Source of the DNA: an uncultured Hyphomicrobiales bacterium
Lineage (GTDB): Bacteria > Pseudomonadota > Alphaproteobacteria > Rhizobiales > Beijerinckiaceae
DNA: 64,000 bases
Assembly: GCA_903861645.1 (NCBI GenBank)
Contig: CAIOVE010000010.1
Span: 1 to 64,000, forward strand
Direction of reading: 5' to 3'
Part shown: positions 1-64,000 of the stretch, piece by piece
Layout of the letters: each line of letters opens with the position of its first letter
Position numbering within the stretch: position 1 is the stretch's first letter
Notes under the pieces: model-generated
Database searches by the model: none
Told to the model about the DNA's origin: nothing
Seen by the model: only the letters and a program-made list of their open reading frames with translations
Translations under genes and position numbers: made by a program

Positions 1-1
1 C

Positions 2-901
2 CTTGTCGAGGCGCAATCCGTCACGCTCGCCGCGATCCAGACGCTTTCCGTTCTCGGCGGCGGCGTGGCGGCTATTTACATGCTCGTGCGCCGCGCCGGC
101 CTGACCTATGCGGGCGCGGCCTCGCTGCTCGCCTTCGACCAATTGGAATCCGGCGCCATGATGCGCCAGGTGATCGACCGGCTGAACCTGTCGAGCTGGC
201 TCGGCACGGAACAGGCGAAACTGCAACTCGCGCAAGCGGGCTATCGCGGACAAAAGGCCGAGCAGTCGTTCCTGATCGGCCGTCTTGTCGCGCCGATCGT
301 ATTGTTCCTGCTCGCGCTTGTTTACGTGTTCCTGATCAATCCGCCGGATTACCCGCCGATGATGCGTTTCGGCATGTCGGTGTTCGCGGCCTACGTGGGC
401 ATCAAGGCGCCGGAGCTCTTCCTCAAGAATAAGATGCAGAGCCGCCAGTCGTCGATGAAGCGGGCGTTCCCCGATTCGCTAGATCTTCTGCTGATCTGCG
501 TTGAATCGGGCATGTCGATCGAGCACGCGTTCCGCAAGGTCGCCACGGAGATTGGCACGGCCTCGGTGCCGCTGGCCGAGGAATACACGCTGACCACGGC
601 CGAGCTGTCGTATTTGCAGGATCGGCGCGTGGCCTACGAAAATCTGGCGTTGCGTTGCGGGCTCGATGGCGTGAAGCAGATCGTCACCGTGCTGATCCAG
701 TCCGAACGGTACGGCACGCCGCTGGGTTCCGCCTTGCGCGTGGTGTCGCAGGAAAGCCGCGACAATCGCCTGATGGAAGCCGAGAAGAAAGCCGCCGCCC
801 TGCCGCCGAAGCTGACCGTGCCGATGATCATCTTCTTTCTGCCGGTTCTCTTCGCCGTCATCCTGACGCCGGCGTTCATCCAGATCAGCACGGCGCACTG
901 A
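2..901 (+). CDS. tadC: TadC, type II/IV secretion F-family inner-membrane protein (5' end cut by window)
   Basis: Inner-membrane platform protein of the Tad (Flp pilus) secretion system, which works with TadB and the TadA/CpaF ATPase. The frame is open to the left edge, so the true start lies outside the window; 299 residues are visible. A hydrophobic segment (LFLLALVYVFLI) precedes the T2SSF domain, which carries the typical SLDLLLICVESGMSIEHAF region followed by the ERYGTPLGSAL stretch. A final hydrophobic helix (IIFFLPVLFAVILTPAF) ends the protein. An internal GTG at 65 or ATG at 80 is possible but would cut into conserved N-terminal sequence. A perfect hairpin follows the stop. Confidence 0.9.
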   Translation, partial: LVEAQSVTLAAIQTLSVLGGGVAAIYMLVRRAGLTYAGAASLLAFDQLESGAMMRQVIDRLNLSSWLGTEQAKLQLAQAGYRGQKAEQSFLIGRLVAPIVLFLLALVYVFLINPPDYPPMMRFGMSVFAAYVGIKAPELFLKNKMQSRQSSMKRAFPDSLDLLLICVESGMSIEHAFRKVATEIGTASVPLAEEYTLTTAELSYLQDRRVAYENLALRCGLDGVKQIVTVLIQSERYGTPLGSALRVVSQESRDNRLMEAEKKAAALPPKLTVPMIIFFLPVLFAVILTPAFIQISTAH

Positions 902-911
902 AAACGGGAAA

Positions 912-931
912 CCGGCGGGTTTCCCCGCCGG
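912..931. terminator. Bidirectional hairpin between tadC and tadD
   Basis: CCGGCGGG (912-919), loop tttc, CCCGCCGG (924-931): a perfect 8-bp GC stem in the 72-bp gap between two converging genes. There is no strong U-tract on either side, so termination efficiency is uncertain. Confidence 0.6.
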
Positions 932-973
932 CTTGTCCCGCGCTTATCAGGCTGATGTGTCGTTCGACGTTGT

Positions 974-1936
974 TCAGTTGCCGTCGTCGATCGCGGCGGC
1001 CGTCGCGGGCCGGGGCTGGCCGATGTCGGGCGTCGGCCGCGCGGCGATCGTCTTGTTGGGCTTCATCGGCGGCTTGCCCGCCGCGAGCTTTTTCGCGTCG
1101 AGCGCCCGCAGGTCGCGCCAGGTGTCGGATTGCGCGCTCATCTTGCGAATGGCGTTGACGTTGGCGGCGGACTGTTCCGGCGAAAGATCGCGTTCGCCAA
1201 GTTGCTCGGCCTCGGTGTACTTGCCCTCCAGCGACAGCACGAGCGCGAGATTCTGGCGCACGCGCGTGTCGGCGCGGGGGCTGGCGGCCGCTTGCCGCAA
1301 TGCCTGTTCGGCTTGCGGCAACTGGCGGCTGAGCGTGTACGACAGGCCGAGATTGGACAGCACGCTGGGTTCGTTCGGCATGATTTTCAGCGCGGCCAGG
1401 TAATAGTCGCGGGCCGCGGCGTGGTCGCCCATGCGGTCGGCGACGGAGCCCTGCGCCGACAGGATCGACCAGTCCGGCTGGTCCGGGGAGTGGGCGCGGG
1501 GCAACACGTCGGCGGCTTCCTCGAGCCGGCCGGCGTCGGCGAGCGCCTTGCCATAGGCGCCCAGCACTTCCTTGTCCTTGGGGTTCTTGATGGCGATGCC
1601 CTGAAGCACCGCGACGGCTTGCCCATACTGGCCACGCAACCGCAGGGCGCGGGCGTAGGGGATGGCCACTGATTTGTCGTTCGGGCTGCTGGCGTAGCGC
1701 TTGCCGAGCGCCTCGGCGTTGCGCCGCAGCGATTCGTCGTCGTCTCCGGGTCGCGCGCCATTCGACGGAATCGAGCCGGTGATGTCGGAGCCGAGGTCGG
1801 TCTTGCAACCGGCGGCGAAAAGGGGGGCCGACAGACAGGTCGCCAGCAGAAGCGCGCGGGTCAGCGTCCAGGGGCGCGTTCGCGCGGGACGGGCAATGGC
1901 GATTGTTTCGGTTTCTGGGCGCATCTGGGAAACCAT
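974..1936 (-). CDS. tadD: TadD-like tetratricopeptide-repeat lipoprotein
   Basis: Predicted outer-membrane or periplasmic TPR lipoprotein of the Tad pilus system, thought to help secretin assembly. The N-terminus has a basic stretch, a hydrophobic core (ALLLATCLSAPLF) and a lipobox AAGC with Cys at about residue 44. Residues of about 75-275 are TPR repeats (for example LGAYGKALADAGRLEEAADV and LSNLGLSYTLSRQLPQAEQA). It converges on tadC, so it is not in the same transcript. The ATG at 1936 is used; an ATG four codons later is equally possible. The C-terminal 50 residues are low complexity and rich in Ala, Pro and Lys. Confidence 0.85.
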   Translation of the reverse strand: MVSQMRPETETIAIARPARTRPWTLTRALLLATCLSAPLFAAGCKTDLGSDITGSIPSNGARPGDDDESLRRNAEALGKRYASSPNDKSVAIPYARALRLRGQYGQAVAVLQGIAIKNPKDKEVLGAYGKALADAGRLEEAADVLPRAHSPDQPDWSILSAQGSVADRMGDHAAARDYYLAALKIMPNEPSVLSNLGLSYTLSRQLPQAEQALRQAAASPRADTRVRQNLALVLSLEGKYTEAEQLGERDLSPEQSAANVNAIRKMSAQSDTWRDLRALDAKKLAAGKPPMKPNKTIAARPTPDIGQPRPATAAAIDDGN

Positions 1937-2048
1937 GGCTGGACGACCGGACCGTGCCGCGATGGGAAAGGCATCGCGGACTTGGAGAAATAAACGGTTA
2001 ACCCTAATGGTTTGTTAATCTCGCAAACGACCCTTTCCGGGAGCGCCC

Positions 2049-3446
2049 ATGACCCAGGTTCTGATCAAATCCGCCCGGCGTCCGACGCCGATCTGGTTCG
2101 CCGCCAGCGACAACTGGCGCGCCGTTCGCGACGCCTTGCCCAAACCCGCGGCGGCTTTCGCCGAGGCCATGGGATTTGAACCACGGGCGGGGCGGTATCT
2201 CGCGCTGCCAGCGGCGGACGGCGCCTTCGCGGGCGTTCTGTTGGGCATGGAGGGCGCGACGGCGCGCTTCGTCGATCCGCTCGCGCCGGGACGTCTCGCG
2301 ACCGTGCTGCCCGTTGGCGATTACGCGTTCGCCAACGCGCCGGCCGGCGGCGCCGCGGCCTTGGAGCTGGCGACGCTTGGCTGGGCGCTCTCCGCCTACC
2401 GCTTCACGCGCTACAAGGCCGCCGCCGCGAAATGGCCGCGTCTTGTCGTTCCCGCCGGAGTGGACATGGCCCGCGTCGTCCGCATGGCGGAGGGCCATGC
2501 GCTCGCGCGCGATCTCGTCAACACGCCGGCCAACGACATGGGGCCGGACGCGCTGGAAGCCGCCGCCCTCGCGCTCGCCAGCCGTCACAAGGCGAAGGCC
2601 GGCGTGATCCGCGGCGCCGATCTGCTCAAGAAAAACTTTCCGCTGATCCACGCCGTTGGCCGGGCGGCGGCGCGTCCGCCCCGGCTGGTCGATTTCACCT
2701 GGGGTCCGGTCAAGGCGCCGAAGGTCACGCTGGTCGGCAAGGGCGTATGCTTCGACACGGGCGGGCTCGACCTCAAGCCGTCGAGCGCCATGCTGCTGAT
2801 GAAGAAGGACATGGCGGGCGCGGCGACGGCGCTGGCGCTGGCGCATATGATCATGGACGCGAAACTGCCGGTGCGGCTGCGCGTGCTGTTGCCCATCGTC
2901 GAGAATTCCGTCGCGGGCGACGCCTTCCGTCCCGGCGACATATATCCCAGCCGCAAGGGCCTGACTGTGGAGATAGGCAACACCGACGCCGAGGGGCGGC
3001 TGATCCTCGCCGACGCGCTGGCGCTCGCCGACGAGGAGGCGCCGGACCTCCTGTTCGATTTCGCGACCCTCACCGGCGCCGCGCGCGTCGCGCTCGGCCC
3101 CGATCTGCCGCCCTTCTATACGATGGACGACGCGCTTGCCGGCGACATCGCCGCGCGCGGTTTCGCCGCCGCCGATCCGGTCTGGCGGCTGCCGCTCTGG
3201 GAGCCCTACGACGCCCTGCTCGATGGCAAGATTTCGACGATCAACAATGTGTCGAGCGGGCCTTTCGCCGGCTCGATCACGGCGGCGCTCTTCCTGCGAC
3301 GCTTCATCGAGAAAACGCCGTCCTGGACCCATTTCGACATCTACGGATGGAATCCGTCGACCAAACCGGGACGACCGGAAGGCGGCGAGACGCAGACCGC
3401 GCGCCTGCTTTACGGCCTGATCGAACATCGATACGGGCGCGCATGA
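2049..3446 (+). CDS. Leucyl aminopeptidase, peptidase family M17
   Basis: Cytosolic dizinc exopeptidase that removes N-terminal residues from peptides. It is 465 residues, close to PepB-like alphaproteobacterial M17 members. The metal and catalytic motifs are intact: GKGVCFDTGGLDLKP near residue 230, MKKDMAGAA after it, and NTDAEGRLILADAL from residue 311. Its stop overlaps the start of the MFS gene by 4 bp (ATGA), indicating translational coupling. The upstream 112 bp to tadD (divergent) contain the AT-rich stretch aaataaacggttaaccc, a plausible promoter region. Confidence 0.93.
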   Translation: MTQVLIKSARRPTPIWFAASDNWRAVRDALPKPAAAFAEAMGFEPRAGRYLALPAADGAFAGVLLGMEGATARFVDPLAPGRLATVLPVGDYAFANAPAGGAAALELATLGWALSAYRFTRYKAAAAKWPRLVVPAGVDMARVVRMAEGHALARDLVNTPANDMGPDALEAAALALASRHKAKAGVIRGADLLKKNFPLIHAVGRAAARPPRLVDFTWGPVKAPKVTLVGKGVCFDTGGLDLKPSSAMLLMKKDMAGAATALALAHMIMDAKLPVRLRVLLPIVENSVAGDAFRPGDIYPSRKGLTVEIGNTDAEGRLILADALALADEEAPDLLFDFATLTGAARVALGPDLPPFYTMDDALAGDIAARGFAAADPVWRLPLWEPYDALLDGKISTINNVSSGPFAGSITAALFLRRFIEKTPSWTHFDIYGWNPSTKPGRPEGGETQTARLLYGLIEHRYGRA

Positions 3447-4651
3447 ACGACGCTGGCCAGCGTTTCCCGCGCGCGATCGATTACCGGCTGCTGATCCCGC
3501 TGATGCTGCATGGCCTGCTGGTGCAGACCTTGACCGGCATTTTGCGCGTCACCACGTCGTATCGGGTGCTCGATCTCGGCCTGCCGGTCATCTGGCTGGG
3601 CGCGATCTCGCCGACCTTCGCCCTGTTGCCGGTGTTTCTCGCGGTCTGGGTCGGGCGTTTCATCGATCGCGGCCACGACGCGCGGGCGGCGCGCGTCGGG
3701 TCGGCGCTGGTGCTCGCCAGCGGCGTCGGGCTTTATCAGTTGGCGGGCGACGCCATCTGGATTCTGGTTTTCACGGTGGTGCTGGGCATTGGCCATCTGT
3801 TTCTGATGGCGTCGCATCAGATGTTGTGCGTGCGCGCCGCGGGCGATCGCAACCGCGACGCGGTGTTCGGCAATTTTCTCGTCACCAATGGCATCGGGCA
3901 GGGGCTGGGTCCGCTCGTCGTCGGCTGGGTCGGCGGCGAGGCGACCATCCCCGACACCAATCTGTTGTTCGGGCTTGGCGCCCTCTGTTGCGCCATTTCG
4001 ATGGCCGTGTCGTTGCTGCTGCCGGCGGCGCTGGCGTCGGCCGGCGACCACGCGGGCAGGCCGGCCAAGCCGCTCGGCGAACTGCTGCGCATACCCGGCT
4101 TTCTGGTCATCCTGACGGCGAGCATCGTCACGATCACGGCGCAGGATCTGGTGACGATCTATCTGCCGCTGCTCGGCACGGAGCGGGGGATCGATTCCGG
4201 CCATATCGGCCTCGTCCTGACCTTGCGCTCGGGGGCGGCGATTGTCTCGCGGCTGTTTTACGCGGCGCTGATCGCCGCCATCGGGCGCGCGCCGCTGACC
4301 GTGCAGAGCATGGTTCTGTCCGGGCTCGCCTTCGCGGCGCTGGCCCTGCCCCTGCCGCTTTTCGCCATGTACGGCGACGCCATCCTGATGGGGCTTGGCC
4401 TCGGCGTCGCCACGACCCTTAGCCTGACCAGCGTGGTGGACATCGTGCCGGTCGACGCGCGGGCGACGGCGCTGTCGCTCCGGATCACCGGCAACCGGAT
4501 CGGTCAGGTCACCCTGCCTTTCGTCGCCTCCCTGATCGCCGCCGCCGCGGGGGCGCCGGGCGTGCTTTTCGTCATCGGCTCCAGTCTTTGCGCGTCGGCT
4601 GTTTCCGTCGGCGCGAGCGCCCGTCGGCGAGGTTCCGGCGACGGCGCTTGA
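3443..4651 (+). CDS. Major facilitator superfamily transporter
   Basis: A 402-residue integral membrane protein with about 12 hydrophobic segments, two 6-helix halves and a short cytoplasmic tail rich in Arg and Ser. The loop WVGRFIDRGHDARAAR between helices 2 and 3 fits the MFS GxxxDRxGRR-type motif. The substrate cannot be inferred. The ATG at 3443 overlaps the aminopeptidase stop, which fixes the start. Pairing with a peptidase might suggest export or import of peptides or amino acids, but that is only inference. Confidence 0.85.
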   Translation: MNDAGQRFPRAIDYRLLIPLMLHGLLVQTLTGILRVTTSYRVLDLGLPVIWLGAISPTFALLPVFLAVWVGRFIDRGHDARAARVGSALVLASGVGLYQLAGDAIWILVFTVVLGIGHLFLMASHQMLCVRAAGDRNRDAVFGNFLVTNGIGQGLGPLVVGWVGGEATIPDTNLLFGLGALCCAISMAVSLLLPAALASAGDHAGRPAKPLGELLRIPGFLVILTASIVTITAQDLVTIYLPLLGTERGIDSGHIGLVLTLRSGAAIVSRLFYAALIAAIGRAPLTVQSMVLSGLAFAALALPLPLFAMYGDAILMGLGLGVATTLSLTSVVDIVPVDARATALSLRITGNRIGQVTLPFVASLIAAAAGAPGVLFVIGSSLCASAVSVGASARRRGSGDGA

Positions 4652-4704
4652 AAAAGGGCCAAACAAAGCCATAGTAGACCCGGGAATGGTGGGCGGCGTG
4701 ACTT

Positions 4705-5073
4705 ATGGCGTTTGATTTAACAACCGAGGAGTCCCTCAGGCTTCTTTATGAAATCGCTTTGGGACTGGTTCGCGAGAACAAGCCAAACGCCGTTCCCGAT
4801 TTCACCGTGCGTCAACTGGCGATCCTGTTGACGATCTATCTGGAGAAGCCGCCGCATACCGTGCGTGGACTGGCGAGCAAGCTCGGCGTCACCAAGCCCG
4901 TCATCACGCGCGCGCTCGACGCGCTTGGCAAGAGCGCGATCGTGTCGCGTCGACGCGATGAGAAGGATCGACGCAACGTCATCATCCAGCGCACGGTCAA
5001 GGGCTCGCTGACGGTCGAAAGCCTCGGCGACATGGTGCGCGCGAAATCATGCGATCTGCGAGACGGATCGTGA
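4705..5073 (+). CDS. MarR-family winged-helix transcriptional regulator
   Basis: A 122-residue DNA-binding protein. The winged-helix core is clear: VRQLAILLTIYLE, then the recognition region VRGLASKLGVTKPVITRALD and a basic wing RRRDEKDRRNV. It lacks the long dimerisation helices of full-size MarR proteins (about 140-150 residues), so it is a short member. Its TGA (5071-5073) overlaps a GTG that probably starts the next gene, so regulator and peptidase are likely co-translated. The ligand is unknown. Confidence 0.82.
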   Translation: MAFDLTTEESLRLLYEIALGLVRENKPNAVPDFTVRQLAILLTIYLEKPPHTVRGLASKLGVTKPVITRALDALGKSAIVSRRRDEKDRRNVIIQRTVKGSLTVESLGDMVRAKSCDLRDGS

Positions 5074-5927
5074 CATCGACGCATGATCGGCGCTTCACCC
5101 CGGCGCGACCGGATCTGGCCGCGGAGCGCCTGCGCGGCATCGTCGACGCGCCGCGTTACGCGACGCCGCGCGTCATGCGCGTCGTCGAGGAATGCGCGCC
5201 CGTGTCGCCGGAGCCGCGGCGCGACGTTCCCATCGATACGCAGGCGCTGCACGGCGAACGCGTCGACGTCTATGAACTTGATTCCGAGGGCTGGGCCTGG
5301 GGACAACTACGGCGCGACGGCTATGTTGGCTACATGCCTGCCGAATGTTTGCGCGCGGATTCCGCGCCCGCGACGCATCGCGTCGCCGTGACGCGCGCGC
5401 ATGTCTATCCCGGTCCCAACATGAAGTTGCCGCCGGTCGCCGCCCTGCCCCTCAACGCGGAGGTGACGGCGGGCGCGCCCAATGGCGATTTCCTGCCGGT
5501 CGATGGCGTTGGCTTTGTCTGGCGCGCGCATCTTGTCGCCAGCGAGGTCTTTGAAACGGATTTCGTCGCGGTCGCCGAACGCTTTCTTCACGCGCCCTAT
5601 CTGTGGGGCGGCAAGACGATCTGCGGCATTGACTGTTCCGGTCTCGCGCAAGCGTCGCTCGCGGCTTGCGGCAGGTTCGTTCCGCGCGACACCGACGTGA
5701 TGGAGAATTTCCTCGCGACGCGCGTCGAGCCGACCGAGGCGCTGGATGGCTTGCGCCGCGGCGATCTCGTTTTCTGGAAGGGCCATGTCGGCGTGATGCG
5801 CGACGCCAGCGAATTGCTGCACGCCAATGGCCACTTCATGCGGGTGACAAGCGAGCCCCTGCGCGTGGCGCGCGACCGCATTCTGGCCAAGGGGGCCGGG
5901 CCGATCACCTCGATCCGCCGTCCCTGA
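5070..5927 (+). CDS. NlpC/P60 (C40) family peptidase with SH3-type N-terminal domains
   Basis: Predicted cell-wall hydrolase that cleaves peptidoglycan stem peptides. Residues of about 20-150 contain two SH3-like modules (for example YELDSEGWAWGQLRRDGYVGY). The C-terminal C40 domain has the catalytic Cys in GIDCSGLAQ, the conserved RGDLVFWKGHVGVM block with its His, and a third polar site LLHANGHFM. I prefer GTG 5070, which overlaps the upstream TGA and begins MTSTHDRRFTPARPDL, like family members; the ATG at 5049 would add seven Arg-rich residues. No signal peptide is visible, which is usual for this subfamily. Confidence 0.88.
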   Translation: MTSTHDRRFTPARPDLAAERLRGIVDAPRYATPRVMRVVEECAPVSPEPRRDVPIDTQALHGERVDVYELDSEGWAWGQLRRDGYVGYMPAECLRADSAPATHRVAVTRAHVYPGPNMKLPPVAALPLNAEVTAGAPNGDFLPVDGVGFVWRAHLVASEVFETDFVAVAERFLHAPYLWGGKTICGIDCSGLAQASLAACGRFVPRDTDVMENFLATRVEPTEALDGLRRGDLVFWKGHVGVMRDASELLHANGHFMRVTSEPLRVARDRILAKGAGPITSIRRP

Positions 5928-5941
5928 TCCAGGCGCCATCG

Positions 5942-5970
5942 TTCGCCAACGTCCCGCGGACATGCTAAAA
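5942..5970 (+). promoter_or_regulatory. Candidate sigma70-type promoter before the small Lys-rich gene
   Basis: TTCGCC (5942-5947), 17-bp spacer, CTAAAA (5965-5970), 47 bp before the ATG at 6018. The string CATGCTAAA recurs before thrC. Read by eye only. Confidence 0.4.
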
Positions 5971-6017
5971 GGAACAACGGTTCGCGGCTCTTGGCGCATC
6001 GACAATGGGAGATCGCC

Positions 6018-6161
6018 ATGGCCAAGGGTCAGATGAAGAGCAACAAGGAAGCCAAGAAGCCGAAGGCCGACAAGACGCAGGCCAAGGGTTCGGTCTCGGC
6101 TTATCAGCAGTCGCAGGGCAAGGGCGGTCCAGCCGTCAATCCCTTCGCCAAGAAGGGCTGA
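6018..6161 (+). CDS. Small Lys-rich conserved hypothetical protein (47 aa)
   Basis: A 47-residue protein, MAKGQMKSNKEAKKPKADK and onward to NPFAKKG, strongly basic and without hydrophobic segments. A promoter-like element lies upstream (5942-5970) and GGGAGATCGCC (6007-6017) provides a ribosome binding site. I recall similar tiny proteins beginning MAKGQxxxNKEAKKPK in other Rhizobiales; function is unknown. It could bind nucleic acid or ribosomes given its charge, but nothing shows that. It is easily missed because larger frames overlap it. Confidence 0.75.
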   Translation: MAKGQMKSNKEAKKPKADKTQAKGSVSAYQQSQGKGGPAVNPFAKKG

Positions 6162-6218
6162 GCGCGCGCCGCGCCCGATTCGAGCGCCGTTGCTTCCCGC
6201 TCGCCCCGGTGTCCCGAT

Positions 6219-6246
6219 TTGACCATGTCGGGCGGAAAGCCTAAAC
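6219..6246 (+). promoter_or_regulatory. Candidate argD promoter
   Basis: TTGACC (6219-6224), 16-bp spacer, CTAAAC (6241-6246). The predicted transcript start near 6253 lies upstream of the hairpin at 6264-6281. Confidence 0.5.
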
Positions 6247-6263
6247 TCGCGCCTCATTGAAAT

Positions 6264-6292
6264 GCCGCCCTTGGGGGCGGCGTTTTGATTTT
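6264..6292 (+). terminator. Intrinsic terminator-like hairpin in the argD leader
   Basis: GCCGCCC (6264-6270), loop ttgg, GGGCGGC (6275-6281), followed by gttttgatttt. It could end the upstream small-gene transcript or act as an attenuator for argD, whose ATG is 40 bp further on. Confidence 0.65.
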
Positions 6293-6321
6293 CCGGGCCT
6301 GAAATTCAAGAGCCGAACGCC

Positions 6322-7554
6322 ATGGCAGACCAAGCTCCCTCGCAAGCGCCGACCGATTCCGCGATCCTGCCGACCTATGCCCGCGCGCCGGTCGCCTTCG
6401 AGCGTGGCGACGGGGCCTGGCTGACGGCGACCGACGGGACGCGCTATCTCGACTTTGGCGCGGGCATCGCCGTTTGCTGCCTTGGCCATGGCCACCCGCA
6501 TCTCGTCAACGCCCTGACCGAGCAGGCGCAAAAGCTTTGGCACGTGTCGAATCTGTTCCAGATTCCGCAGGCCGAGCGGCTGGCGAAGCGCCTGGTTGAA
6601 AAGACCTTCGCCGACTATGTGTTCTTCACCAACTCCGGAGCCGAGGCGCTGGAAGGTGCGATCAAGACCGCGCGCAAGTATCACGCGGCGAGCGGTCATC
6701 CGGAAAAGTTCCATCTGATCACCTTCGAGGGCGCCTTCCACGGGCGCACGCTCGCCACCATCGCGGCGGGCGGCAATCCGAAATACATCGAGGGCTTCGG
6801 TCCGAAGGTTCAGGGCTTCGATCAGGCCCCCTGGGGCGATCTGGAGGCGGTAAAGGCGCTCATCGGGCCGCAGACGGCGGGCGTACTGGTCGAGCCAATT
6901 CAGGGGGAGGGCGGCGTGCGTCTGCCGCCGGCGGGTTTCCTGCGCGGGTTGCGCGACCTCTGCGATCAATATGGCCTGCTGCTGGTCATGGACGAGGTGC
7001 AGTCCGGCGTCGGTCGCACCGGCAAGTTCTTCGCGCATGAGATTTATGGCGTCACGCCGGACATCATGTCGATCGCCAAGGGCATCGGCGGCGGTTTCCC
7101 GCTCGGCGCCTTCCTGGCGACGCGCGAGGCGGGCAAGGGCATGGTCGTGGGCACCCATGGCACGACGTATGGCGGCAATCCGCTGGCGACGGCCTGCGGC
7201 AACGCCGTGCTGGACGTGATCCTCGAGGACGGCTTTCTGGAGCGCGTGGCGCATACGGGCCTGCTGATGAAGCAGCGCCTCGCCCAGTTGCAGGACGCGC
7301 ATCCCCGCGTCATCGCCGAGGTTCGCGGCGAGGGGCTTTTCCTGGGCATCCGGTTGCACACGCCCAATGGCGAATTCGCGGTCGCCGCGCGCGAGGAACA
7401 GATGCTGGTCATTCCCGCGCTGGACAACGTGGTGCGTCTTTTGCCTCCGCTCATTATCGGCGAGACCGAGATCGACGAGGCGATGGAGCGGCTGGATCGC
7501 GCCTGTGTTCGCGTCGAGCGGACGCTCGCGGCAAGCGACAAGGTGGCGTCATGA
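6322..7554 (+). CDS. argD: Acetylornithine aminotransferase
   Basis: PLP-dependent class III aminotransferase that converts N-acetylglutamate semialdehyde to N2-acetylornithine in arginine synthesis (often also succinyldiaminopimelate in lysine synthesis). It is 410 residues, full length. PLP-binding elements are [15 protein letters not shown], the Asp in [15 protein letters not shown], and the Schiff-base lysine at about residue 253 in [14 protein letters not shown]. The stop overlaps argF by 4 bp (ATGA), so argD-argF-hslO form a coupled operon. Confidence 0.96.
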
Positions 7555-8483
7555 GCGGGCCCAGGCATTTTCTTGATCTGACCGAGATTTCGGCCGAGCA
7601 ACTGCGCGCCATTCTCACCGGCGCGGCCCGGATTAAGGCCGGCTGGCGCAAGGGCGAGCCGCCCGCGAGCCGTCCGCTCGCCGGCAAGACGCTGGCGCTC
7701 GTGTTCGACAAGCCGTCGACCCGCACGCGCGTGTCCTTCGATCTCGCCATGCGACAGCTCGGCGGCGAGACGCTGATGCTGACCGGCGCGGAAATGCAGC
7801 TTGGCCGCGGCGAGACCATCGCCGACACGGCGCGCGTGTTGTCGCGTTACATCGACGCCATCATGATCCGCATTCTCGACCATGACGATCTCAGCGAACT
7901 CGCGCGTCACGCGACCGTTCCCGTGGTCAACGGCCTGACGAAGCGCTCGCATCCCTGCCAGATCATGGCCGACGTGCTGACCTTCGAGGAGCATCGCGGC
8001 TCCATCAAGGGCCACGCCGTGGCCTGGACGGGCGACAGCAACAACGTGCTGGCGAGCTGGGTGCACGCGGCGCAACGCTTCGATTTCACCATCAATGTCG
8101 CGACGCCGAAGGAATTCGCGCCGTCGCCGCAACTGATCGAATGGGCGCGGGCCAACGGCGCGCGCATGAACGTCATGTCGGACCCGCGCGCCGCGGTCGA
8201 GGGCGTCTCGGCGGTTGTCACCGATTGCTGGGTGTCCATGGGCGACGAGGACGAGGCGCGGCATCGCCAGAAACTGCTCGCGCCCTATCAGGTCAACGAC
8301 GCGCTGATGAAGGTCGCCGCGCCAGACGCGATCTTCATGCATTGCCTGCCCGCCCATCGCGGCGAGGAGGTCACGGATTCCGTCATGGACGGGCGGCAAT
8401 CGGTCGTGTTCGACGAGGCCGAGAACCGCCTGCATGCGCAGAAAGGCGTTCTCGCCTGGTGTCTGGGCGCGCTGCCGGCATGA
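7551..8483 (+). CDS. argF: Ornithine carbamoyltransferase
   Basis: Makes citrulline from ornithine and carbamoyl phosphate (arginine pathway, cytosol). 310 residues. The carbamoyl-phosphate loop is S56-TRTR, followed by HPCQ from residue 134, the ornithine-binding loop DCWVSMGDE, and catalytic HCLP from residue 264. All family signatures are intact. It is coupled to argD upstream and to hslO downstream by ATGA overlaps. Confidence 0.97.
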
Positions 8484-9457
8484 GCGAGGTCACGCGTCCC
8501 GTTTCCGATCTGGGGCAGGATGACCGCGTGCTGCCCTTCGCGGTCGAGCCGCTGGACATTCGCGGACGCGTCGCGCGCCTCGGACCGGCGCTCGACGCCA
8601 TTCTGTCGCGCCACGCCTATCCCGCGCCCGTCGCGCGCCTGCTGGGCGAGGCGGCGACGCTCACGGCTCTGCTCGGCGCGGCGCTGAAGCTTGAAGGTCG
8701 ATTCCAGTTGCAGACGCGCGGCGACGGCCCGGTCGACATGATCGTGGTGGATTTCGACGCGCCCGACCGGCTGCGCGCCTTCGCGCGCTTCGACGCCGCG
8801 CGCATCGCGGCGCTCTCGCCCGCCGACGGTCGCGGCGCGGACCTCATGGGCGCCGGCCATCTCGCCTTCACCATCGAGCAAGGCGGCGATTTCTCCCGCT
8901 ATCAGGGCGTGGTGCCGCTGACCGGGCAGGGGCTCGAGGCCGCCGCGCACGAATATTTCCGCCAGTCCGAGCAAATTCCCACCTTCGTGCGCCTCGCGGT
9001 GGCTCAATCCGTGACGGCGGCCGGGTCGGTCTGGCGCGCGGGCGGCCTGATGATCCAGTTCCTGCCGACGTCGCCCGAGCGCCAGCGGCAGGCCGACATC
9101 GACCCTGGCGACGCGCCGCCCGGCGCCATCATGCACGAAGTGCCCGAGGACGACGCCTGGACAGAGGCCAAGGCGCTCGCCGCGACCGTCGAGGACCACG
9201 AACTGGTCGACCCGACCCTGTCGAGCGAACGCCTGCTTTACCGGTTGTTCCACGAGCGGGGCGTCAAGGTTTTCGAGGCGCGGCCCATCGCCGACCTGTG
9301 CCGCTGCTCGGACGAGCGGGTGCGGGGCATGTTGCGCGGCTTCACGCCGCAAGAGCGCGGCGAGATGGTGGGCGACGATGGCCGCATCGGCGTCACCTGC
9401 GAGTTCTGCTCGACCAAGCGGGTCTATGACCCCGCGGAGTTCAGCGCGTCCGAATAG
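8480..9457 (+). CDS. hslO: Hsp33 redox-regulated chaperone
   Basis: Cytosolic holdase chaperone activated by oxidation. 325 residues. The C-terminal zinc switch is present as CRC (C274, C276) and CEFC (C307, C310). The start is fixed by the ATGA overlap with argF. Linkage to argD-argF is common in Rhizobiales, though the functional reason is unclear. A 67-bp gap follows before thrC. Confidence 0.95.
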
Positions 9458-9524
9458 GCCGGCGCGGTTTTTCGTCGCGCCCGACCCGTTTCATGCTAAA
9501 GGCGCCGCAGTTTCATCGATCCTC

Positions 9525-10946
9525 ATGGGGAAATCCGTCTTGCGATATGTCTCCACCCGGGGCGAGGCCCCCGTTCTCGCCTTCGCCGATGTCCTGCTGG
9601 CGGGGCTCGCCCGCGACGGCGGCCTCTACATGCCCGAGACCTGGCCGACCCTCGACGCGGCCACGATTGCAGGCTTCGCGGGTCAGCCCTACGCGGCGGT
9701 GGCGCGGACGGTGATGGCGCCCTTCGTCGGCGCCGGCATCGAAGGCGAGGCCTTCGCGACCATGTTGCGCGACGCCTACGCCTCGTTCCGCCATCCGGCG
9801 ACGACGCCGCTGGTCCAGATCGGCGACAATCTGTTCGTGCTTGAGCTGTTCCATGGTCCCACGCTCGCCTTCAAGGACGTGGCGATGCAGTTGCTTGGCC
9901 GCATGATGGATCACGAACTCGCGCGCCGCGGCCAGCGCGCCACCATCGTCGGCGCCACGTCGGGCGATACGGGCGCCGCGGCGATCGAGGCCTTCCGCGG
10001 CCTCGACAACGTCGATGTGTTCATCCTCTACCCGCATGGGCGCGTCAGCGAGGCGCAACGCCGGCAGATGACGACGGTCGCCGCGCCGAACGTCCACGCG
10101 CTCGCGCTCGAGGGCACGTTCGACGATTGTCAGGCCATTGTTAAGGGCCTGTTCAACAATCACCATTTCCGCGACACGCTGGGCCTGTCGGGCGTCAACT
10201 CCATCAACTGGGCGCGCGTCATGGCCCAGATCGTCTACTATTTCACCAGCGCCGTGGTGCTCGGCGCGCCGCATCGCCAGGTGTCCTTCACCGTGCCGAC
10301 CGGCAATTTCGGCGACATTCTCGCCGGCTACGCCGCCAAGCGCATGGGCCTGCCGGTGGATCGCCTCGTCATCGCCACCAACGAGAACGACATTCTCGCC
10401 CGCGCGCTGGCGAGCGGCGTTTACGAGACTCACGGCGTCAAGCCGACGCAATCGCCGTCGATGGACATTCAGGTGTCGTCGAATTTCGAGCGCCTGCTGT
10501 TCGATGCCGATGGCCGCGACGCCGCCAAGATCCGCGCGCAGATGGCCAGTCTGGCGCAGTCGAGCCGTTTCGAGCTTTCCAGCGCGCAGCGGACGGCGAT
10601 CGGCGCCGAGTTCGACGCCTATCGCACCGGCGAGACGGGCACGGGCAAGGAGATCGCCCGCGTCTGGAACGAGGCCAATTATCTGATCGACCCGCACACG
10701 GCGGTTGGCGTGCACGCCGCGCGCAAGGCGCTGGCGAAGGCGCCCGCGGTTCCCATGGTGGCGCTGGGCACGGCGCATCCCGCCAAGTTCGCCGACGCCA
10801 TGGCGCGCGCGGTTGGCGCGCCGGCGCCGCTACCGCCCCATCTCGCCGACCTGCTGTCGCGCAAGGAGCATTTCACCGTGCTCGCCAACGATCAGGGCGT
10901 GGTCGAGACCTTCATCCGCGCGCGTTCGCGCGCGGCGCGCGCATGA
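9525..10946 (+). CDS. thrC: Threonine synthase
   Basis: PLP enzyme converting O-phosphohomoserine to threonine. 473 residues, of the long bacterial type. The PLP lysine is in HGPTLAFKDVAMQL (about K117), followed by SGDTGAAAIEAF and the phosphate-binding TGNFGDILAGY. Two starts compete: ATG 9525 (MGKSVLRYVSTRGE) and TTG 9540, which would give MRYVSTRGEAP, the usual family N-terminus, with GGGG nine bases upstream. TTG may be the real start. The stop overlaps the M16 gene (ATGA). Confidence 0.95.
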   Translation: MGKSVLRYVSTRGEAPVLAFADVLLAGLARDGGLYMPETWPTLDAATIAGFAGQPYAAVARTVMAPFVGAGIEGEAFATMLRDAYASFRHPATTPLVQIGDNLFVLELFHGPTLAFKDVAMQLLGRMMDHELARRGQRATIVGATSGDTGAAAIEAFRGLDNVDVFILYPHGRVSEAQRRQMTTVAAPNVHALALEGTFDDCQAIVKGLFNNHHFRDTLGLSGVNSINWARVMAQIVYYFTSAVVLGAPHRQVSFTVPTGNFGDILAGYAAKRMGLPVDRLVIATNENDILARALASGVYETHGVKPTQSPSMDIQVSSNFERLLFDADGRDAAKIRAQMASLAQSSRFELSSAQRTAIGAEFDAYRTGETGTGKEIARVWNEANYLIDPHTAVGVHAARKALAKAPAVPMVALGTAHPAKFADAMARAVGAPAPLPPHLADLLSRKEHFTVLANDQGVVETFIRARSRAARA

Positions 10947-12205
10947 GCGTCGCCCTCACGACCCTGCCCTCGGGGTTGCGGGTCGTCACGCACGCCATGC
11001 CGGAACTGGAGACCGCGAGCGTTGGCGTCTGGGTTGGCGCCGGGGCGCGCGACGAGCGCGACGACGAGCACGGTCTGTCGCATCTGATCGAGCACATGGC
11101 CTTCAAGGGCACCCGCAAGCGCGGCGCCCGCGCCATCGTCGAGGAAATCGAGAGCGCGGGCGGCGATCTCAACGCGGCGACGTCGGTCGAGTTCACCACC
11201 TACAACGCGCGCGTGCTCGGCGCCGACGCGCCCATGGTGCTCGACATACTCGCCGATATCCTGACCGACAGCGTTTTCGACGCCACCGAACTGGCGCGCG
11301 AGAAGGGCGTAATCGAGCAGGAAATCGGCGAGGTCAACGACACGCCCGACGATCTCGTGTTCGATCTGTTCAACGCGGCCGCCTTCCCCGACCAGCCGAT
11401 CGGTCGGCCTATTCTGGGCACGCCCGAGCGGCTGGCGGGTTTCGACCGGGCGTCCATTCTCGCCTATCTCGAACGGCATTATTCCACGGGCGTCTCGGTG
11501 ATCGCCGCCGCCGGCGCGGTGGATCACGACGTCATCGCGCGGGCGGCGGAGGCCCATTTCGGCGCCCTGCCGTCGCGGCCGGTCGCCGAGCGCGCGCCGG
11601 CGCGCTATGTCGGCGGCGACAGCCGCCTCAACCGCAAGCTGGAGCAGACACAACTCGTCATCGGTTTCGAGAGCGTCGGGTTCAACCATGCCGACGCCTA
11701 CGCGGCGCATGTCTTCGCCAATATCGCCGGGGGCGGCATGTCGTCCCGGTTGTTTCAGGAGGTGCGCGAGAAGCGCGGCCTCGCCTATTCCATCGACAGT
11801 TTCCAGTGGAGCTACGCCGACAGCGGCCTGTTCGGCTTTTGCGCCGCCGCCGCGCACAAGGACACGGCGGAACTCGCCGACGTGGCGCTCGATTGCCTCG
11901 CCGCCTGCGCCAACGACCTGACCGAGGTCGAGCTGCGCCGGGCGCGGGCGCAGATGAAGGTCTCGCTGCTGACGGCGCTCGAATCCGCCGGCGCCCGCGC
12001 CGACCAGATCGCCCGTCAATTGATGGCGCTGGGCCACGTGCCGACCCGCGAGGAGATCGTCGGCAAGATCGACGCGCTGACGATCGAGGATGTCCGGCGG
12101 GCCGGCGTCGCCGCCCTGCGCACGCCGCCGACCATCGCCGCCGTGGGGCAGGCCCGCAAGGCGCCCGACCCCGCCAGGATCGCCGCCCGGCTGAAAGGCG
12201 TCTGA
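10943..12205 (+). CDS. M16 family zinc metallopeptidase (processing-peptidase-like)
   Basis: A 420-residue peptidase related to insulinase and mitochondrial processing peptidase beta. The inverted zinc motif HLIEH (H47, E50, H51) is intact, with the downstream Glu region EKGVIEQEIGEV. The second half has the GGGMSSRLFQEVREKRGLAYS block typical of active subunits. No signal peptide is visible, so it is probably cytosolic. It is translationally coupled to thrC, a common alphaproteobacterial pairing. Confidence 0.93.
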   Translation: MSVALTTLPSGLRVVTHAMPELETASVGVWVGAGARDERDDEHGLSHLIEHMAFKGTRKRGARAIVEEIESAGGDLNAATSVEFTTYNARVLGADAPMVLDILADILTDSVFDATELAREKGVIEQEIGEVNDTPDDLVFDLFNAAAFPDQPIGRPILGTPERLAGFDRASILAYLERHYSTGVSVIAAAGAVDHDVIARAAEAHFGALPSRPVAERAPARYVGGDSRLNRKLEQTQLVIGFESVGFNHADAYAAHVFANIAGGGMSSRLFQEVREKRGLAYSIDSFQWSYADSGLFGFCAAAAHKDTAELADVALDCLAACANDLTEVELRRARAQMKVSLLTALESAGARADQIARQLMALGHVPTREEIVGKIDALTIEDVRRAGVAALRTPPTIAAVGQARKAPDPARIAARLKGV

Positions 12206-12221
12206 TTCGCGCCACGCGGGC

Positions 12222-12250
12222 TTGCCAAGCGCGCCGGTCATCCCTATAAG
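12222..12250 (+). promoter_or_regulatory. Promoter of rpmI-rplT
   Basis: TTGCCA (12222-12227), exactly 17 bp, TATAAG (12245-12250). It is the best -35/-10 pair seen in the window and leaves a leader of about 125 nt before rpmI. infC is not adjacent, so this is the likely sole promoter for the pair. Confidence 0.7.
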
Positions 12251-12382
12251 CCCGAGCCTTAACCGACCGGCTGAAAGGGCTGCCGTGGCGGTTATTTCGC
12301 TCGTAACGACGCGAACCGGTCAAACCCCTCGCGGGGCGCGGACGGTCGACTTAAACCGGGGCCTCGCCCCATGGAGAGCCAA

Positions 12383-12583
12383 ATGCCCAAGTTGAAGACC
12401 AAGTCGGGCGCCAAAAAGCGCTTCAAGATCACTGGAACCGGCAAGGTGCTGTACGCCCAGGCGGGCAAGCGCCATGGCATGATCAAGCGGACGAACAAGC
12501 AGATCCGGAACCTGCGCGGCACGACCACGCTGTTCAAGACGGACGGGGACAACATCAAGAAGTACTTCCTCCCCAACGGCTGA
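12383..12583 (+). CDS. rpmI: 50S ribosomal protein L35
   Basis: 66-residue basic ribosomal protein: [15 protein letters not shown], then [17 protein letters not shown], ending FLPNG. The ATG at 12383 gives the universal MPKLKT start; the in-frame ATG at 12371 would add only MESQ. Followed 42 bp later by rplT. The 165-bp leader may hold L20-type autoregulation, but I could not identify a specific structure. Confidence 0.97.
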
Positions 12584-12625
12584 TGTCGCCTTTTCGTTCC
12601 ATTTTCGAGTTTCAGGAGATCAATC

Positions 12626-12991
12626 ATGGCTCGCGTTAAACGCGGTGTAACCGCCCACGCCAAGCACAAGAAGACACTCGACGCCGCCAAGGGCTTCCGC
12701 GGCCGTCGCAAGAACACCATCCGCGCCGCTAAGGCCGCCGTCGACAAGTCGATGCAGTACGCCTACCGCGACCGCAAGAACAAGAAGCGCACGATCCGCG
12801 CGCTCTGGATTCAGCGCCTGAACGCCGCCGTGCGGGAATTCGGCCTGACCTACAGCCGCTTCATCGACGGGCTCAACAAGTCGGGCGTCGAGATCGATCG
12901 CAAGGTTCTCTCGGAACTGGCGATCCACGAGCCGGCCGCCTTCAAGGCGATCGTCGAGAAGGCCAAGGGCGCGTTGCCCGCCGCCGCCTGA
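12626..12991 (+). CDS. rplT: 50S ribosomal protein L20
   Basis: 121-residue 23S rRNA-binding assembly protein: [30 protein letters not shown], then the RNA-binding domain with [12 protein letters not shown]. Full length. GGAGATCAATC before the ATG is a good ribosome binding site. A strong terminator follows at 13018. Confidence 0.98.
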
Positions 12992-13002
12992 TCGAGCCAA
13001 AT

Positions 13003-13389
13003 CTATTCAGGATTTGAAAGCCCGCCTGATTCGGCGGGCTTTTTCGTTTTGGACTTGCGTCGCCGCTTCTTTCGGGCGCCGTGAAGTTCCGCCGCGAGTT
13101 GCCCGGTTGCCGCGAGCGCGAGCATGCGCGCGTCACTGGCGATCGTCCACATCGGATACGTTGAAGTCTGCGGCTTGTTCTTCTCGAGGAACTTGTGGCT
13201 CAGCCAGGGCAAGGCGAAATGGCCAACGCCGATCATCCCTAGCCAAACGGGACTTGATGTAATGCCCAAAGCCATCACGGAGCTTCCGGTAATTATAGTG
13301 CCGGCGTAATGCACGACGCGTGTCGAACGCTTGGTGTGTTCGCGAAGATATTGCTTCCAGAAATCGCGATAGTTGATGATATCGACCAA
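13003..13389 (-). CDS. DUF962 (Mpo1-like) membrane protein
   Basis: 128-residue protein with the DUF962 signature: FWKQYLREHTKRSTRVVHYAGT near the N-terminus (conserved His residues), then two hydrophobic stretches (IITGSSVMALGI and VWLGMIGVGHFALPWLSHKFLEKNKP). The yeast relative Mpo1 is a 2-hydroxy fatty acid dioxygenase; whether this short bacterial member has that activity is unknown. The C-terminus is a Lys/Arg-rich tail (ARKKRRRKSKTKK). Its 3' end overlaps the rplT terminator. Confidence 0.8.
   Translation of the reverse strand: MVDIINYRDFWKQYLREHTKRSTRVVHYAGTIITGSSVMALGITSSPVWLGMIGVGHFALPWLSHKFLEKNKPQTSTYPMWTIASDARMLALAATGQLAAELHGARKKRRRKSKTKKPAESGGLSNPE
13018..13050. terminator. Intrinsic terminator after rplT
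   Basis: AAGCCCGCC (13018-13026), loop tgattc, GGCGGGCTT (13033-13041), then tttcgtttt. The hairpin partly overlaps the 3' end of the converging DUF962 gene (stop at 13003) and may serve both strands. Confidence 0.9.
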
Positions 13390-13453
13390 CGAAAGCTCCG
13401 CATTTTAAAATGCACATTTAGCGGAATTCGCGTTCTGGCGCAAAACGCTTGAA

Positions 13454-15391
13454 TTACAATCCACCGTGATCGGCGTTCCTGCGGGATGTTCGCGCGAGCC
13501 CGTGGCTCGTCTTCGACCAGCCGAAGGGGTCGCGCCAAAGTTCCAGCAGCGCGCCCCAGGCGGCCACGGACAGCAGCAGATGGTAGGCCGGCAAGGCCAC
13601 CAGCCAGCGGGCCTCGGCGCGCAAGCCCCGTTGACGAACGCCCATGGCCGAGAACCACAGCAGCGATCCCGCGCCCGCCAGCATCAGGCAACTCCAGGCC
13701 GTGCTCATCAGCAAGCCGCCGGCGTCCCTGGGCGCCAGCAAATCGCCCCAAATGGCGTCGCGCGCGAGCAGCGCGACGAACATCGGCGTCAGCAAGGGCC
13801 CGAGAACGCCATTGATCAGGAGCGCGAGGGCGCCCGCAGCGCCGGCGGGGCCAAGTTCGCGCGTCAGGCGTCGCGGCTGGCGGCCGTGCACCAGCAACGT
13901 CTGCATCCAGCCCTTGATCCACCGGCGTCGCTGGGCGAGCCAGGCGCCGATCCGCGCCGGCGCTTCCTCGTGGGTGGTCGTGGCGAGGGTTTCAACGCGA
14001 TAGCCAAAGCGCGCCAGACGCAGGCCGAGGTCGGCGTCCTCGGTCACGTTCCACGCATCCCAGCCGCGCAGGCGCCGGAGAGCGCTGGCGCGGAAATGGT
14101 TCGAGGTGCCGCCCAGCAGCATCGGCGCGCCAATGGCGGCGAGGCCAGGATTAAGCACATCGAAAAGGGCCGCGTATTCGATGGCGAACAGCGCCGCGAG
14201 CCAGCCGTCGCCCGGATTGTCGATGGCGAGCCGCGCTTGCAGGCAGGCGAGCCTGTCGCCCGCCGCGCCAAAGCGCCGCGCGGCGAGGCGAAGCTGGTCG
14301 GGATCGGGCGCGTCCTCGGCGTCGAATATGACGATCAACGAGCCACGCGCGCCGGCCATCGCCACGTTCAGCGCCCGCGGCTTGGTGCGCGGCGCGCCAC
14401 GGGGCGCGACAACGATTTCATACCGGCCGGGAAGGGCGAGGGCTTCGATGGCCGCGCGGGTGTCATGGTCCTCGGCTTCCACGACCAGCCTGATATCAAG
14501 CTTCGCGCGGGGGTAATCTATCGCCTCGATATTCCTGACCAGCCGCGCCACGACCCTGGCTTCCCGGTACAGAGGCACGATGATCGTGTATCCGGGCAGA
14601 TCGGCGTCGAGCAGGACGGCGGCCTTCGCCGGACGGTCCTCCAGTCCCATGGCGGCGGCGGCGAGACGGAACGCGATAACCGCCGTCGAGATGACGCCGA
14701 ACAGGCCCGTTAGCGCGACCCACGCCGGGCCGCCCGCGACAAGAGCGAAGATGAAGCCCAGAACGAGGATGGTGAGGCCCGCGCGGAACCCGAAATCGCA
14801 CGGCGTCGCGGCGCTCAGGCTGGGGTCGTGCCGGCGCAGGTCGTCGCACGCGGCCCGCGCCACCGCGCGGGCGTTGGCGGCGCGCGTCCATGCCGCCAGC
14901 CGTCGCGGGGTGGTGATGGCGATGCGATCGAGCGGCGCCCGGCCTTCGCGCGCCAGCGCGAGGAGCGCCCGCAGCGCCTCGCCCTCCGGCGCGATCAGAT
15001 AGCGATCGTCATCGGCGAGGCGGGCGACGGGTACCGGCCCCTCGTGATGGGCATTCCGCAATTGCGTGAACGCGGGCGCGCTGGCGACGAATGGCGCGCC
15101 GAGGCGGCGCGCCAGCGCGCTGTAGTAGAAATGATCGGAAACGCCGCCATCGGCCAGCAGGGCCGCCAGCGGCGCGACGCCAAGGCGACGGGCGCGCGCC
15201 GCCGCCTCCACGAGCGTCGACGCGGCGACCCCATGGGAAACAAGGAAGTCGATTTCGTTGGGCGACGGTTGGGGGCGGTCGTGCCCCCTGTGCCGGAGCG
15301 CGGGGCTTGCCTCTCCCCGCGACGCATGCGACGAGCGCGTTTCGCCCAGACGCGAAGTCGAATTGGTTTCTTGAAATGGACGCGCGACCAT
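13454..15391 (-). CDS. Membrane glycosyltransferase, GT2 family, with GspE-N-like domain
   Basis: 645-residue processive-type glycosyltransferase. Residues of about 45-190 resemble the N-terminal domain of type II secretion ATPase GspE, which in this fusion family precedes a GT2 domain. Two helices follow (LTILVLGFIFALVAGG and WVALTGLFGVISTAVIAF). The GT2 catalytic motifs are FDAED, TEDADLGLRL and QRRRWIKGW, and C-terminal membrane helices complete it. It is likely to polymerise an exopolysaccharide from UDP-sugars; the product is unknown. The ATG at 15391 overlaps the divergent neighbour's start region, so the true start may be inside. Confidence 0.85.
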   Translation of the reverse strand: MVARPFQETNSTSRLGETRSSHASRGEASPALRHRGHDRPQPSPNEIDFLVSHGVAASTLVEAAARARRLGVAPLAALLADGGVSDHFYYSALARRLGAPFVASAPAFTQLRNAHHEGPVPVARLADDDRYLIAPEGEALRALLALAREGRAPLDRIAITTPRRLAAWTRAANARAVARAACDDLRRHDPSLSAATPCDFGFRAGLTILVLGFIFALVAGGPAWVALTGLFGVISTAVIAFRLAAAAMGLEDRPAKAAVLLDADLPGYTIIVPLYREARVVARLVRNIEAIDYPRAKLDIRLVVEAEDHDTRAAIEALALPGRYEIVVAPRGAPRTKPRALNVAMAGARGSLIVIFDAEDAPDPDQLRLAARRFGAAGDRLACLQARLAIDNPGDGWLAALFAIEYAALFDVLNPGLAAIGAPMLLGGTSNHFRASALRRLRGWDAWNVTEDADLGLRLARFGYRVETLATTTHEEAPARIGAWLAQRRRWIKGWMQTLLVHGRQPRRLTRELGPAGAAGALALLINGVLGPLLTPMFVALLARDAIWGDLLAPRDAGGLLMSTAWSCLMLAGAGSLLWFSAMGVRQRGLRAEARWLVALPAYHLLLSVAAWGALLELWRDPFGWSKTSHGLARTSRRNADHGGL

Positions 15392-15393
15392 TC

Positions 15394-16326
15394 ATGAACT
15401 CAGGCAAGCAACAAACGCCAATACTTGAGCGTAGCCTGACGGCAGGCGCGCGAAAAGCGAAATTCTGGCGGAGAGCCGGGCTGGCCTTGCTCGGCTTCTG
15501 GCTGCTGGCGGCCGGGGCGAGCGCGTCCGCGCAAACCGCGACGGCCGCGCCGACATCCGTCAACGATGTCGCGCCCGGCTTCTGGGATTTGCGGCGGCGC
15601 ATGGAAAAGCCGGATCTGGGCCCCCTTCGCCTCGTGCGTTTCATCACGGAAGACGATTATCCGCCCTTCGATTTCGTCGCCCCCGACGGAACGCTGATGG
15701 GGTTCAACGTCGAACTCGCGCGCGCCATCTGCGATGAACTGCGCCTGCAATGCACGGTGCAGCCGCGCCGCTGGGACACCCTTCTCGACACGCTCGAAAA
15801 GGGCGGCGCGGACGCGGCCATCGCCTCGCTCGCCATCAACGCCCGCAACAGGGCGCGGGCGGATTTTTCCGCGCCATATTACAAAACGCCCGGCCGTTTC
15901 GTCGCGCGCGCCAGTGTCCAGCTCGATCCGGTCATTCCCGAAACATTGGGCGATCACGTGGTCGGCGTCGAGGCGGGCACCGCGCACGAAGCTTTCATTC
16001 GCGACATGTTTCCGCGTGTCCAGCGACGGACATTCGAAACCGCGACGGCCCTGCGCGCCGCCATTCGTCGTGGCGAGGTCGACATGATCTTCGGCGACGG
16101 CGTCGCGCTCGCGGCATGGCTCAATGGCGTCGATTCAGCCGGCTGTTGCGCGTTTCGCGGCGGACCCTTCCTGCAACGCGCCTATTTCGGCGACGGGGTC
16201 GGCATCGCCGTGGCGCGCGGCAATGTGGTCCTGCGGCGCGCGCTTGATTACGGCCTGCAACGTCTCGCCGAGCGCGGCGTCTACGCCGAGCTTTATCTCA
16301 AGTATTTCCCGATCGGGTTTTTCTAG
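15394..16326 (+). CDS. Amino-acid ABC-type solute-binding protein, family 3
   Basis: Periplasmic binding protein: basic N-terminus, hydrophobic core GLALLGFWLLAAGASASA with cleavage near AQT, then the SBP_bac_3 fold (FITEDDYPPFDFVAPDGT, GFNVELARAICDEL, GGADAAIASLAINARNRARADFSAPYY). About 310 residues. No permease or ATPase lies nearby, so it is an orphan receptor. ATG 15376 is an alternative start; neither has a clear ribosome binding site. It is head-to-head with the GT2 gene and ends 7 bp before the converging phoB. Confidence 0.85.
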   Translation: MNSGKQQTPILERSLTAGARKAKFWRRAGLALLGFWLLAAGASASAQTATAAPTSVNDVAPGFWDLRRRMEKPDLGPLRLVRFITEDDYPPFDFVAPDGTLMGFNVELARAICDELRLQCTVQPRRWDTLLDTLEKGGADAAIASLAINARNRARADFSAPYYKTPGRFVARASVQLDPVIPETLGDHVVGVEAGTAHEAFIRDMFPRVQRRTFETATALRAAIRRGEVDMIFGDGVALAAWLNGVDSAGCCAFRGGPFLQRAYFGDGVGIAVARGNVVLRRALDYGLQRLAERGVYAELYLKYFPIGFF

Positions 16327-16333
16327 GCCACGG

Positions 16334-17107
16334 TCAGGGGCGACCGAAGGTCTCGTCCATGGAATAGCCGGCGCCGCGCACCGTGCGGATCGGGTCGCGC
16401 TCGCGGCCGCGCACAATGGCCTTGCGCAGGCGACCGATATGCACGTCAACGGTGCGCTCGTCGATTTCGGCTGCTATATCCCATAGCGCGTCGAGCAGTT
16501 GCGAGCGCGAAAAAACCCGACCGGGCTTTTCCATCAGATATTCGAGCAGGCGGAATTCCGTCGGCCCCAGATGAATATCGCGGTCGCCGCGGCGCACGCG
16601 CCGGGTCTCGCGGTCGAGCGAGATGTCGCCGCAGGTCAGGCGACTGGCGATCCGCTCGGGGCGGGCGCGGCGCAACAGCGAGCGAACGCGCGCCATCAGC
16701 TCGGGCACGGAGAAGGGCTTGACGACGTAATCGTCGGCGCCGGTCGAGAGGCCGCGCACGCGCTCGCTTTCCTCGCCACGCGCGGTGAGCATGATCACGG
16801 GCAGGGATTTCGTCGCGTCGCGCGCGCGCAGGCGCCGGCAGATTTCAAGGCCCGAGGCGCCGGGCAGCATCCAGTCCAGGACCAGCAGGTCGGGCGGCGA
16901 TTCACGCAGGCGCAATTCGGCCTCGTCGCCGCGCTCGATGCGCTCGACGTTGTACCCCTCGGCCTCGAGATTATAGGCGAGCAGCGTGGCGAGCGATGTT
17001 TCGTCCTCGACGATCATCACGCGCGGCGCGTTGACGCCGCTCGGGCGAAATTGCTCCCGTCGGGACTCGTCCGCGGGCGATGACGGCTCGTGGCTTTCGA
17101 TGTTCAT
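16334..17107 (-). CDS. phoB: Phosphate regulon response regulator PhoB
   Basis: OmpR/PhoB-type transcription factor activated by PhoR under phosphate limitation; binds Pho boxes. Receiver: acidic pocket E34-D35, phospho-acceptor D78 in LLVLDWMLPG, T in MLTARG, K in VVKPFS. The C-terminal winged helix has RVFSRSQLLDALW and RTVDVHIGRLRKA. 257 residues; the N-terminus is about 25 residues longer than usual, a polar stretch of unknown use. It overlaps phoU by 4 bp and is last in phoR-pstSCAB-phoU-phoB. Confidence 0.95.
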   Translation of the reverse strand: MNIESHEPSSPADESRREQFRPSGVNAPRVMIVEDETSLATLLAYNLEAEGYNVERIERGDEAELRLRESPPDLLVLDWMLPGASGLEICRRLRARDATKSLPVIMLTARGEESERVRGLSTGADDYVVKPFSVPELMARVRSLLRRARPERIASRLTCGDISLDRETRRVRRGDRDIHLGPTEFRLLEYLMEKPGRVFSRSQLLDALWDIAAEIDERTVDVHIGRLRKAIVRGRERDPIRTVRGAGYSMDETFGRP

Positions 17108-17817
17108 GGCAGCGGTTCTCCGCCATCGATCGTGGATTGTCCGCCCTTGGGCCTGTCGAGCGGCATGTTCTCGCCCGTGACGAGGTAGTGCACGGTCTCG
17201 GCGATGTTGGTGGCGTGATCGCCGACGCGCTCGATGTTCTTGGAGCAGAACAGCAGGTGCGTGCAGAAGGTGATGTTGCGCGGGTCTTCCATCATGAAGG
17301 TAAGTAGATCGCGAAACACAGAGTCATCGAGCGAGTCGAGTTCCTGATCGCGCAACCACACCTCGCGCGCGGCATCGATGTCGCGCTGGGCGTAGGCGTC
17401 GAGCACTTCCTTGAGATGCAGCGCCGCGAGCTCGCCCATGTGGCGCAGCCCGATCATGGCGCGGGGCAGGCGTGGCTCGTGGGCGAGGCGCACCGCGCGG
17501 CGCGCGATGTTCTTGGCGAGGTCGCCCACGCGCTCCAGATCGCCCGACACGCGAATGGCGGCGACGATCTCGCGCAGATCGACGGCCATGGGCTGCCGGC
17601 GCGCGATGGTGAGAATGGCCGCTTCCTCGACCTCGCGTTGCAGCGTGTCGAGACGCTGGTCCACGGCGGCCGTCGCGCGACCGAGGTCCGCGTCGAGATT
17701 GACCAGCGCGTCGATGGCGTCGGCCAGCATTTTTTCCGCGATGCCGCCCATTTCCGCGATCTTGCGGCCGAGCGCTTCGAGGTCGCGGTCGTAGGCCTTG
17801 GCGATATGATCCGTCAT
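17104..17817 (-). CDS. phoU: Phosphate signalling regulator PhoU
   Basis: Cytosolic three-helix-bundle protein (two PhoU repeats) that links the Pst transporter to PhoR. 237 residues. Both repeats carry the metal-binding motif style (REIVAAIRVSGDLERVGDLAKNIA and NIERVGDHATNIAE). The start follows pstB by 24 bp; the end overlaps phoB, so the two are coupled. Confidence 0.97.
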   Translation of the reverse strand: MTDHIAKAYDRDLEALGRKIAEMGGIAEKMLADAIDALVNLDADLGRATAAVDQRLDTLQREVEEAAILTIARRQPMAVDLREIVAAIRVSGDLERVGDLAKNIARRAVRLAHEPRLPRAMIGLRHMGELAALHLKEVLDAYAQRDIDAAREVWLRDQELDSLDDSVFRDLLTFMMEDPRNITFCTHLLFCSKNIERVGDHATNIAETVHYLVTGENMPLDRPKGGQSTIDGGEPLP

Positions 17818-17841
17818 GTTCCGTCCTCGTTCAGCGGCGAC

Positions 17842-18648
17842 CTAGCCGAAGCGTCCAGTGATGTATTCCTGCGTGCGCTGGTTTTTTGGCGACGTGAAGA
17901 TCGCGTTCGTCGGCCCGAATTCGATGAGCTCGCCGAGATACATGAAAGCCGTGTAGTCGGAGACGCGCGCCGCCTGCTGCATGTTGTGGGTGACGATGGC
18001 GATCGTATAGGTCGCCGACAATTCGTCGATCAGTTCCTCGACCTTGGCGGTCGAGATCGGGTCGAGCGCCGAGCAGGGCTCGTCGAACAGGATAACCTCC
18101 GGCTTGATGGCGACGGTGCGCGCGATGCACAGGCGCTGCTGCTGGCCGCCCGAGAGGCCAAGACCGCTGGTGTGCAGCTTGTCCTTCACCTCGTTCCAGA
18201 GCGCGGCGCCCTTGAGCGCCGTTTCCACCCGTCCGTCCATTTCCGACTTCGGCAGCTTTTCATAGAGCCGGATGCCGAACGCGATGTTTTCGTAGATGGT
18301 CATCGGGAAGGGCGTCGGCTTCTGGAACACCATGCCGACGCGCGCGCGCAGCAGATTGATGTCGAGCCGGGGATCGAGCAGGTTGTCGCCGTCCAGCAGC
18401 ACCTGCCCCTCGGCGCGCTGGTTCGGGTAAAGATCGTACATGCGGTTCAGCACGCGCAGCAGCGTGGACTTGCCGCAACCCGACGGCCCGATGAAGGCCG
18501 TGACGTGCTTGTCGTAGAGGTTGAGGTCGATGCCCTTCAAGGCGAGCGTCGCGCCGTAGAAAAATTTCAGGTTCTTGATCCGCAGCTTGGCGGGCAGGGC
18601 GTCGCCGCCGGGCGTCGGATCCGCGAGCGTATTGGCGACCGAGTTCAT
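17842..18648 (-). CDS. pstB: Phosphate ABC transporter ATPase PstB
   Basis: Cytoplasmic ATPase of the high-affinity phosphate importer. 268 residues. Walker [10 protein letters not shown] (about 54-62), Q-loop FQKPTPFPM, signature LSGGQQQR, Walker [15 protein letters not shown]-loop IVTHNM. The ATG overlaps the pstA stop (ATGA). Confidence 0.98.
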
Positions 18649-19490
18649 TTCTGGGCTCCCTGACGGGTGAGGACGCGCGCGCCGACGGAGAGCGTCAGCA
18701 CGGCGAGGGTGATGAGCAACGCGCCGGTCCAGGCGAGTTGTCGCCAGTTTTCATAGGGGCTGCCGGCGAAGTTATTGATGATGACGGGCAGGTTGGCCAT
18801 TTCCTTGCCGAGATCGAGGCTGAGAAACGGGCTCGACAGGGCGGTGAACAGCAGAGGCGCCGTTTCGCCACTGGCGCGCGCGATGGCGAGCAGAACGCCC
18901 GTGACGATGCCGGCCCTCGCCGCGCTGTAGGCGACGCGCATGATCATGTACGCCCGCGGCATGCCGAGCGCGATGCTCGCCTCGCGCAATGTGTTGGGCA
19001 CCAGCAGCAGCATGTCCTCCGTCGTGCGCACGACCACGGGGATCACGATGACGGCGAGCGCCAGCGAGCCGGCGAGCGCCGAGAAGTGGCCGAGCGGCAC
19101 GACAACGGCCTCGTAGATGAACAGGCCGATGATGATGGAGGGCGCGCTCAGCAGGATGTCGTTGATGAAGCGGACGACCTTCGTCAGTTTCGCGTAGCGG
19201 CCGTATTCCGCCATGTAGGTGCCGGCGAGCATGCCGATGGGCGTGCCGATGGCGACGCCGATCGTGGTCATGATCAGCGATCCGACGATGGCGTTGAGCA
19301 GGCCGCCGCCGGTGCTTCCGGGGCCGGGCGTCACTTCGGTGAAAACCGCGATGTTCAGGCCGGCGACGCCGTTCCACAGGAGCGCGACGAGGATGAAGGC
19401 CAGCCAGGAAATGCCGAACAACGCGGCGCCCCAGCAGAGCGTCATGGCGACGGTGTTCGTGTGCCGGCGTCGGGCGTATTTCGCGTCCAT
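18645..19490 (-). CDS. pstA: Phosphate ABC transporter permease PstA
   Basis: Inner-membrane permease subunit, 281 residues, with about six hydrophobic segments. The ABC-permease EAA-type loop is [20 protein letters not shown]. It starts 3 bp after the pstC stop and overlaps pstB. The N-terminal [15 protein letters not shown] stretch is cytoplasmic. Confidence 0.97.
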
Positions 19491-19493
19491 GGT

Positions 19494-20495
19494 CTAGCCC
19501 CCCGTCTTGCGTTCGATGCGCATCAGCATCAGGCGGGCCGCCGAGAGCACGAGGAAGGTGATCACGAACAGCAGCAAGCCCAGCGCGACGAGCGAGGATG
19601 TGTAGAGACCGGCCGACGCCTCCTGAAATTCATTGGCGATCGAGGCGGAAATCGTCGTCGCCGGGGCCAGGATGGAGGCCGAGATGTTGTGCGAATTGCC
19701 GATCACGAAAGTGACCGCCATGGTTTCGCCGAGCGCGCGGCCCAGCGCCAGCATGACGCCGCCGACAAGACCGACGCGCGTGAAGGGAATGACGATGTTG
19801 CCGACGACTTCCCATGTGGTGCAGCCGACGCCGAAGGCGGCTTCCTTGAGCACGGGCGGCACGGTCTGGAAGACGTCGCGCGACACCGCGGTGATGAAGG
19901 GCAGGATCATGATCGCGAGAATGAGTCCCGCGGTCAGCATGCCGATGCCATAGGCCGGGCCGGCGAACAGGGCGTTGAGGAGGGGCACGTGCTCGAAGAT
20001 ATCGATCAGCGCCGGTTGCAGCGTCTCCTTCAGCAGGGGCGCGAGCACGAAGAAGCCCCAGATGCCGTAAATGATCGAAGGCACGCCGGCGAGCAGTTCG
20101 ATGGCGACGCCGAAGGGGCGGCGCAGGGCCATCGGGCAGAGTTCAGTCAGGAAGATCGCGATGCCGAGCCCAACCGGCACGGCGATCAGCATGGCGATGA
20201 TGGAGGTGACGATCGTGCCGTAAATGGGCGCCAGCGCGCCGAAGATTTCGCGGGACGGCGACCAGCGCTCGTTGACGACGAAGCCAAAGCCGAACGTCGA
20301 GAGCGCGGGCGAGGCGCCGACAATCAGCGAAACGATGATGGCGCCCAGCAGCGCCAGCACGAAGACGGCGGCGAGGAATGTCATCCAGTGAAAGGCGCGA
20401 TCGCTCATCTTGAGAAACCGCAGCGCGCTGGCCCTGTCAGGGGCGGCCTCGCTTGAACTCACGTCCGCCTCGACCGTCATGTCGGTCACGTTCAT
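19494..20495 (-). CDS. pstC: Phosphate ABC transporter permease PstC
   Basis: Inner-membrane permease partner of PstA, about 333 residues, with the characteristic periplasmic loop (ERWSPSREIFGALAPIYGTI) and permease loop ETMAVTFVIGNSHN. I chose the ATG at 20495 (MNVTDMTVEADV). GGTGGAG sits directly against it, so GTG 20489 or ATG 20480 could be the real start; an upstream GTG at 20537 would run into the pstS terminator and is unlikely. Confidence 0.95.
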   Translation of the reverse strand: MNVTDMTVEADVSSSEAAPDRASALRFLKMSDRAFHWMTFLAAVFVLALLGAIIVSLIVGASPALSTFGFGFVVNERWSPSREIFGALAPIYGTIVTSIIAMLIAVPVGLGIAIFLTELCPMALRRPFGVAIELLAGVPSIIYGIWGFFVLAPLLKETLQPALIDIFEHVPLLNALFAGPAYGIGMLTAGLILAIMILPFITAVSRDVFQTVPPVLKEAAFGVGCTTWEVVGNIVIPFTRVGLVGGVMLALGRALGETMAVTFVIGNSHNISASILAPATTISASIANEFQEASAGLYTSSLVALGLLLFVITFLVLSAARLMLMRIERKTGG

Positions 20496-20540
20496 CTCCA
20501 CCGAACCCGGCCGAACCGGAGTTCGGCGCCACGCCACATG

Positions 20541-20568
20541 AAAAGAGGGCGGAGCAAGCCCCGCCCTC
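20541..20568 (-). terminator. Intrinsic terminator between pstS and pstC
   Basis: On the minus strand GAGGGCGG, 8-nt loop, CCGCCCTC, then TTTT (20544-20541). It lies 13 bp after the pstS stop and before pstC, so most transcripts should end after pstS with some read-through into pstCAB. Confidence 0.8.
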
Positions 20569-20580
20569 TCCCTGATTAAC

Positions 20581-21600
20581 TTACTTCTTCACTTCGCCCA
20601 TGGTCTTGTCGACCAGCGCCACGACCGGCGCGGGCATCGGGATGTAATCGAGTTCCTCGGCCAGCTTGGCGCCCTTCTCAAAGCCCCACTTGAAGAACTT
20701 GACGGCTTCGCCGGCCGCCGCCTTGTCCTGCGGATCCTTGTAAACGAGGATGAAGGTCGAGGCGGTGATCGGCCACGAGGCCGCGCCGGGCTGGTCGGTG
20801 AGGATCACGTAGTAGCCGGGGGCCTTGGCCCAGTCGGCGTTCGCGGCGGCGGCCTGGAAGGCGGCGATGGTCGGCTCGACCTTCTTGCCGTCCTTGTTGA
20901 CCATGTCGGCGTAGGTCAGCTTGTTCTGCTTGGCGTAGGCGTATTCGACATAGCCAATCGAGCCCTTCGTCTGCGCGACCGAGCCGGCCACGCCTTCGTT
21001 GCCCTTCGAGCCGACGCCCGTGGGCCACTCAGGCGACTGGTTCTCGCCAACCTTGTCCTTCCAGTCGGCGGAGACCTTCGAGAGATAGTTGGTGAAGTTG
21101 AAGCTCGTGCCCGAGCCATCCGCGCGATGGACAACGACGATGTCGGCCGACGGCAGCTTGACGGAGGGGTTCAGCTTCTTGATCGCCGCGTCATCCCACT
21201 TCTTGATCTTGCCGAGGTAGATGTCGGCGAGAACCACGCCATCGAGCGACAGTTCGCCCGGCTTGACGCCCTCGAGATTCACCACCGGGACGATGCCGCC
21301 CATGATGAAGGGAAATTGCAGCAGGCCGTTCTTTTCCAGATCCTCGGCCTTCAGGGGCGCGTCGGTGGCGCCGAAGGTCACGGTCTTGGCAAGGATCTGC
21401 TTGATGCCGCCGCCGGAACCGATCGACTGGTAGTTGAGACCGTTGTTGGTCTCCTTCTTGTAGGCTTCCGACCACTTCGAGAGGATCGGGAACGCGAAGG
21501 TCGAGCCGGCGCCGGTGATGTCGGCGGCGAACGCGCTGGCGCTCGCAAGGCCCACGCCAGCGGCCAGCACGGCCGCGCGCATGGAGGAGGAAATGTTCAT
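20581..21600 (-). CDS. pstS: Phosphate-binding periplasmic protein PstS
   Basis: High-affinity phosphate receptor of the Pst importer. The ATG at 21600 follows GAGG with six-base spacing and gives a clean signal peptide ([26 protein letters not shown], cut near AFA-A). Mature motifs: [26 protein letters not shown], the phosphate-contact region [15 protein letters not shown], and SKGNEGVAG. 339 residues. It is preceded by a three-repeat Pho box and followed by a terminator, consistent with the need for excess binding protein. Confidence 0.97.
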
Positions 21601-21713
21601 CTGACGCCTCATTGGTTGTTGATCGAGAGCCACGGGCTTCGATTGCGATGAGGTTTCCAACACGAGGTCACCTCGACCACGAGGAGGTCATACGCCCCTT
21701 CAATCCGTATTTA

Positions 21714-21742
21714 ATGACATATTCATGACGGTTGCGTGACTA
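21714..21742 (-). promoter_or_regulatory. Pho box (three half-sites) upstream of pstS
   Basis: On the minus strand TAGTCAC-gcaa-CCGTCAT-gaat-ATGTCAT: three heptamers at exact 11-bp spacing matching the PhoB repeat CTGTCAT. The first heptamer begins with the TAG stop codon of phoR. It sits about 115 bp before the pstS ATG in an AT-rich patch. Confidence 0.8.
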
Positions 21743-22843
21743 TATAAGACACTGAAATATATTATATTTCCCGGTGGCTGTCGCGGGGCCCGCGGGCATC
21801 GTCACCTTGAATGTGGCGCCGTCGCCCGGAATGCTCTGGATCGACAGGCGGCCGCGATGCCGCGCGACGATGTGCTTGACGATGGCCAGACCCAGTCCCG
21901 TGCCGCCCTTCGCCCGGCTGGCGCCCGCGTCGACGCGGTAGAATCTCTCGGTCAGGCGCGGCAAGTGTTCGGGCGAAATGCCCGGCCCGTGATCGCGCAC
22001 GCTGAAGCAGGTTTCGCGGCCATCGCTTGAAAGCTTGATGTTGACGGTCGAGGGCTGGCCGTCCTCGCGCGCCCCGTATTTGATCGCGTTCTCGATGAGG
22101 TTTTCCGCCACGCGCACGAGTTCATCGCGTTCGCCGAGCACGACGACCTCGCCCGGCGTGGCGACATCGAGCGAGACGTTGTTCTCGCGCGCCATGGGCG
22201 ACAGTGTGTCAACGACATGGCCGATGACGGCGGTCAGGTTCACGGGTTCGCTCGGGCGCAGATGCTCGTTCTGCTCAATGCGCGAAAGCGACAGGAGATC
22301 CTCGATCAGGCGTGACATCCGACGCGCCTGATCGCGCATGATCGAAAGAAACCTGGCGCGGGCGAGCGGGTCGTCGCGCGCGGCGCCTTGCAGGGTTTCG
22401 ATGAACCCCAGCACGGACGCCAGCGGCGTGCGCAATTCATGGCTGGCGTTGGCGATGAAGTCGACGCGCATGCGCTCCAGCCGCCGCGCCTCGGTGAGAT
22501 CGCGCAGGGTCAGCACCGCGAGCCGTCCATCGCGTTCATCGTCGATCGGCAGGGGGCCGACCGCGACCTCGAAGACGCGTTCGACGGGGGCGCGCTCGCG
22601 CCACGTCGTCGTTTCGGCGGGGCCGCCGCCGAGCACGCGGCCCAGCGCGTCGAGTATGTCGGGCGAGCGCAGGGAAAGGGCGAGCAACTCGCCGGCGCGC
22701 AGGCCCGGCACGATGGCGCGCATGGGGGCGTTGGCGGCCGCCAGTCGCGTGTCCTTGCCGATGATGGCGACGGGATCGCGCAGCGCCTCGATCAGCGCCG
22801 CGGCGGTGGCCGGATCGTATTCAGGTCGCGATGAGTCCTGCAT
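21740..22843 (-). CDS. phoR: Phosphate regulon sensor histidine kinase PhoR
   Basis: Sensor kinase that phosphorylates PhoB under phosphate starvation. A PAS-like domain (about residues 15-120, PVAIIGKDTRLAAANAPM) precedes the H-box ANASHELRTPL (H135 from this start), the N-box ENLIENAIKYG, G1 VRDHGPGIS and G2 GGTGLGLAIVKHI. 367 residues from ATG 22843, which has GGGGG nine bases upstream; GTG 22918 and ATG 22852 are alternatives. No transmembrane segment is visible from any start, which is unusual for PhoR. The stop is part of the pstS Pho box. Confidence 0.92.
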   Translation of the reverse strand: MQDSSRPEYDPATAAALIEALRDPVAIIGKDTRLAAANAPMRAIVPGLRAGELLALSLRSPDILDALGRVLGGGPAETTTWRERAPVERVFEVAVGPLPIDDERDGRLAVLTLRDLTEARRLERMRVDFIANASHELRTPLASVLGFIETLQGAARDDPLARARFLSIMRDQARRMSRLIEDLLSLSRIEQNEHLRPSEPVNLTAVIGHVVDTLSPMARENNVSLDVATPGEVVVLGERDELVRVAENLIENAIKYGAREDGQPSTVNIKLSSDGRETCFSVRDHGPGISPEHLPRLTERFYRVDAGASRAKGGTGLGLAIVKHIVARHRGRLSIQSIPGDGATFKVTMPAGPATATGKYNIFQCLI

Positions 22844-22907
22844 GTGCTTCATCCCCCGATCGACGCGGGCAACGCATCTTGATTCGCGACAATGTCCCGT
22901 GCGTTCA

Positions 22908-22925
22908 ATGTCACCCAAGTGTAAC
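22908..22925 (+). promoter_or_regulatory. Candidate Pho box between phoR and ppk2
   Basis: ATGTCAC-ccaa-GTGTAAC, two heptamers with the Pho-box 7-4-7 layout, on the plus strand 22 bp before the ATG of ppk2 at 22948. The distance is short for activating a leadered transcript from that ATG, so it is a candidate only. Confidence 0.4.
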
Positions 22926-22947
22926 AGTTCAGCGACGAGAGGGCCCC

Positions 22948-23811
22948 ATGGTCGACAGGGAACGCGAAGCTTTCCATATTGGCATGGACAAGTTGCCGGA
23001 CTGGATCAAGGACGGGGCGCTCGCCTCCGGTGGTTTTCCCTATGACGCCAAGCTGTCGTCCAGGCAATACGAGCGCGAGCTGCGCGACCTCCAGATCGAG
23101 CTGGTCAAGCTGCTCAACTGGGTCAAGGCCGAGGGCGAGCGGGTCGTGATCGTGTTCGAGGGGCGGGACGCCGCCGGCAAGGGCGGCGCGATCCAGCGCC
23201 TGACGGCCCATCTCAATCCCCGCTCCGCGCGGGTCGTCGCGCTGCCAAAGCCCACCTCGCGGGAGGCCGGCCAGTGGTATTTCCAGCGTTATGTCGCGGA
23301 AATGCCAACCCGGGGGGAAATCGCGATCTTCGACCGCTCCTGGTACAACCGCGCGGGCGTCGAGCGCGTCTTCGGCTTCTGCACGCCGGCGCAATCCAAT
23401 CATTTCATCGACGAGGCGCCGGGCTTCGAGGCGATGCTGGCCCGCGATGGCGTGCGCATCTTCAAATTCTTCCTGACCATCGGGAAGGAGATGCAGATGC
23501 TGCGTCTTCACAAGCGCTGGTACGATCCGCTGCATCGCTGGAAGGTCTCGGAAATCGACGAAAAGGCCATCGAGAAATGGTCCGACTATTCCGTCGCCTT
23601 CGACCGTATGTTGCGCAAGACCGACACGAAGGAGGGGCCGTGGACGGTCATTCGCGCCAATGACAAGCGTCGGGCGCGGCTGGAATGCATTCGCCATTTG
23701 CTTGAGGCCTTGCCCTACAAGCACAAGGACATGGCGACGGTCGGCAAGCCCGATCGCAAGATCGCGCTTTCAGCCGCGCGCTTTCTGGATGAGGGCGGCG
23801 AGCGGCCCTGA
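22948..23811 (+). CDS. ppk2: Polyphosphate kinase 2
   Basis: PPK2-family enzyme that transfers phosphate between polyphosphate and nucleotides. 287 residues, a single-domain member. Walker A FEGRDAAGKGG (about 70-80), Walker B-like IAIFDRSWYNRAGVERV, and the lid region QMLRLHKRWYDPLHRWK. ATG 22948 has GAGAGGG four bases upstream; a second ATG at 22984 (MDKLPDWIKDG) matches the start of many relatives. Divergent from phoR, so it may belong to the phosphate response. Its TGA abuts the converging neighbour's stop with no gap. Confidence 0.93.
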   Translation: MVDREREAFHIGMDKLPDWIKDGALASGGFPYDAKLSSRQYERELRDLQIELVKLLNWVKAEGERVVIVFEGRDAAGKGGAIQRLTAHLNPRSARVVALPKPTSREAGQWYFQRYVAEMPTRGEIAIFDRSWYNRAGVERVFGFCTPAQSNHFIDEAPGFEAMLARDGVRIFKFFLTIGKEMQMLRLHKRWYDPLHRWKVSEIDEKAIEKWSDYSVAFDRMLRKTDTKEGPWTVIRANDKRRARLECIRHLLEALPYKHKDMATVGKPDRKIALSAARFLDEGGERP

Positions 23812-24846
23812 TCAGGGCGCGTCGGCGTCCGTCTTGTCCATGTCGGCGCGCAGCGAGGCCCATCGCCGCATGATCTCGTGAGCGCCCAGCAGCGCCATCG
23901 CGAGCACGAAGGGGATGAGATAATAGATCGCGCGGAACATCAGCAGCGAGGCGATCATGGATTCCGGGCTGCTGGCGGGCACGGATTTCAGCATGGTCAT
24001 CTCGAACGCGCCGATGCCGCCGGGCGCGTTCGAGGCGATGCCCAGCAGGCAGGCGAAGGCATAGGTCGCTGCGAAATCGACGAAGCTCATCGCGAGGCCG
24101 CGCGGCAAAAGGGCGAAGAGCGTCGCGGCCGCGGCGCAGAGGTCGATGACGCCGAGCGCGAGCTGTCCCGCCGTCACCCAGAAGCCCGGCAGCTCCAGCG
24201 TCATGCCGCTGACACGCATGTGGCGGCGCTTGCGCGACACCCAGACGAGCCAGCCAACAATCGCGGCCACGATGCCCGCGCCGATGACCACGTTGACCCA
24301 GATTTTCAGGTGATTGATGTCGGCGACGCCCGTGGGATCGACCATCAGGGCGACGCCGACGACCAGCGCCATGCCGAGCCAGAAGGTTATGCCCGCGATG
24401 ATCGTCAGGCTGGCGACCTTGCCGGCGGTCAATCCCGACTGGGAATAGATCCAGTAGCGCACCGTGCCCGCGGTGATCAGCGGAAAGCCGAGCGTGAACG
24501 AGATCGCATAGCTGGTGAAGGAGGCGAGCGCCGTCTGGCCATAGGGCACCTTGAGCGACAGTTGGCGCAGCGCGAGGGCGTCATAGCCCGTCAGCGCGAC
24601 ATAGGAGATCGTGGTGAACAGGCCGGCCAGCGCGACCTGGTCCCAGCCCGTCGCCTCCAGCGCGACGCGCAGATCCCACCAGCGCACCGTCGCGAAGGTG
24701 TGAAACAACACGACGACCGACAGGGCGAGGATCGACAGGCTGAAGCCGGTCGCGACCAGATGAATCGTGCGCTTGCGGCGGGCGATGGCGCTGGCCAGTC
24801 GCTCGGGCGCGCTCTCGATGAAGGTTTCGGGTTTCTGCGTTTCCAT
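23812..24846 (-). CDS. Membrane protein of the lysylphosphatidylglycerol-synthase TM family (UPF0104)
   Basis: 344-residue polytopic protein with about eight hydrophobic segments. It matches the flippase-like TM region found at the N-terminus of MprF: FTSYAISFTLGFPLITAGTVRYW, and FACLLGIASNAPGGIGAFEMTML near the C-terminus. It lacks the soluble lysyl-transferase domain, so lipid aminoacylation is not expected; lipid translocation is inference. It converges on ppk2, the two stops lying back to back (TGATCA). Confidence 0.85.
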   Translation of the reverse strand: METQKPETFIESAPERLASAIARRKRTIHLVATGFSLSILALSVVVLFHTFATVRWWDLRVALEATGWDQVALAGLFTTISYVALTGYDALALRQLSLKVPYGQTALASFTSYAISFTLGFPLITAGTVRYWIYSQSGLTAGKVASLTIIAGITFWLGMALVVGVALMVDPTGVADINHLKIWVNVVIGAGIVAAIVGWLVWVSRKRRHMRVSGMTLELPGFWVTAGQLALGVIDLCAAAATLFALLPRGLAMSFVDFAATYAFACLLGIASNAPGGIGAFEMTMLKSVPASSPESMIASLLMFRAIYYLIPFVLAMALLGAHEIMRRWASLRADMDKTDADAP

Positions 24847-24932
24847 GGTCCGTCCGGTCGAGGCGCGGGCGGCCCACCGCGAAACGCGTTATGAAGATGG
24901 CGGCGCGGCCTTGCAAGGGCGGACGGCGGATG

Positions 24933-26366
24933 TCAGCGCAGGCAACTCAGCGTGGTCAGGGATTTCGTCGCGCGCGCGGCGATGTCGGCGGTGGCGGGCG
25001 CCTCCATTTTCGGCCCCGCCGGCAGGATCGCCGGCGCGATGAAAGCCGACAGGGCGGTCGTGGAAATCAGCGGCCAGGCCGATTGCGGCGTTATCCCCGC
25101 GACGCGCGTGGGGGCCATGCGCTGGCCGATGAGCCCCGCCAGCGCGCCATGACGGTCGAACACGACCCCGCCGGGACCGGTCTCGTCAACTGGCGCCAAA
25201 ACGCGCGCGCCGCCACCGAGCAAGGCGCCCGGCGCCAAGGCGACGCCTGTCGCGCGCGTAGCGTTGGCCGTGATGAAAAAGGCCAGCACGTCTCCCTCCG
25301 TCGCGCCGCTGGCGGTCGCGGCAAGCGCGTCGCCGCCCATGCCCGCGACCTCGAACAGGGCGAGGCCGGTCTTGTCGTCGCGCTTCGCCAACCGCGCGGG
25401 CTTGCCGCCAATCGACGGTTCGTCGCAGGCGCCGATCGATGTCAGCGCCCGGTCGCCGCCGATGTTCACCGCCGTCGCGACCACGGCCGCGCGTCGGACG
25501 GGTGGCGGCGGCGTGGGCGTGGCCGCCACCGATGGGGCGCCGCCGCCGGGGGTCACGGGCGCCGCCGCCGCGACAGCCGCCGCGGGTTTCGCGCCGGGGA
25601 AGGGATCGAAGACATTGGCGACCGCGATGGCGATCGCCTCCATGTTCTTCGCGCCGACGGGATAGACAATGGTGAATCCGCGCAATACGGGGCCCGTCGC
25701 GCCCGATCCGCGCGCGACGCGCGTATAATAGGCGTTGCCGCCGGCCTCGCCGCTGACGACAAAGAAATCTGGCCGCGAGAACTTGTAGGTCACGCGCCGC
25801 GTCGGCGTTGAATCCTTCAACTTGTCGAACCGCGCATTGAGATCGCCGTCGGCCTCGCTCGTCCGCGTTGTTTCGAGGCTCGCGGGGCCGTTCGCCGCGG
25901 TCCAGCGCGAGCCCGTGCGCGTGTCGGCGCGCTTGGTCAGGATTTTCATCGGCACGGCGAGGGCGACGCCCGAGCGCGCGTCGCGAACGGCGGTGAAACC
26001 AGCCGCCGTCCTGGCGCTCGCGGCCATCGCGACCAACGCGGCGCGCGCTTTCTCGTCGAGCGCGCCATCGGGGGGCAGATTGGCGCGCCTGGCGTAGGCG
26101 ACGATCGCCGCGCGGGTGGCGCGGCCAAAGCCGCCATCGACGACGCCCTTGTAGTCGCCGGTCCAGATCAGGGACTCCTGAATGGCGCGTCGATCGGCCT
26201 CTGGCAGGGCGTCGAAGGCGCGCTTGGCGATATCGTAGGCGGGGTCCGGCGCGGCGGACGTTGGCGGCGAACCCGCTTTCGCCGGAGGCGTCTGAGCGCG
26301 CGTTGGCGCGACGGCAAGCATGGCCGCGCAGGCGACACAACCCATCAAGGCCGGATTCAAGCGCAT
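24933..26366 (-). CDS. Secreted peptidoglycan-binding protein with trypsin-like pseudo-protease domain
   Basis: 477 residues. Signal peptide MRLNPALMGCVACAAMLAVAPTRA. A PG-binding-1-like domain covers about residues 45-110 (WTGDYKGVVDGGFGRATRAAIVAY). A middle domain follows, then a Pro/Ala-rich linker (about 275-310). The C-terminal 160 residues look like a trypsin-fold protease (ALFEVAGMGGDAL, VVFDRHGALAGLIG), but where GxSGG is expected the sequence reads TGPGG, so the catalytic Ser appears lost. It is divergent from the alpha-2-macroglobulin gene; a structural or inhibitor-related role is speculation. Confidence 0.7.
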   Translation of the reverse strand: MRLNPALMGCVACAAMLAVAPTRAQTPPAKAGSPPTSAAPDPAYDIAKRAFDALPEADRRAIQESLIWTGDYKGVVDGGFGRATRAAIVAYARRANLPPDGALDEKARAALVAMAASARTAAGFTAVRDARSGVALAVPMKILTKRADTRTGSRWTAANGPASLETTRTSEADGDLNARFDKLKDSTPTRRVTYKFSRPDFFVVSGEAGGNAYYTRVARGSGATGPVLRGFTIVYPVGAKNMEAIAIAVANVFDPFPGAKPAAAVAAAAPVTPGGGAPSVAATPTPPPPVRRAAVVATAVNIGGDRALTSIGACDEPSIGGKPARLAKRDDKTGLALFEVAGMGGDALAATASGATEGDVLAFFITANATRATGVALAPGALLGGGARVLAPVDETGPGGVVFDRHGALAGLIGQRMAPTRVAGITPQSAWPLISTTALSAFIAPAILPAGPKMEAPATADIAARATKSLTTLSCLR

Positions 26367-26560
26367 GTCATCCTCCCGCGAGGCGAGCCCGAACAGATTA
26401 CCCGTTCGGGTCTCACAATAGGCGCGGCATATTGACCGCCATGTGCGTTGTCACACATTAGCCGCGAAATCGGCATGTTCTCAATAGCGCGACTTCGTGC
26501 CAAGCTTGTCGCGCCGCGATGTCACGGTCCACGCCGTCGCCGCGCCAGGAGGAACGCCCC

Positions 26561-29500
26561 ATGCGCCATCTGCTGATCGCCCTTTCCGCGCTCCTTCCCC
26601 TTGTCATCGCCGCGCCATCGAACGCGCAGACCGCGCCGCCGGCCCAGCAGGCGGCCGCCGCGCAAAAATCATTTGTCGCGGAATCCCTGGCCAGCGACTT
26701 CACGCGGCTCGAGGAGAAGCTCAAGAAGGACGGCGCGAAATTCGTTGGTCAAAAGTCCGCGACCGATCTAACGCGCGACGCGAACGCGCTGGCGCAGCGT
26801 GGCCGCGCGCGCGAGGCGCTGGCGCCGCTGGCCGGGGCGGTGACGACGAGCCCGCGCGACTTCAATCTCTGGCTCGTCTATTCGGCCGCCGCGCAGGCGG
26901 CGTCGGAGGCGCAGGGCGCGAACGACATTTATCAGTTGCGCGAGGACGCGCTCGCCGCCGCCTATGGCGGCTATCTGCGCGCCGGCGCGCGCAACGACGA
27001 GGCGCGCGCGCTCGACTGGCTGGCGCAGCTTTACGCCAAGCGCGAGATGTGGCGACCGGCGCTGAACGCCTATCGTGCGAGCCTTGAGCGCAACAACGTC
27101 GCCAACGTTCGCGCCAATTATGAAAAGCTGCGCGCGGAGTATGGCTTCCATGTCAATCCCGAGCAGATCGACAGCGATTCAGCCTCGCCGCGCGTCTGTT
27201 TCCCGTTTTCCGAGGCGCTGGCGCGCAACGTCGATTTCTCGCCCTTCGTCGCCGTGTCGGGCGGTCAGAGCACCGCCATCGCCGTCGAGGATCAACAACT
27301 GTGCATCGAGGGCCTGAAGCATGGCGAACGCTACGCCATCGTGCTGCGGCAGGGCCTGCCCTCGGCGGTCGGCGAAAATCTGCTGAAGAAAGCGGATTTC
27401 GAGATATACGTGCGCGACCGCTCGCCGCAGGTGCGTTTCACCGGCAAGAACTATGTTCTGCCGCGCGTCGGGCAGGAAGGCGTTCCGATCATCTCCGTCA
27501 ACACGCCGAAGGTGGCGGTGGATGTGTTGCGCATCGGCGACCGCAATCTGTTGCAGGCCGTGCGCTCATCTGACTTCCTGGCGCAGATCGGCGCCTATCG
27601 CGCGCGCAACATCGTCAATGAATCCGGCGTGAAGGTCTGGAGCGGCACGCTCGACGTGAAGCCTGATCTCAACAAGGACGTCATCACCGCCTTTCCCGTG
27701 CTGGAGGCCGTGCCGAAGCTCGAACCGGGCGTTTACGTCATGGTGGCGCGCGCCGGCGAGAAGGGCGTGACCGACGGTTTGCCCCTTCCCGAGAAACCCA
27801 AAAAGACCTCGGATGATTCCGGCGACGACGATTCCTCCGGATACGATGGCGACGCCTACGGCATGGTCGGCACGCAATGGTTTGTTGTGTCGGATATTGG
27901 CCTGACCTCGTTTTCCGGCGCCGACGGCATTCACGTTCTGACGCGCTCGCTGGCGAGCGCGGGCCCGCTGGCCGGCGTCGAGGTGCGATTGATCGCGCGC
28001 AACAACGAGGTTCTCGCCACCAGGACGACGGCGGCCGACGGCCACGTCAAATTCGACCCCGGACTGGCGCGCGGGCTCGGCGGCATGGCGCCGGGGCTGA
28101 TTGTCGCCAGCGACGCGCGCGAGGATTACAATTTTCTCGATCTTGGCGGCGCGCCCTTCGATCTCACCGATCGCGGCGTGAAGGGGCGCGACGCGCCCAA
28201 GGCGCTCGACGCCTATATCTACGCCGAGCGAGGCGTCTATCGTTCGGGCGAAACGGTCAATGTCACCACGCTGCTGCGCGATCCGCGGGGGGAGGCGAGC
28301 GCCGGCCTGCCGCTGACGCTCGTGACGAAGCGGCCCGATGGCGTTGAATACAAGCGCGCGAGCGTCGCCGATCAGGGTCTTGGCGCGCGCGCATGGTCCG
28401 TCGATCTGTTGCCGGGCGTCGCCACCGGCACGTGGCGCGTGCAGGTTTACGCCGATCCGAAAAGCGCGCCCATCGGCGAAACAAGTTTCCTCGTGGAGGA
28501 TTACGTTCCCGAGCGGCTCGACATGACGGTCAAGCCGCGCGACGCCTTCGCCCACCTCAATCAATCGGCGAAAATCGACGTGGAGACGCGCTATCTCTAC
28601 GGCGCGCCGGGTTCGGGCCTCGACGTGTCCGGCGACATCACGCTGCGCGCGGTCGAGGACGGCGCCGTTCCCAATCTGCCCGGCTATGTCGCTGGTTTGC
28701 AGGACGAGGAGTTCGAGGCGGTCAAGAACGACATCGAGGAATCCGTCACCACCGATGACAAGGGCAAGGCGACCATCGAGGTCGCCATTCCCGACGCCAA
28801 GGCGCCGCGGCCGCTGGAGGTCAGCATTCTGTTGCGCGCGGGCGAGACCGGCGGCCGCGCCATCGAGCGCTCCGTGACCTTGCCGGTGCGCGGCGACAGC
28901 GGGCTGATCGCCGTTCGCAACAATTTCGATCAGCTTTCCGAGGGCTCGACGGCGACATTCGACGTGGTGACGCTGGCGCCCAATGGCGAGCGCGTCGCCA
29001 AGAAGGGCCTGCAATGGTCGCTCTATCGCGTCACCAATGATTATCAGTGGTATCGCTCGGATGGCCGCTGGGGATACGAGCGGGTGAAGAACGCGCGCCG
29101 CGTCGCCGATGGTCGCGTGGATGTGACGACCGCGGGGCCCGCGAAAGTCTCCGCGCCGGTGGGATGGGGCACGCATCGACTCGATCTGCGCGCCGACGAC
29201 GGCTCGCTCGCGCCGACCTCCATCACCTTCGAGGTCGGCTGGTCTGGCGACGCGACGGCGGAGACGCCCGACCTGTTGCAGGTGACGCTCGACAAGGCGA
29301 ATTATCGCGACGGCGAGGCCATGAACGTCGGCGTTGTCTCGCGCTTCGATGGCAAGGCGACGCTCGCCATCGTTGGCGACAAGGTCGAGGACATAAAGAC
29401 CTTCGACGTGAAGACCGGCGATAATTCCATCCGCGTGCCCGTCAGCGCCGCGTGGGGATCGAGCGCCTACGCCATCGCCATCGCGCATCGCCCGCTTGAT

Positions 29501-31888
29501 CAGGCGGCCCGGCGCATGCCCGGTCGCGCGCTGGGTCTCGCCTGGTTCGGCGTCGATCAGGACGCGCGCAAGCTGAACGTCTCCATCGATGCGCCCGCCA
29601 AGATCGAGCCGCGCCGCGCGCTTTCGATCCCCGTGCGCGTGGGCGGTCTCGCGGCGGGCGAGGAAGCCTATATCACGCTCGCCGCGGTCGACGTCGGCAT
29701 TCTCAACCTCACCCGCTACGAGGCGCCCGACGCCACGAAGTTCTTTTTCGGGCAGCGTCTGCTCGGCGCCGAGGTGCGTGATCTCTACGGCTTCCTCATC
29801 GACGGCATGCAGGGCGCGCGCGGCGCCATCCGTTCGGGCGGCGACGGCGGCGCGCCGTTGCAAGGCGCGCGGCCCACGCAGGAGCCGCTGTCGCGCTACT
29901 CCGGCCTCGTGAAGGTTGGCGCGGATGGCGTGGCGCAGGTGACTTTCGACATTCCCGCCTTCAACGGCACGATGCGCGTGATGGCGGTGGCGTGGTCGAA
30001 AACACGCGTGGGTCAGGCCTCGACCGACGTCGTCGTGCGCGATCCCGTCGTCGTGCAGGCGACGCTGCCGCGCTTCCTGTCGCTGGGCGACCAGTCGCGC
30101 ATGCATCTGCAAATCGCCAATGTCGAGGCGCCCGCCGGCGACTATCGCGTCGATCTCGACGTGCATGGTCCGCTGACGATCGCCGCCGACGCGCTGCGCC
30201 GCGACGTGCGGCTGGCGATCAACGGCAAGACGGAGATCACCGTGCCCGTCAACGCCGCGGGCGTCGGCGCGGCGACCATCGATCTGGCCTTGAGCGGGCC
30301 GGGCGTCAAGGCCACGCAATCCTTCAACCTCAACATCACGCCTGGCGCGGCGGAACTCTATCGTCGCACGGTGCGCGATATTCCGCCGGGCGCGAGCGTG
30401 ACCCTTTCGGGCGATCTGCTGGGCGATTTCATTCCGGGCACGGGCGCGGTGCATGTCGCCGTCTCCGCGCTGGGCGCGATCGACGTTCCCGCGTTGTTGC
30501 AGGCGCTCGACCGCTATCCCTATGGTTGTTCGGAGCAGATCGTCAGCCGCGCGATGCCGTTGCTTTATGTCAACAAGCTCGCGGCGACCGAATTGCTGCC
30601 GATCGATCCGCGGCTGAACGAACGCATCAAGGACGCGATCGCCCGCGTGCTGACGCGGCAGGACACGAATGGCGCCTTCGGTCTTTGGGCGCCGGGCGGC
30701 GACGAGGATCTTTGGCTGCATTCCTTCGTCACGGATTTCCTGACGCGGGCGCGTGAAAGCGGATTCGAGACGCCGCAAAAGGCCTTCGATCAGGCGCTCG
30801 ATTACCTGCGCAACGCGGTCGTCAACGTGAACGAGATCGACGAGAGAAAGGCCGATGGCGTCGCCTACGCGATCTACGTGCTGGCGCGCAACGGGCGTCC
30901 GGTGATGAGCGATCTGCGCTATCTCGCCGACACGAAGATCGGCAGCTTCGCCTCGCCGCTGGCGCGCGCGCAGATCGCCGCCGCGCTGGCCTTGCTCGGC
31001 GACCGCGGGCGGGCGCGCGCGGTGTTCGCCTCGGCGGGCGAGCGGCTCGCCGCGGTGTCGTCCTCGAAGTTCTCGCGCGCCGATTACGGCTCGCGGCTGC
31101 GCGACAGCGCCGGTCTGCTGGCGCTTGGCGCGGAAGCGGGCGCCGATCGCGCCGAACTCGTCAAGGCGAGCCTGACGCTGGAGCAGGAACGCGCCATCGG
31201 GCGCTACACCAGCACGCAGGAGAACGCGTGGATGGTGCTCGCCGCGGAATCGCTGAGCAAGGAGACGCAGGGCGTCGCCCTGACCGTCGACGGGACGCCG
31301 CATCAGGGCGCGCTCTATCGGCACTGGAGCGGCCATGCGCTCGACGGCGTCAACGTGGCGATCGGCAACACAGGCCAGACGCCCGCGCGCATCGTCATCA
31401 CGACGTCGGGCAATCCGACCGCGCCGGAGCCCGCGGCGGAGCAGGGCTATCGCGTCGAGCGCGAGTTCTACACGATGGCCGGCGAGAAGATCGACGCGAC
31501 GAAGCCCTTCCGCCAGACGGATCGCTTCGTGGTCGCGCTGAAGGTCACCGAGCTTGAATCCGCCTATGCGCGGCTGCTGCTTGTCGATCACCTGCCCGCG
31601 GGCATCGAGATCGACAATCCCGATCTCTTCGACGGCGGCTCGGTGGATGAACTGTCATTCCTCAAGCGCGATGTCGAACCCACGCACACGGAGGCGCGCG
31701 ACGATCGTTTCGTCGCGGCCTTCGACCGAAATGGCTCGAACAAGGCGAGCTTCATGGTGGCCTACGTGGCGCGCGCCGTGACGCCGGGCAAATACGTCCT
31801 GCCGCCCGCGACGATCGAGGACATGTATCGCCCCGAGCGTTTCGGCCGCACCGCGCCGGGCTCGCTGGAGGTGGCGGAGAAGCGATGA
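26561..31888 (+). CDS. Bacterial alpha-2-macroglobulin
   Basis: 1775-residue periplasmic protease trap. Signal peptide MRHLLIALSALLPLVIAAPSNA with AQT after it; there is no lipobox, unlike E. coli YfhM. The first 200 residues are TPR-like, then MG domains (GVYRSGETVNVTTLLRDP marks the MG2 region). The thioester motif CSEQ is at C1323-Q1326, followed by the alpha-helical thioester domain and receptor-like C-terminus. An acidic low-complexity insert (DDSGDDDSSGYDGD) lies near residue 430. AGGAGG before the ATG fixes the start. It is coupled to pbpC by overlap. Confidence 0.93.
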   Translation: MRHLLIALSALLPLVIAAPSNAQTAPPAQQAAAAQKSFVAESLASDFTRLEEKLKKDGAKFVGQKSATDLTRDANALAQRGRAREALAPLAGAVTTSPRDFNLWLVYSAAAQAASEAQGANDIYQLREDALAAAYGGYLRAGARNDEARALDWLAQLYAKREMWRPALNAYRASLERNNVANVRANYEKLRAEYGFHVNPEQIDSDSASPRVCFPFSEALARNVDFSPFVAVSGGQSTAIAVEDQQLCIEGLKHGERYAIVLRQGLPSAVGENLLKKADFEIYVRDRSPQVRFTGKNYVLPRVGQEGVPIISVNTPKVAVDVLRIGDRNLLQAVRSSDFLAQIGAYRARNIVNESGVKVWSGTLDVKPDLNKDVITAFPVLEAVPKLEPGVYVMVARAGEKGVTDGLPLPEKPKKTSDDSGDDDSSGYDGDAYGMVGTQWFVVSDIGLTSFSGADGIHVLTRSLASAGPLAGVEVRLIARNNEVLATRTTAADGHVKFDPGLARGLGGMAPGLIVASDAREDYNFLDLGGAPFDLTDRGVKGRDAPKALDAYIYAERGVYRSGETVNVTTLLRDPRGEASAGLPLTLVTKRPDGVEYKRASVADQGLGARAWSVDLLPGVATGTWRVQVYADPKSAPIGETSFLVEDYVPERLDMTVKPRDAFAHLNQSAKIDVETRYLYGAPGSGLDVSGDITLRAVEDGAVPNLPGYVAGLQDEEFEAVKNDIEESVTTDDKGKATIEVAIPDAKAPRPLEVSILLRAGETGGRAIERSVTLPVRGDSGLIAVRNNFDQLSEGSTATFDVVTLAPNGERVAKKGLQWSLYRVTNDYQWYRSDGRWGYERVKNARRVADGRVDVTTAGPAKVSAPVGWGTHRLDLRADDGSLAPTSITFEVGWSGDATAETPDLLQVTLDKANYRDGEAMNVGVVSRFDGKATLAIVGDKVEDIKTFDVKTGDNSIRVPVSAAWGSSAYAIAIAHRPLDQAARRMPGRALGLAWFGVDQDARKLNVSIDAPAKIEPRRALSIPVRVGGLAAGEEAYITLAAVDVGILNLTRYEAPDATKFFFGQRLLGAEVRDLYGFLIDGMQGARGAIRSGGDGGAPLQGARPTQEPLSRYSGLVKVGADGVAQVTFDIPAFNGTMRVMAVAWSKTRVGQASTDVVVRDPVVVQATLPRFLSLGDQSRMHLQIANVEAPAGDYRVDLDVHGPLTIAADALRRDVRLAINGKTEITVPVNAAGVGAATIDLALSGPGVKATQSFNLNITPGAAELYRRTVRDIPPGASVTLSGDLLGDFIPGTGAVHVAVSALGAIDVPALLQALDRYPYGCSEQIVSRAMPLLYVNKLAATELLPIDPRLNERIKDAIARVLTRQDTNGAFGLWAPGGDEDLWLHSFVTDFLTRARESGFETPQKAFDQALDYLRNAVVNVNEIDERKADGVAYAIYVLARNGRPVMSDLRYLADTKIGSFASPLARAQIAAALALLGDRGRARAVFASAGERLAAVSSSKFSRADYGSRLRDSAGLLALGAEAGADRAELVKASLTLEQERAIGRYTSTQENAWMVLAAESLSKETQGVALTVDGTPHQGALYRHWSGHALDGVNVAIGNTGQTPARIVITTSGNPTAPEPAAEQGYRVEREFYTMAGEKIDATKPFRQTDRFVVALKVTELESAYARLLLVDHLPAGIEIDNPDLFDGGSVDELSFLKRDVEPTHTEARDDRFVAAFDRNGSNKASFMVAYVARAVTPGKYVLPPATIEDMYRPERFGRTAPGSLEVAEKR

Positions 31889-34011
31889 TGGACGCGACGC
31901 CGGCGCACCCCGCACCGGTCACGCCGGCTCGCCGCGGGCGGCGCGCGCTCCGGCTGTTCGGGCTTGGCGCGCTCGCGCTGACGCTCGGCGCGGTCGCCGG
32001 CGCCGCGCTTTACGCGCGTTCGCTCGGTCCGCTCGACGTGTCGATCGCCGCGAAGGGCTCGACCATCGCGGTGGACCGCGATGGTCGTCTGTTGCGCGCC
32101 TTCACGACGACCGATGGCCGCTGGCGTCTGCCGACGACCGTCGCCGACGTCGATCCGAAGTTCTTCGCGCTGCTGTTCGCCTACGAGGATCGCCGCTTTC
32201 GCGGCCATCATGGCGTCGATGCGCTGGCGATGACGCGCGCCGCGGCGCAATGGTTGCGCGCGGGCCACGTCGTGTCCGGCGGATCGACGATCACCATGCA
32301 GGTGGCGCGATTGCTGGAGCCGCGCGACGACCGCACGTTGCGCGCGAAGGCGCGACAGGTCACGCGCGCCCTTGAGCTTGAGGCGCGGTATTCAAAGGAT
32401 GAAATCCTCGATTTCTATCTCGCGCTCGCGCCCTATGGCGGCAATCTCGAGGGGCTGCGCGCGGCGAGCCTCGCCTATTTTGGCAAGGAGCCGAAGCGCC
32501 TGTCCTACGCCGAGGCGGCGTTGCTGGTGGCGCTGCCGCAGGCGCCGGAGGCGCGGCGGCCGGATCGCGCCCCCGAGGCCGCTCGCCGCGCCCGCGACCG
32601 CGTGCTCGACCGCGCCGTGGCGCAAGGCGTTTTGCCGCCCGATGAAGCGCGCGCGGCGAAGGCCGACGGAGTGCCGCGCGCGCGCAAGCAGTTTCCCATG
32701 CTCGCGCCGCACGCGACGGAAAACGCCTTCAAGGCCGCCGCCGGTCGCCGCGTGCTACGCTTCACTTACGATGCCCGCTTGCAGGCGGGACTCGAGGCGC
32801 TGGCGAACGAAGGCGCGGGCCGGCTGGGCCCGAAGCTGTCGGTCGCCATCGTCGCCATCGACAACAAGAGCGGCGAGGTGCGCGCCCATGTCGGCGGCGC
32901 GGAATATTTGTCGGCGGACCGCGCCGGCGGCGTCGATCTCGCCATGGCCACGCGCTCGCCCGGTTCGGCGTTGAAGCCCTTCATTTACGCCATGGCGTTT
33001 GAAAGCGGCCTCGCTCATCCCGAGACGGTGCTGGAGGATCGGCGCGCCCACTTCGGCCTTTACGCCCCGCAGAATTTCGACCTGACCTATCAGGGGCAGG
33101 TCACCGCGCGCGTGGCGTTGCAACAATCGTTGAATATTCCCGCGATCAGCCTGCTCAACGAAATCGGGCCGGAGCGTTTTCTCGCGCGCCTGCGCAACGC
33201 GGGCGCGCCCATCGCCATGCCGGACGACAGCGCGCCGGGCCTCGCCATTGGCATCGGCGGCGTCGGCGTGCGGTTGATCGACCTGACGCGGCTCTACGCC
33301 GGACTGGCGCGCGGCGGCCGCGTGCCCGACCTCGTCGAACGGTCCGACACGCCGGTTGCCTCGTCCGACCGTCGCATCACCGAACCCGTCGCGGCCTGGT
33401 ACGTGTTCGACGTGCTTCGCGGCGCGCCGCCGCCGGCCAACGCGGTGGGCGGGCGTATCGCCTTCAAGACCGGCACGTCCTATGGCTATCGCGACGCTTT
33501 CGCGGTCGGCTTCGATCGCGACACGACGATCGGCGTCTGGGTCGGGCGGGCCGACAATGGCGCGGTGCCGGGCCTTGTCGGGCGGGCCGTCGCCGCGCCG
33601 ATTCTGTTCGACGCCTTCGCGCGCCTTGGCGGCGAACGCGAGCCGATCCGCGCGCCGCGCGACGTCATTTTCGCGCGCACGGCGCAGTTGCCGCCGCCGC
33701 TGCGGCATTTGCGCAAGGACGCGCCCAAGATCGTCGCCGCGACGGCCGTCGGCTCGCTCAAGATCGCCTATCCGCCGGATGGCGCGCGCATCGATCTCGG
33801 CCTTGACCACGGCGCGGCGGAGGAAACGCGACTGGCGCTCAAGGCGCAGGGCGGCGCGTCGCCGTTCACCTGGATGATCAACGGGGCGCCGGTCGGCGCG
33901 CCCGATCCGCGCCGGCAATCGCAATGGCGCCCGGACGGCGCCGGCTTCGCCCGGGTTTCGGTGATCGATTCCCGCGGCGCCAGCGACAGCGTGATGGTGC
34001 GGCTGGAATAG
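31885..34011 (+). CDS. pbpC: Penicillin-binding protein 1C
   Basis: Bifunctional peptidoglycan synthase. N-terminal helix (LFGLGALALTLGAVAGAALYA), then GT51 transglycosylase with catalytic Glu in YEDRRFRGHHG (E101) and GGSTITMQVARLL, then transpeptidase with S361-ALK and K528-TGT. The last 90 residues are the BiPBP_C domain typical of PBP1C. 708 residues. The start is ATGATG overlapping the macroglobulin stop. The A2M-PBP1C pair is a conserved unit thought to couple wall repair to protease defence. Confidence 0.95.
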   Translation: MMDATPAHPAPVTPARRGRRALRLFGLGALALTLGAVAGAALYARSLGPLDVSIAAKGSTIAVDRDGRLLRAFTTTDGRWRLPTTVADVDPKFFALLFAYEDRRFRGHHGVDALAMTRAAAQWLRAGHVVSGGSTITMQVARLLEPRDDRTLRAKARQVTRALELEARYSKDEILDFYLALAPYGGNLEGLRAASLAYFGKEPKRLSYAEAALLVALPQAPEARRPDRAPEAARRARDRVLDRAVAQGVLPPDEARAAKADGVPRARKQFPMLAPHATENAFKAAAGRRVLRFTYDARLQAGLEALANEGAGRLGPKLSVAIVAIDNKSGEVRAHVGGAEYLSADRAGGVDLAMATRSPGSALKPFIYAMAFESGLAHPETVLEDRRAHFGLYAPQNFDLTYQGQVTARVALQQSLNIPAISLLNEIGPERFLARLRNAGAPIAMPDDSAPGLAIGIGGVGVRLIDLTRLYAGLARGGRVPDLVERSDTPVASSDRRITEPVAAWYVFDVLRGAPPPANAVGGRIAFKTGTSYGYRDAFAVGFDRDTTIGVWVGRADNGAVPGLVGRAVAAPILFDAFARLGGEREPIRAPRDVIFARTAQLPPPLRHLRKDAPKIVAATAVGSLKIAYPPDGARIDLGLDHGAAEETRLALKAQGGASPFTWMINGAPVGAPDPRRQSQWRPDGAGFARVSVIDSRGASDSVMVRLE

Positions 34012-34143
34012 GCGCGCGCGCCACGCCGAACATGTTGGCGCTGGCGTTCGCCGGCGCGACAGCCGGGCGGCGATCTGCTAGGGAACGGATGGTTCGCCAC
34101 GCGTTCAGGGGGCGCGGGGCCGGAAACGAATTGGGGGGAATGA

Positions 34144-35181
34144 ATGTTTCGACGCGTCGCTTCCAGTGTCCTTATCGGCGTGGCGCTGGCCTTGGCGGGC
34201 CCCGCCCTCGCGCAGACGAAGATCAACATCGGCACCGTGCAATCATTCGGCGCCGTCGGCACCTACATCGCGCGCGACAAGGGCTACTTCAAGGAAGAGG
34301 GAATCGAGGTCGACATCAGCTTCGTCAACTCCGCCGCCAACGCGGTGGCGCTGCTGGGGCAGGGCCAGTTGCAGGTCGTCGAGGGCGGCGTCGCCGTGGG
34401 CTTTTTCAACGCGCTGGAAAAAGGCTTGCCGATGATCATGACGTCCGATCGCGTCTCGACGCCGATCGGGCACCTGCTGCTCGTGCGGTCCGAACTGAAG
34501 GGCAAGATCACCAAGGTCAGCGACCTCAAGGGCAAGAATGTCGGCAGCAACTCCATCGCCGCCGTGACCACCTACGAACTTGGCAAGATCCTCGCGAAGT
34601 CGGGCATGACCTTGCAGGATGTCGAGGTGAAGACCATGGGCTTTCCGCAGATGAGTCCGGCCTTGCGCAACGGGGCGCTCGACGCGACGCTGCAGATACC
34701 GCCCTTCGCGGCCGAAATCGTGGAGCAGGGCATCGGCTTTCCCATCGCGAGCGTGGACGACCTCGCCGAGCCGACGCCCATGACCATCGCCGCCAGCTTC
34801 GTGAACACCGACTGGGCCGCGAAAAACAAGGACGCCATGCGCCGCTTCTTCGTCGCCTATCTGCGGGCCACGAGGGACTATTGCCTCGCCTATCACGGCG
34901 GCCCGAACCGTCGCGAGGTGATCGACATCGCCCTCAAGAACGGCCTCGACAACAGCATCGAGAGCATCGAGAAAAACATCTGGACGGGCCGCAGCATGCG
35001 CGGCGAGGCGAACATGGCGAGCGTGATGGACCAGCAGGACTGGTACCTGAAAAGCGGCATGGTCGAGAAGGCCGCGCCGGCCGAGCGGGTCTACACGACC
35101 GAATACATCGATTACGCCAACCAGAAGCTGGGGCCGCCGCCAGCGGTCAATCCGGCCTCCAAGCTGGTCGGCTGCCGATAG
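34144..35181 (+). CDS. NitT/TauT-type ABC solute-binding protein, orphan
   Basis: 345-residue periplasmic binding protein with signal peptide MFRRVASSVLIGVALALAGPALA. The SsuA/THI5-like fold is visible: VGTYIARDKGYFKEEGIEVD, LLGQGQLQVVEGG, SDLKGKNVGSNSIAAV. No permease or ATPase gene is adjacent, so the ligand (nitrate, sulfonate, pyrimidine precursor or other) is unknown. GGGGGGAATGA precedes the ATG. It is flanked by envelope genes, probably in its own transcript. Confidence 0.85.
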   Translation: MFRRVASSVLIGVALALAGPALAQTKINIGTVQSFGAVGTYIARDKGYFKEEGIEVDISFVNSAANAVALLGQGQLQVVEGGVAVGFFNALEKGLPMIMTSDRVSTPIGHLLLVRSELKGKITKVSDLKGKNVGSNSIAAVTTYELGKILAKSGMTLQDVEVKTMGFPQMSPALRNGALDATLQIPPFAAEIVEQGIGFPIASVDDLAEPTPMTIAASFVNTDWAAKNKDAMRRFFVAYLRATRDYCLAYHGGPNRREVIDIALKNGLDNSIESIEKNIWTGRSMRGEANMASVMDQQDWYLKSGMVEKAAPAERVYTTEYIDYANQKLGPPPAVNPASKLVGCR

Positions 35182-35209
35182 GACGTCGCGCGCCCGGTGC
35201 GGCGCGCGC

Positions 35210-35222
35210 GCAACACTGTTGC
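35210..35222. promoter_or_regulatory. Inverted repeat upstream of the L,D-transpeptidase
   Basis: GCAACA-c-TGTTGC, perfect 6-bp arms, followed by cataat (a possible -10). It lies 87 bp before the gene at 35309. Could be a small operator; no further support. Confidence 0.3.
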
Positions 35223-35308
35223 ATAATCGTTCGCGCGGGCCCGCGACGCGTTGCCGCCGGAGTCGATTTTCGCGATGATTCGCGTATTCGATTCGAGGGG
35301 CCGCGGAC

Positions 35309-36046
35309 ATGCATCAACCTAACCGTCGCCTGCTGCTGGCGGGCGCGAGCGCCGGCGTCGCGCTAACCCTGGCGGGTTGCAACACCACCACCCAACCCGA
35401 CAACAAACTGAAGGTGGCGGCGGGCGGCAAGCCCAAGCCGGAAGCGATACCCGAGAACGTGCGCACCGCCGCCGTTCCGGCCGGCCCCGACCGCTATCAG
35501 GCGCTTTACAGCGCCGCGCCGTCCGAGAAATTCCCGGTGGGCGCGGTCAAGCCGGGCACGATTCCGGAAGCCTTCTGGCGCTCGGACGTCACCTATCTCA
35601 GCACCGAGGCGCCGGGGTCGATCGTGGTCGACCCCCACGCGCACTATCTCTATTTCATTCAGGGCGGCGGTCGCGCCACCCGCTACGGCGTTGGCGTCGG
35701 CAAGGAAGGCTTCGGCTGGAGCGGCGTCGCCACCATCAACAGCAAGCAGGAATGGCCGGACTGGTATCCGCCGCCGGAGATGATCGAGCGCGATCCCTCC
35801 ATCAAGGCGCGCGTGGGCAAGTTGCAGAGTGGCATCGGCGTGCCCGGCGGGCCGCATAACCCGCTCGGCGCGCGCGCCATGTATCTCTGGCAGGGCAACA
35901 AGGACACGCTGTTCCGCATCCATGGCACGCTGGAGCCGTGGACCATCGGCAAGAACGTGTCGTCCGGCTGCATCCGCATGGTCAATCAGGACGCCATGGA
36001 CCTTTACAGCCGCGTCGCGGTCGGCACGGTCGTCAAGGTCATCTGA
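35309..36046 (+). CDS. L,D-transpeptidase (YkuD) lipoprotein
   Basis: 245-residue lipoprotein with lipobox LAGC24. It makes 3-3 peptidoglycan cross-links or anchors proteins to the wall in the periplasm. The YkuD catalytic motif is HGTLEP (H205) to SSGCIRM (C221), intact. The N-terminus MHQPNRRLLLAGASAG also resembles a twin-arginine-like signal but lacks the full RRxFL motif. Followed by a strong bidirectional terminator. Confidence 0.93.
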   Translation: MHQPNRRLLLAGASAGVALTLAGCNTTTQPDNKLKVAAGGKPKPEAIPENVRTAAVPAGPDRYQALYSAAPSEKFPVGAVKPGTIPEAFWRSDVTYLSTEAPGSIVVDPHAHYLYFIQGGGRATRYGVGVGKEGFGWSGVATINSKQEWPDWYPPPEMIERDPSIKARVGKLQSGIGVPGGPHNPLGARAMYLWQGNKDTLFRIHGTLEPWTIGKNVSSGCIRMVNQDAMDLYSRVAVGTVVKVI

Positions 36047-36064
36047 GACCGCCGCGCTGAAATG

Positions 36065-36092
36065 AAAAAGGCCGGCGCGAGCCGGCCTTTTT
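36065..36092. terminator. Bidirectional terminator between the L,D-transpeptidase and phaB
   Basis: AAAAAGGCCGGC (36065-36076), loop gcga, GCCGGCCTTTTT (36081-36092). A perfect 12-bp stem with A and T tracts on both sides, between converging genes. Confidence 0.93.
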
Positions 36093-36113
36093 GTTTGTCG
36101 CGATGTCGGGCCG

Positions 36114-36839
36114 TCAGACCATGTATTGGCCGCCATTGGCCGACAGGGTCGATCCGGTGATGAAGCCGGCGTCGTCGGCCGCGAGGAACACCACGGCCCG
36201 CGCGATTTCCGACGGCTCGCCGAGGCGGCCGACGGGAATGTGCGGCAGGATCGCCTTCTCGATGATGGCGGGATCGATGGCCCGCACCATTTCCGTGCCG
36301 ATGTAGCCGGGGGTGATGGCGTTGACGGTGATGCCGGCCTTCGCGCCTTCCTGCGCCAGCGCCTTGACGAAGCCGATGTCGCCGGCCTTCGCGGCGGAGT
36401 AGTTGGCCTGACCCATCTGGCCCTTCTGGCCATTGATGGAGGAAATGCAGATGACGCGGCCGAACTTGCGGGCGCGCATGCCCTCCCACACCGGGCGGGT
36501 CATGTTGAACAGCGAATTCAGGTTGGTGTTGATGACGGCGTACCACTGGTCCTTCGTCATCTTGTGGAACATGCCGTCGCGGGTGATGCCGGCGATGTTG
36601 ACGAGAACCTCGATGGGGCCGAGGTCGGCCTCGACCTTCGCGACGCCCGCCGCGCAGGCGTCGAAGTCGGAGACGTCCCACTTGTAAACGGGGATGCCGG
36701 TCTCGCCCTTGAATTTGGCGGCCGCGTCGTCGTTGCCGGCGTAGTTGGCGGCGACGGTGTAGCCTGCCGCCTTGAGCGCGATGGATATCGCCGCGCCTAT
36801 GCCGCGCGAACCTCCGGTGACAAGCGCAACCCTGGCCAT
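36114..36839 (-). CDS. phaB: Acetoacetyl-CoA reductase
   Basis: NADPH-dependent SDR reducing acetoacetyl-CoA to (R)-3-hydroxybutyryl-CoA for polyhydroxybutyrate. 241 residues from ATG 36839, which follows AGGGAGGAATGC. TGGSRGIG cofactor loop, NIAGITRDGMFHKM (typical of PhaB), S134, Y147 and K151 catalytic residues. It follows phaA on the same strand with a 94-bp gap holding a hairpin. FabG is the main alternative, but length, motif and linkage favour PhaB. Confidence 0.95.
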   Translation of the reverse strand: MARVALVTGGSRGIGAAISIALKAAGYTVAANYAGNDDAAAKFKGETGIPVYKWDVSDFDACAAGVAKVEADLGPIEVLVNIAGITRDGMFHKMTKDQWYAVINTNLNSLFNMTRPVWEGMRARKFGRVICISSINGQKGQMGQANYSAAKAGDIGFVKALAQEGAKAGITVNAITPGYIGTEMVRAIDPAIIEKAILPHIPVGRLGEPSEIARAVVFLAADDAGFITGSTLSANGGQYMV

Positions 36840-36859
36840 GCATTCCTCCCTGAAACAAC

Positions 36860-36888
36860 GACGGCCCAATCTAGCAGATGGGGCCGTC
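36860..36888 (-). other. Hairpin in the phaA-phaB gap
   Basis: GACGGCCC-a-ATCT-agc-AGAT-g-GGGCCGTC: 8-bp plus 4-bp stem broken by one mismatch, 20 bp before phaB. The T-tract on the minus strand is weak (gttgttt), so it may protect or attenuate mRNA rather than end it. Confidence 0.55.
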
Positions 36889-36933
36889 GAGTCATTCGTG
36901 AATTAGTCCTTGGACTTTATGTCTAAGCCGCGA

Positions 36934-38109
36934 TCAGCGCTCGACGCACAGCGCGATGCCCATGCCGCCGCCGATGCACAGGGTCGCGAGACCCTTCTTG
37001 GCGCCGCGGCGACGCATTTCGAACAGCAGCGTGTTGAACACGCGCGCGCCAGAGGCGCCGATCGGGTGGCCGATGGCGATGGCGCCGCCGTTGACGTTCA
37101 CGATGGCGGGATCCCAGCCCATGTCCTTGTTGACGGCGAGGGCCTGCGCGGCGAAGGCCTCGTTCGCCTCGACGAGATCGAGATCCTTGACCTTCCAGCC
37201 AGCCTTCTCCAGCGCCTTGCGCGAGGCGGGGATCGGGCCCGAGCCCATGATCGCCGGATCGACGCCGGCGGTCGCCCACGAGGCGATGCGCGCCAGCGGT
37301 TGCAGGCCGCGCTTGCTGGCTTCGGCGGCGGTCATCAGCACCACGGCGGCGGCGCCGTCGTTGATGCCCGAGGCGTTGCCGGCGGTGACGGTGCCGTCCT
37401 TCGAGAAGGCGGCGCGCAGCTTGGCGAGGGTCTCCAGCGTCGTGCCGGCCTTGATGTATTCGTCCTGATCGACGATCACGTCGCCCTTGCGGCCGGGAAC
37501 CGTGAAGGGAACGATCTCGTCCTTGAACTTGCCGGCCTTCTGCGCGGCCTCGGCCTTGTTCTGCGAGCCGAGCGCGAACATGTCCTGCTCCTCGCGGGTC
37601 AGTTGCCAGCGGGCGGCGATGTTCTCGGCCGTGTTGCCCATGTGGTAGCCGTGGAAGGCGTCGGTGAGGCCGTCCTTGATCATGGTGTCGAGCATTTTCA
37701 TCTCGCCCATTTTCGTGCCGGCGCGCAGATAGGCCGCGTGCGGGGCGAGCGACATCGATTCCTGGCCGCCGGCGACGATGATTTTCGCATCGCCATTGGC
37801 GATCTGCTGCATGCCGATGGCGACGGCGCGAAGGCCCGAACCGCAGAGCTGGTTGAGGCCCCAGGCGGTCTTTTCCTGGGGGACGCCAGCCTTCATGGCC
37901 GCCTGACGCGCGGGGTTCTGGCCCTGACCGGCGGAAAGAATCTGGCCGAGAATGACTTCGTCGACTTCCTCGGCGGCGACGGAGGCGCGCTCCAGCGCGC
38001 CCTTGATCGCCGCGGCGCCGAGATCGTGGGCCGGCGTGTTGGCGAAGGCGCCGTTGAATGAACCCACCGCCGTGCGCGCGGCGCTTACCACCACAATGTC
38101 CGTCGACAT
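36934..38109 (-). CDS. phaA: Acetyl-CoA acetyltransferase (beta-ketothiolase)
   Basis: Condenses two acetyl-CoA to acetoacetyl-CoA, the first step of PHB synthesis. 391 residues from ATG 38109 ([16 protein letters not shown]). Nucleophile C89 in NQLCGSG, then [10 protein letters not shown] (His) and [10 protein letters not shown] (second Cys). No phaC synthase lies in the window. It is divergent from phaR across a 331-bp regulatory gap. Confidence 0.97.
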
Positions 38110-38440
38110 TCCAGAACTCCCTTGCTGATGGATCAAATCCGTCCTGATCGGTTGATCCGAAAGAGGCGCGCTACCGCGTTATGATGGACGACGCCAGACT
38201 TCCGGCTACGCCTCCCGCCGCGTTGGGTCAAGCCGTTTGTGCGGCGCAAAAATACGCATTTGGTTGCATTTGGCGCTGCCAGCCCGGTTTTTGACCTCGC
38301 CGCGTTTGCGCTGCAAATTACCGCTTCCGCTTTGCAACAAGACGGTTATCCTGTCATCCTTGACGTGGGCGTCGTGGGGGGCGCCCAGGGGATGGGCGCC
38401 TCTTCCAGAAGGGCGCCGACAACGCATGGGGCGCCCGGGT
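38110..38440. promoter_or_regulatory. phaA-phaR divergent control region
   Basis: A 331-bp gap with no gene. It holds two TGC-N3-GCA palindromes (38240-38248, TGCggcGCA; 38307-38315, inside TTTGCgctGCAAA at 38305-38317) and a direct repeat GCATTTGG at 38256-38263 and 38266-38273 (10-bp step). TGC/GCA-rich sites are what PhaR repressors are reported to bind, so this is the likely PhaR operator region. Confidence 0.55.
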
Positions 38441-39037
38441 ATGGCGAACGACAAGCAGCCGACCGTCATCAAGAAGTACGCCAACAGGCGTCTCTACAAC
38501 ACGGGCGCCAGCACCTATGTGACGCTCGAGGATCTCGCCGTCATGGTCAAGGCGGGCGAGGATTTCGTCGTTTACGACGCCAAGACCGGCGAGGACATCA
38601 CCCGTCCGGTGCTGGCCCAGATCATTTTCGAGCAGGAAGCCAAGGAAGGTCAGTCGATGCTGCCAATCACCTTCCTGCGGCAGCTAATTGGTTTCTATGG
38701 CGACAGCATGCAGACGCTGGTGCCGAGCTACCTTGAGTTTTCATTTGATAAATTTGTCTCCGAGCAGCAGAAGATGCGCGAGCAATTCGCCTCGGCGTTC
38801 GGCGTGGCCGGGGCGCCGGGCGCCCAGATGTTCACGGCGATGGAGGAGACGGCGCGGCACAATATCGCGCTGTTCACGCAGGCGCTGTCGGCTTTCAATC
38901 CGTTTGTCGCGGGCGCCGCCGCTTCCGCGCCCGCCACGCCCGCCCGACCGGCGACGGAAGCCGCCGATCTCGAACAGTTGCGCAAGCAGGTGTCGGAAAT
39001 GCAGCGCAACATCGAGACGCTCAGCAAGAAGGGCTGA
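38441..39037 (+). CDS. phaR: Polyhydroxyalkanoate synthesis regulator PhaR
   Basis: Transcriptional repressor that senses PHA granules and controls phasin and phaR genes. 198 residues from ATG 38441 (MANDKQPTVIKKYANRRLYN, the family start). The PHB_acc_N DNA-binding domain covers residues 8-70, followed by PHB-accumulation repeats (LPITFLRQLIGFYGDSMQ, SYLEFSFDKFV) and a C-terminal coiled coil (DLEQLRKQVSEMQRNIETL). An ATG at 38426 is an alternative. Confidence 0.95.
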   Translation: MANDKQPTVIKKYANRRLYNTGASTYVTLEDLAVMVKAGEDFVVYDAKTGEDITRPVLAQIIFEQEAKEGQSMLPITFLRQLIGFYGDSMQTLVPSYLEFSFDKFVSEQQKMREQFASAFGVAGAPGAQMFTAMEETARHNIALFTQALSAFNPFVAGAAASAPATPARPATEAADLEQLRKQVSEMQRNIETLSKKG

Positions 39038-39046
39038 TCCGGCGGT

Positions 39047-39517
39047 CTAGCCCTTCGTGGCGCGCGGCGTCGGTCGCCAGTCCGGCGGCGCCAGTTCGAA
39101 TTGGGCGAAATCGAAGGCCGGGGCGACGGTGCATCCCACCAGCGTCCACGCGCCCAGACTTGTCGCCGCCTGCCACGCGTGGGCGGGAACCACGAGTTGC
39201 GGGCGCTGTCCGGCCAGCAACTCCGGCCCGAGATGGGCGGCGCGCGCGTCATGCCCGTTTTCCGAAATCGTCAGGACGAGCGGCGCGCCAGCGTACCAGT
39301 GCCAGATTTCCGTCGCGTCGACCCGGTGCCAGGCCGATTCCTCGCCCGCCGCCAGCAGAAAATAGATCAGCGAGGAAGCCGCGCGCCCGTTGGCGCCGAC
39401 GCTGGGGTCGCGGAACGTCTCGCGATAATGGCCGCCCTCGGGATGCGGCGCGAGACCGAGGATGTCGATGACGCGCGCCGCGCTCAGGCCGGCATGCAAT
39501 TGCGTGCTCTCGCGCAT
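39047..39517 (-). CDS. DUF985 cupin-fold protein
   Basis: 156-residue cupin of the YML079w/DUF985 family: VIDILGLAPHPEGGHYRETFRD, LIYFLLAAGEESAWHRVDATEIWHWYAGAP, and the second cupin half GAWTLVGCTVAPAFDFAQFELA. Function is unknown in the family; some members bind small metabolites. The ATG at 39517 follows the gloB stop by 4 bp, so the two are co-transcribed. It converges on phaR with a 9-bp gap. Confidence 0.88.
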   Translation of the reverse strand: MRESTQLHAGLSAARVIDILGLAPHPEGGHYRETFRDPSVGANGRAASSLIYFLLAAGEESAWHRVDATEIWHWYAGAPLVLTISENGHDARAAHLGPELLAGQRPQLVVPAHAWQAATSLGAWTLVGCTVAPAFDFAQFELAPPDWRPTPRATKG

Positions 39518-39521
39518 CGTC

Positions 39522-40292
39522 TCAGAACTTGTTCTTGCGCTCGCGGATTTCGGCGAAGACATCGGCGGGATCGGCGTCGGGCATGCCCACCGCGACCCGC
39601 ACGTCCTGTTCGTCGGCGCGCAGAAACGGGTTGATCGCCAGTTCAAGCGCGATGGTGGAGGGGATCGTGAAGTGGCCGGCGGCGCGCAGGGCCGTCGCCT
39701 TTTCCAGATGCTCCTTGAGCATGACGTTGGCCGGATCGACCGTTAGCGCGAACTTGCCATTGGCGAGCGTGTATTCGTGGCCGCAATAGACCTGCGTTTC
39801 GCCTGGCAATTCCGCGAGTTTCTCCAGCGAGTCCCACATGACGGCCATGGGCGCTTCCATCACGCGGCCACAGCCGAGCGAAAACAGCGTGTCGCCGGCG
39901 AACAGCAGATTGTCGTCCTCGAACCAGTAGACGATGTGGCCGATGGTGTGGCCGGGGGTCTCGATGACCTTGGCGGTCAGCTTGCCGACCTTGATGTAAT
40001 CGCCCTCGCCGGCCTTCACGTCGACCATGGGAACCCGGTCGGCCTCGCCGCGTGGCGCGACCACGCGCGCCTCGGGGAAATGCTGCTTGACCTCGGGGAT
40101 GCCCTGCACGTGGTCGGCGTGGCGATGGGTGATGAGAATGTCCGTCAGCGTCCAACCCTTGTCCGCCAGCGCCTTGAGGACGGGCGCCGCCTCGGGCACG
40201 TCGATCGCGGCGGTCGCGCCCGTCGCGGGATCGTGCACCAGCACGCCGAAATTATCCTGAAGACAGGCGAACTGGTGAACATGGGCGGGCAT
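39522..40292 (-). CDS. gloB: Hydroxyacylglutathione hydrolase (glyoxalase II)
   Basis: Dinuclear metal hydrolase that releases D-lactate and glutathione from S-lactoylglutathione. 256 residues. Metal motif THRHADH (55-61), then GHTIGH, GDTLFSLGCGR and CGHEYT, and the glutathione-binding C-terminal domain. The third motif position is Arg where THHHxDH is more usual. The ATG at 40292 gives the family start MPAHVHQF. Confidence 0.92.
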   Translation of the reverse strand: MPAHVHQFACLQDNFGVLVHDPATGATAAIDVPEAAPVLKALADKGWTLTDILITHRHADHVQGIPEVKQHFPEARVVAPRGEADRVPMVDVKAGEGDYIKVGKLTAKVIETPGHTIGHIVYWFEDDNLLFAGDTLFSLGCGRVMEAPMAVMWDSLEKLAELPGETQVYCGHEYTLANGKFALTVDPANVMLKEHLEKATALRAAGHFTIPSTIALELAINPFLRADEQDVRVAVGMPDADPADVFAEIRERKNKF

Positions 40293-40365
40293 GGGGCGGG
40301 CTCCTCGACGATCGCGGCGAATTCGTCGCGACGCTATCGAAGCCCGACGCCAGGGGCAAGGCGCG

Positions 40366-41388
40366 CTACTTGAGCAACGCCTGCATGCGTGTGACGACGT
40401 CGGGCGAAACGCTCGCCGTCGCCGCGATGATCGATTGCAGCTTCTCGCCGGACGCGGGATGGAAATCGAGCTTGGCCTTCTCGATTTCCGCGAGCAATTC
40501 GGGGTCCGCCATCGTCTCGTCGAAAGCCTTGCGCAGCAGGGCGATCCGGTCGGCGGGAACGCCGGGCGGCGCGAGGAACGAGCGGCCGACCTCGCCGCCG
40601 CTGACGTCGAAGGAAAACATGGCCTTGTCCGCGTCGTTCGTGGCCAGTTCGACCATGGTCGGCGTATCCGGCATGTCGGGATGACGCTCCTGCGCGTATT
40701 GCACGAGAACCATCGCCTTTTTGCTGTCGAGCCACTCATGCTTGGTGACGTTGAGCGTGTTCCACGAGGTGAAGGCGGCGTCGGTTTCGCCACGCTCCAT
40801 CGCCAGCAAGCCGTCGGTCGAGCCGGGGTAGGGGCCGATCATCTTGAACTTCGTGCCGATGACCGCGTTCAGCAACTTGTGGTAGCCCTCGGAGGGCGAG
40901 CCCGCGCCGGTCGAGGCCAGCGGCACGTCGTAAATCGTCGCGTCCTGTATCTTCTTGACCTTCGAGCGCTCCCACAGAACGGTGATTTCCACGTTCGACG
41001 TGGCGCGACCGATCCAGTTGAACTCCTTCGACTTGTAAAGAATGCCCGGCGACTTCAACGCCTCGTCGATGGCGAGCGTCTGCGAGGCGATGCCGATGGC
41101 CGTGCCGTCCTTCGGCGCGATCCGGTACATCCAGTTGGCGAGGGTCAGCGACCCCGCGCCGGGCATGGCCTGCGCGATGACGGTGGGATTGCCGGGGATG
41201 TGCTTGCCGAGGTGACGGGTCAGCAACCGGCCGAAATAGTCGTAGGTGCCACCGGCGGAGAAGCCGATGTAAACGCTGATCGTCTTGCCCTTGTAGAAGC
41301 TCTCGGCGTTCTGCGCGCGAGCGGCGCCCACGGGCGCGCAGGCGAGAACGGCGGCGGCGAAAGCCGCGCGGGAGGTGATGGCGAACAT
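40366..41388 (-). CDS. TctC/Bug-type periplasmic solute-binding protein
   Basis: 340-residue tripartite-tricarboxylate-type receptor. Signal peptide MFAITSRAAFAAAVLACAPVGAARA. Fold markers: ISVYIGFSAGGTYDYFGRLL, IAQAMPGAGSLTLANWMY, SFLAPPGVPADRIALLRKAF. AGGAG precedes ATG 41388. No TctA/TctB membrane partner is in the window. It resembles the protein at 46160 more than the classical Bug protein at 54462, and is divergent from the catabolic cluster, so it probably delivers or senses that substrate. Confidence 0.87.
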   Translation of the reverse strand: MFAITSRAAFAAAVLACAPVGAARAQNAESFYKGKTISVYIGFSAGGTYDYFGRLLTRHLGKHIPGNPTVIAQAMPGAGSLTLANWMYRIAPKDGTAIGIASQTLAIDEALKSPGILYKSKEFNWIGRATSNVEITVLWERSKVKKIQDATIYDVPLASTGAGSPSEGYHKLLNAVIGTKFKMIGPYPGSTDGLLAMERGETDAAFTSWNTLNVTKHEWLDSKKAMVLVQYAQERHPDMPDTPTMVELATNDADKAMFSFDVSGGEVGRSFLAPPGVPADRIALLRKAFDETMADPELLAEIEKAKLDFHPASGEKLQSIIAATASVSPDVVTRMQALLK

Positions 41389-41489
41389 GGCGGCTCCTTG
41401 AGGCTCCCCGTGGAGGTGGGCTTGTAGCGAGCGCGGCGCCGCGCAGCAACCGCGGCGAATCCACGCGCTCATCGGATGGCGTCGCGGGG

Positions 41490-41519
41490 GTGACGCGCGT
41501 CGATCCCTTCGCCTACAAT
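41490..41519 (+). promoter_or_regulatory. Candidate promoter of the 41.6-47.2 kb catabolic cluster
   Basis: GTGACG (41490-41495), 18-bp spacer, TACAAT (41514-41519), 76 bp before the first ATG. Found in the 207-bp divergent gap; no clear operator palindrome seen there. Confidence 0.4.
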
Positions 41520-41595
41520 GAGGAAGCTTGGCGGTTCACGGGCTGGCCAAGTGATCCGGCGCGCGCTATCGAAACGCGACACGAGGGAGGAATAC

Positions 41596-42354
41596 ATGGC
41601 GCTTCTGGGTTATGACGCCTTTGGCGGGGGACCGCGCAAGGTGATCGCGCTTCATGGCTGGTTCGGCGACGAAAAGACCTTCGCGCCGATCTATCGCGCG
41701 CTCGACCCGGACGCCTTCACCTGGATCTGCCCGGCCTATCGCGGCTATGGCGCCTCGCGGGACATTCCCGGCGACTACAATGTTCACGAGATCGCGCGCG
41801 ACGTGCTGGCGCTGGCCGACCATCTGAAGATCGATCGTTTCAGCCTCGTGGGTCATTCGATGGGCGGCATGGCGGTCCAGCGCATGCTGGCCGACGCGCC
41901 GGCGCGCGTCGAGAAGCTCATCGCCGTGACGCCGGTGCCAGCCTCGGGCGTGCCCTTCGATGATGCAACCTACGCCATGTTCGAGAGCGCCGTGAACAAT
42001 CCCGACGTCGCCCGCGGCATCGTCGGCTTTTCGGTCGGCGGTCGGCTCAGCAAGCGCTTCATCAACGACATCGCGCTCTATCCCAAGAAGGTCGCGCTCG
42101 ACGCCGCCTTCTCCGCCTATTTCAAGAGCTGGGCGCGCACGGATTTCCACGGCGAGATCGAGGGCAAGACGCTGCCGGTCAAGGTCATCGTCGGCGAGCA
42201 CGACGGCGCGCTCAACGCCGACGTGATGAAGGCCACCTACATGGCCTGGTATCCGAATGCCGAACTCGAGATCATGTCGAATTCCGGCCATTACCCCATG
42301 GATGAAACGCCCATCGCGCTGGCGACGTCCATCGAGGCTTTCCTGAACAAGTAA
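41596..42354 (+). CDS. Alpha/beta-fold hydrolase
   Basis: 252-residue serine hydrolase. Oxyanion region LHGWFGDEKTF, nucleophile elbow GHSMGG (S98), acid in VIVGEHDGAL, catalytic His in SNSGHYPMDE. GGGAGGAATAC before the ATG sets the start. First gene of a run on one strand with two cyclase-family hydrolases, a cupin, an SDR and an acyl-CoA dehydrogenase-type enzyme. The substrate is unknown: ester, lactone or C-C bond hydrolysis all possible. Confidence 0.88.
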   Translation: MALLGYDAFGGGPRKVIALHGWFGDEKTFAPIYRALDPDAFTWICPAYRGYGASRDIPGDYNVHEIARDVLALADHLKIDRFSLVGHSMGGMAVQRMLADAPARVEKLIAVTPVPASGVPFDDATYAMFESAVNNPDVARGIVGFSVGGRLSKRFINDIALYPKKVALDAAFSAYFKSWARTDFHGEIEGKTLPVKVIVGEHDGALNADVMKATYMAWYPNAELEIMSNSGHYPMDETPIALATSIEAFLNK

Positions 42355-42383
42355 CGAGCGCGCGTCCGCGCGACGGAGGACAC

Positions 42384-43238
42384 ATGGACGATCTTGGTCG
42401 GTACAAAAAGGGCAAGTCGGGCCGCGACCCGCATGAACTCGAATGCGTCGAGACCGCGACGGGCCTGCGCTTCGTCGAGCTCAATCATGCGTGGGGGCAT
42501 GGCTCGCCCGTCATTCCCGGCGATCCGGATTTGCGCATCGAACGGCCGGCGACCCACGCGCGCGATGGCGTGACGGCGCAGAAATTCACCGGCAATATGC
42601 ATATCTCGACGCATCTGAACGCGCCGATCCATCTCATTCAGGGCGGCGCCGATGTCGCGTCGCTGTCGATCGACCGGTTCTTCGGCTCGGGCGTCGTGCT
42701 CGCCATTCCCAAGGCGCGCTGGGAACTCGTCGAGGTCGCCGATCTTGAAAAGGCGTCGCCGGCCATTCGCGCGGGCGACATCGTCATCGTCAACACCGGC
42801 TGGCACAAGAAATATTCCGACAGCATGGAGTATTTTGGTCTCGCGCCGGGCCTGTCGGAGGCCGCCGCGAACTGGCTCGTCGAGAAAAAGATCGCGCTGT
42901 TTGGCATCGACACGCCCTTCGTCGACCAGCCGCTGGCGACGTCGATGGCGGCGCATCGCAATGGTCCGCTGATGAAGCGGCTGCCCGCCTATTACAAGGC
43001 GCAGACGGGACGCGACGCGAAGGCGGATTTTCCCAAGTGGAACCCCGCGCACAAGGCGCTGCTTTCCGCCGGCATTCCCACCATCGAGAACGTCGGCGGC
43101 GGCGTCGACCTCGTGTCGGGCAAGCGCGTGACAATGCAGGCGACGCCGTGGCGCTTCCTGCATGGCGACGCCTGCGTGGTCCGGTTGATGGCCATCCTCG
43201 ACCCCGCCGGCGCCTATCGCGTCGCGAGCGGTCGCTAA
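42384..43238 (+). CDS. Cyclase-family (PF04199) metal-dependent hydrolase, copy 1
   Basis: 284-residue member of the family that includes bacterial kynurenine formamidase and isatin hydrolase. The metal motif HxGTHxDxPxH appears as H73-ISTHLNAPI-H83, with Asn in place of the usual Asp (N79). Later family blocks are intact (IVIVNTGWHKKY, AGIPTIENVGGGVDLVSGKRV). GACGGAGGACAC is a good ribosome binding site. Starts 30 bp after the hydrolase. Related to the next gene; the Asn change may alter metal binding or reaction. Confidence 0.85.
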   Translation: MDDLGRYKKGKSGRDPHELECVETATGLRFVELNHAWGHGSPVIPGDPDLRIERPATHARDGVTAQKFTGNMHISTHLNAPIHLIQGGADVASLSIDRFFGSGVVLAIPKARWELVEVADLEKASPAIRAGDIVIVNTGWHKKYSDSMEYFGLAPGLSEAAANWLVEKKIALFGIDTPFVDQPLATSMAAHRNGPLMKRLPAYYKAQTGRDAKADFPKWNPAHKALLSAGIPTIENVGGGVDLVSGKRVTMQATPWRFLHGDACVVRLMAILDPAGAYRVASGR

Positions 43239-43262
43239 TCCCTTCGAACACGAGAGACACCC

Positions 43263-44063
43263 ATGGCGGAAATCATCGGCGCGAATGGATTGCGCTATTA
43301 CGACCTCACCAACATCTATGGCCACGGCGTGCCGCAATGGCCCTCGTCGCCCAACCTCGACGTGCACACGGCGAAGTATCATTCCAAGGACGGCGTCTTC
43401 GTGCAGCAGGTGTCGGCGATCATGCATCGCTCGACGCACATGGACGCGCCGCTGCATGTCACCGAGAACGGCGGCACGCTGACCGACTACGAGCCGTGGC
43501 GCTTCTTCGGCACTGGCGTCGCGGTCTCCATTCCAAAGGGCAAGTGGGGCGTCATCACGCCCGACGATCTGGAAAAGGCCACGCCGCGCATCGAGCGCGG
43601 CGACATCCTGATGATCAACACCGGCTATCATCACAAGGTCGCCGACACGGACGAGTATTACGCCTATTCGCCGGGGCTTTATAAGGAAGCGGCGGAATGG
43701 ATCGTCGAGCGCGGCGTCAAGCTCGTCGGCGTCGACGTGCAGGCGCTCGATCATCCGCTCGGCACGAAGCTCGCCGATCACGGCCCCGGCCCGTCGCACT
43801 GGTATCTCAACGACGAATACAAGGAAGTCACCGGCCGCAAAATCGCCGACGACTTTCCGCATTGGGAGCCCGCGCACAAGATCATGATGGGCAATGGCAT
43901 TCCCGGCATCGAGAATATAGGCGGCGATCTAGATCTCGTCACCGGCAAGCGCTGCACCTTCCTCGCCTTTCCCTGGCGCTGGCCGCAGGGCGAGGGATGC
44001 ACGTTGCGCGTTATGGCCGTGATCGACCCCGATCAGACATTCCGCATCGAAACGGGAGCCTGA
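43263..44063 (+). CDS. Cyclase-family (PF04199) metal-dependent hydrolase, copy 2
   Basis: 266-residue paralogue of the preceding gene. Its metal motif H55-RSTHMDAPL-H65 keeps the canonical Asp (D61). Shared blocks include ILMINTGYHHK and NGIPGIENIGGDLDLVTGKR. Amide or lactam ring opening (as in isatin or cyclic imide breakdown) is the family chemistry; the substrate here is unknown. It sits 24 bp after copy 1 and 1 bp before the cupin gene. Confidence 0.87.
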   Translation: MAEIIGANGLRYYDLTNIYGHGVPQWPSSPNLDVHTAKYHSKDGVFVQQVSAIMHRSTHMDAPLHVTENGGTLTDYEPWRFFGTGVAVSIPKGKWGVITPDDLEKATPRIERGDILMINTGYHHKVADTDEYYAYSPGLYKEAAEWIVERGVKLVGVDVQALDHPLGTKLADHGPGPSHWYLNDEYKEVTGRKIADDFPHWEPAHKIMMGNGIPGIENIGGDLDLVTGKRCTFLAFPWRWPQGEGCTLRVMAVIDPDQTFRIETGA

Positions 44064-44064
44064 C

Positions 44065-44397
44065 ATGCACGTCACCCGCATTGGCGACGCCAGGCCCTAC
44101 GAGGCCAAGCTGCATCACGCGATGACCGCGCTGCAATTGCAGGGCGGCGCCGAGAACGAGACGCAAAACTTCACGCTCGGCCTGTCGCATTTCCTGCCGG
44201 GCGGCGGCGCGTCGTGGTCGGCGTCCGCGACGGAGAAAATCTATCTCGTCATCGCCGGACATGTGACTGTCATCACCGACAAGGGCGAGACCACGCTGGG
44301 TCCGCTCGACTCGTGTCACCTCGCGCCGGGCGAGGGCCGCTCCATCGAAAACCGCTCGAACGAGGTCGCCACCATGGCGGTCATCATCTCCAAATAG
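44065..44397 (+). CDS. Small single-domain cupin
   Basis: 110-residue cupin: the barrel runs through FTLGLSHFLPGGGAS, EKIYLVIAGHVTVITDKGE and LGPLDSCHLAPGEGRSIEN. The usual first-motif His residues are partly replaced (SATEKIYLV), so metal binding is doubtful. Could be an isomerase, a hydrolase partner or a sensor in the cluster. GGGAGCCTGAC upstream overlaps the end of the previous gene. Confidence 0.82.
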   Translation: MHVTRIGDARPYEAKLHHAMTALQLQGGAENETQNFTLGLSHFLPGGGASWSASATEKIYLVIAGHVTVITDKGETTLGPLDSCHLAPGEGRSIENRSNEVATMAVIISK

Positions 44398-44407
44398 ACG
44401 AGGCGTC

Positions 44408-45211
44408 ATGATTTCCGAACCCCTGCACAATCCGCTGTCGCTCTTCAACGTGAAGGGCAAGTCGGCCATCATCACCGGCGCCACCGGCGCCTTCGGGCGC
44501 GCCACCGCGATCACGCTGTCGTCGCTCGGCGGCAAGGTGACGATCGCCAGCGGCAATCTCGCGGAACTCGAGGAGGTCGCCGAGGAGTGCAGGTCCGTCG
44601 GCGGCGAGGTCTGCGTCGTCAATCGACGGCCCGACGCGCTCGAGGACGCGCAGGCCATGCTCGACGCGGCGCTGAAGGCCTTCGGTCGCGTCGATCAACT
44701 CGTCGTCGGCTCGGGCTACAACAAGGCCGGCTTCATTCAGGATCTTGAATTCGAGGACTGGCAGGCCGTGATGGACGCCAACGTGCGCGGCCCCTGGTTC
44801 ATGGCGAAGGCGGTCGGAACCTACTGGATAAAGGAAAAGGTCAAGGGCAAGGTCGTGCTGATGTCGTCCGTGCGCGGGCGCCACGGCAACATCTCCGGCT
44901 ACACGGGCTATTGCGCGTCCAAGGGCGCGACGGACTCGCTGACGCGCGTGCTGGCGACGGAATGGGCCAGGCATGGCATCACCGTCAACGCCATCGCGCC
45001 GACGGTGTTCCGCTCGAAGCTGACGGCGTGGATGTTCGGCGACGATGAACTCGGTCAGGCGACCAAGGCGCGCTCGCTTTCGCGCATTCCGCTCGGCCGT
45101 CTTGGCGAGGTCGAGGATCTCATGGGCATGGCGCTCTATCTGTTGTCGCCGGCCTCGGATTTCTGCACGGGTCAGGTGATGTATGTCGATGGTGGATTCA
45201 CCGCGGGCTGA
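44408..45211 (+). CDS. SDR-family oxidoreductase
   Basis: 267-residue short-chain dehydrogenase. Cofactor loop TGATGAFGRA, catalytic S153/S154, Y168 and K172 (SGYTGYCASKGA). The common NNAG motif is replaced by SGYNKAG. The C-terminus GQVMYVDGGFTAG is typical. It probably oxidises a hydroxyl released by the hydrolases. Its 3' end overlaps the next gene by 29 bp. Confidence 0.88.
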   Translation: MISEPLHNPLSLFNVKGKSAIITGATGAFGRATAITLSSLGGKVTIASGNLAELEEVAEECRSVGGEVCVVNRRPDALEDAQAMLDAALKAFGRVDQLVVGSGYNKAGFIQDLEFEDWQAVMDANVRGPWFMAKAVGTYWIKEKVKGKVVLMSSVRGRHGNISGYTGYCASKGATDSLTRVLATEWARHGITVNAIAPTVFRSKLTAWMFGDDELGQATKARSLSRIPLGRLGEVEDLMGMALYLLSPASDFCTGQVMYVDGGFTAG

Positions 45212-46106
45212 CACGCTCGGCGTGATCGGCGGCGGTCGCATGGGCGCCGCCATCGCGCAGATTTTCGCCGCCGAGGGTTTCGACGTCGTGGTCGTCGAGC
45301 CCAACGCCGATCTGCGCGCGCAAATGCCCGCGCGCATCGCCGACATCTGTCGCGCGCGCGGGCAGGGCGCCGAGGCGGCGTCGCGGGTGACGCCCGTCGC
45401 CGCCATCGGGCCGGAACTCGCCGATCGCGCGCTGGTCATCGAGGCCGCGCCGGAAAAGCTCGAACTCAAGCAGTCCATATTCGAGACGCTGGGAAACGTC
45501 TGCCATCCGCGGACCATTCTGGCGACGAACACATCCGTCATTCCCGTCACGGCCATCGGCGCGCGCGCGAGGCGCCCCGAGCGCGTCGTCGGGACGCATT
45601 TCTGGAATCCGCCCTACGCGGTCAGGCTCGTCGAGGTCGTGCAAACCGAATCGACCAGCCTGGAAACCGTCGAAGCCACCATGGCGCTGATGGCGCGCGT
45701 CGGGCAGATGCCCGTGCATGTGCGGCGCGATGTCACCGGCTTCATCGGCAATCGATTGCAACACGCGCTCAAGCGCGAGGCCATCGCGCTGGTGGAGAAC
45801 GGCGTCTGCGACGCGGAAACGGTGGACTTCGTCATCCGCAATTCCTTCGGCGCGCGTCTGGGAATCATGGGCACGCTGGAACAGTCCGACCTCGTTGGCC
45901 TCAACCTGACGCTCGACATTCACAAGGTCATTCTCGCCGATCTCGATCGCAGCGTGGCGCCGCAGAAGCTGCTGGTCGATCTCGTCGCCGCCGGCAAGAC
46001 GGGCGCGAGCGTGGGCGAGGGTTTCCGCAAATGGAACGAGGCCGAGCGCGAGGAATTGCGCGGCCGGCTCGACAAGGCCCTGCTCGCCAAAAAGACCGGC
46101 GATTGA
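45183..46106 (+). CDS. 3-hydroxyacyl-CoA dehydrogenase family protein
   Basis: 307-residue NAD-binding dehydrogenase. N-terminal Rossmann loop GVIGGGRMGAA, then TNTSVIPVTAI, the substrate region THFWNPPYAVRLVEVV and the C-terminal helical domain (DVTGFIGNRLQHALKREAIAL). Similar to the single-domain 3-hydroxybutyryl-CoA dehydrogenase or L-gulonate/carnitine dehydrogenase type. ATG 45183 overlaps the SDR gene by 29 bp; ATG 45189 is also possible. Likely the last catabolic step in the cluster. Confidence 0.87.
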   Translation: MSMVDSPRADTLGVIGGGRMGAAIAQIFAAEGFDVVVVEPNADLRAQMPARIADICRARGQGAEAASRVTPVAAIGPELADRALVIEAAPEKLELKQSIFETLGNVCHPRTILATNTSVIPVTAIGARARRPERVVGTHFWNPPYAVRLVEVVQTESTSLETVEATMALMARVGQMPVHVRRDVTGFIGNRLQHALKREAIALVENGVCDAETVDFVIRNSFGARLGIMGTLEQSDLVGLNLTLDIHKVILADLDRSVAPQKLLVDLVAAGKTGASVGEGFRKWNEAEREELRGRLDKALLAKKTGD

Positions 46107-46159
46107 CAGGCGCGGCGTTTTCCGCCACTCGCGACGCGGGAAACGCTGGATACCTGGAC

Positions 46160-47164
46160 ATGCGCCACATCAAGAAAATACTGCTCGTCGCTCTCGTGGC
46201 GGCGGCCGCGGCATGCCCCGCGCGCGCGCAGTTGAGCAACACCAAGGCGACGACCATGGTCATCGGCTTCGGGCCGGGCGGCGGCTATGATCTTTGGGGC
46301 CGCACGGTCGCGCGTTTCATCGGCAAGCACATGCCGGGCGCGCCGAATGTCGTCGCGCAGAACATGCCGGGCGCGGGCAGCTATGTCGCGGCGAGCTACA
46401 TGTACAATATCGCGCCGAAGGACGGCACGTTCATGGCGATCATCGCGCGCGACGCGACGCTGGGTCCGCTGACCGGCGCCGATGGCGCGCGTTTCGACCC
46501 CAACAAGATGACGTGGCTCGGCACGCCGACGACGGAAACGAACGTCTGCATCGCCAACGCGACGGCGAAGGTGAAATCCTTCGACGATCTGCTCAAGACG
46601 GAGCTGATCATTGGCGACACAGGGCCGGGCACGGGCACGCGTTCGTATCCCAACGCGCTCAACGCCTTGCTCGGCACGAAGTTCAAGCTTGTATCGGGTT
46701 TTCCCTCGTCATCGGACGTATTCCTCGCGATGGAGCGCGGCGAGGTCGATGGCATCTGCGAGTCGCTCGACAGCGTGACCGGCAAGCGGCCGGACTGGCT
46801 CTCGTCGAGGAAGGTCAACATCCTGTTTCAGGGCGGCGCCGAGCCGAATCCCGATCTGAAGGACGCGCCCTCGATCATCGATCAGGCGAAGACCGATCAG
46901 CAGCGCGCGGAGATCAAGTTCCTTTACGAGGGGCAGGGCATTGGCCGTCCCTTCGTGGCGCCGCCAAACCTGCCCGCCGACAAGGCGCGCATGTTGCGCG
47001 AGGCCTTCGACGCGACGATGAAAGATCCCGAATTCATCGCGGAGGCGACGCGGCTCAAGCTCAGCCTCGATCCCCGCGACGGCGCCTATCTGACCCGGCT
47101 GATCGCCGACATCTACGCGACGCCAAAGCCCATCATCGAGAAAATCGGCAAGCTCATCCAGTAA
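46160..47164 (+). CDS. TctC/Bug-type periplasmic solute-binding protein
   Basis: 334 residues with signal peptide MRHIKKILLVALVAAAAACPARA. Marker blocks VIGFGPGGGYDLWGRTVARF, VVAQNMPGAGSYVAASYMYN, FVAPPNLPADKARMLREAF mirror the protein encoded at 40366-41388, so the two are paralogues bracketing the cluster. No membrane partner is seen. Start at 46160 is set by the signal peptide; the open frame extends upstream inside the previous gene. Confidence 0.87.
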   Translation: MRHIKKILLVALVAAAAACPARAQLSNTKATTMVIGFGPGGGYDLWGRTVARFIGKHMPGAPNVVAQNMPGAGSYVAASYMYNIAPKDGTFMAIIARDATLGPLTGADGARFDPNKMTWLGTPTTETNVCIANATAKVKSFDDLLKTELIIGDTGPGTGTRSYPNALNALLGTKFKLVSGFPSSSDVFLAMERGEVDGICESLDSVTGKRPDWLSSRKVNILFQGGAEPNPDLKDAPSIIDQAKTDQQRAEIKFLYEGQGIGRPFVAPPNLPADKARMLREAFDATMKDPEFIAEATRLKLSLDPRDGAYLTRLIADIYATPKPIIEKIGKLIQ

Positions 47165-47192
47165 CTGCCATCCCGTCGAGATTGCTGCCGCC

Positions 47193-47420
47193 ATGACCAA
47201 GCTCCCGGCCTGGACGCAACCCGCGCTGTTCGCGACGCTGACGACGGGCTTCGCCTCGTTCATGGTGTCGGGCATAGCGACGCTGCGCGCCCTGGGACCG
47301 GGGCCCGGCTTTCTGGCGAGCTGGATCGGCGGCTGGCTATGGTCGTGGCCGGTCGCCGCTGTGGCGATGTATTTCATCGCGCCGCACGTGCGCCGTCTGC
47401 TGGCGCGGGTCTGCGCCTGA
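47193..47420 (+). CDS. DUF2798 small membrane protein
   Basis: 75 residues, two transmembrane helices (FATLTTGFASFMVSGIATL and WSWPVAAVAMYFIAP), the DUF2798 pattern with VSGIATLRALGPGPGFLASWIGGWL between them. Function unknown. It follows the binding protein by 28 bp and is closed by a strong terminator, so it may be the last gene of the cluster or independent. Confidence 0.85.
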   Translation: MTKLPAWTQPALFATLTTGFASFMVSGIATLRALGPGPGFLASWIGGWLWSWPVAAVAMYFIAPHVRRLLARVCA

Positions 47421-47424
47421 AACA

Positions 47425-47453
47425 AAAAGGGCGGCCACGCGGGCCGCCCTTTT
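47425..47453. terminator. Bidirectional terminator between DUF2798 and fba
   Basis: AAAAGGGCGGCC (47425-47436), loop acgcg, GGCCGCCCTTTT (47442-47453). Perfect 12-bp stem with A and T tracts, between converging genes. Confidence 0.93.
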
Positions 47454-47473
47454 CATTTGTTCGTTGTTCGACG

Positions 47474-48541
47474 TCAGTTGAACGTCGGGTCGAGCTTGCC
47501 GGCGGCGTAGCGCTTGGCCATTTCCGCCAGCGGAATGATCTTGCCCATTTTCGACGCGTTGCCGGCCGTGCCGAATTCCTCGAGGCGCTGCTTGCAGATT
47601 TTCGTCATCGCCTCGAGCGCGGGCTTGAGATACTTGCGCGGGTCGAACTCGCCGGGGTGCTCGGTGAGGATCTTGCGGATCTGACCGGTGATCGCCATGC
47701 GGTTGTCGGTGTCGATGTTGATCTTGCGCACGCCGTTCTTGATGCCGCGCTGGATTTCCTCGACGGGCACGCCCCAGGTCTGGGGCATCTTGCCGCCGAA
47801 CTTGTTGATGATGTCCTGCAGATCCTGCGGCACCGAAGATGAGCCGTGCATGACCAGATGCATGTTCGGCAGCTTGCGATGGATTTCCTCGATGACGTTC
47901 ATCGCGAGGATGGCGCCATCGGGCTTGCGCGAAAACTTGTAGGCGCCGTGCGAGGTGCCCATGGCGATTGCGAGCGCGTCGACCTTGGTCGCCTTGACGA
48001 ATTTCACGGCCTCGTCGGGGTTGGTCAGCAACTGGTCATGGCTGAGCTTGCCCTCGGCGCCGTGGCCGTCTTCCTTGTCGCCCATGCCCGTTTCGAGCGA
48101 ACCGAGCACGCCGAGCTCGCCCTCGACCGACACGCCGCCCATGTGGGCGAGGTCGACGACGTGGCTGGTGACGCGCACGTTGTAATCGTAATCAGCCGGC
48201 GTCGAGCCGTCGGCCTTGAGCGAGCCGTCCATCATCACCGAGGTGAAGCCCGACTGGATCGCGGTCATGCAGGTCGACTCGATGTTGCCATGGTCGAGAT
48301 GCACGCAGATCGGAATATGCGGATACATTTCGGTCAACGCGTCCATCATGCGGGTCAGCATGATGTCGTTGGCGTAGGCGCGCGCGCCGCGCGAGGCCTG
48401 GATGATGACGGGCGCGTCGACCGCGTCGGCCGCCTGGCCGATGGCGAGCGCCTGTTCCATGTTGTTGATGTTGAAGGCGGGCACGCCATAGCCATGTTCG
48501 GCGGCGTGGTCGAGCAATTGACGCAGGGTGATGCGGGCCAT
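47474..48541 (-). CDS. fba: Class II fructose-bisphosphate aldolase
   Basis: Zinc aldolase of glycolysis, gluconeogenesis and the Calvin cycle. 355 residues, the Calvin-cycle-type class II subgroup. Catalytic and zinc ligands: VCVHLDHG-like [24 protein letters not shown] (Glu), [10 protein letters not shown] (His), VMHGSSSVP (His), INIDTDNR. It is last in the tkt-gap-X-pgk-fba run on the minus strand. Confidence 0.97.
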
Positions 48542-48592
48542 TTGTTCCTCCGGAAGAAAGAGATGTTATGGCCCACGGGGCCTGAGATTCCG

Positions 48593-49783
48593 TTAAACGC
48601 GCAAAGCCTCGACGCCCGGCAGCGCCTTGCCCTCGAGCCATTCGAGGAAAGCGCCGCCGGCGGTCGAAATATAGGTGAAACGCTGGGCGACGCCAGCCTG
48701 ATTGAGCGCCGACACGGTGTCGCCGCCGCCCGCCACCGTCAGCAGCTTGCCGGCGTCGGTGAGGTTGGCGGCGGCCCGCGCGACGGCGTTGGTGCCGGCG
48801 TCGAAAGGCTGCATCTCGAAGGCGCCGAAGGGGCCGTTCCAGACCAGCGTCTTGATGCCGCCGAGCAGCTTTTCGATCTCGACCACCGATTTCGGGCCGG
48901 CGTCGAGGATCATCTCGTCGGCGCCGACATGATCGACGTCGACCACGCGGCTCGGCGCATGGGCCTTGAATTCCGTGGCGACCACGACATCGACGGGCAG
49001 GACGATCCGGCATTTGGCCGCCGCCGCCTCGTCGATGATCTTGCGCGCGGTGTCGAGCAGATCGCGCTCGCAGAGCGATTTGCCGATCGCCTTGCCGCCG
49101 GCGGCGAGGAAGGTGTTGGCCATGCCGCCGCCGATGATGAGAAAATCGACCTTGCGCGAAAGATTGCCGAGCAGATCGAGCTTGCTGGAAATCTTGGCGC
49201 CGCCGACAACGGCGGCGACGGGGCGCTTGGGCTGCTCCAGCGCCGCTGTCAGCGCCTCGAGCTCGGCCTGCATGTTGCGACCGGCGTAGGCCGGCAGCTT
49301 GTGCGCGACGCCCTCGGTCGACGCATGGGCGCGATGGGCGGCGGAAAAGGCGTCGTTGACATAGATGTCGCCCAGCTTCGCCAGTTCCGCGACGAAGGCC
49401 GGGTCGTTCTTTTCCTCGCCCTTGTGGAAGCGGGTGTTTTCCAGCAGCAGCACGTCGCCGTTCTTCATGGCGGCGATCGCCCCGGCCGCGGGCGCGCCGA
49501 TGCAGTCGCTGGCGAAGGCGACGGGCGCGCCGAAATGGCTGGCGAGCGCGGCGGCGATGGGCCGCAGGGAGTTCTCGACGTCGGGGCCGTTCTTCGGGCG
49601 GCCGAAATGCGAGAGAATGATGGTTTTCGCGCCCTTGGCGGCGAGTTCGCGCACGGTCGGCAGCGCGCGATCGATGCGCGTCGCGTCGGAGACGCGGCCG
49701 TTTTCCACGGGGACGTTGAGATCGAGACGCAGCAGGACGCGCTTGCCGGCGACTTCAGCGGTGTCGAGTGTTTTGAAGGACAT
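48593..49783 (-). CDS. pgk: Phosphoglycerate kinase
   Basis: Transfers phosphate from 1,3-bisphosphoglycerate to ADP. 396 residues from ATG 49783 ([25 protein letters not shown]). Substrate residues SHFGRPK, nucleotide part ending [15 protein letters not shown]. It starts 2 bp after the stop of the Cys-rich gene. Confidence 0.97.
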
Positions 49784-49785
49784 TT

Positions 49786-50235
49786 TCAGACCTGATCGAT
49801 CAAATGAATGGAGGGGCTGTAGCTGATCTTCCAGTCGACGAAAGATCCGAGGATGCCGCATTTAACGCAGCGTTGTCCGACCGTGACCCACTGGACGTCG
49901 GGCGCGGGGCCCTTCGACACGGAAAACCCGACGCCGACATTGAAAACGTCGCCCTGGCAGCCGTGACAGGCGAGATCCTCGGGCTCGGCCTCGGACCAGT
50001 AGTCGCCACTGTCGCAGATGAACCGGCTCGACTTGCAGGCCACGCAGGTTCGACGCGCGCAACCTTCCTCGTCATCGCCGGACAGGCGGAACGTGTCGCC
50101 GCCGCAATCGCAGGCGACGGCGCGGTATCGCCTGATCGGTATCGTGCCTTCCTCGGCGGCGAGATCGATCAGGAATCGCTCGATATCCGCGGCTTGCGAG
50201 CCGGTCCACCATTCGCCTGACTTGTCGATGGCCAT
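49786..50235 (-). CDS. Cysteine-rich conserved hypothetical protein inside the gap-pgk unit
   Basis: 149 residues, not recognised. It carries several paired cysteines: CDCGG near residue 45, CARRTCVAC around 60-68, CHGCQG near 95 and CVKC near 127, which suggests one or two zinc ribbons. The N-terminus has [22 protein letters not shown], and the C-terminus [16 protein letters not shown]. No signal peptide or membrane segment. ATG 50235 is followed by a continuous gene ending 2 bp before pgk, so it is co-expressed with glycolytic genes; function unknown. Confidence 0.75.
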
Positions 50236-50258
50236 GGCGGACCCCGCTCGCCAGTCGA

Positions 50259-51266
50259 TCAGATCAGCTTGCTCATCGCGACGGCGGTGTCGGACATGCG
50301 GTTCGAGAAGCCCCACTCGTTGTCGTACCACGAGAGGATGCGCACGAAGTTGCCGTCGATGACCTTGGTCTGGTCCATGTGGAACACGGACGAGTGGCTG
50401 TCGTGGTTGAAGTCGATCGAGACGTTCGAGGATTCGGTGTAGCCGAGAACGCCCTTCAACTCCTGGCTGGCGGCGCGCTTGATCGCGGCGTTGATCTCGT
50501 CCTTCGAGGTTTTGCGCTTCGAGGTGAACTTCAGGTCGACCACGGAGACATTCGGCGTCGGCACGCGGATGGCCGCGCCGTCGAGCTTGCCGTTGAGCTC
50601 GGGCAGCACGAGGCCGACGGCCTTGGCGGCGCCGGTCGAGGTCGGGATCATGGACAGGGCCGCCGCGCGGGCGCGGTAGAGATCCTTGTGCATGGTGTCG
50701 AGGGTCGGCTGGTCGCCCGTGTAGGAGTGAATCGTCGTCATGAAGCCATGCTCGATGCCGACGGTGTCGTTGAGCACCTTGGCGACGGGCGACAGGCAGT
50801 TCGTCGTGCAGGAGGCGTTGGAGACGACGACGTGATTCTTCGTCAGCTTGTCGTGGTTGACGCCGAAGACGACCGTCAGGTCGGCGTCGTCGCAGGGCGC
50901 CGACACGAGCACGCGCCTGGCGCCGGCCGTGATGTGGGCGAGGGCCTTGTCCTTGCTGGTGAAGATGCCCGTGCACTCAAGCGCGATGTCGACCCCGAGC
51001 GCCTTGTGCGGGAGTTCGGCGGGGTTGCGGATGGCGGTGACCTTGATGGGGCCGCGGCCGACGTTGATCGTGTCGCCCTCTACGGTGACCTGGCCATTGA
51101 AGCGGCCGTGCACCGAATCGTAGCGGAAAAGATGGGCGTTGGTCTCGACCGGGCCGAGATCGTTGATGGCGACGACTTCGATGTCCGTGCGGCCGGATTC
51201 GATGATGGCGCGCAACACGTTGCGCCCGATGCGTCCGAAACCGTTGATAGCGACCTTGACCGTCAT
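50259..51266 (-). CDS. gap: Glyceraldehyde-3-phosphate dehydrogenase
   Basis: 335-residue NAD(P)-dependent GAPDH. GFGRIGR cofactor loop at the N-terminus, active-site C153 in [10 protein letters not shown], His in [11 protein letters not shown], and NEWGFSNRM at the end. AAAGGAAC before ATG 51266 is a good ribosome binding site. Located between tkt and the Cys-rich gene on the same strand. Confidence 0.98.
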
Positions 51267-51345
51267 TTTTTGTTCCTTTCGTGCGGTTCGCGCCTGCCTG
51301 TCTCGACGTTCGCGCGCCCGCGTCGATGAGCGCGCGCCGCCGTCC

Positions 51346-53322
51346 CTACTTCAGCCGGGCCAGCGCCGCGTTCACCACATGCGCCGCCGTGATACCGAAG
51401 CTTTCGTAAAGTTTCTGGTAAGGCGCGCTCGCGCCAAAGCCCGTCATGCCCACGAAAACCCCGTTTTCGCCGATGATGGAGTCCCAGCCCTGCCGGATTC
51501 CGGCCTCCACGGCCACCCGGACGGGGGCCTTGCCAATGGTCGCGGCCTTGTAGGCGGCGTCCTGGGCCTCGAAGAGATCAAGACAGGGAACCGATACCAC
51601 GCGTGTCGGAACGCCTTGCGCCGCAAGGGCTTTCTGCGCGTCGAGGGCGATGGAGACCTCCGAACCCGAAGCGAATATCGAAACCTTTGCTTCACCTTCC
51701 GCGGCGGAAAGTTCGTAGGCGCCGCGCGCCGAGAGGTTCTCTTCGACGAAAGTCGCGCGCGCGCGGGGCAAATTCTGGCGCGTCAGGGCCAGAATGGAGG
51801 GCGAATGGGCCGCCTCCAGCGCCGCCTGCCAGCATTCGGCCGTCTCGGTGCGGTCGGCGGGGCGGAACACCAGCAGGTTTGGAATGGCCCGCAGGGACGC
51901 CACGTGCTCGACGGGCTGATGGGTCGGCCCGTCCTCGCCCAGACCGATGGAGTCGTGGGTCATGACGTGGATCGTCCGCACCCCCATGAGCGCGCCAAGA
52001 CGCAGCGCCGGGCGGCAGTAATCGGCAAAGGCGAGGAAGGTCGCGTCGGAGGGAATGAAGCCGCCATGCAGCGCGATGCCGTTCGACGCCGCGGCCATGC
52101 CATGCTCGCGGATGCCCCAGTGGATGTAGCGACCCTTGTAATTGCCCGGCGAGATCGCGGGCGTGGCCTCGACCTTGGTGTTGTTGGAGCCGGTGAGATC
52201 GGCCGAACCGGTCAGCAGTTCCGGCACGGCGCCGGCGATTGCGCCAATGACGGCTTCCGACGCCTTGCGGGTGGCGACCGGCGAGGCGTCATCCGCCGCG
52301 GTCCGCTTGAACGCCGCGACCGCCGCGGCGAGGCCCGCGGGCAGGGTTCCCGCCAGACGGCGCTCGAATTCCGCGCGGCGCGCCGGATCAAGGCCCGCCA
52401 GCTTGCTGGCCCATGCGTCTCGCGCGCCCTTGCCGCGCGCGCCCGCCGCGCGCCACGCTGCGAGGATGTCGTCGGGAATGACGAAGGGCGCGTGGGGCCA
52501 GCCCAGCTTCTCGCGGGCGCCCGCGATTTCCTTTTCGCCCAGCGGCTCGCCGTGCGACTTGGCGGTGCCGGCGCGCGTGGGGGCGCCAAAGCCGATGGTC
52601 GTCTTGCAAGCTATGTAGCTCGGCTTGTCGGAGGCCTTCGACCGCTCGACCGCGGCGAGGATCGCCGCCTGATCGTGACCGTCGACGCTCTCGGCGCGCC
52701 AGCCGCAGGCTTCGAAACGCTTGATCTGGTCGACCGAATCCGCGACCGACAGCGGGCCGTCGATGGAAATGCCGTTGTCGTCGTGCAGAACGATCATGCG
52801 CGACAGACGCAGGTGACCGGCGATGGCGATCGCCTCTTGCGAAATGCCCTCCATCAGGTCACCGTCCGAGGCGAGCACGAAGGTGTGGTGATCGACGATG
52901 TCGCCGAACTCGGCGGCGAGCATGCGCTCGGCGAGCGCCATGCCGACGGCGGTGGAAATGCCCTGACCCAGCGGGCCCGTCGTGGTCTCGACGCCCGCGG
53001 TGTGATGCACCTCGGGATGTCCCGGCGTCTTCGAGCTTGGCTGGCGGAAATTCTTGATTTCCTCGATGGTCATGCCCTTTTCGCCGGTCAGGTGCAGCAC
53101 GGCGTAAAGCAACATCGAGCCGTGGCCCGCCGACAGGACGAAACGGTCGCGGTCGGGCCAGGTCGGATCGGCCATGTCGTATTTCATGGCTTTCGTGAAC
53201 AGCGCGGTGGCGATGTCGGCCGCGCCCATCGGTAGGCCGGGATGGCCGGACTTGGCCTTCTCGACCGCGTCCATGGCGAGCGCCCTGATGGCGTTGGCCA
53301 TATCGTTGGGTGTCACGGTCAT
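51346..53322 (-). CDS. tkt: Transketolase
   Basis: Thiamine-diphosphate enzyme of the pentose phosphate pathway and Calvin cycle. 658 residues from ATG 53322 ([20 protein letters not shown]), after AAGGAACAGG. Motifs: [27 protein letters not shown], ThDP-binding GDGDLMEG-type [11 protein letters not shown], and GVREHGM-type [13 protein letters not shown]. First gene of the run and divergent from the DUF4164 gene. Confidence 0.97.
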
Positions 53323-53537
53323 TGAGCCTGTTCCTTGGGGACTGCGCGCCCAAACAAGGGGCGAAGCGTGGTTAATGCGCGGGGTCGCGCGTGTGATAAC
53401 ACCTGAAAATCGCGAGTCAACGCGGCTTGGGGACAACATTCGCGAGTGTCCGTCGAACATTCGCGCGCGGCGTTGACCGCGATGCGCGTTTGACGGCAAA
53501 TGGTTGTCCTCGTGATCTCGCGCGTGATCTGAAGTCC
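53323..53537. promoter_or_regulatory. tkt/DUF4164 divergent control region
   Basis: A 215-bp gap. Direct repeats AACATTCGCG at 53435-53444 and 53456-53465 are 21 bp apart, that is two helical turns, and TCGCGAGT occurs at 53410-53417 and 53440-53447. TTGACC (53474) and TTGACG (53490 region) are possible -35 elements for the plus-strand genes. Confidence 0.4.
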
Positions 53538-53864
53538 ATGAGCATCCCCGGCGCCATAGAGGCGGCCCTCAAGCGGCTCGCCTCGGCACTCGACCACCTC
53601 GACGCGGCCGCCGAGCGGCAGGCGTCGTCGCGGGCCGAGCGTGGCGACGCGGCGGAGGAATACGCCATCATGCGCGACGACCGCGCGCGCCTCGCGCTGG
53701 AGCTCGATGGCGCGATGGCGCGCATGCGCCGCCTCGAACGCGCCAACGAGGAGGCGGTCAAGCGCATCGAGCGCGCCAGCGATGCCATTCGCGCCACGCT
53801 CGGCGATGACGAGCCGGCGGACGAGACGTCCGACGCCGCCGCCAGCGACGATGGGGAGGCCTGA
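53538..53864 (+). CDS. DUF4164 coiled-coil protein
   Basis: 108-residue protein, mostly one coiled coil ([16 protein letters not shown], then [29 protein letters not shown]), ending in an acidic tail ([19 protein letters not shown]). The family usually precedes zapA in Rhizobiales. ATG 53538 gives [14 protein letters not shown]. Its TGA overlaps the zapA ATG by 1 bp (TGATG). A role near the division site is inferred only from linkage. Confidence 0.85.
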
Positions 53865-54235
53865 TGGCCCAGATTTCGGTCACCATCGCCGGTCGCGCCT
53901 TTCGCATGGCCTGCGAGGACGGCGAGGAGGAGCATCTCACCGGGCTCGCGGCCACGCTGGACGCCCGCATCGGCGACATGCGCAAGGCTTTCGGCGAGAT
54001 CGGCGACCAGCGCCTGACGGTTATGGCCGCCATCAGCCTCGCCGACGAGCGGCTCGACGCGCTCGCGCGTCTGGCCCGTCTGGAGGAAGACATGGCGCGG
54101 CTGCGCGAGTCGGCGCGCGGCGCCACCATGCTGGCGGAGGATTCCGCCCGGCAGATCGCCCAGTCCATCGACGAGGCGGCGGCGCGGATCGAGGCCGCGG
54201 CCCGCGCGCTCGACGGTGGCGATCACACCGCGTGA
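53864..54235 (+). CDS. zapA: Cell division protein ZapA
   Basis: FtsZ-ring associated protein that bundles FtsZ filaments. 123 residues: an N-terminal globular part ([39 protein letters not shown]) and a C-terminal coiled coil. Position upstream of 6S RNA is conserved in proteobacteria. Coupled to DUF4164. Confidence 0.93.
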   Translation: MAQISVTIAGRAFRMACEDGEEEHLTGLAATLDARIGDMRKAFGEIGDQRLTVMAAISLADERLDALARLARLEEDMARLRESARGATMLAEDSARQIAQSIDEAAARIEAAARALDGGDHTA

Positions 54236-54284
54236 TCAACTCCGCACTGGCGCCGGGCCCGCTTTCAACCTACATAGGATGGGC

Positions 54285-54440
54285 GGAGCTGCGGGGTGCG
54301 TGAGGATTGCATACCCGGGGCCTTATCGATCTCAAAGGGAGCTGTCCCTGACCGGGTCCGTGGACCCGGACACACGGCGCCCACCTACGCTGTAGGTACC
54401 CGGGATCGATATCCCACGGCCATCGTGGCCCCGCGCTTTT
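54285..54440 (+). ncRNA. ssrS: 6S RNA
   Basis: Regulatory RNA that binds the housekeeping RNA polymerase holoenzyme. It lies 49 bp after zapA, the usual place. Visible structure: GGGAgctgTCCC, a perfect CCGGGTCC-gt-GGACCCGG hairpin, ACCTAC-gct-GTAGGT, GGGATCGATATCCC, and closing arms GCGGGG (54291-54296) with CCCCGC (54429-54434). The ccgaccc-type core ...GGACCCGGACACACGGCGCCCACCT resembles alphaproteobacterial 6S RNA as I recall it. Ends are estimated from the closing stem to about 5 bp; a possible -10 is tacata at 54271. Confidence 0.82.
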
Positions 54441-54461
54441 CCCGCTTGCGCCACGCGTCGG

Positions 54462-55436
54462 CTATTCGGCCTTGACGCCCGTCTCCTTGATGATGGCCTG
54501 ATATTTCGCGCTTTCGGCATGGACGAAGGCGGCCGTTTCGACGTCGGACATGATCCGCGTCTCGGCGCCGGCTTCGAGCAATTGCCGGGCGACATCGGGC
54601 TGGGCGACGATCTTGTTGACCTCGCGGTTGAATTTCTGCACCAGCGCCGGCGGCGCCCCCTTGGGCGCGAAAAGCGCCGCCCAGAGCGTCAACTGGTAGT
54701 CGGGAATGCCAGCGGCTTCCGCGATGGTGGGAATATCCGGCGCCGCTTGCGCCCGCTTGCCCGATGACACCGCGATGATCTTGAGCATGCCGGCCTTCGC
54801 CTGCGGCATGGCCGGCGGCAGGCCCGGAAAATAATAATCCACGTGACCGCCGATGAGGTCGTTGAGCGCCGGCCCGGCGCCGCCGTAGGCGGCTGTTTCC
54901 GCCTTGATTTTCAGGCGCGCCTTCAGCCATTCGCCGGCGAAGTAGCTGGGCGTGCCGATGCCCGAGTTGGCGTAGGTCAGAGGTTTCGTCGCCTTGGGCG
55001 CGCCGGCGATGAAGTCCGCCATCGTTGGCCAGGGCGACGCCGCCGGCACGACCAGCGCGAGAGGCGAATCCGCCAGAAAGGCGACGGGAACAAGTTCGAC
55101 GTCGGAGTCGAAATTCTGGTTCGGCAGCCAATGCTTGTTGATCGCCGCCTCGCCGGTCTGGCCGACGAGGAAGGTCAGGCCATCCGGTTTGGCGCTCGCC
55201 ACGGCGCGGGCGCCGATGTTGCCGCTGGCGCCGGGCTTGTTCTCGACGATCACCGGTTGGCCCACCGCCGCCTGCAGGCGTGGCGCGATCACACGCGCGA
55301 CGAAATCGCCGGTGCCGCCGGGGGCGTAGGCGACGATCAGCCGGATTGTTTCGCCCGCGGGTTCCTGCGCGCGCGCGTTGGCGGAGGCGATGCAGGCAAT
55401 GGCCGCGATGGCGGCGGCGAAAACGCGGCGTTTCAT
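54462..55436 (-). CDS. Bug-family periplasmic solute-binding protein
   Basis: 324 residues with signal peptide MKRRVFAAAIAAIACIASANARA. Classical Bug markers: IRLIVAYAPGGTGDFVARVIA, VIVENKPGASGNIGARAVA, KPDGLTFLVG, DIPTIAEAAG. GGGAG precedes ATG 55436. No TctAB partner. Downstream of the amidohydrolase in the same direction, so it likely binds the substrate of that small pathway. Confidence 0.9.
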   Translation of the reverse strand: MKRRVFAAAIAAIACIASANARAQEPAGETIRLIVAYAPGGTGDFVARVIAPRLQAAVGQPVIVENKPGASGNIGARAVASAKPDGLTFLVGQTGEAAINKHWLPNQNFDSDVELVPVAFLADSPLALVVPAASPWPTMADFIAGAPKATKPLTYANSGIGTPSYFAGEWLKARLKIKAETAAYGGAGPALNDLIGGHVDYYFPGLPPAMPQAKAGMLKIIAVSSGKRAQAAPDIPTIAEAAGIPDYQLTLWAALFAPKGAPPALVQKFNREVNKIVAQPDVARQLLEAGAETRIMSDVETAAFVHAESAKYQAIIKETGVKAE

Positions 55437-55474
55437 CAAATGCTCCCTTGGTCCGGTCGGCAATGAGCTGGGGA

Positions 55475-56320
55475 CTATGCGAATTCGTAAAGGCGGGCCG
55501 GATTGGCGACCATGATGGCATGAAAAAGGGCTGGCGAGGCGACCGCCGCCTCGAATTCGTCGACCAGCGCCGCGTAGGAGAGCGGGCGGTAGGCGGCGCC
55601 CACGTCCGGGCCCTTCTGGTCGCCATGGGCCGGCGTGTGCGGCCAGTCGCTGCCCCAGACGCAGCGATCGGGCGCGACCGAGGTCAGCGCCTTCAACCAG
55701 CCACGGTGCGGCGCGACGGCGCGGGGATCGCGCCCCATGCGATAGGGCGAGGACAGTTTCATCCAGACATGCGGCAGGGCCAGCAAATCGAGAAGGGGCA
55801 TGGCGGCCGGGCTTTCGGGCGCGTGGTCGCCGGGCAGGCCGTAGTGGTCGAGGACGACGGTCGTGGGCGCCGCGCGCAGCAGGTCCGCCATCGGGGCGAG
55901 CTCGTCGAGCGGCGCGATGAGCTCCACGTGCCAGTTCATCGAGGCGGCGCAGGCGACGAGGCGTCGCAGTCGCGCGCCGTTGGCGGCGGGATCGGCCTCG
56001 CCGGGGCTGTAGAGGTTCAGGCGCAGGCCGCGAACGCCGCGCGCCGCCATGTCGAGCAGGGTTGCCTTGCCGACGCGGTCGGGGTCGATCACGGCGACGC
56101 CGCGCCCCCGGCCATCCAGCGCGTCGAGCGTCGCCAGCAGCAGCCTGTTGTCATCGCCGTAAAAACTTGGCTGGACGAGGATGAAACGCTCGATGGCGCG
56201 CGCCGCCGCAAGCGCGCGCAAATTTTCAAGCGGCGCGGGCGCCGCCAGGTAGGTCCGCTCGCGCGCCTGCGGCCAGTCCGCGGCATTGCCGACGATGTGA
56301 ACGTGGCTGTCGCAGCGCAC
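55475..56320 (-). CDS. Amidohydrolase family (TIM-barrel, PDC-lactonase/AMDase-like)
   Basis: 281 residues starting at GTG 56320, two bases after the stop of the upstream gene, reading RCDSHVHIVGNAADWP, the metal-binding start of PF04909 enzymes. Other blocks: RGLRLNLYSPGEADP, VVLDHYGLPG, LSSPYRM, WGSDWPHTPAHGDQ. Relatives hydrolyse 2-pyrone-4,6-dicarboxylate or related lactones. The substrate here is inferred only to be a small carboxylated ring or lactone. Confidence 0.83.
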   Translation of the reverse strand: MRCDSHVHIVGNAADWPQARERTYLAAPAPLENLRALAAARAIERFILVQPSFYGDDNRLLLATLDALDGRGRGVAVIDPDRVGKATLLDMAARGVRGLRLNLYSPGEADPAANGARLRRLVACAASMNWHVELIAPLDELAPMADLLRAAPTTVVLDHYGLPGDHAPESPAAMPLLDLLALPHVWMKLSSPYRMGRDPRAVAPHRGWLKALTSVAPDRCVWGSDWPHTPAHGDQKGPDVGAAYRPLSYAALVDEFEAAVASPALFHAIMVANPARLYEFA

Positions 56321-56322
56321 GC

Positions 56323-57384
56323 CTAGGCCTCGCGCACCAGCGCGGCGATCGCCTCGCCGGTGGCGCGCGTGCCGAGCCCGCCGCCGATGTCGGCGGTGAC
56401 GCGATGCGCGTTGACGGCGGTTTCGACCGCCCGCTCCATGGCCGCGCCCGCGGCGATGAAGGAATTGGCCGACAGGCGCTGCCCGCGCCAGGACAGCAGT
56501 TGCGCCGCCGACAGAATGAGCGAAATCGGATTGGCGCGATCCTGACCGGCGATGTCGGGCGCCGATCCATGCGCCGCCTGCGCCATGGCGTAATCGGCGC
56601 CGGCGTTGAGCGAACCGCCAAGGCCGATGCTGCCGGACAATTCGGCCGTGAGGTCGGACAGAATGTCGCCGAACATGTTCGTGGTGACGATGACGTCGAA
56701 GCGGTCGGGCGCGCGCACCACGTGCGCCATCATGGCGTCGACGATGACGTCGTCGAGGACGACATCTGGATAGTCGGCGGCCACCTTGCGGCATTCCTCG
56801 AGGAACATGCCGTCGGCGATTTTCAGCACATTGGCCTTGTGGACGGCTGTCACCCGCTTGCGGCGGTGGTTCGCCAGCTCGAAGGCGGCCCGCGCCACGC
56901 GATGGCAGCAGGCGCGGGTGATGCGCCGCAGCGAAATGGCCACATCTTCCGTCACCAGCATTTCGGAGCCGCCGCTCGCCATGTTGCGGTCGGCGTAGAA
57001 CCCTTCGGTGTTCTCGCGAACGACAATCAGATCGAACGCGCCGACCTTGCCGGGAAATCCGGGATAGGTGCGCGCCGGGCGAATGTTGGCGAAAAGGTCG
57101 AGGTTCTTGCGGAAATACATGGACGGATTGATGCCGCCCTTGCTCTCGTCGGTGTAGTCGAAGGTGGCCGCCGGGCCGAGAACGAGGCCGTCGGCGGCGC
57201 GGGCCTTGTCGAGCAGGCCGTCGCGCACGGTGGTTCCCCAACGCTTCAGGCTCTCGTGGCCGACGATGTCCTCCTCGAGCGCGAGGCCAAGGCCGAAGCG
57301 GTCCGAGGCGGCGCGCAGCACGGCGAGGGTCGCGGCGGTGATTTCCGGCCCGATGCCGTCGCCGGGAAGGATGAGAAGGCGCAT
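56323..57384 (-). CDS. Isocitrate/isopropylmalate dehydrogenase family protein
   Basis: 353 residues from ATG 57384 (MRLLILPGDGIGPEITAATL). Oxidative decarboxylase of 2-hydroxy acids: substrate RENTEGFYADR, metal TTNMFGDILSDLTAEL with Asp residues, and NAD loop APDIAGQDRANP (in place of HGSAPDI alone). 3-isopropylmalate, tartrate or homoisocitrate-type substrates are possible; it is not the housekeeping leuB by context, since no leuCD neighbour is present. It is followed 2 bp later by the amidohydrolase. Confidence 0.85.
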   Translation of the reverse strand: MRLLILPGDGIGPEITAATLAVLRAASDRFGLGLALEEDIVGHESLKRWGTTVRDGLLDKARAADGLVLGPAATFDYTDESKGGINPSMYFRKNLDLFANIRPARTYPGFPGKVGAFDLIVVRENTEGFYADRNMASGGSEMLVTEDVAISLRRITRACCHRVARAAFELANHRRKRVTAVHKANVLKIADGMFLEECRKVAADYPDVVLDDVIVDAMMAHVVRAPDRFDVIVTTNMFGDILSDLTAELSGSIGLGGSLNAGADYAMAQAAHGSAPDIAGQDRANPISLILSAAQLLSWRGQRLSANSFIAAGAAMERAVETAVNAHRVTADIGGGLGTRATGEAIAALVREA

Positions 57385-57474
57385 GGGAACCCTGTTCCGT
57401 TTTGAAGGCATCGCATAGGATGAGCAATCGACCGCGTAGCGAAGGACCGGCGGGAAATCAATCGAGGCCGAACA

Positions 57475-58053
57475 ATGGACACCAACGGCAAGGCGCGGCT
57501 ACGGGCCGGGGCGCTGGAGCGCCGGGCGGCGATCGCGCCCGCGGCGCGCGAGGCCTTCGCCGAGCGGCTGGCGCTGAAGGGCGTCGAGATCGCGCGCCGC
57601 GCCATGACGCGGACAGTTGGCGTTTACTGGCCCATGCGCGACGAGGCGGACACCAAATGGCTCGTCGAGGCGCTCGCCTACCACGATTTCGTCGCCGCGC
57701 TGCCGGCGATGCAGGGTCGCGGGCGGCCGCTGCTGTTTCGCAAATGGACGCGGCGCGATCCCCTGATCCCCGGCGATTTCGGGGTGATGGAGCCCTCGCG
57801 TCGCCTGCTGGAGGTCCTGCCCGATCTGTTGTTCGTGCCGCTGGCGGCGTTCGACCGGCGCGGCCACCGTCTCGGCTATGGCGCGGGCTATTACGACGCG
57901 ACCCTGCGCGATCTGCGGGCGATGAAGCCCCTGCTGGCGGTCGGCGTCGCCTTCGCCGCGCAGGAAGTGGCGGAAGTGCCCGCCGAGCCGCATGACCAGC
58001 CGCTCGATCTCGTGCTAACCGAGAACGAACTCATCGATTGCCGGACGGATTGA
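57475..58053 (+). CDS. fthC: 5-formyltetrahydrofolate cyclo-ligase
   Basis: 192-residue ATP-dependent enzyme converting 5-formyl-THF to 5,10-methenyl-THF. Motifs VGVYWPMRDEADTKWL, FVPLAAFDRRGHRLGYGAGYYD (substrate/ATP loop), and QPLDLVLTENE. It is often the neighbour of zapA and 6S RNA; here three minus-strand genes lie between. Precedes the phosphoesterase by 4 bp. Confidence 0.94.
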   Translation: MDTNGKARLRAGALERRAAIAPAAREAFAERLALKGVEIARRAMTRTVGVYWPMRDEADTKWLVEALAYHDFVAALPAMQGRGRPLLFRKWTRRDPLIPGDFGVMEPSRRLLEVLPDLLFVPLAAFDRRGHRLGYGAGYYDATLRDLRAMKPLLAVGVAFAAQEVAEVPAEPHDQPLDLVLTENELIDCRTD

Positions 58054-58057
58054 CGAC

Positions 58058-58879
58058 ATGCGCCTGCTTTTCATCGGCGACATTCTGGGCCGCGCCGGGC
58101 GCGCGGTTCTGCTTGAATATTTGCCGGGGCTGCGGCGCGACTGGGCGCTCGATTTCGTCGTCGTCAACGCCGAGAACGCGGCGGGCGGCTTTGGCGTGAC
58201 GGAAGCCATCTGCCAGGAATTCCTCGACGCGGGGGCGGATTGCCTGACGCTGGGCAACCATGCGTGGGACCAGAAGGAGGCGCTGGTGTTCATCGAGCGC
58301 CAGTCGCGGCTGATCCGTCCGCTGAATTATCCGCCGGGGACGGCGGGCCGGGGCGTCAACATGTTCGAGACCGCCTCGGGCGGCCGGGTGCTGGTGATGA
58401 ACGCCATGGGACGCATCTTCATGGACCCGCTCGACGATCCCTTCGCCGCGGTGGACCGGGAATTGTCCGCCTGCCCATTGGGCGAGGTTTGCGACGCGGT
58501 CGTGGTCGACTTCCACGCGGAAACCACGAGCGAGAAAATGGCGATGGGTCATTTCTGCGACGGGCGGGCCTCGCTGGTGGTGGGCACGCATACCCATATT
58601 CCCACCGCCGACGCGCAAATCTTGCCCGGCGGCACGGCCTACCAGACCGACGCGGGCATGTGCGGCGACTACGACTCGGTCATCGGCATGAACAAGGCCG
58701 AGCCGCTGCAACGCTTCACCCGGCGCATTCCGCAGGGCCGGTTCGAGCCCGCCATGGGGCCCGCGACCCTCTGCGGCGTCGCGGTCGAGACCGACGACAG
58801 AACCGGGCTGGCCACCCGGATCGGCCCGGTGCGGCTCGGTGGACGGCTCGCCGGGGCGCGGCCGGAATTCTGGGTCTAG
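58058..58879 (+). CDS. ymdB: YmdB-type metallophosphoesterase (TIGR00282)
   Basis: 273-residue calcineurin-like phosphoesterase. RLLFIGDILGRAGR (metal Asp), VVNAENAAGGFGVT, LGNHAWDQKE, VVVDFHAETTSEK, GTHTHIPTADA. The B. subtilis homologue hydrolyses 2',3'- and 3',5'-cyclic nucleotides; the substrate in this organism is unknown. Probably co-transcribed with fthC. Confidence 0.92.
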   Translation: MRLLFIGDILGRAGRAVLLEYLPGLRRDWALDFVVVNAENAAGGFGVTEAICQEFLDAGADCLTLGNHAWDQKEALVFIERQSRLIRPLNYPPGTAGRGVNMFETASGGRVLVMNAMGRIFMDPLDDPFAAVDRELSACPLGEVCDAVVVDFHAETTSEKMAMGHFCDGRASLVVGTHTHIPTADAQILPGGTAYQTDAGMCGDYDSVIGMNKAEPLQRFTRRIPQGRFEPAMGPATLCGVAVETDDRTGLATRIGPVRLGGRLAGARPEFWV

Positions 58880-58888
58880 GCGGGCGCG

Positions 58889-58918
58889 CTTTTCTAAAGC
58901 GGCGCGCGGGCGTATAAG
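58889..58918 (+). promoter_or_regulatory. Candidate yebC promoter
   Basis: CTTTTC (58889-58894), 18-bp spacer, TATAAG (58913-58918), 42 bp before the ATG. The -10 equals the one used for rpmI-rplT; the -35 is weak. CTAAAG also occurs at 58894-58899. Confidence 0.4.
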
Positions 58919-58959
58919 GCGCCACTCTTTTCAGGCGCATTCAGGCAAGCGGGACGGAA

Positions 58960-59706
58960 ATGGCGGGACATAGTCAGTTCAAGAACATCATGCACAAGAA
59001 GGGGAAGCAGGACGCTATCCGCTCGAAGATCTTCGGCAAACTCGCGCGTGAAATCACCGTCGCCGCCAAGATGGGCATGCCCGACCCCGCGATGAACCCG
59101 CGCCTGCGCCTCGCCGTTCTGGCCGCGCGCGCCGAGAACATGCCCAAGGACAATATCGACCGCGCCATCAAGAAGGCGTCGGGCGGTGAAAGCGAGAACT
59201 ACGACGAGGTGCGCTACGAGGGCCGCATGCCCGGCGGCGTCGCCCTGATCATCGAGGCGCTGACCGACAACCGCAACCGCACGGCGGGCGAGGTGCGCTC
59301 CTATTTCACCAAGGCGGGCGGCGCGCTGGCGGAAACCGGCGCCGTGTCGTTCATGTTCGATCACGTCGGATCGATCGAGTTCGACACGAAGGTCGGCTCC
59401 GAGGACGCGGTCATGGAAGCCGCGATCGAGGCGGGCGCGGACGACGCCATTTCGACCCCCGACGGGCACGAGATCGTCACGTCCATGGAATCCTTCGCCG
59501 AGGTGGCGAAGGCGCTGGAAGCGAAATTCGGCGAGCCGCGCAAATCAAGGCTCGTCTGGAAGCCGCAGAACAATGTCGCCGTCGACGACGAGGCGGGCGA
59601 GAAAGTGCTAAAACTCATTGGCAATCTGGAAGACAACGACGACGTGCAGAACGTCTACGCCAATTTCGAGATTTCCGACGCGCTCATGCAGAAGATGAGC
59701 GGCTAG
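58960..59706 (+). CDS. yebC: YebC/PmpR-family transcriptional regulator or translation factor
   Basis: 248 residues with the family start [18 protein letters not shown] and blocks [40 protein letters not shown] and FDHVGSIEF. Recently linked to resolving ribosome stalling at proline-rich sites; older work describes DNA binding. Its TAG overlaps the converging ybgC stop in the palindrome CTAG (59703-59706). Confidence 0.96.
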
Positions 59707-60116
59707 GGCGCGCTCTGTTCGAGCCTGGCGCGAACGCCCCTGGGCATGCGCGCCGCTTTTCCATCGACCACGCAGGCGACGCGGACGCGTGCGCTCGCCA
59801 GCGTCTCGGCGCCACGCCTGACCGTTTGCAGCAATTCAAGCGTCGCCGCGCCGAGTTTTTCGACGGTCGTTTCAACCGCGAGCCAGTCGTCCATGCGCGC
59901 CGGTCGGTGAAAATCAATCGTCATCGCGCGCACGACGAAGCCGAAGCGTTCCGATGTTTCGCCCGCCAGCGCGGCGCCCTGATCGACGCCGAGCGCGCGC
60001 AGCATCTCTGTGCGGGCGCGCTCCATGAAGCGCAGGTAGTTGGCGTGATAGACCGCGCCGGAAAAGTCGGTATCCTCGTAATAGACGCGGACGTGGTGGA
60101 GGTGGGGGGCGGTCAT
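59703..60116 (-). CDS. ybgC: YbgC-type acyl-CoA thioesterase (Tol-Pal associated)
   Basis: 137-residue hot-dog thioesterase. [27 protein letters not shown] carries the catalytic Asp and the YHANY signature. GGGAGGGGCGATC before ATG 60116 sets the start. It is usually upstream of tolQRAB; here it is beside pgm, so the tol genes are elsewhere or outside the window. Only 28 bp after the pgm stop, so co-transcribed with it. Confidence 0.93.
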
Positions 60117-60144
60117 GATCGCCCCTCCCGCGCGTGGCGCATGA

Positions 60145-61806
60145 TCAGCCCTTCGCGGCGGCGCTGAACACGCGGGCGACGAGGTCGCGCGCGTCATCCT
60201 GAATGCGCCGCAAGTGGTCCTCGCCGACAAAACTTTCCGCATAGATTTTGTAGACGTCCTCCGTGCCCGAGGGACGCGCGGCGAACCAGCCGTTTTCCGT
60301 GATGACCTTGAGCCCGCCGAAGGCCGCGCCGTTGCCGGGGGCCTCCGTCTGCTTGGCAAGAATGGTCTCGCCGGCGAGTTCGGTGGCGGTGACCTGCGCG
60401 GGCGACAGTTTTTTCAGAATGTCCTTCTGGGCGGGCGTCGCCGGCGCGTCGATGCGCTCGTAGCGGGGCGCGCCGAGGTCGCGGGTCAGGTCGCCGTAAC
60501 GGACGCCGGGATCCCTGCCGGTTTTCGCCGTGATTTCGGCGGCGAGCAGGCCAAGGATGACGCCGTCCTTGTCCGTCGACCAGACGGTCCCGTCGCGCTT
60601 GATGAAGGACGCGCCGGCGCTTTCCTCGCCAGCGAAGCCCATGGACCCGTCAACGAGGCCGTCGACGAACCATTTGAAGCCGACTGGCGTCTCGACCAGC
60701 TTGCGACCGAGTTTATTGGCGACGCGGTCGATGATTCCGCTGCTCACCATCGTCTTGCCGATGGCGCAACGAGCGCCCCAGTCGGGCCTGTGCTGGAACA
60801 GATAGTCGATGGAAGCGGCGAGGTAGTGATTGGGGTTCAACAGGCCCACCGAGGGCGTGACGATTCCATGCCGGTCGGCGTCCGTGTCGTTGGCGAAGGC
60901 GACGTCGAATTTCTCGCGCAGGCCGATCAGCGGCGCCATCGCGTGGGGCGACGAACAATCCATGCGGACGCGGGCGTCCCAGTCGAGCGTCATGAAGCGG
61001 AACGTGGGGTCGACGGCTTCGTTGACGATCGTCGCATCGAGGCCATAGGCCTCGATGATCGGTCGCCAGTAGCCGATGGCCGCGCCGCCCAGCGGATCGA
61101 TGCCGATCCTGACGCCGGCGGCGCGGATCGCCTCCATGTCGACGACATTGCGGAGATCGGCGACATAAGGGCCGATGTAATCATGGCGATGAACATGCGG
61201 CGATTTCAGCGCCCGCTCGTAGTGCATGCGCTTCACGCCCGCGAGGTTTTCGCGCAACAGGGCGTTGGCGGTTCGCTCGATCTCGCCGGTGATGTCGCCA
61301 TCCGCGGGGCCGCCATTCGGCGGGTTGTACTTGAAGCCGCCATCCTCGGGGGGATTATGCGAGGGCGTGATCACGACGCCATCGGCGAGGCCGCTCGTTC
61401 GTCCCTTGTTGTAGGAGAGAATCGCGTGGGAGATGACGGGCGTCGGCGTGTAGCCGAGCTTTTCGTCGATCATGACCTCGACGCCATTGGCGGCGAAAAC
61501 CTCCAGCGCGCTGGCGAAGGCCGGAAAGGACAGCGCGTGCGAATCAATGCCGATGAACAGCGGGCCGTCGATCCCGTGACCCTTGCGATACCGGCAGATC
61601 GCCTGACTGATGGCGACGATATGGGCTTCATTGAATGAGTTGGCGAAGGCGGAGCCACGATGGCCGGAGGTGCCGAAGGCGACGCGTTGGGTGGGGATGG
61701 AGGGATCGGGTTCGCCCGTGAAATAGGCCGTCACGAGGGCCGGCACGTCGAGCAACATCGATGGCGGAACCGGTTTCCCCGCCAGTGGATTGATCTCGCC
61801 GCTCAT
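60145..61806 (-). CDS. pgm: Alpha-D-glucose phosphoglucomutase
   Basis: 553 residues. Interconverts glucose-1- and glucose-6-phosphate for glycogen, trehalose and envelope sugars. Phospho-Ser S149 in [18 protein letters not shown], metal loop [11 protein letters not shown], sugar loop [12 protein letters not shown], phosphate site [19 protein letters not shown] 61806 after GAGGGGAG. The gene order relative to the glycogen operon is not seen; it stands alone with ybgC. Confidence 0.96.
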
Positions 61807-61942
61807 GTCCAAGCTCCCCTCTCGCCATTCAACGCGCGGCGCGCCCGCGCGCGGACGACCTTTCGGCCGTCAAGAGACCATCAAGGCGTTTCTTTTTAGC
61901 AAAAATCGGGCAAGGCGCGCGCCTCGCCATGGCGATCGTGCG

Positions 61943-62653
61943 CTATTTGTCGCCGCCGGGCCAGCTTTCCTCGCGGGAAAGCGCGCGCACACGCTCCGTG
62001 GTGACATTGAGGTGGCTGGTCACAAGCGCCACGGCGGCGTCGGCCTGTCGGGCAAGGGTCGCCTCCATGAGCGCGAAATGCTCGGCGGCGAGGTCTCGCT
62101 CCCTCGACAGGGCCGGGGCGGAAAGCCGGCGATATCGCTCGGTCTGGTCATAAAGCAGGTTGCGCAAGCGCAATCGCCAGGGACTGTCGCAGGCGGAAAC
62201 AAGGGCCTCGTGAAACGCCTTGTGCGCCGAGGCCCATTCGTCGCTGATGCGACGCTCGTCGCCGTGGACGCGCTCCGGCGTGCGCGACAGGCGGTGATGG
62301 GCCGCGACGATGCGCGCTTCCCAGTCGACGCCGCCCACCGCCATGGACCGGCGCAGGCAACTTGTTTCGATCTCGATCCGCGTGCCGGTGAGGTCCAGCA
62401 ATTCCGATTCAGACACCGGCGCGGCGCGAAAGCCCCGGTTCATCTCGGCGACGGCGAGGCCCTCGGCCGTCAGTCGTGACAGCGCCTCGCGCACGGCGCC
62501 CAGACTGACCGCGAGCCGGCCTGACAATTCAGCGATGTTCAATCGCGCCCCCGGCGGCAGGCGGCACGCGAGCAAATCCGCGCGGAGCGCCAGATAGGCG
62601 GCTTCCGAGAGGTTCGTCTCCTTGCCGGCTGGCTTGGCGGGGAATGGCTTCAT
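61943..62653 (-). CDS. GntR-family regulator with FCD ligand domain
   Basis: 236 residues. N-terminal winged helix (SEAAYLALRADLLACRLPPGARLNIAELSGRLAVSLGAVREALSRL, shortened here to the recognisable blocks) and a C-terminal FCD domain with metal-binding His/Asp (EARIVAAHHRLS, HKAFHEALVSACDSPWRL, EHFALMEATLARQADAA). Divergent from the FAH gene, with an AT-rich palindrome in the 130-bp gap, so it probably represses or activates that operon in response to its pathway intermediate. Confidence 0.9.
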   Translation of the reverse strand: MKPFPAKPAGKETNLSEAAYLALRADLLACRLPPGARLNIAELSGRLAVSLGAVREALSRLTAEGLAVAEMNRGFRAAPVSESELLDLTGTRIEIETSCLRRSMAVGGVDWEARIVAAHHRLSRTPERVHGDERRISDEWASAHKAFHEALVSACDSPWRLRLRNLLYDQTERYRRLSAPALSRERDLAAEHFALMEATLARQADAAVALVTSHLNVTTERVRALSREESWPGGDK

Positions 62654-62703
62654 GGGCCCATCTATAGCAAACCCGGATCGTCGCTCAAGCGGGTGAAAAT
62701 ATT

Positions 62704-62736
62704 CGAGTCGATAAATAATATATTATTGTTGACTCG
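62704..62736. promoter_or_regulatory. Operator-like palindrome between gntR gene and FAH gene
   Basis: CGAGTC (62704-62709) and GACTCG (62731-62736) are inverted around a perfect 14-bp palindrome AATAATATATTATT (62714-62727). This AT-rich island in GC-rich DNA probably overlaps the divergent promoters. Confidence 0.6.
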
Positions 62737-62783
62737 TCCAAAACCCCATGGCATCTGCCCGACCACAGGATGAGGATTTCACC

Positions 62784-63644
62784 ATGCGCTTTGCCAGCTA
62801 CGCCATCGATTCAACGCCCGGTCTCGCCACCGCGAGGGCCGACGGCTCTTTCGTGGGCCTGCTGGCGAGCGATCCGCGGTATCCGGGCGATCTTGACGAT
62901 CTGGTCGCGAAGGGGGGCGACGCCTTGCGGGCCGCCCACGCGGCGCTGCTTGTCGGCCAGATGGTCGACATTCACAACATGCGCCTTGCGCCCCCGCTCA
63001 AGCGTCCGGCCAAGATCATCTGCGTGGGGCTGAACTACGCCGATCATTCGGCGGAAAGCGGATTCAAGCAGCCGGACTATCCGACGCTGTTCTCGCGTTT
63101 CGCGGTCGGGTTCGTCGGTCACAACGAACCCATGGTGCGCCCGAAGGTTTCGACCCAGCTCGATTACGAAGGCGAACTGGTCGCGGTCATCGGCAAGGGC
63201 GGTCGTCATATCGCCCGGGACAAGGCGCTTGATCACGTTATCGGCTACTCGATCTTCAACGACGGCTCCATTCGCGACTATCAATTCAAGTCGCCCCAGT
63301 GGACGGTCGGCAAGAATTTCGACGGCACGGGTCCGTTTGGTCCGGTTTTCGTCACGGCGGACGAATTGCCGCCGGGCTGCAAGGGCCTGAAGCTGGCAAC
63401 CCGCCTGAATGGCGTGACCGTGCAGAGCGCCCGCATCGACGACATGGTTTTCGACGTGGCCACTCTTGTCGCGACGATCAGCGAGGCGATGACGCTAGAG
63501 GCGGGCGATATCATCGTGACGGGCACGCCGGCCGGCGTCGGGCTGGGCCGCAAGCCGCCGCTGTGGATGAAGCCCGGCGATATCGTCGAGGTGGAGATCG
63601 AGGGTATCGGCGTGCTACGCAATTCCATCGTCGACGAAGGCTGA
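62784..63644 (+). CDS. Fumarylacetoacetate hydrolase family protein
   Basis: 286 residues from ATG 62784, after AGGATGAGGATTTCACC; ATG 62748 would add 12 residues. FAH-fold metal site: YEGELVAVIGKGG, YSIFNDGSIRDYQ, GKNFDGTGPFGPVF, IIVTGTPAGVGLG. Such enzymes hydrolyse or decarboxylate acylpyruvates and 2-oxo-hept-diene-dioates in aromatic breakdown. Together with the following VOC-family gene, this suggests a small aromatic or ketoacid catabolic operon. Confidence 0.9.
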   Translation: MRFASYAIDSTPGLATARADGSFVGLLASDPRYPGDLDDLVAKGGDALRAAHAALLVGQMVDIHNMRLAPPLKRPAKIICVGLNYADHSAESGFKQPDYPTLFSRFAVGFVGHNEPMVRPKVSTQLDYEGELVAVIGKGGRHIARDKALDHVIGYSIFNDGSIRDYQFKSPQWTVGKNFDGTGPFGPVFVTADELPPGCKGLKLATRLNGVTVQSARIDDMVFDVATLVATISEAMTLEAGDIIVTGTPAGVGLGRKPPLWMKPGDIVEVEIEGIGVLRNSIVDEG

Positions 63645-63680
63645 TCGCCGGGAGGCGGCAAAAGCCACGGGAGGAAGCAA

Positions 63681-64000
63681 TGACCGCGAACCATGGGTTC
63701 ATCAAGCCTTCGAAACGTCCGGGCGAACTGGGCGTGCATTCCCTTCATGAATGCCGCATGGCCGTGCCCGATCTCAAGGCCGCGCACGCGTTTTACGACT
63801 CCTTCGGGCTCGAAGTCCGCGAGGAGGGCAATGCGCTTGGCCTTTATACGCTTGGCTCGCCGCATCGCTGGGTCAGCATCGTCGAGGGGCCGCGGAAAAA
63901 ATTCGGATTTTTCTCGTTTGGCCTGTTCGAGGAAGACGAGAAGCCCTTCGCCGCGCGCTTGCAGGCGATGGGAATCGCGCGGCTCGATCCGCCGCGGGAT
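63681..64000 (+). CDS. VOC-superfamily protein (glyoxalase/extradiol dioxygenase-like), 3' end cut by window
   Basis: 106 codons visible, cut by the right edge. ATG 63681 follows GGGAGGAAG. The N-terminal half shows the VOC fold with possible metal His in LGVHSLHECRMAVPDLKAAHAFYDSFGLEV and then LGLYTLGSPHRWVSIVEG. Could be an extradiol dioxygenase, a glyoxalase or a binding protein; only the full sequence could tell. Same strand as the FAH gene, 36 bp after it, so probably co-transcribed. Confidence 0.8.

Follow-up and report, generated by a model that had tools for sequence, protein, structure and literature searches.

The gene cluster studied here probably codes for the reductive ring fission of phloroglucinol or of a trihydroxy-aromatic compound close to it, as judged from the sequences of its enzymes, and the most likely class of substrates would be phloroglucinol or a close relative released by the decay of plant polyphenols. 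Two features set the cluster apart from the known route: an additional, altered enzyme of the ring-opening type and the lack of the usual last enzyme. Its gene order recurs in other genomes far beyond chance, and these two-cyclase clusters form a type that is separate from, and rarer than, clusters with one cyclase.

Organization of the Gene Cluster

The window, that is, the whole analyzed stretch of DNA of 64,000 nucleotides on contig 10 of the genome, contained seven genes on the plus strand coding for an alpha/beta hydrolase, the cyclase-family proteins CYC1 and CYC2, a cupin, an SDR, a 3HCDH, and a TctC-like protein; a second TctC-like gene was located at the head of the cluster, divergent on the opposite strand (Table 1). 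The families, the coordinates, and the spacings between consecutive genes of the run (29, 24, 1, 10, -20, and 53 bp in order, a range of -20 to +53) confirmed the earlier sequence-only reading, which had described a tight same-strand run of enzyme genes and a binding protein with a divergent paralog at the head. The start codon chosen for the alpha/beta hydrolase, an ATG, has GGAGG upstream, and a longer open reading frame begins at 41518.

Table 1. Genes of the two-cyclase cluster, their positions in the window, and the basis of their assignment
Feature	Position	Strand	Basis
TctC-like solute-binding protein 1, divergent	40366..41388	-	PF03401 39.1 bits, cut-off 27; longer ORF from 41472
Alpha/beta hydrolase, GHSMG nucleophile elbow	41596..42354	+	PF00561/PF12697; GxSxG
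CYC1, PF04199 cyclase-family hydrolase	42384..43238	+	PF04199 114 bits
CYC2, PF04199 cyclase-family hydrolase	43263..44063	+	PF04199 108.9 bits
Small cupin	44065..44397	+	PF07883 28.6 bits
SDR, phloroglucinol-reductase-like	44408..45211	+	best PDB match 5g4k/5g4l; substrate loop
3HCDH-fold dehydrogenase	45192..46106 (ATG alternative 45183)	+	PF02737/PF00725
TctC-like solute-binding protein 2	46160..47164	+	PF03401 23.8 bits, below cut-off 27

The two TctC-like proteins were 37% identical to each other, and only protein 1, the N-terminus of which looked by eye like a signal peptide, passed the Pfam cut-off. The claim that two related binding proteins bracket the cluster thus held for the window but not as a constant feature, since orthologs of protein 1 were found at L039, L041, and L042, whereas protein 2 had an ortholog only at L039, with none at L041 and L042 and with L040 and L050 ending too soon. 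Outside the genus, neither protein had an ortholog beside the cluster. The search for TctA found none alongside the TctC-like genes, so they do not form part of a complete tripartite tricarboxylate transporter locus; the two TctA genes of the genome are found on contigs 81 and 61. The TctC-like proteins may serve to capture a precursor that carries a carboxyl group.

The alpha/beta hydrolase had orthologs at L039, L041, and L042 and is accessory in this genus. It was rejected as a constant part of the cluster because it was missing from L040, was by eye of a different kind at L050, and had no match of at least 60 bits at the two-cyclase loci outside the genus. The cupin was common to both cluster types; it has no role in the scheme proposed below.

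Comparison With the Phloroglucinol Route of Clostridium scatologenes

According to the main text of PMC10470551, the route of C. scatologenes comprises phloroglucinol reductase (PGR, an SDR), dihydrophloroglucinol cyclohydrolase (DPGC, a cyclase), 3-hydroxy-5-oxohexanoate dehydrogenase (TfD, a 3HCDH), and, as the last enzyme, triacetate acetoacetate-lyase (TAL, an acetyl-CoA-dependent BKACE lyase), all of which were assayed. With this route as a template, the window covered three of the four steps, namely SDR, cyclase, and 3HCDH, and resembled the PGR-DPGC-TfD-TAL cluster in a reductase of the PGR kind, a cyclase-family hydrolase, a 3HCDH of the non-CoA kind, and their clustering. The combination had earlier not been recognized as a described pathway; SDR, cyclase, and 3HCDH are, however, the core of the route reported there. 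Unlike that cluster, the window contained no BKACE (TAL) gene and additionally carried a second cyclase in which Asn replaces a metal-ligand Asp, an alpha/beta hydrolase, TctC genes, and a cupin, a word absent from the main text of PMC10470551. No two-cyclase or TAL-less phloroglucinol cluster was described among the titles and abstracts listed, and the abstract, introduction, and results of PMC10470551 do not mention a two-cyclase variant, although its supplementary cluster list may contain such loci.

The SDR appeared to be phloroglucinol-reductase-like. Its best PDB match was 5g4k/5g4l (E 1.3e-46; next match 4.3e-41), which we take to be the phloroglucinol reductase of Clostridium sp. ATCC BAA-442. 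The cluster SDRs were 36–44% identical to this protein, compared with 24–29% for other SDRs encoded in the same stretches of DNA. The loop PT[VT]FRSx[LV]TxWM[FWY] was found in 39/39 full-length cluster SDRs, not counting the cut SDR of L040 and the frameshifted SDR of L041, and in none of the 11 other SDRs; in the window, this substrate loop has the form PTVFRSxLTxWM[FWY]. The NADPH-binding motif TR(S/N) reported for PGR in the main text of PMC10470551 was, as mapped here, not kept in the cluster SDRs. With an SDR of this kind, a reduction step would precede retro-Claisen C-C hydrolysis.

In the 3HCDHs longer than 270 residues (pieces of 270 or fewer were left out), the catalytic Ser, His, and Asn were present in all 37 cluster enzymes, that of the window included, and the CoA-binding Lys56/Asn221 were kept in none. 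The same signature, with the catalytic residues kept and Lys56/Asn221 missing, is shown by CsTfD in the main text of PMC10470551. The 3HCDH substrate is therefore likely a free 3-hydroxy acid, and the acyl dehydrogenase step on a CoA ester that had been assumed for this gene was discarded as unlikely, since the CoA-binding residues are absent.

The Cyclase-Family Hydrolases

CYC1 and CYC2 were 44% identical. The canonical motif was found in CYC2 (HRSTHMDAPLH), and in CYC1 (HISTHLNAPIH) Asn79 occupied the position where a metal-ligand Asp is expected; the metal ligands of LaIHA are His69, His73, and Asp75 in HxG[T/A]HxDxPxH (PMC6117287). The cyclase tree placed CYC1 in a separate clade with support of 100/100, and with midpoint rooting CYC2 adjoined the enzyme of the one-cyclase clusters. 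By family and metal motif, CYC2 is a candidate for a cyclohydrolase of the published kind, likely of the dihydrophloroglucinol type.

Distribution of Two-Cyclase and One-Cyclase Clusters

CYC1 and CYC2 together with SDR, 3HCDH, and cupin were found at 16 loci, including two that are truncated where the contig ends. L049, which is the same contig stretch as L039, was dropped before the counts, and the two-cyclase part of L090, where the contig ends before CYC1 could be seen, is not among the 16. The same gene order was thus found elsewhere, and scattering in relatives, the outcome that would have spoken against one pathway, was not borne out; this conserved gene set supports the earlier notion of a single catabolic operon with ring opening of the cyclase type. 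The carriers are alphaproteobacteria, several being metagenome bins and one being Rhizobium sp. ACO-34A, a culturable isolate from the rhizosphere. In the class and phylum surveys with CYC1, only the genome of the window matched at E <= 1e-85 (1/385 and 1/398). Plasmid records with a match numbered 111, and four of them were examined.

One-cyclase clusters, with the gene set IclR, cyclase, cupin, SDR, 3HCDH, and BKACE, were represented by L047 on contig 66 of the same genome and by L036 on pSWIT02 of Rhizorhabdus wittichii RW1. Their cyclase, cupin, SDR, and 3HCDH are homologous to those of the window, whereas they have a single cyclase, a linked BKACE, and an IclR regulator, and the cyclases form a separate clade. 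Where enough flank was available, a linked BKACE was found at none of 13 two-cyclase loci (without L040, L050, and L066, which have cut ends or a neighboring one-cyclase, or type A, cluster) vs. 19 of 21 one-cyclase loci (without L081, L087, and L088, at contig ends), a contrast with a Fisher p of 1.1e-7 between loci that are not independent. Fumarylacetoacetase, considered as a common last enzyme, was rejected, as among two-cyclase loci it occurred only at L035 and near L068.

Proposed Pathway and Alternative Explanations

On the basis of homology and residue signatures, we propose that the SDR would act on the ring in its keto form and reduce it to a dihydro-1,3-diketone, that the metal-dependent CYC2 would open this diketone by retro-Claisen C-C hydrolysis, giving a 3-hydroxy-5-oxo acid, and that the 3HCDH-fold enzyme would oxidize this free 3-hydroxy acid, yielding a 3,5-dioxo acid (triacetate in the case of phloroglucinol). 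The 3,5-dioxo acid would then be hydrolyzed to acetoacetate and acetate, perhaps with CYC1 or the alpha/beta hydrolase as the catalyst in place of a BKACE, as suggested by the parts that are always present and those that are missing; the pathway may thus end without BKACE. It is conceivable, but doubtful, that CYC1 with its Asn ligand hydrolyzes the 3,5-dioxo acid independently of CoA, so that one family makes both C-C cuts and BKACE is dispensable; close BKACE relatives elsewhere in the genome G260 weaken this version. A lyase could also act in trans, because BKACE genes occur elsewhere in the genomes: the genome of the window has three, all on other contigs and one of them within the contig-66 cluster, and they were present in 11/12 other genomes or records checked.

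The substrate may instead be a substituted phloroglucinol or another cyclic polyketone, with CYC1 removing or opening the extra group and with the product finished by the BKACE of the one-cyclase cluster or by another BKACE. We consider this a realistic possibility, though a less probable one than the main explanation, with which it overlaps, as the exact substrate is left open there. A type A cyclase also occurred in 13 of the 16 checkable two-cyclase genomes; two clusters serving one substrate would be redundant there, and the window's type may have a different but related substrate. At L066 and L090, the two cluster types are direct neighbors in convergent orientation. In G260, which lacks a type A cyclase, three BKACEs are 57–67% identical to that of type A. 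On the other hand, G278 (100% complete) combines a two-cyclase cluster with one remote BKACE (26% identical to that of R. wittichii) and lacks a type A cyclase; a type A cyclase is also missing from a Maritimibacter genome, the only BKACE of which showed 30–40% identity to the four with which it was compared. The TctC or TRAP genes found next to some clusters suggest a carboxylated compound, whereas phloroglucinol is neutral, which counts against phloroglucinol itself. Beside L047, a gene with gamma-resorcylate decarboxylase as its best PDB match (2.6e-65) would fit a start from a phloroglucinol carboxylate. Searches for phloretin/DAPG hydrolase in the genome of the window gave no match, but the controls were silent as well, so this negative carries no weight.

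CYC1 might also form a heteromer with CYC2, acting as a modified partner that tunes specificity and not as an independent enzyme. The two genes were adjacent at 16/16 loci, and the metal-ligand Asp was replaced by Asn in all 16 CYC1 proteins; a catalytically active dimer has been described for isatin hydrolase. CYC1, however, retains the other motif histidines and the later His223 and Glu235, and the only cyclase of L036 likewise has Asn, so this residue need not imply a dead site. We regard such a heteromer as rather unlikely. The breakdown of a cyclic amide or lactone, as first suggested for this cluster, is very improbable. PF04199 takes in isatin hydrolase and kynurenine formamidase, the models of CYC1 and CYC2 have the fold of these enzymes, the His-His metal motif is common to them, and both cyclases matched the arylformamidase profile weakly. 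Their scores of 58.0 and 51.2 bits, however, are far under the cut-off of 223, and the isatin hydrolase signature, GLQC/GLAS in addition to HxG[T/A]HxDxPxH (PMC6117287), was not found at the conserved IEN position, where the aligned residues are TIEN in CYC1 and GIEN in CYC2; a plain arylformamidase or isatin reading was therefore rejected. The SDR, which is phloroglucinol-reductase-like, and the 3HCDH point to the phloroglucinol route instead.

Implications

A formerly uncharacterized cluster can now be treated as a testable polyphenol-degradation pathway in alphaproteobacteria. The analysis names a recurrent variant that includes a member of a C-C hydrolase family with an altered metal site, and it provides a working rule by which the cluster types can be distinguished: a single cyclase is accompanied by BKACE, whereas a pair of cyclases is not.

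Organization of the two-cyclase cluster and its surroundings

Re-examination of the genes and their families confirmed the gene list that the sequence-only reading had given for the cluster: an alpha/beta hydrolase, two PF04199 cyclase-family hydrolases (CYC1 and CYC2), a cupin, an SDR, a 3-hydroxyacyl-CoA dehydrogenase (3HCDH) and a TctC-like protein, with another TctC-like gene divergent at the head. Judged from its sequence, the cluster is a real, conserved operon, and it is most readily interpreted as a variant form of an already known type of pathway. The spacings from the alpha/beta hydrolase gene to the second TctC-like gene, at the end of the run, were 29, 24, 1, 10, -20, and 53 bp. 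Sequence resembling a ribosome-binding site preceded the alpha/beta hydrolase gene and CYC1, and a promoter-like match was found, which is weak evidence, as such matches are. The two TctC-like proteins were 37% identical; no TctA gene adjoined the cluster, and the two in the genome were located on other contigs.

Beyond the divergent TctC gene, about 1.3 kb from its far end and separated from it by other ORFs, lay polyhydroxybutyrate-type genes. They could draw on acetoacetate from the proposed pathway, but the neighbours at this position were not the same in the compared loci L041 and L042. The fumarylacetoacetate-hydrolase-family-like ORF had 44–47% matches in loci L070 and L072.

Features of the window and of the compared loci
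Feature	Location	Remark
Promoter-like match	window 41490-41519	
Polyhydroxybutyrate-type genes (acetoacetyl-CoA reductase, thiolase, PhaR-like)	window 36114-39037	named by eye
Further TctC-like solute-binding ORF	window 54462-55463	by eye
Fumarylacetoacetate-hydrolase-family-like ORF	window 62748-63644	by eye; >15 kb from cluster
Single cyclase with Asn like CYC1	L036 6932-7801	R. wittichii RW1 plasmid cluster
Frameshift-split SDR of metagenome bin	L041 10020-10821	possible assembly error
Amidohydrolase-family gene adjoining the own genome's one-cyclase cluster	L047 16470-17426	best PDB match gamma-resorcylate decarboxylase
Different alpha/beta hydrolase, luciferase-like monooxygenase, SnoaL-like, TctC-like	L050 2061-5546 (G011)	same strand, upstream of CYC1; by eye

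Relation to the phloroglucinol pathway

In the passages describing it (PMC10470551), the phloroglucinol pathway of Clostridium scatologenes comprises an SDR, a cyclase, a 3HCDH, and a BKACE, all four purified and assayed, and the gene set is reported too for marine alphaproteobacteria, Mesorhizobium loti, Bradyrhizobium sp., and Mycobacterium. Among plasmid records with a homologue of the window cyclase, pSWIT02 of Rhizorhabdus wittichii RW1 carried a cyclase, cupin, SDR, 3HCDH, and DUF849, and the set was likewise present on a Mycobacterium riyadhense plasmid; one of the 20 matches listed, from 111 plasmid matches, exceeded 50% identity. Homology supports three putative steps of such a pathway in the window operon.

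Among PDB sequences, the window SDR matched best 5g4k/5g4l (1.3e-46; runner-up 4.3e-41), which we take to be the Clostridium sp. ATCC BAA-442 phloroglucinol reductase. Cluster SDRs were 36–44% identical to it, against 24–29% for other SDRs of the same stretches, and the loop PT[VT]FRSx[LV]TxWM[FWY] occurred in all 39 full-length cluster SDRs but in none of 11 others. The passages on phloroglucinol reductase mention that a structure exists and name TR(S/N) as its NADPH motif (PMC10470551). As mapped here, this motif was not kept in the cluster SDRs, which counts against the phloroglucinol-reductase reading; their cofactor may therefore differ.

Residues of the 3HCDHs were numbered by alignment to 3-hydroxybutyryl-CoA dehydrogenase (chain 4kug, presumably from C. 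butyricum). The catalytic Ser, His, and Asn were present in 37/37 cluster enzymes. Lys56 was absent from all of them, 33 having a gap there and 4 a different residue, and Asn221 was replaced by Gly in 33 and by Ala in 4. The triacetate-forming dehydrogenase likewise keeps the catalytic triplet and lacks Lys56 and Asn221 (PMC10470551). The second-best PDB match of the window 3HCDH has a non-CoA substrate in its name, 5-formyl-3-hydroxy-2-methylpyridine-4-carboxylate.

Occurrence of one- and two-cyclase clusters

Of the 37 genomes in the genus, 27 had a cyclase match at E <= 5.9e-73 and three, the own genome included, a close CYC1 orthologue (at least 75%). At E <= 1e-85, CYC1 occurred in 9/397 genomes of the order, 1/385 of the class, and 1/398 of the phylum, in overlapping samples whose counts each include the own genome. 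A scan of genome contigs yielded five loci, that of genome G015 among them; in total, 16 two-cyclase loci were compared. A LysR gene was located upstream in all eight order loci outside the genus (at a distance in L068), and L069–L072 carried a DctP gene 65–70% identical to that of Maritimibacter.

The own genome also has, on contig 66 (L047), a one-cyclase (type A) cluster of IclR, cyclase, cupin, DctP-like protein, SDR, 3HCDH, ABC transporter genes (named by eye), and BKACE. In L066 and L090, from two genomes of one genus, one-cyclase and two-cyclase clusters adjoin convergently, the two-cyclase part of L090 being truncated at the contig end.

BKACE was linked in 19 of the 21 one-cyclase loci whose flanks were long enough (18 from the search, L038 from annotation; L089 and L091 had none; three loci that end too soon were left out), versus 0/13 two-cyclase loci with at least 4.4 kb past the last core gene, type A BKACEs starting up to about 5.3 kb past it (Fisher's exact p 1.1e-7, related genomes not being independent). 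Outside the two-cyclase count stand two cut loci and L066, whose BKACE is that of the neighbouring type A cluster. Whole-genome searches of 12 two-cyclase genomes or records pointed the same way: apart from G346 (the genome of L066), their BKACEs were on other contigs or >20 kb off, and the L035 plasmid record had none. The BKACEs were of two kinds, those of L037, L083, L084, and L090 sharing just 31–37% identity with those of R. wittichii and contig 66.

Two distinct cyclases

The cyclase tree separated CYC1 (16 rows, support 100/100), CYC2 (16 rows, 100/100), and one-cyclase enzymes (13 rows, 98/89); CYC2 adjoined the last under a midpoint root that serves for drawing only. In isatin hydrolase, the passages on the metal site give His69, His73, and Asp75 of HxG[T/A]HxDxPxH as Mn2+ ligands (PMC6117287). 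The Asp position held Asn in 16/16 CYC1, and Asp in 16/16 CYC2, in one cut L090 copy besides, and in 24/25 one-cyclase enzymes; the remaining motif histidines and the later His223 and Glu235 were invariant. The CYC1 model (mean pLDDT 75.5, pTM 0.77, the motif region among its weakest parts) shared its fold with isatin hydrolase and kynurenine formamidase by structure match (4m8d_A: Z 20.5, rmsd 5.0, 215 aligned; 8hmo_C: Z 20.8, rmsd 4.2, 189 aligned), and the CYC2 model (pLDDT 77.0) matched the same families.

The constant pairing, the constant Asn, and the lack of a linked BKACE suggest that CYC1 has a job of its own, perhaps a second C-C hydrolysis. The main alternative is that CYC1 is the heteromer partner of CYC2. 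The exceptional one-cyclase enzyme, that of R. wittichii, has Asn, so this residue need not imply an inactive or different enzyme.

Substrate and last step

A relative of the amidohydrolase-family gene of L047 was linked in 3/24 one-cyclase loci (L047, L054, and L096); the L047 gene would fit a supply of phloroglucinol from phloroglucinol carboxylate. The type A cyclase was absent from three two-cyclase genomes, G260 (85% complete), G278 (100%), and Maritimibacter. The single BKACE of G278 shared 26% identity with that of R. wittichii; that of Maritimibacter was 30–40% identical to the four compared, and the three of G260 were 57–67% identical to the type A one. BKACE-free working is thus most plausible for G278. 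A type A cyclase at least 79% identical to the own one was present in 13 of the 16 checkable two-cyclase genomes (a count that takes in G318, whose two-cyclase cluster is cut, but not plasmid-borne L035), so the one-cyclase and two-cyclase clusters may act on distinct though related compounds.
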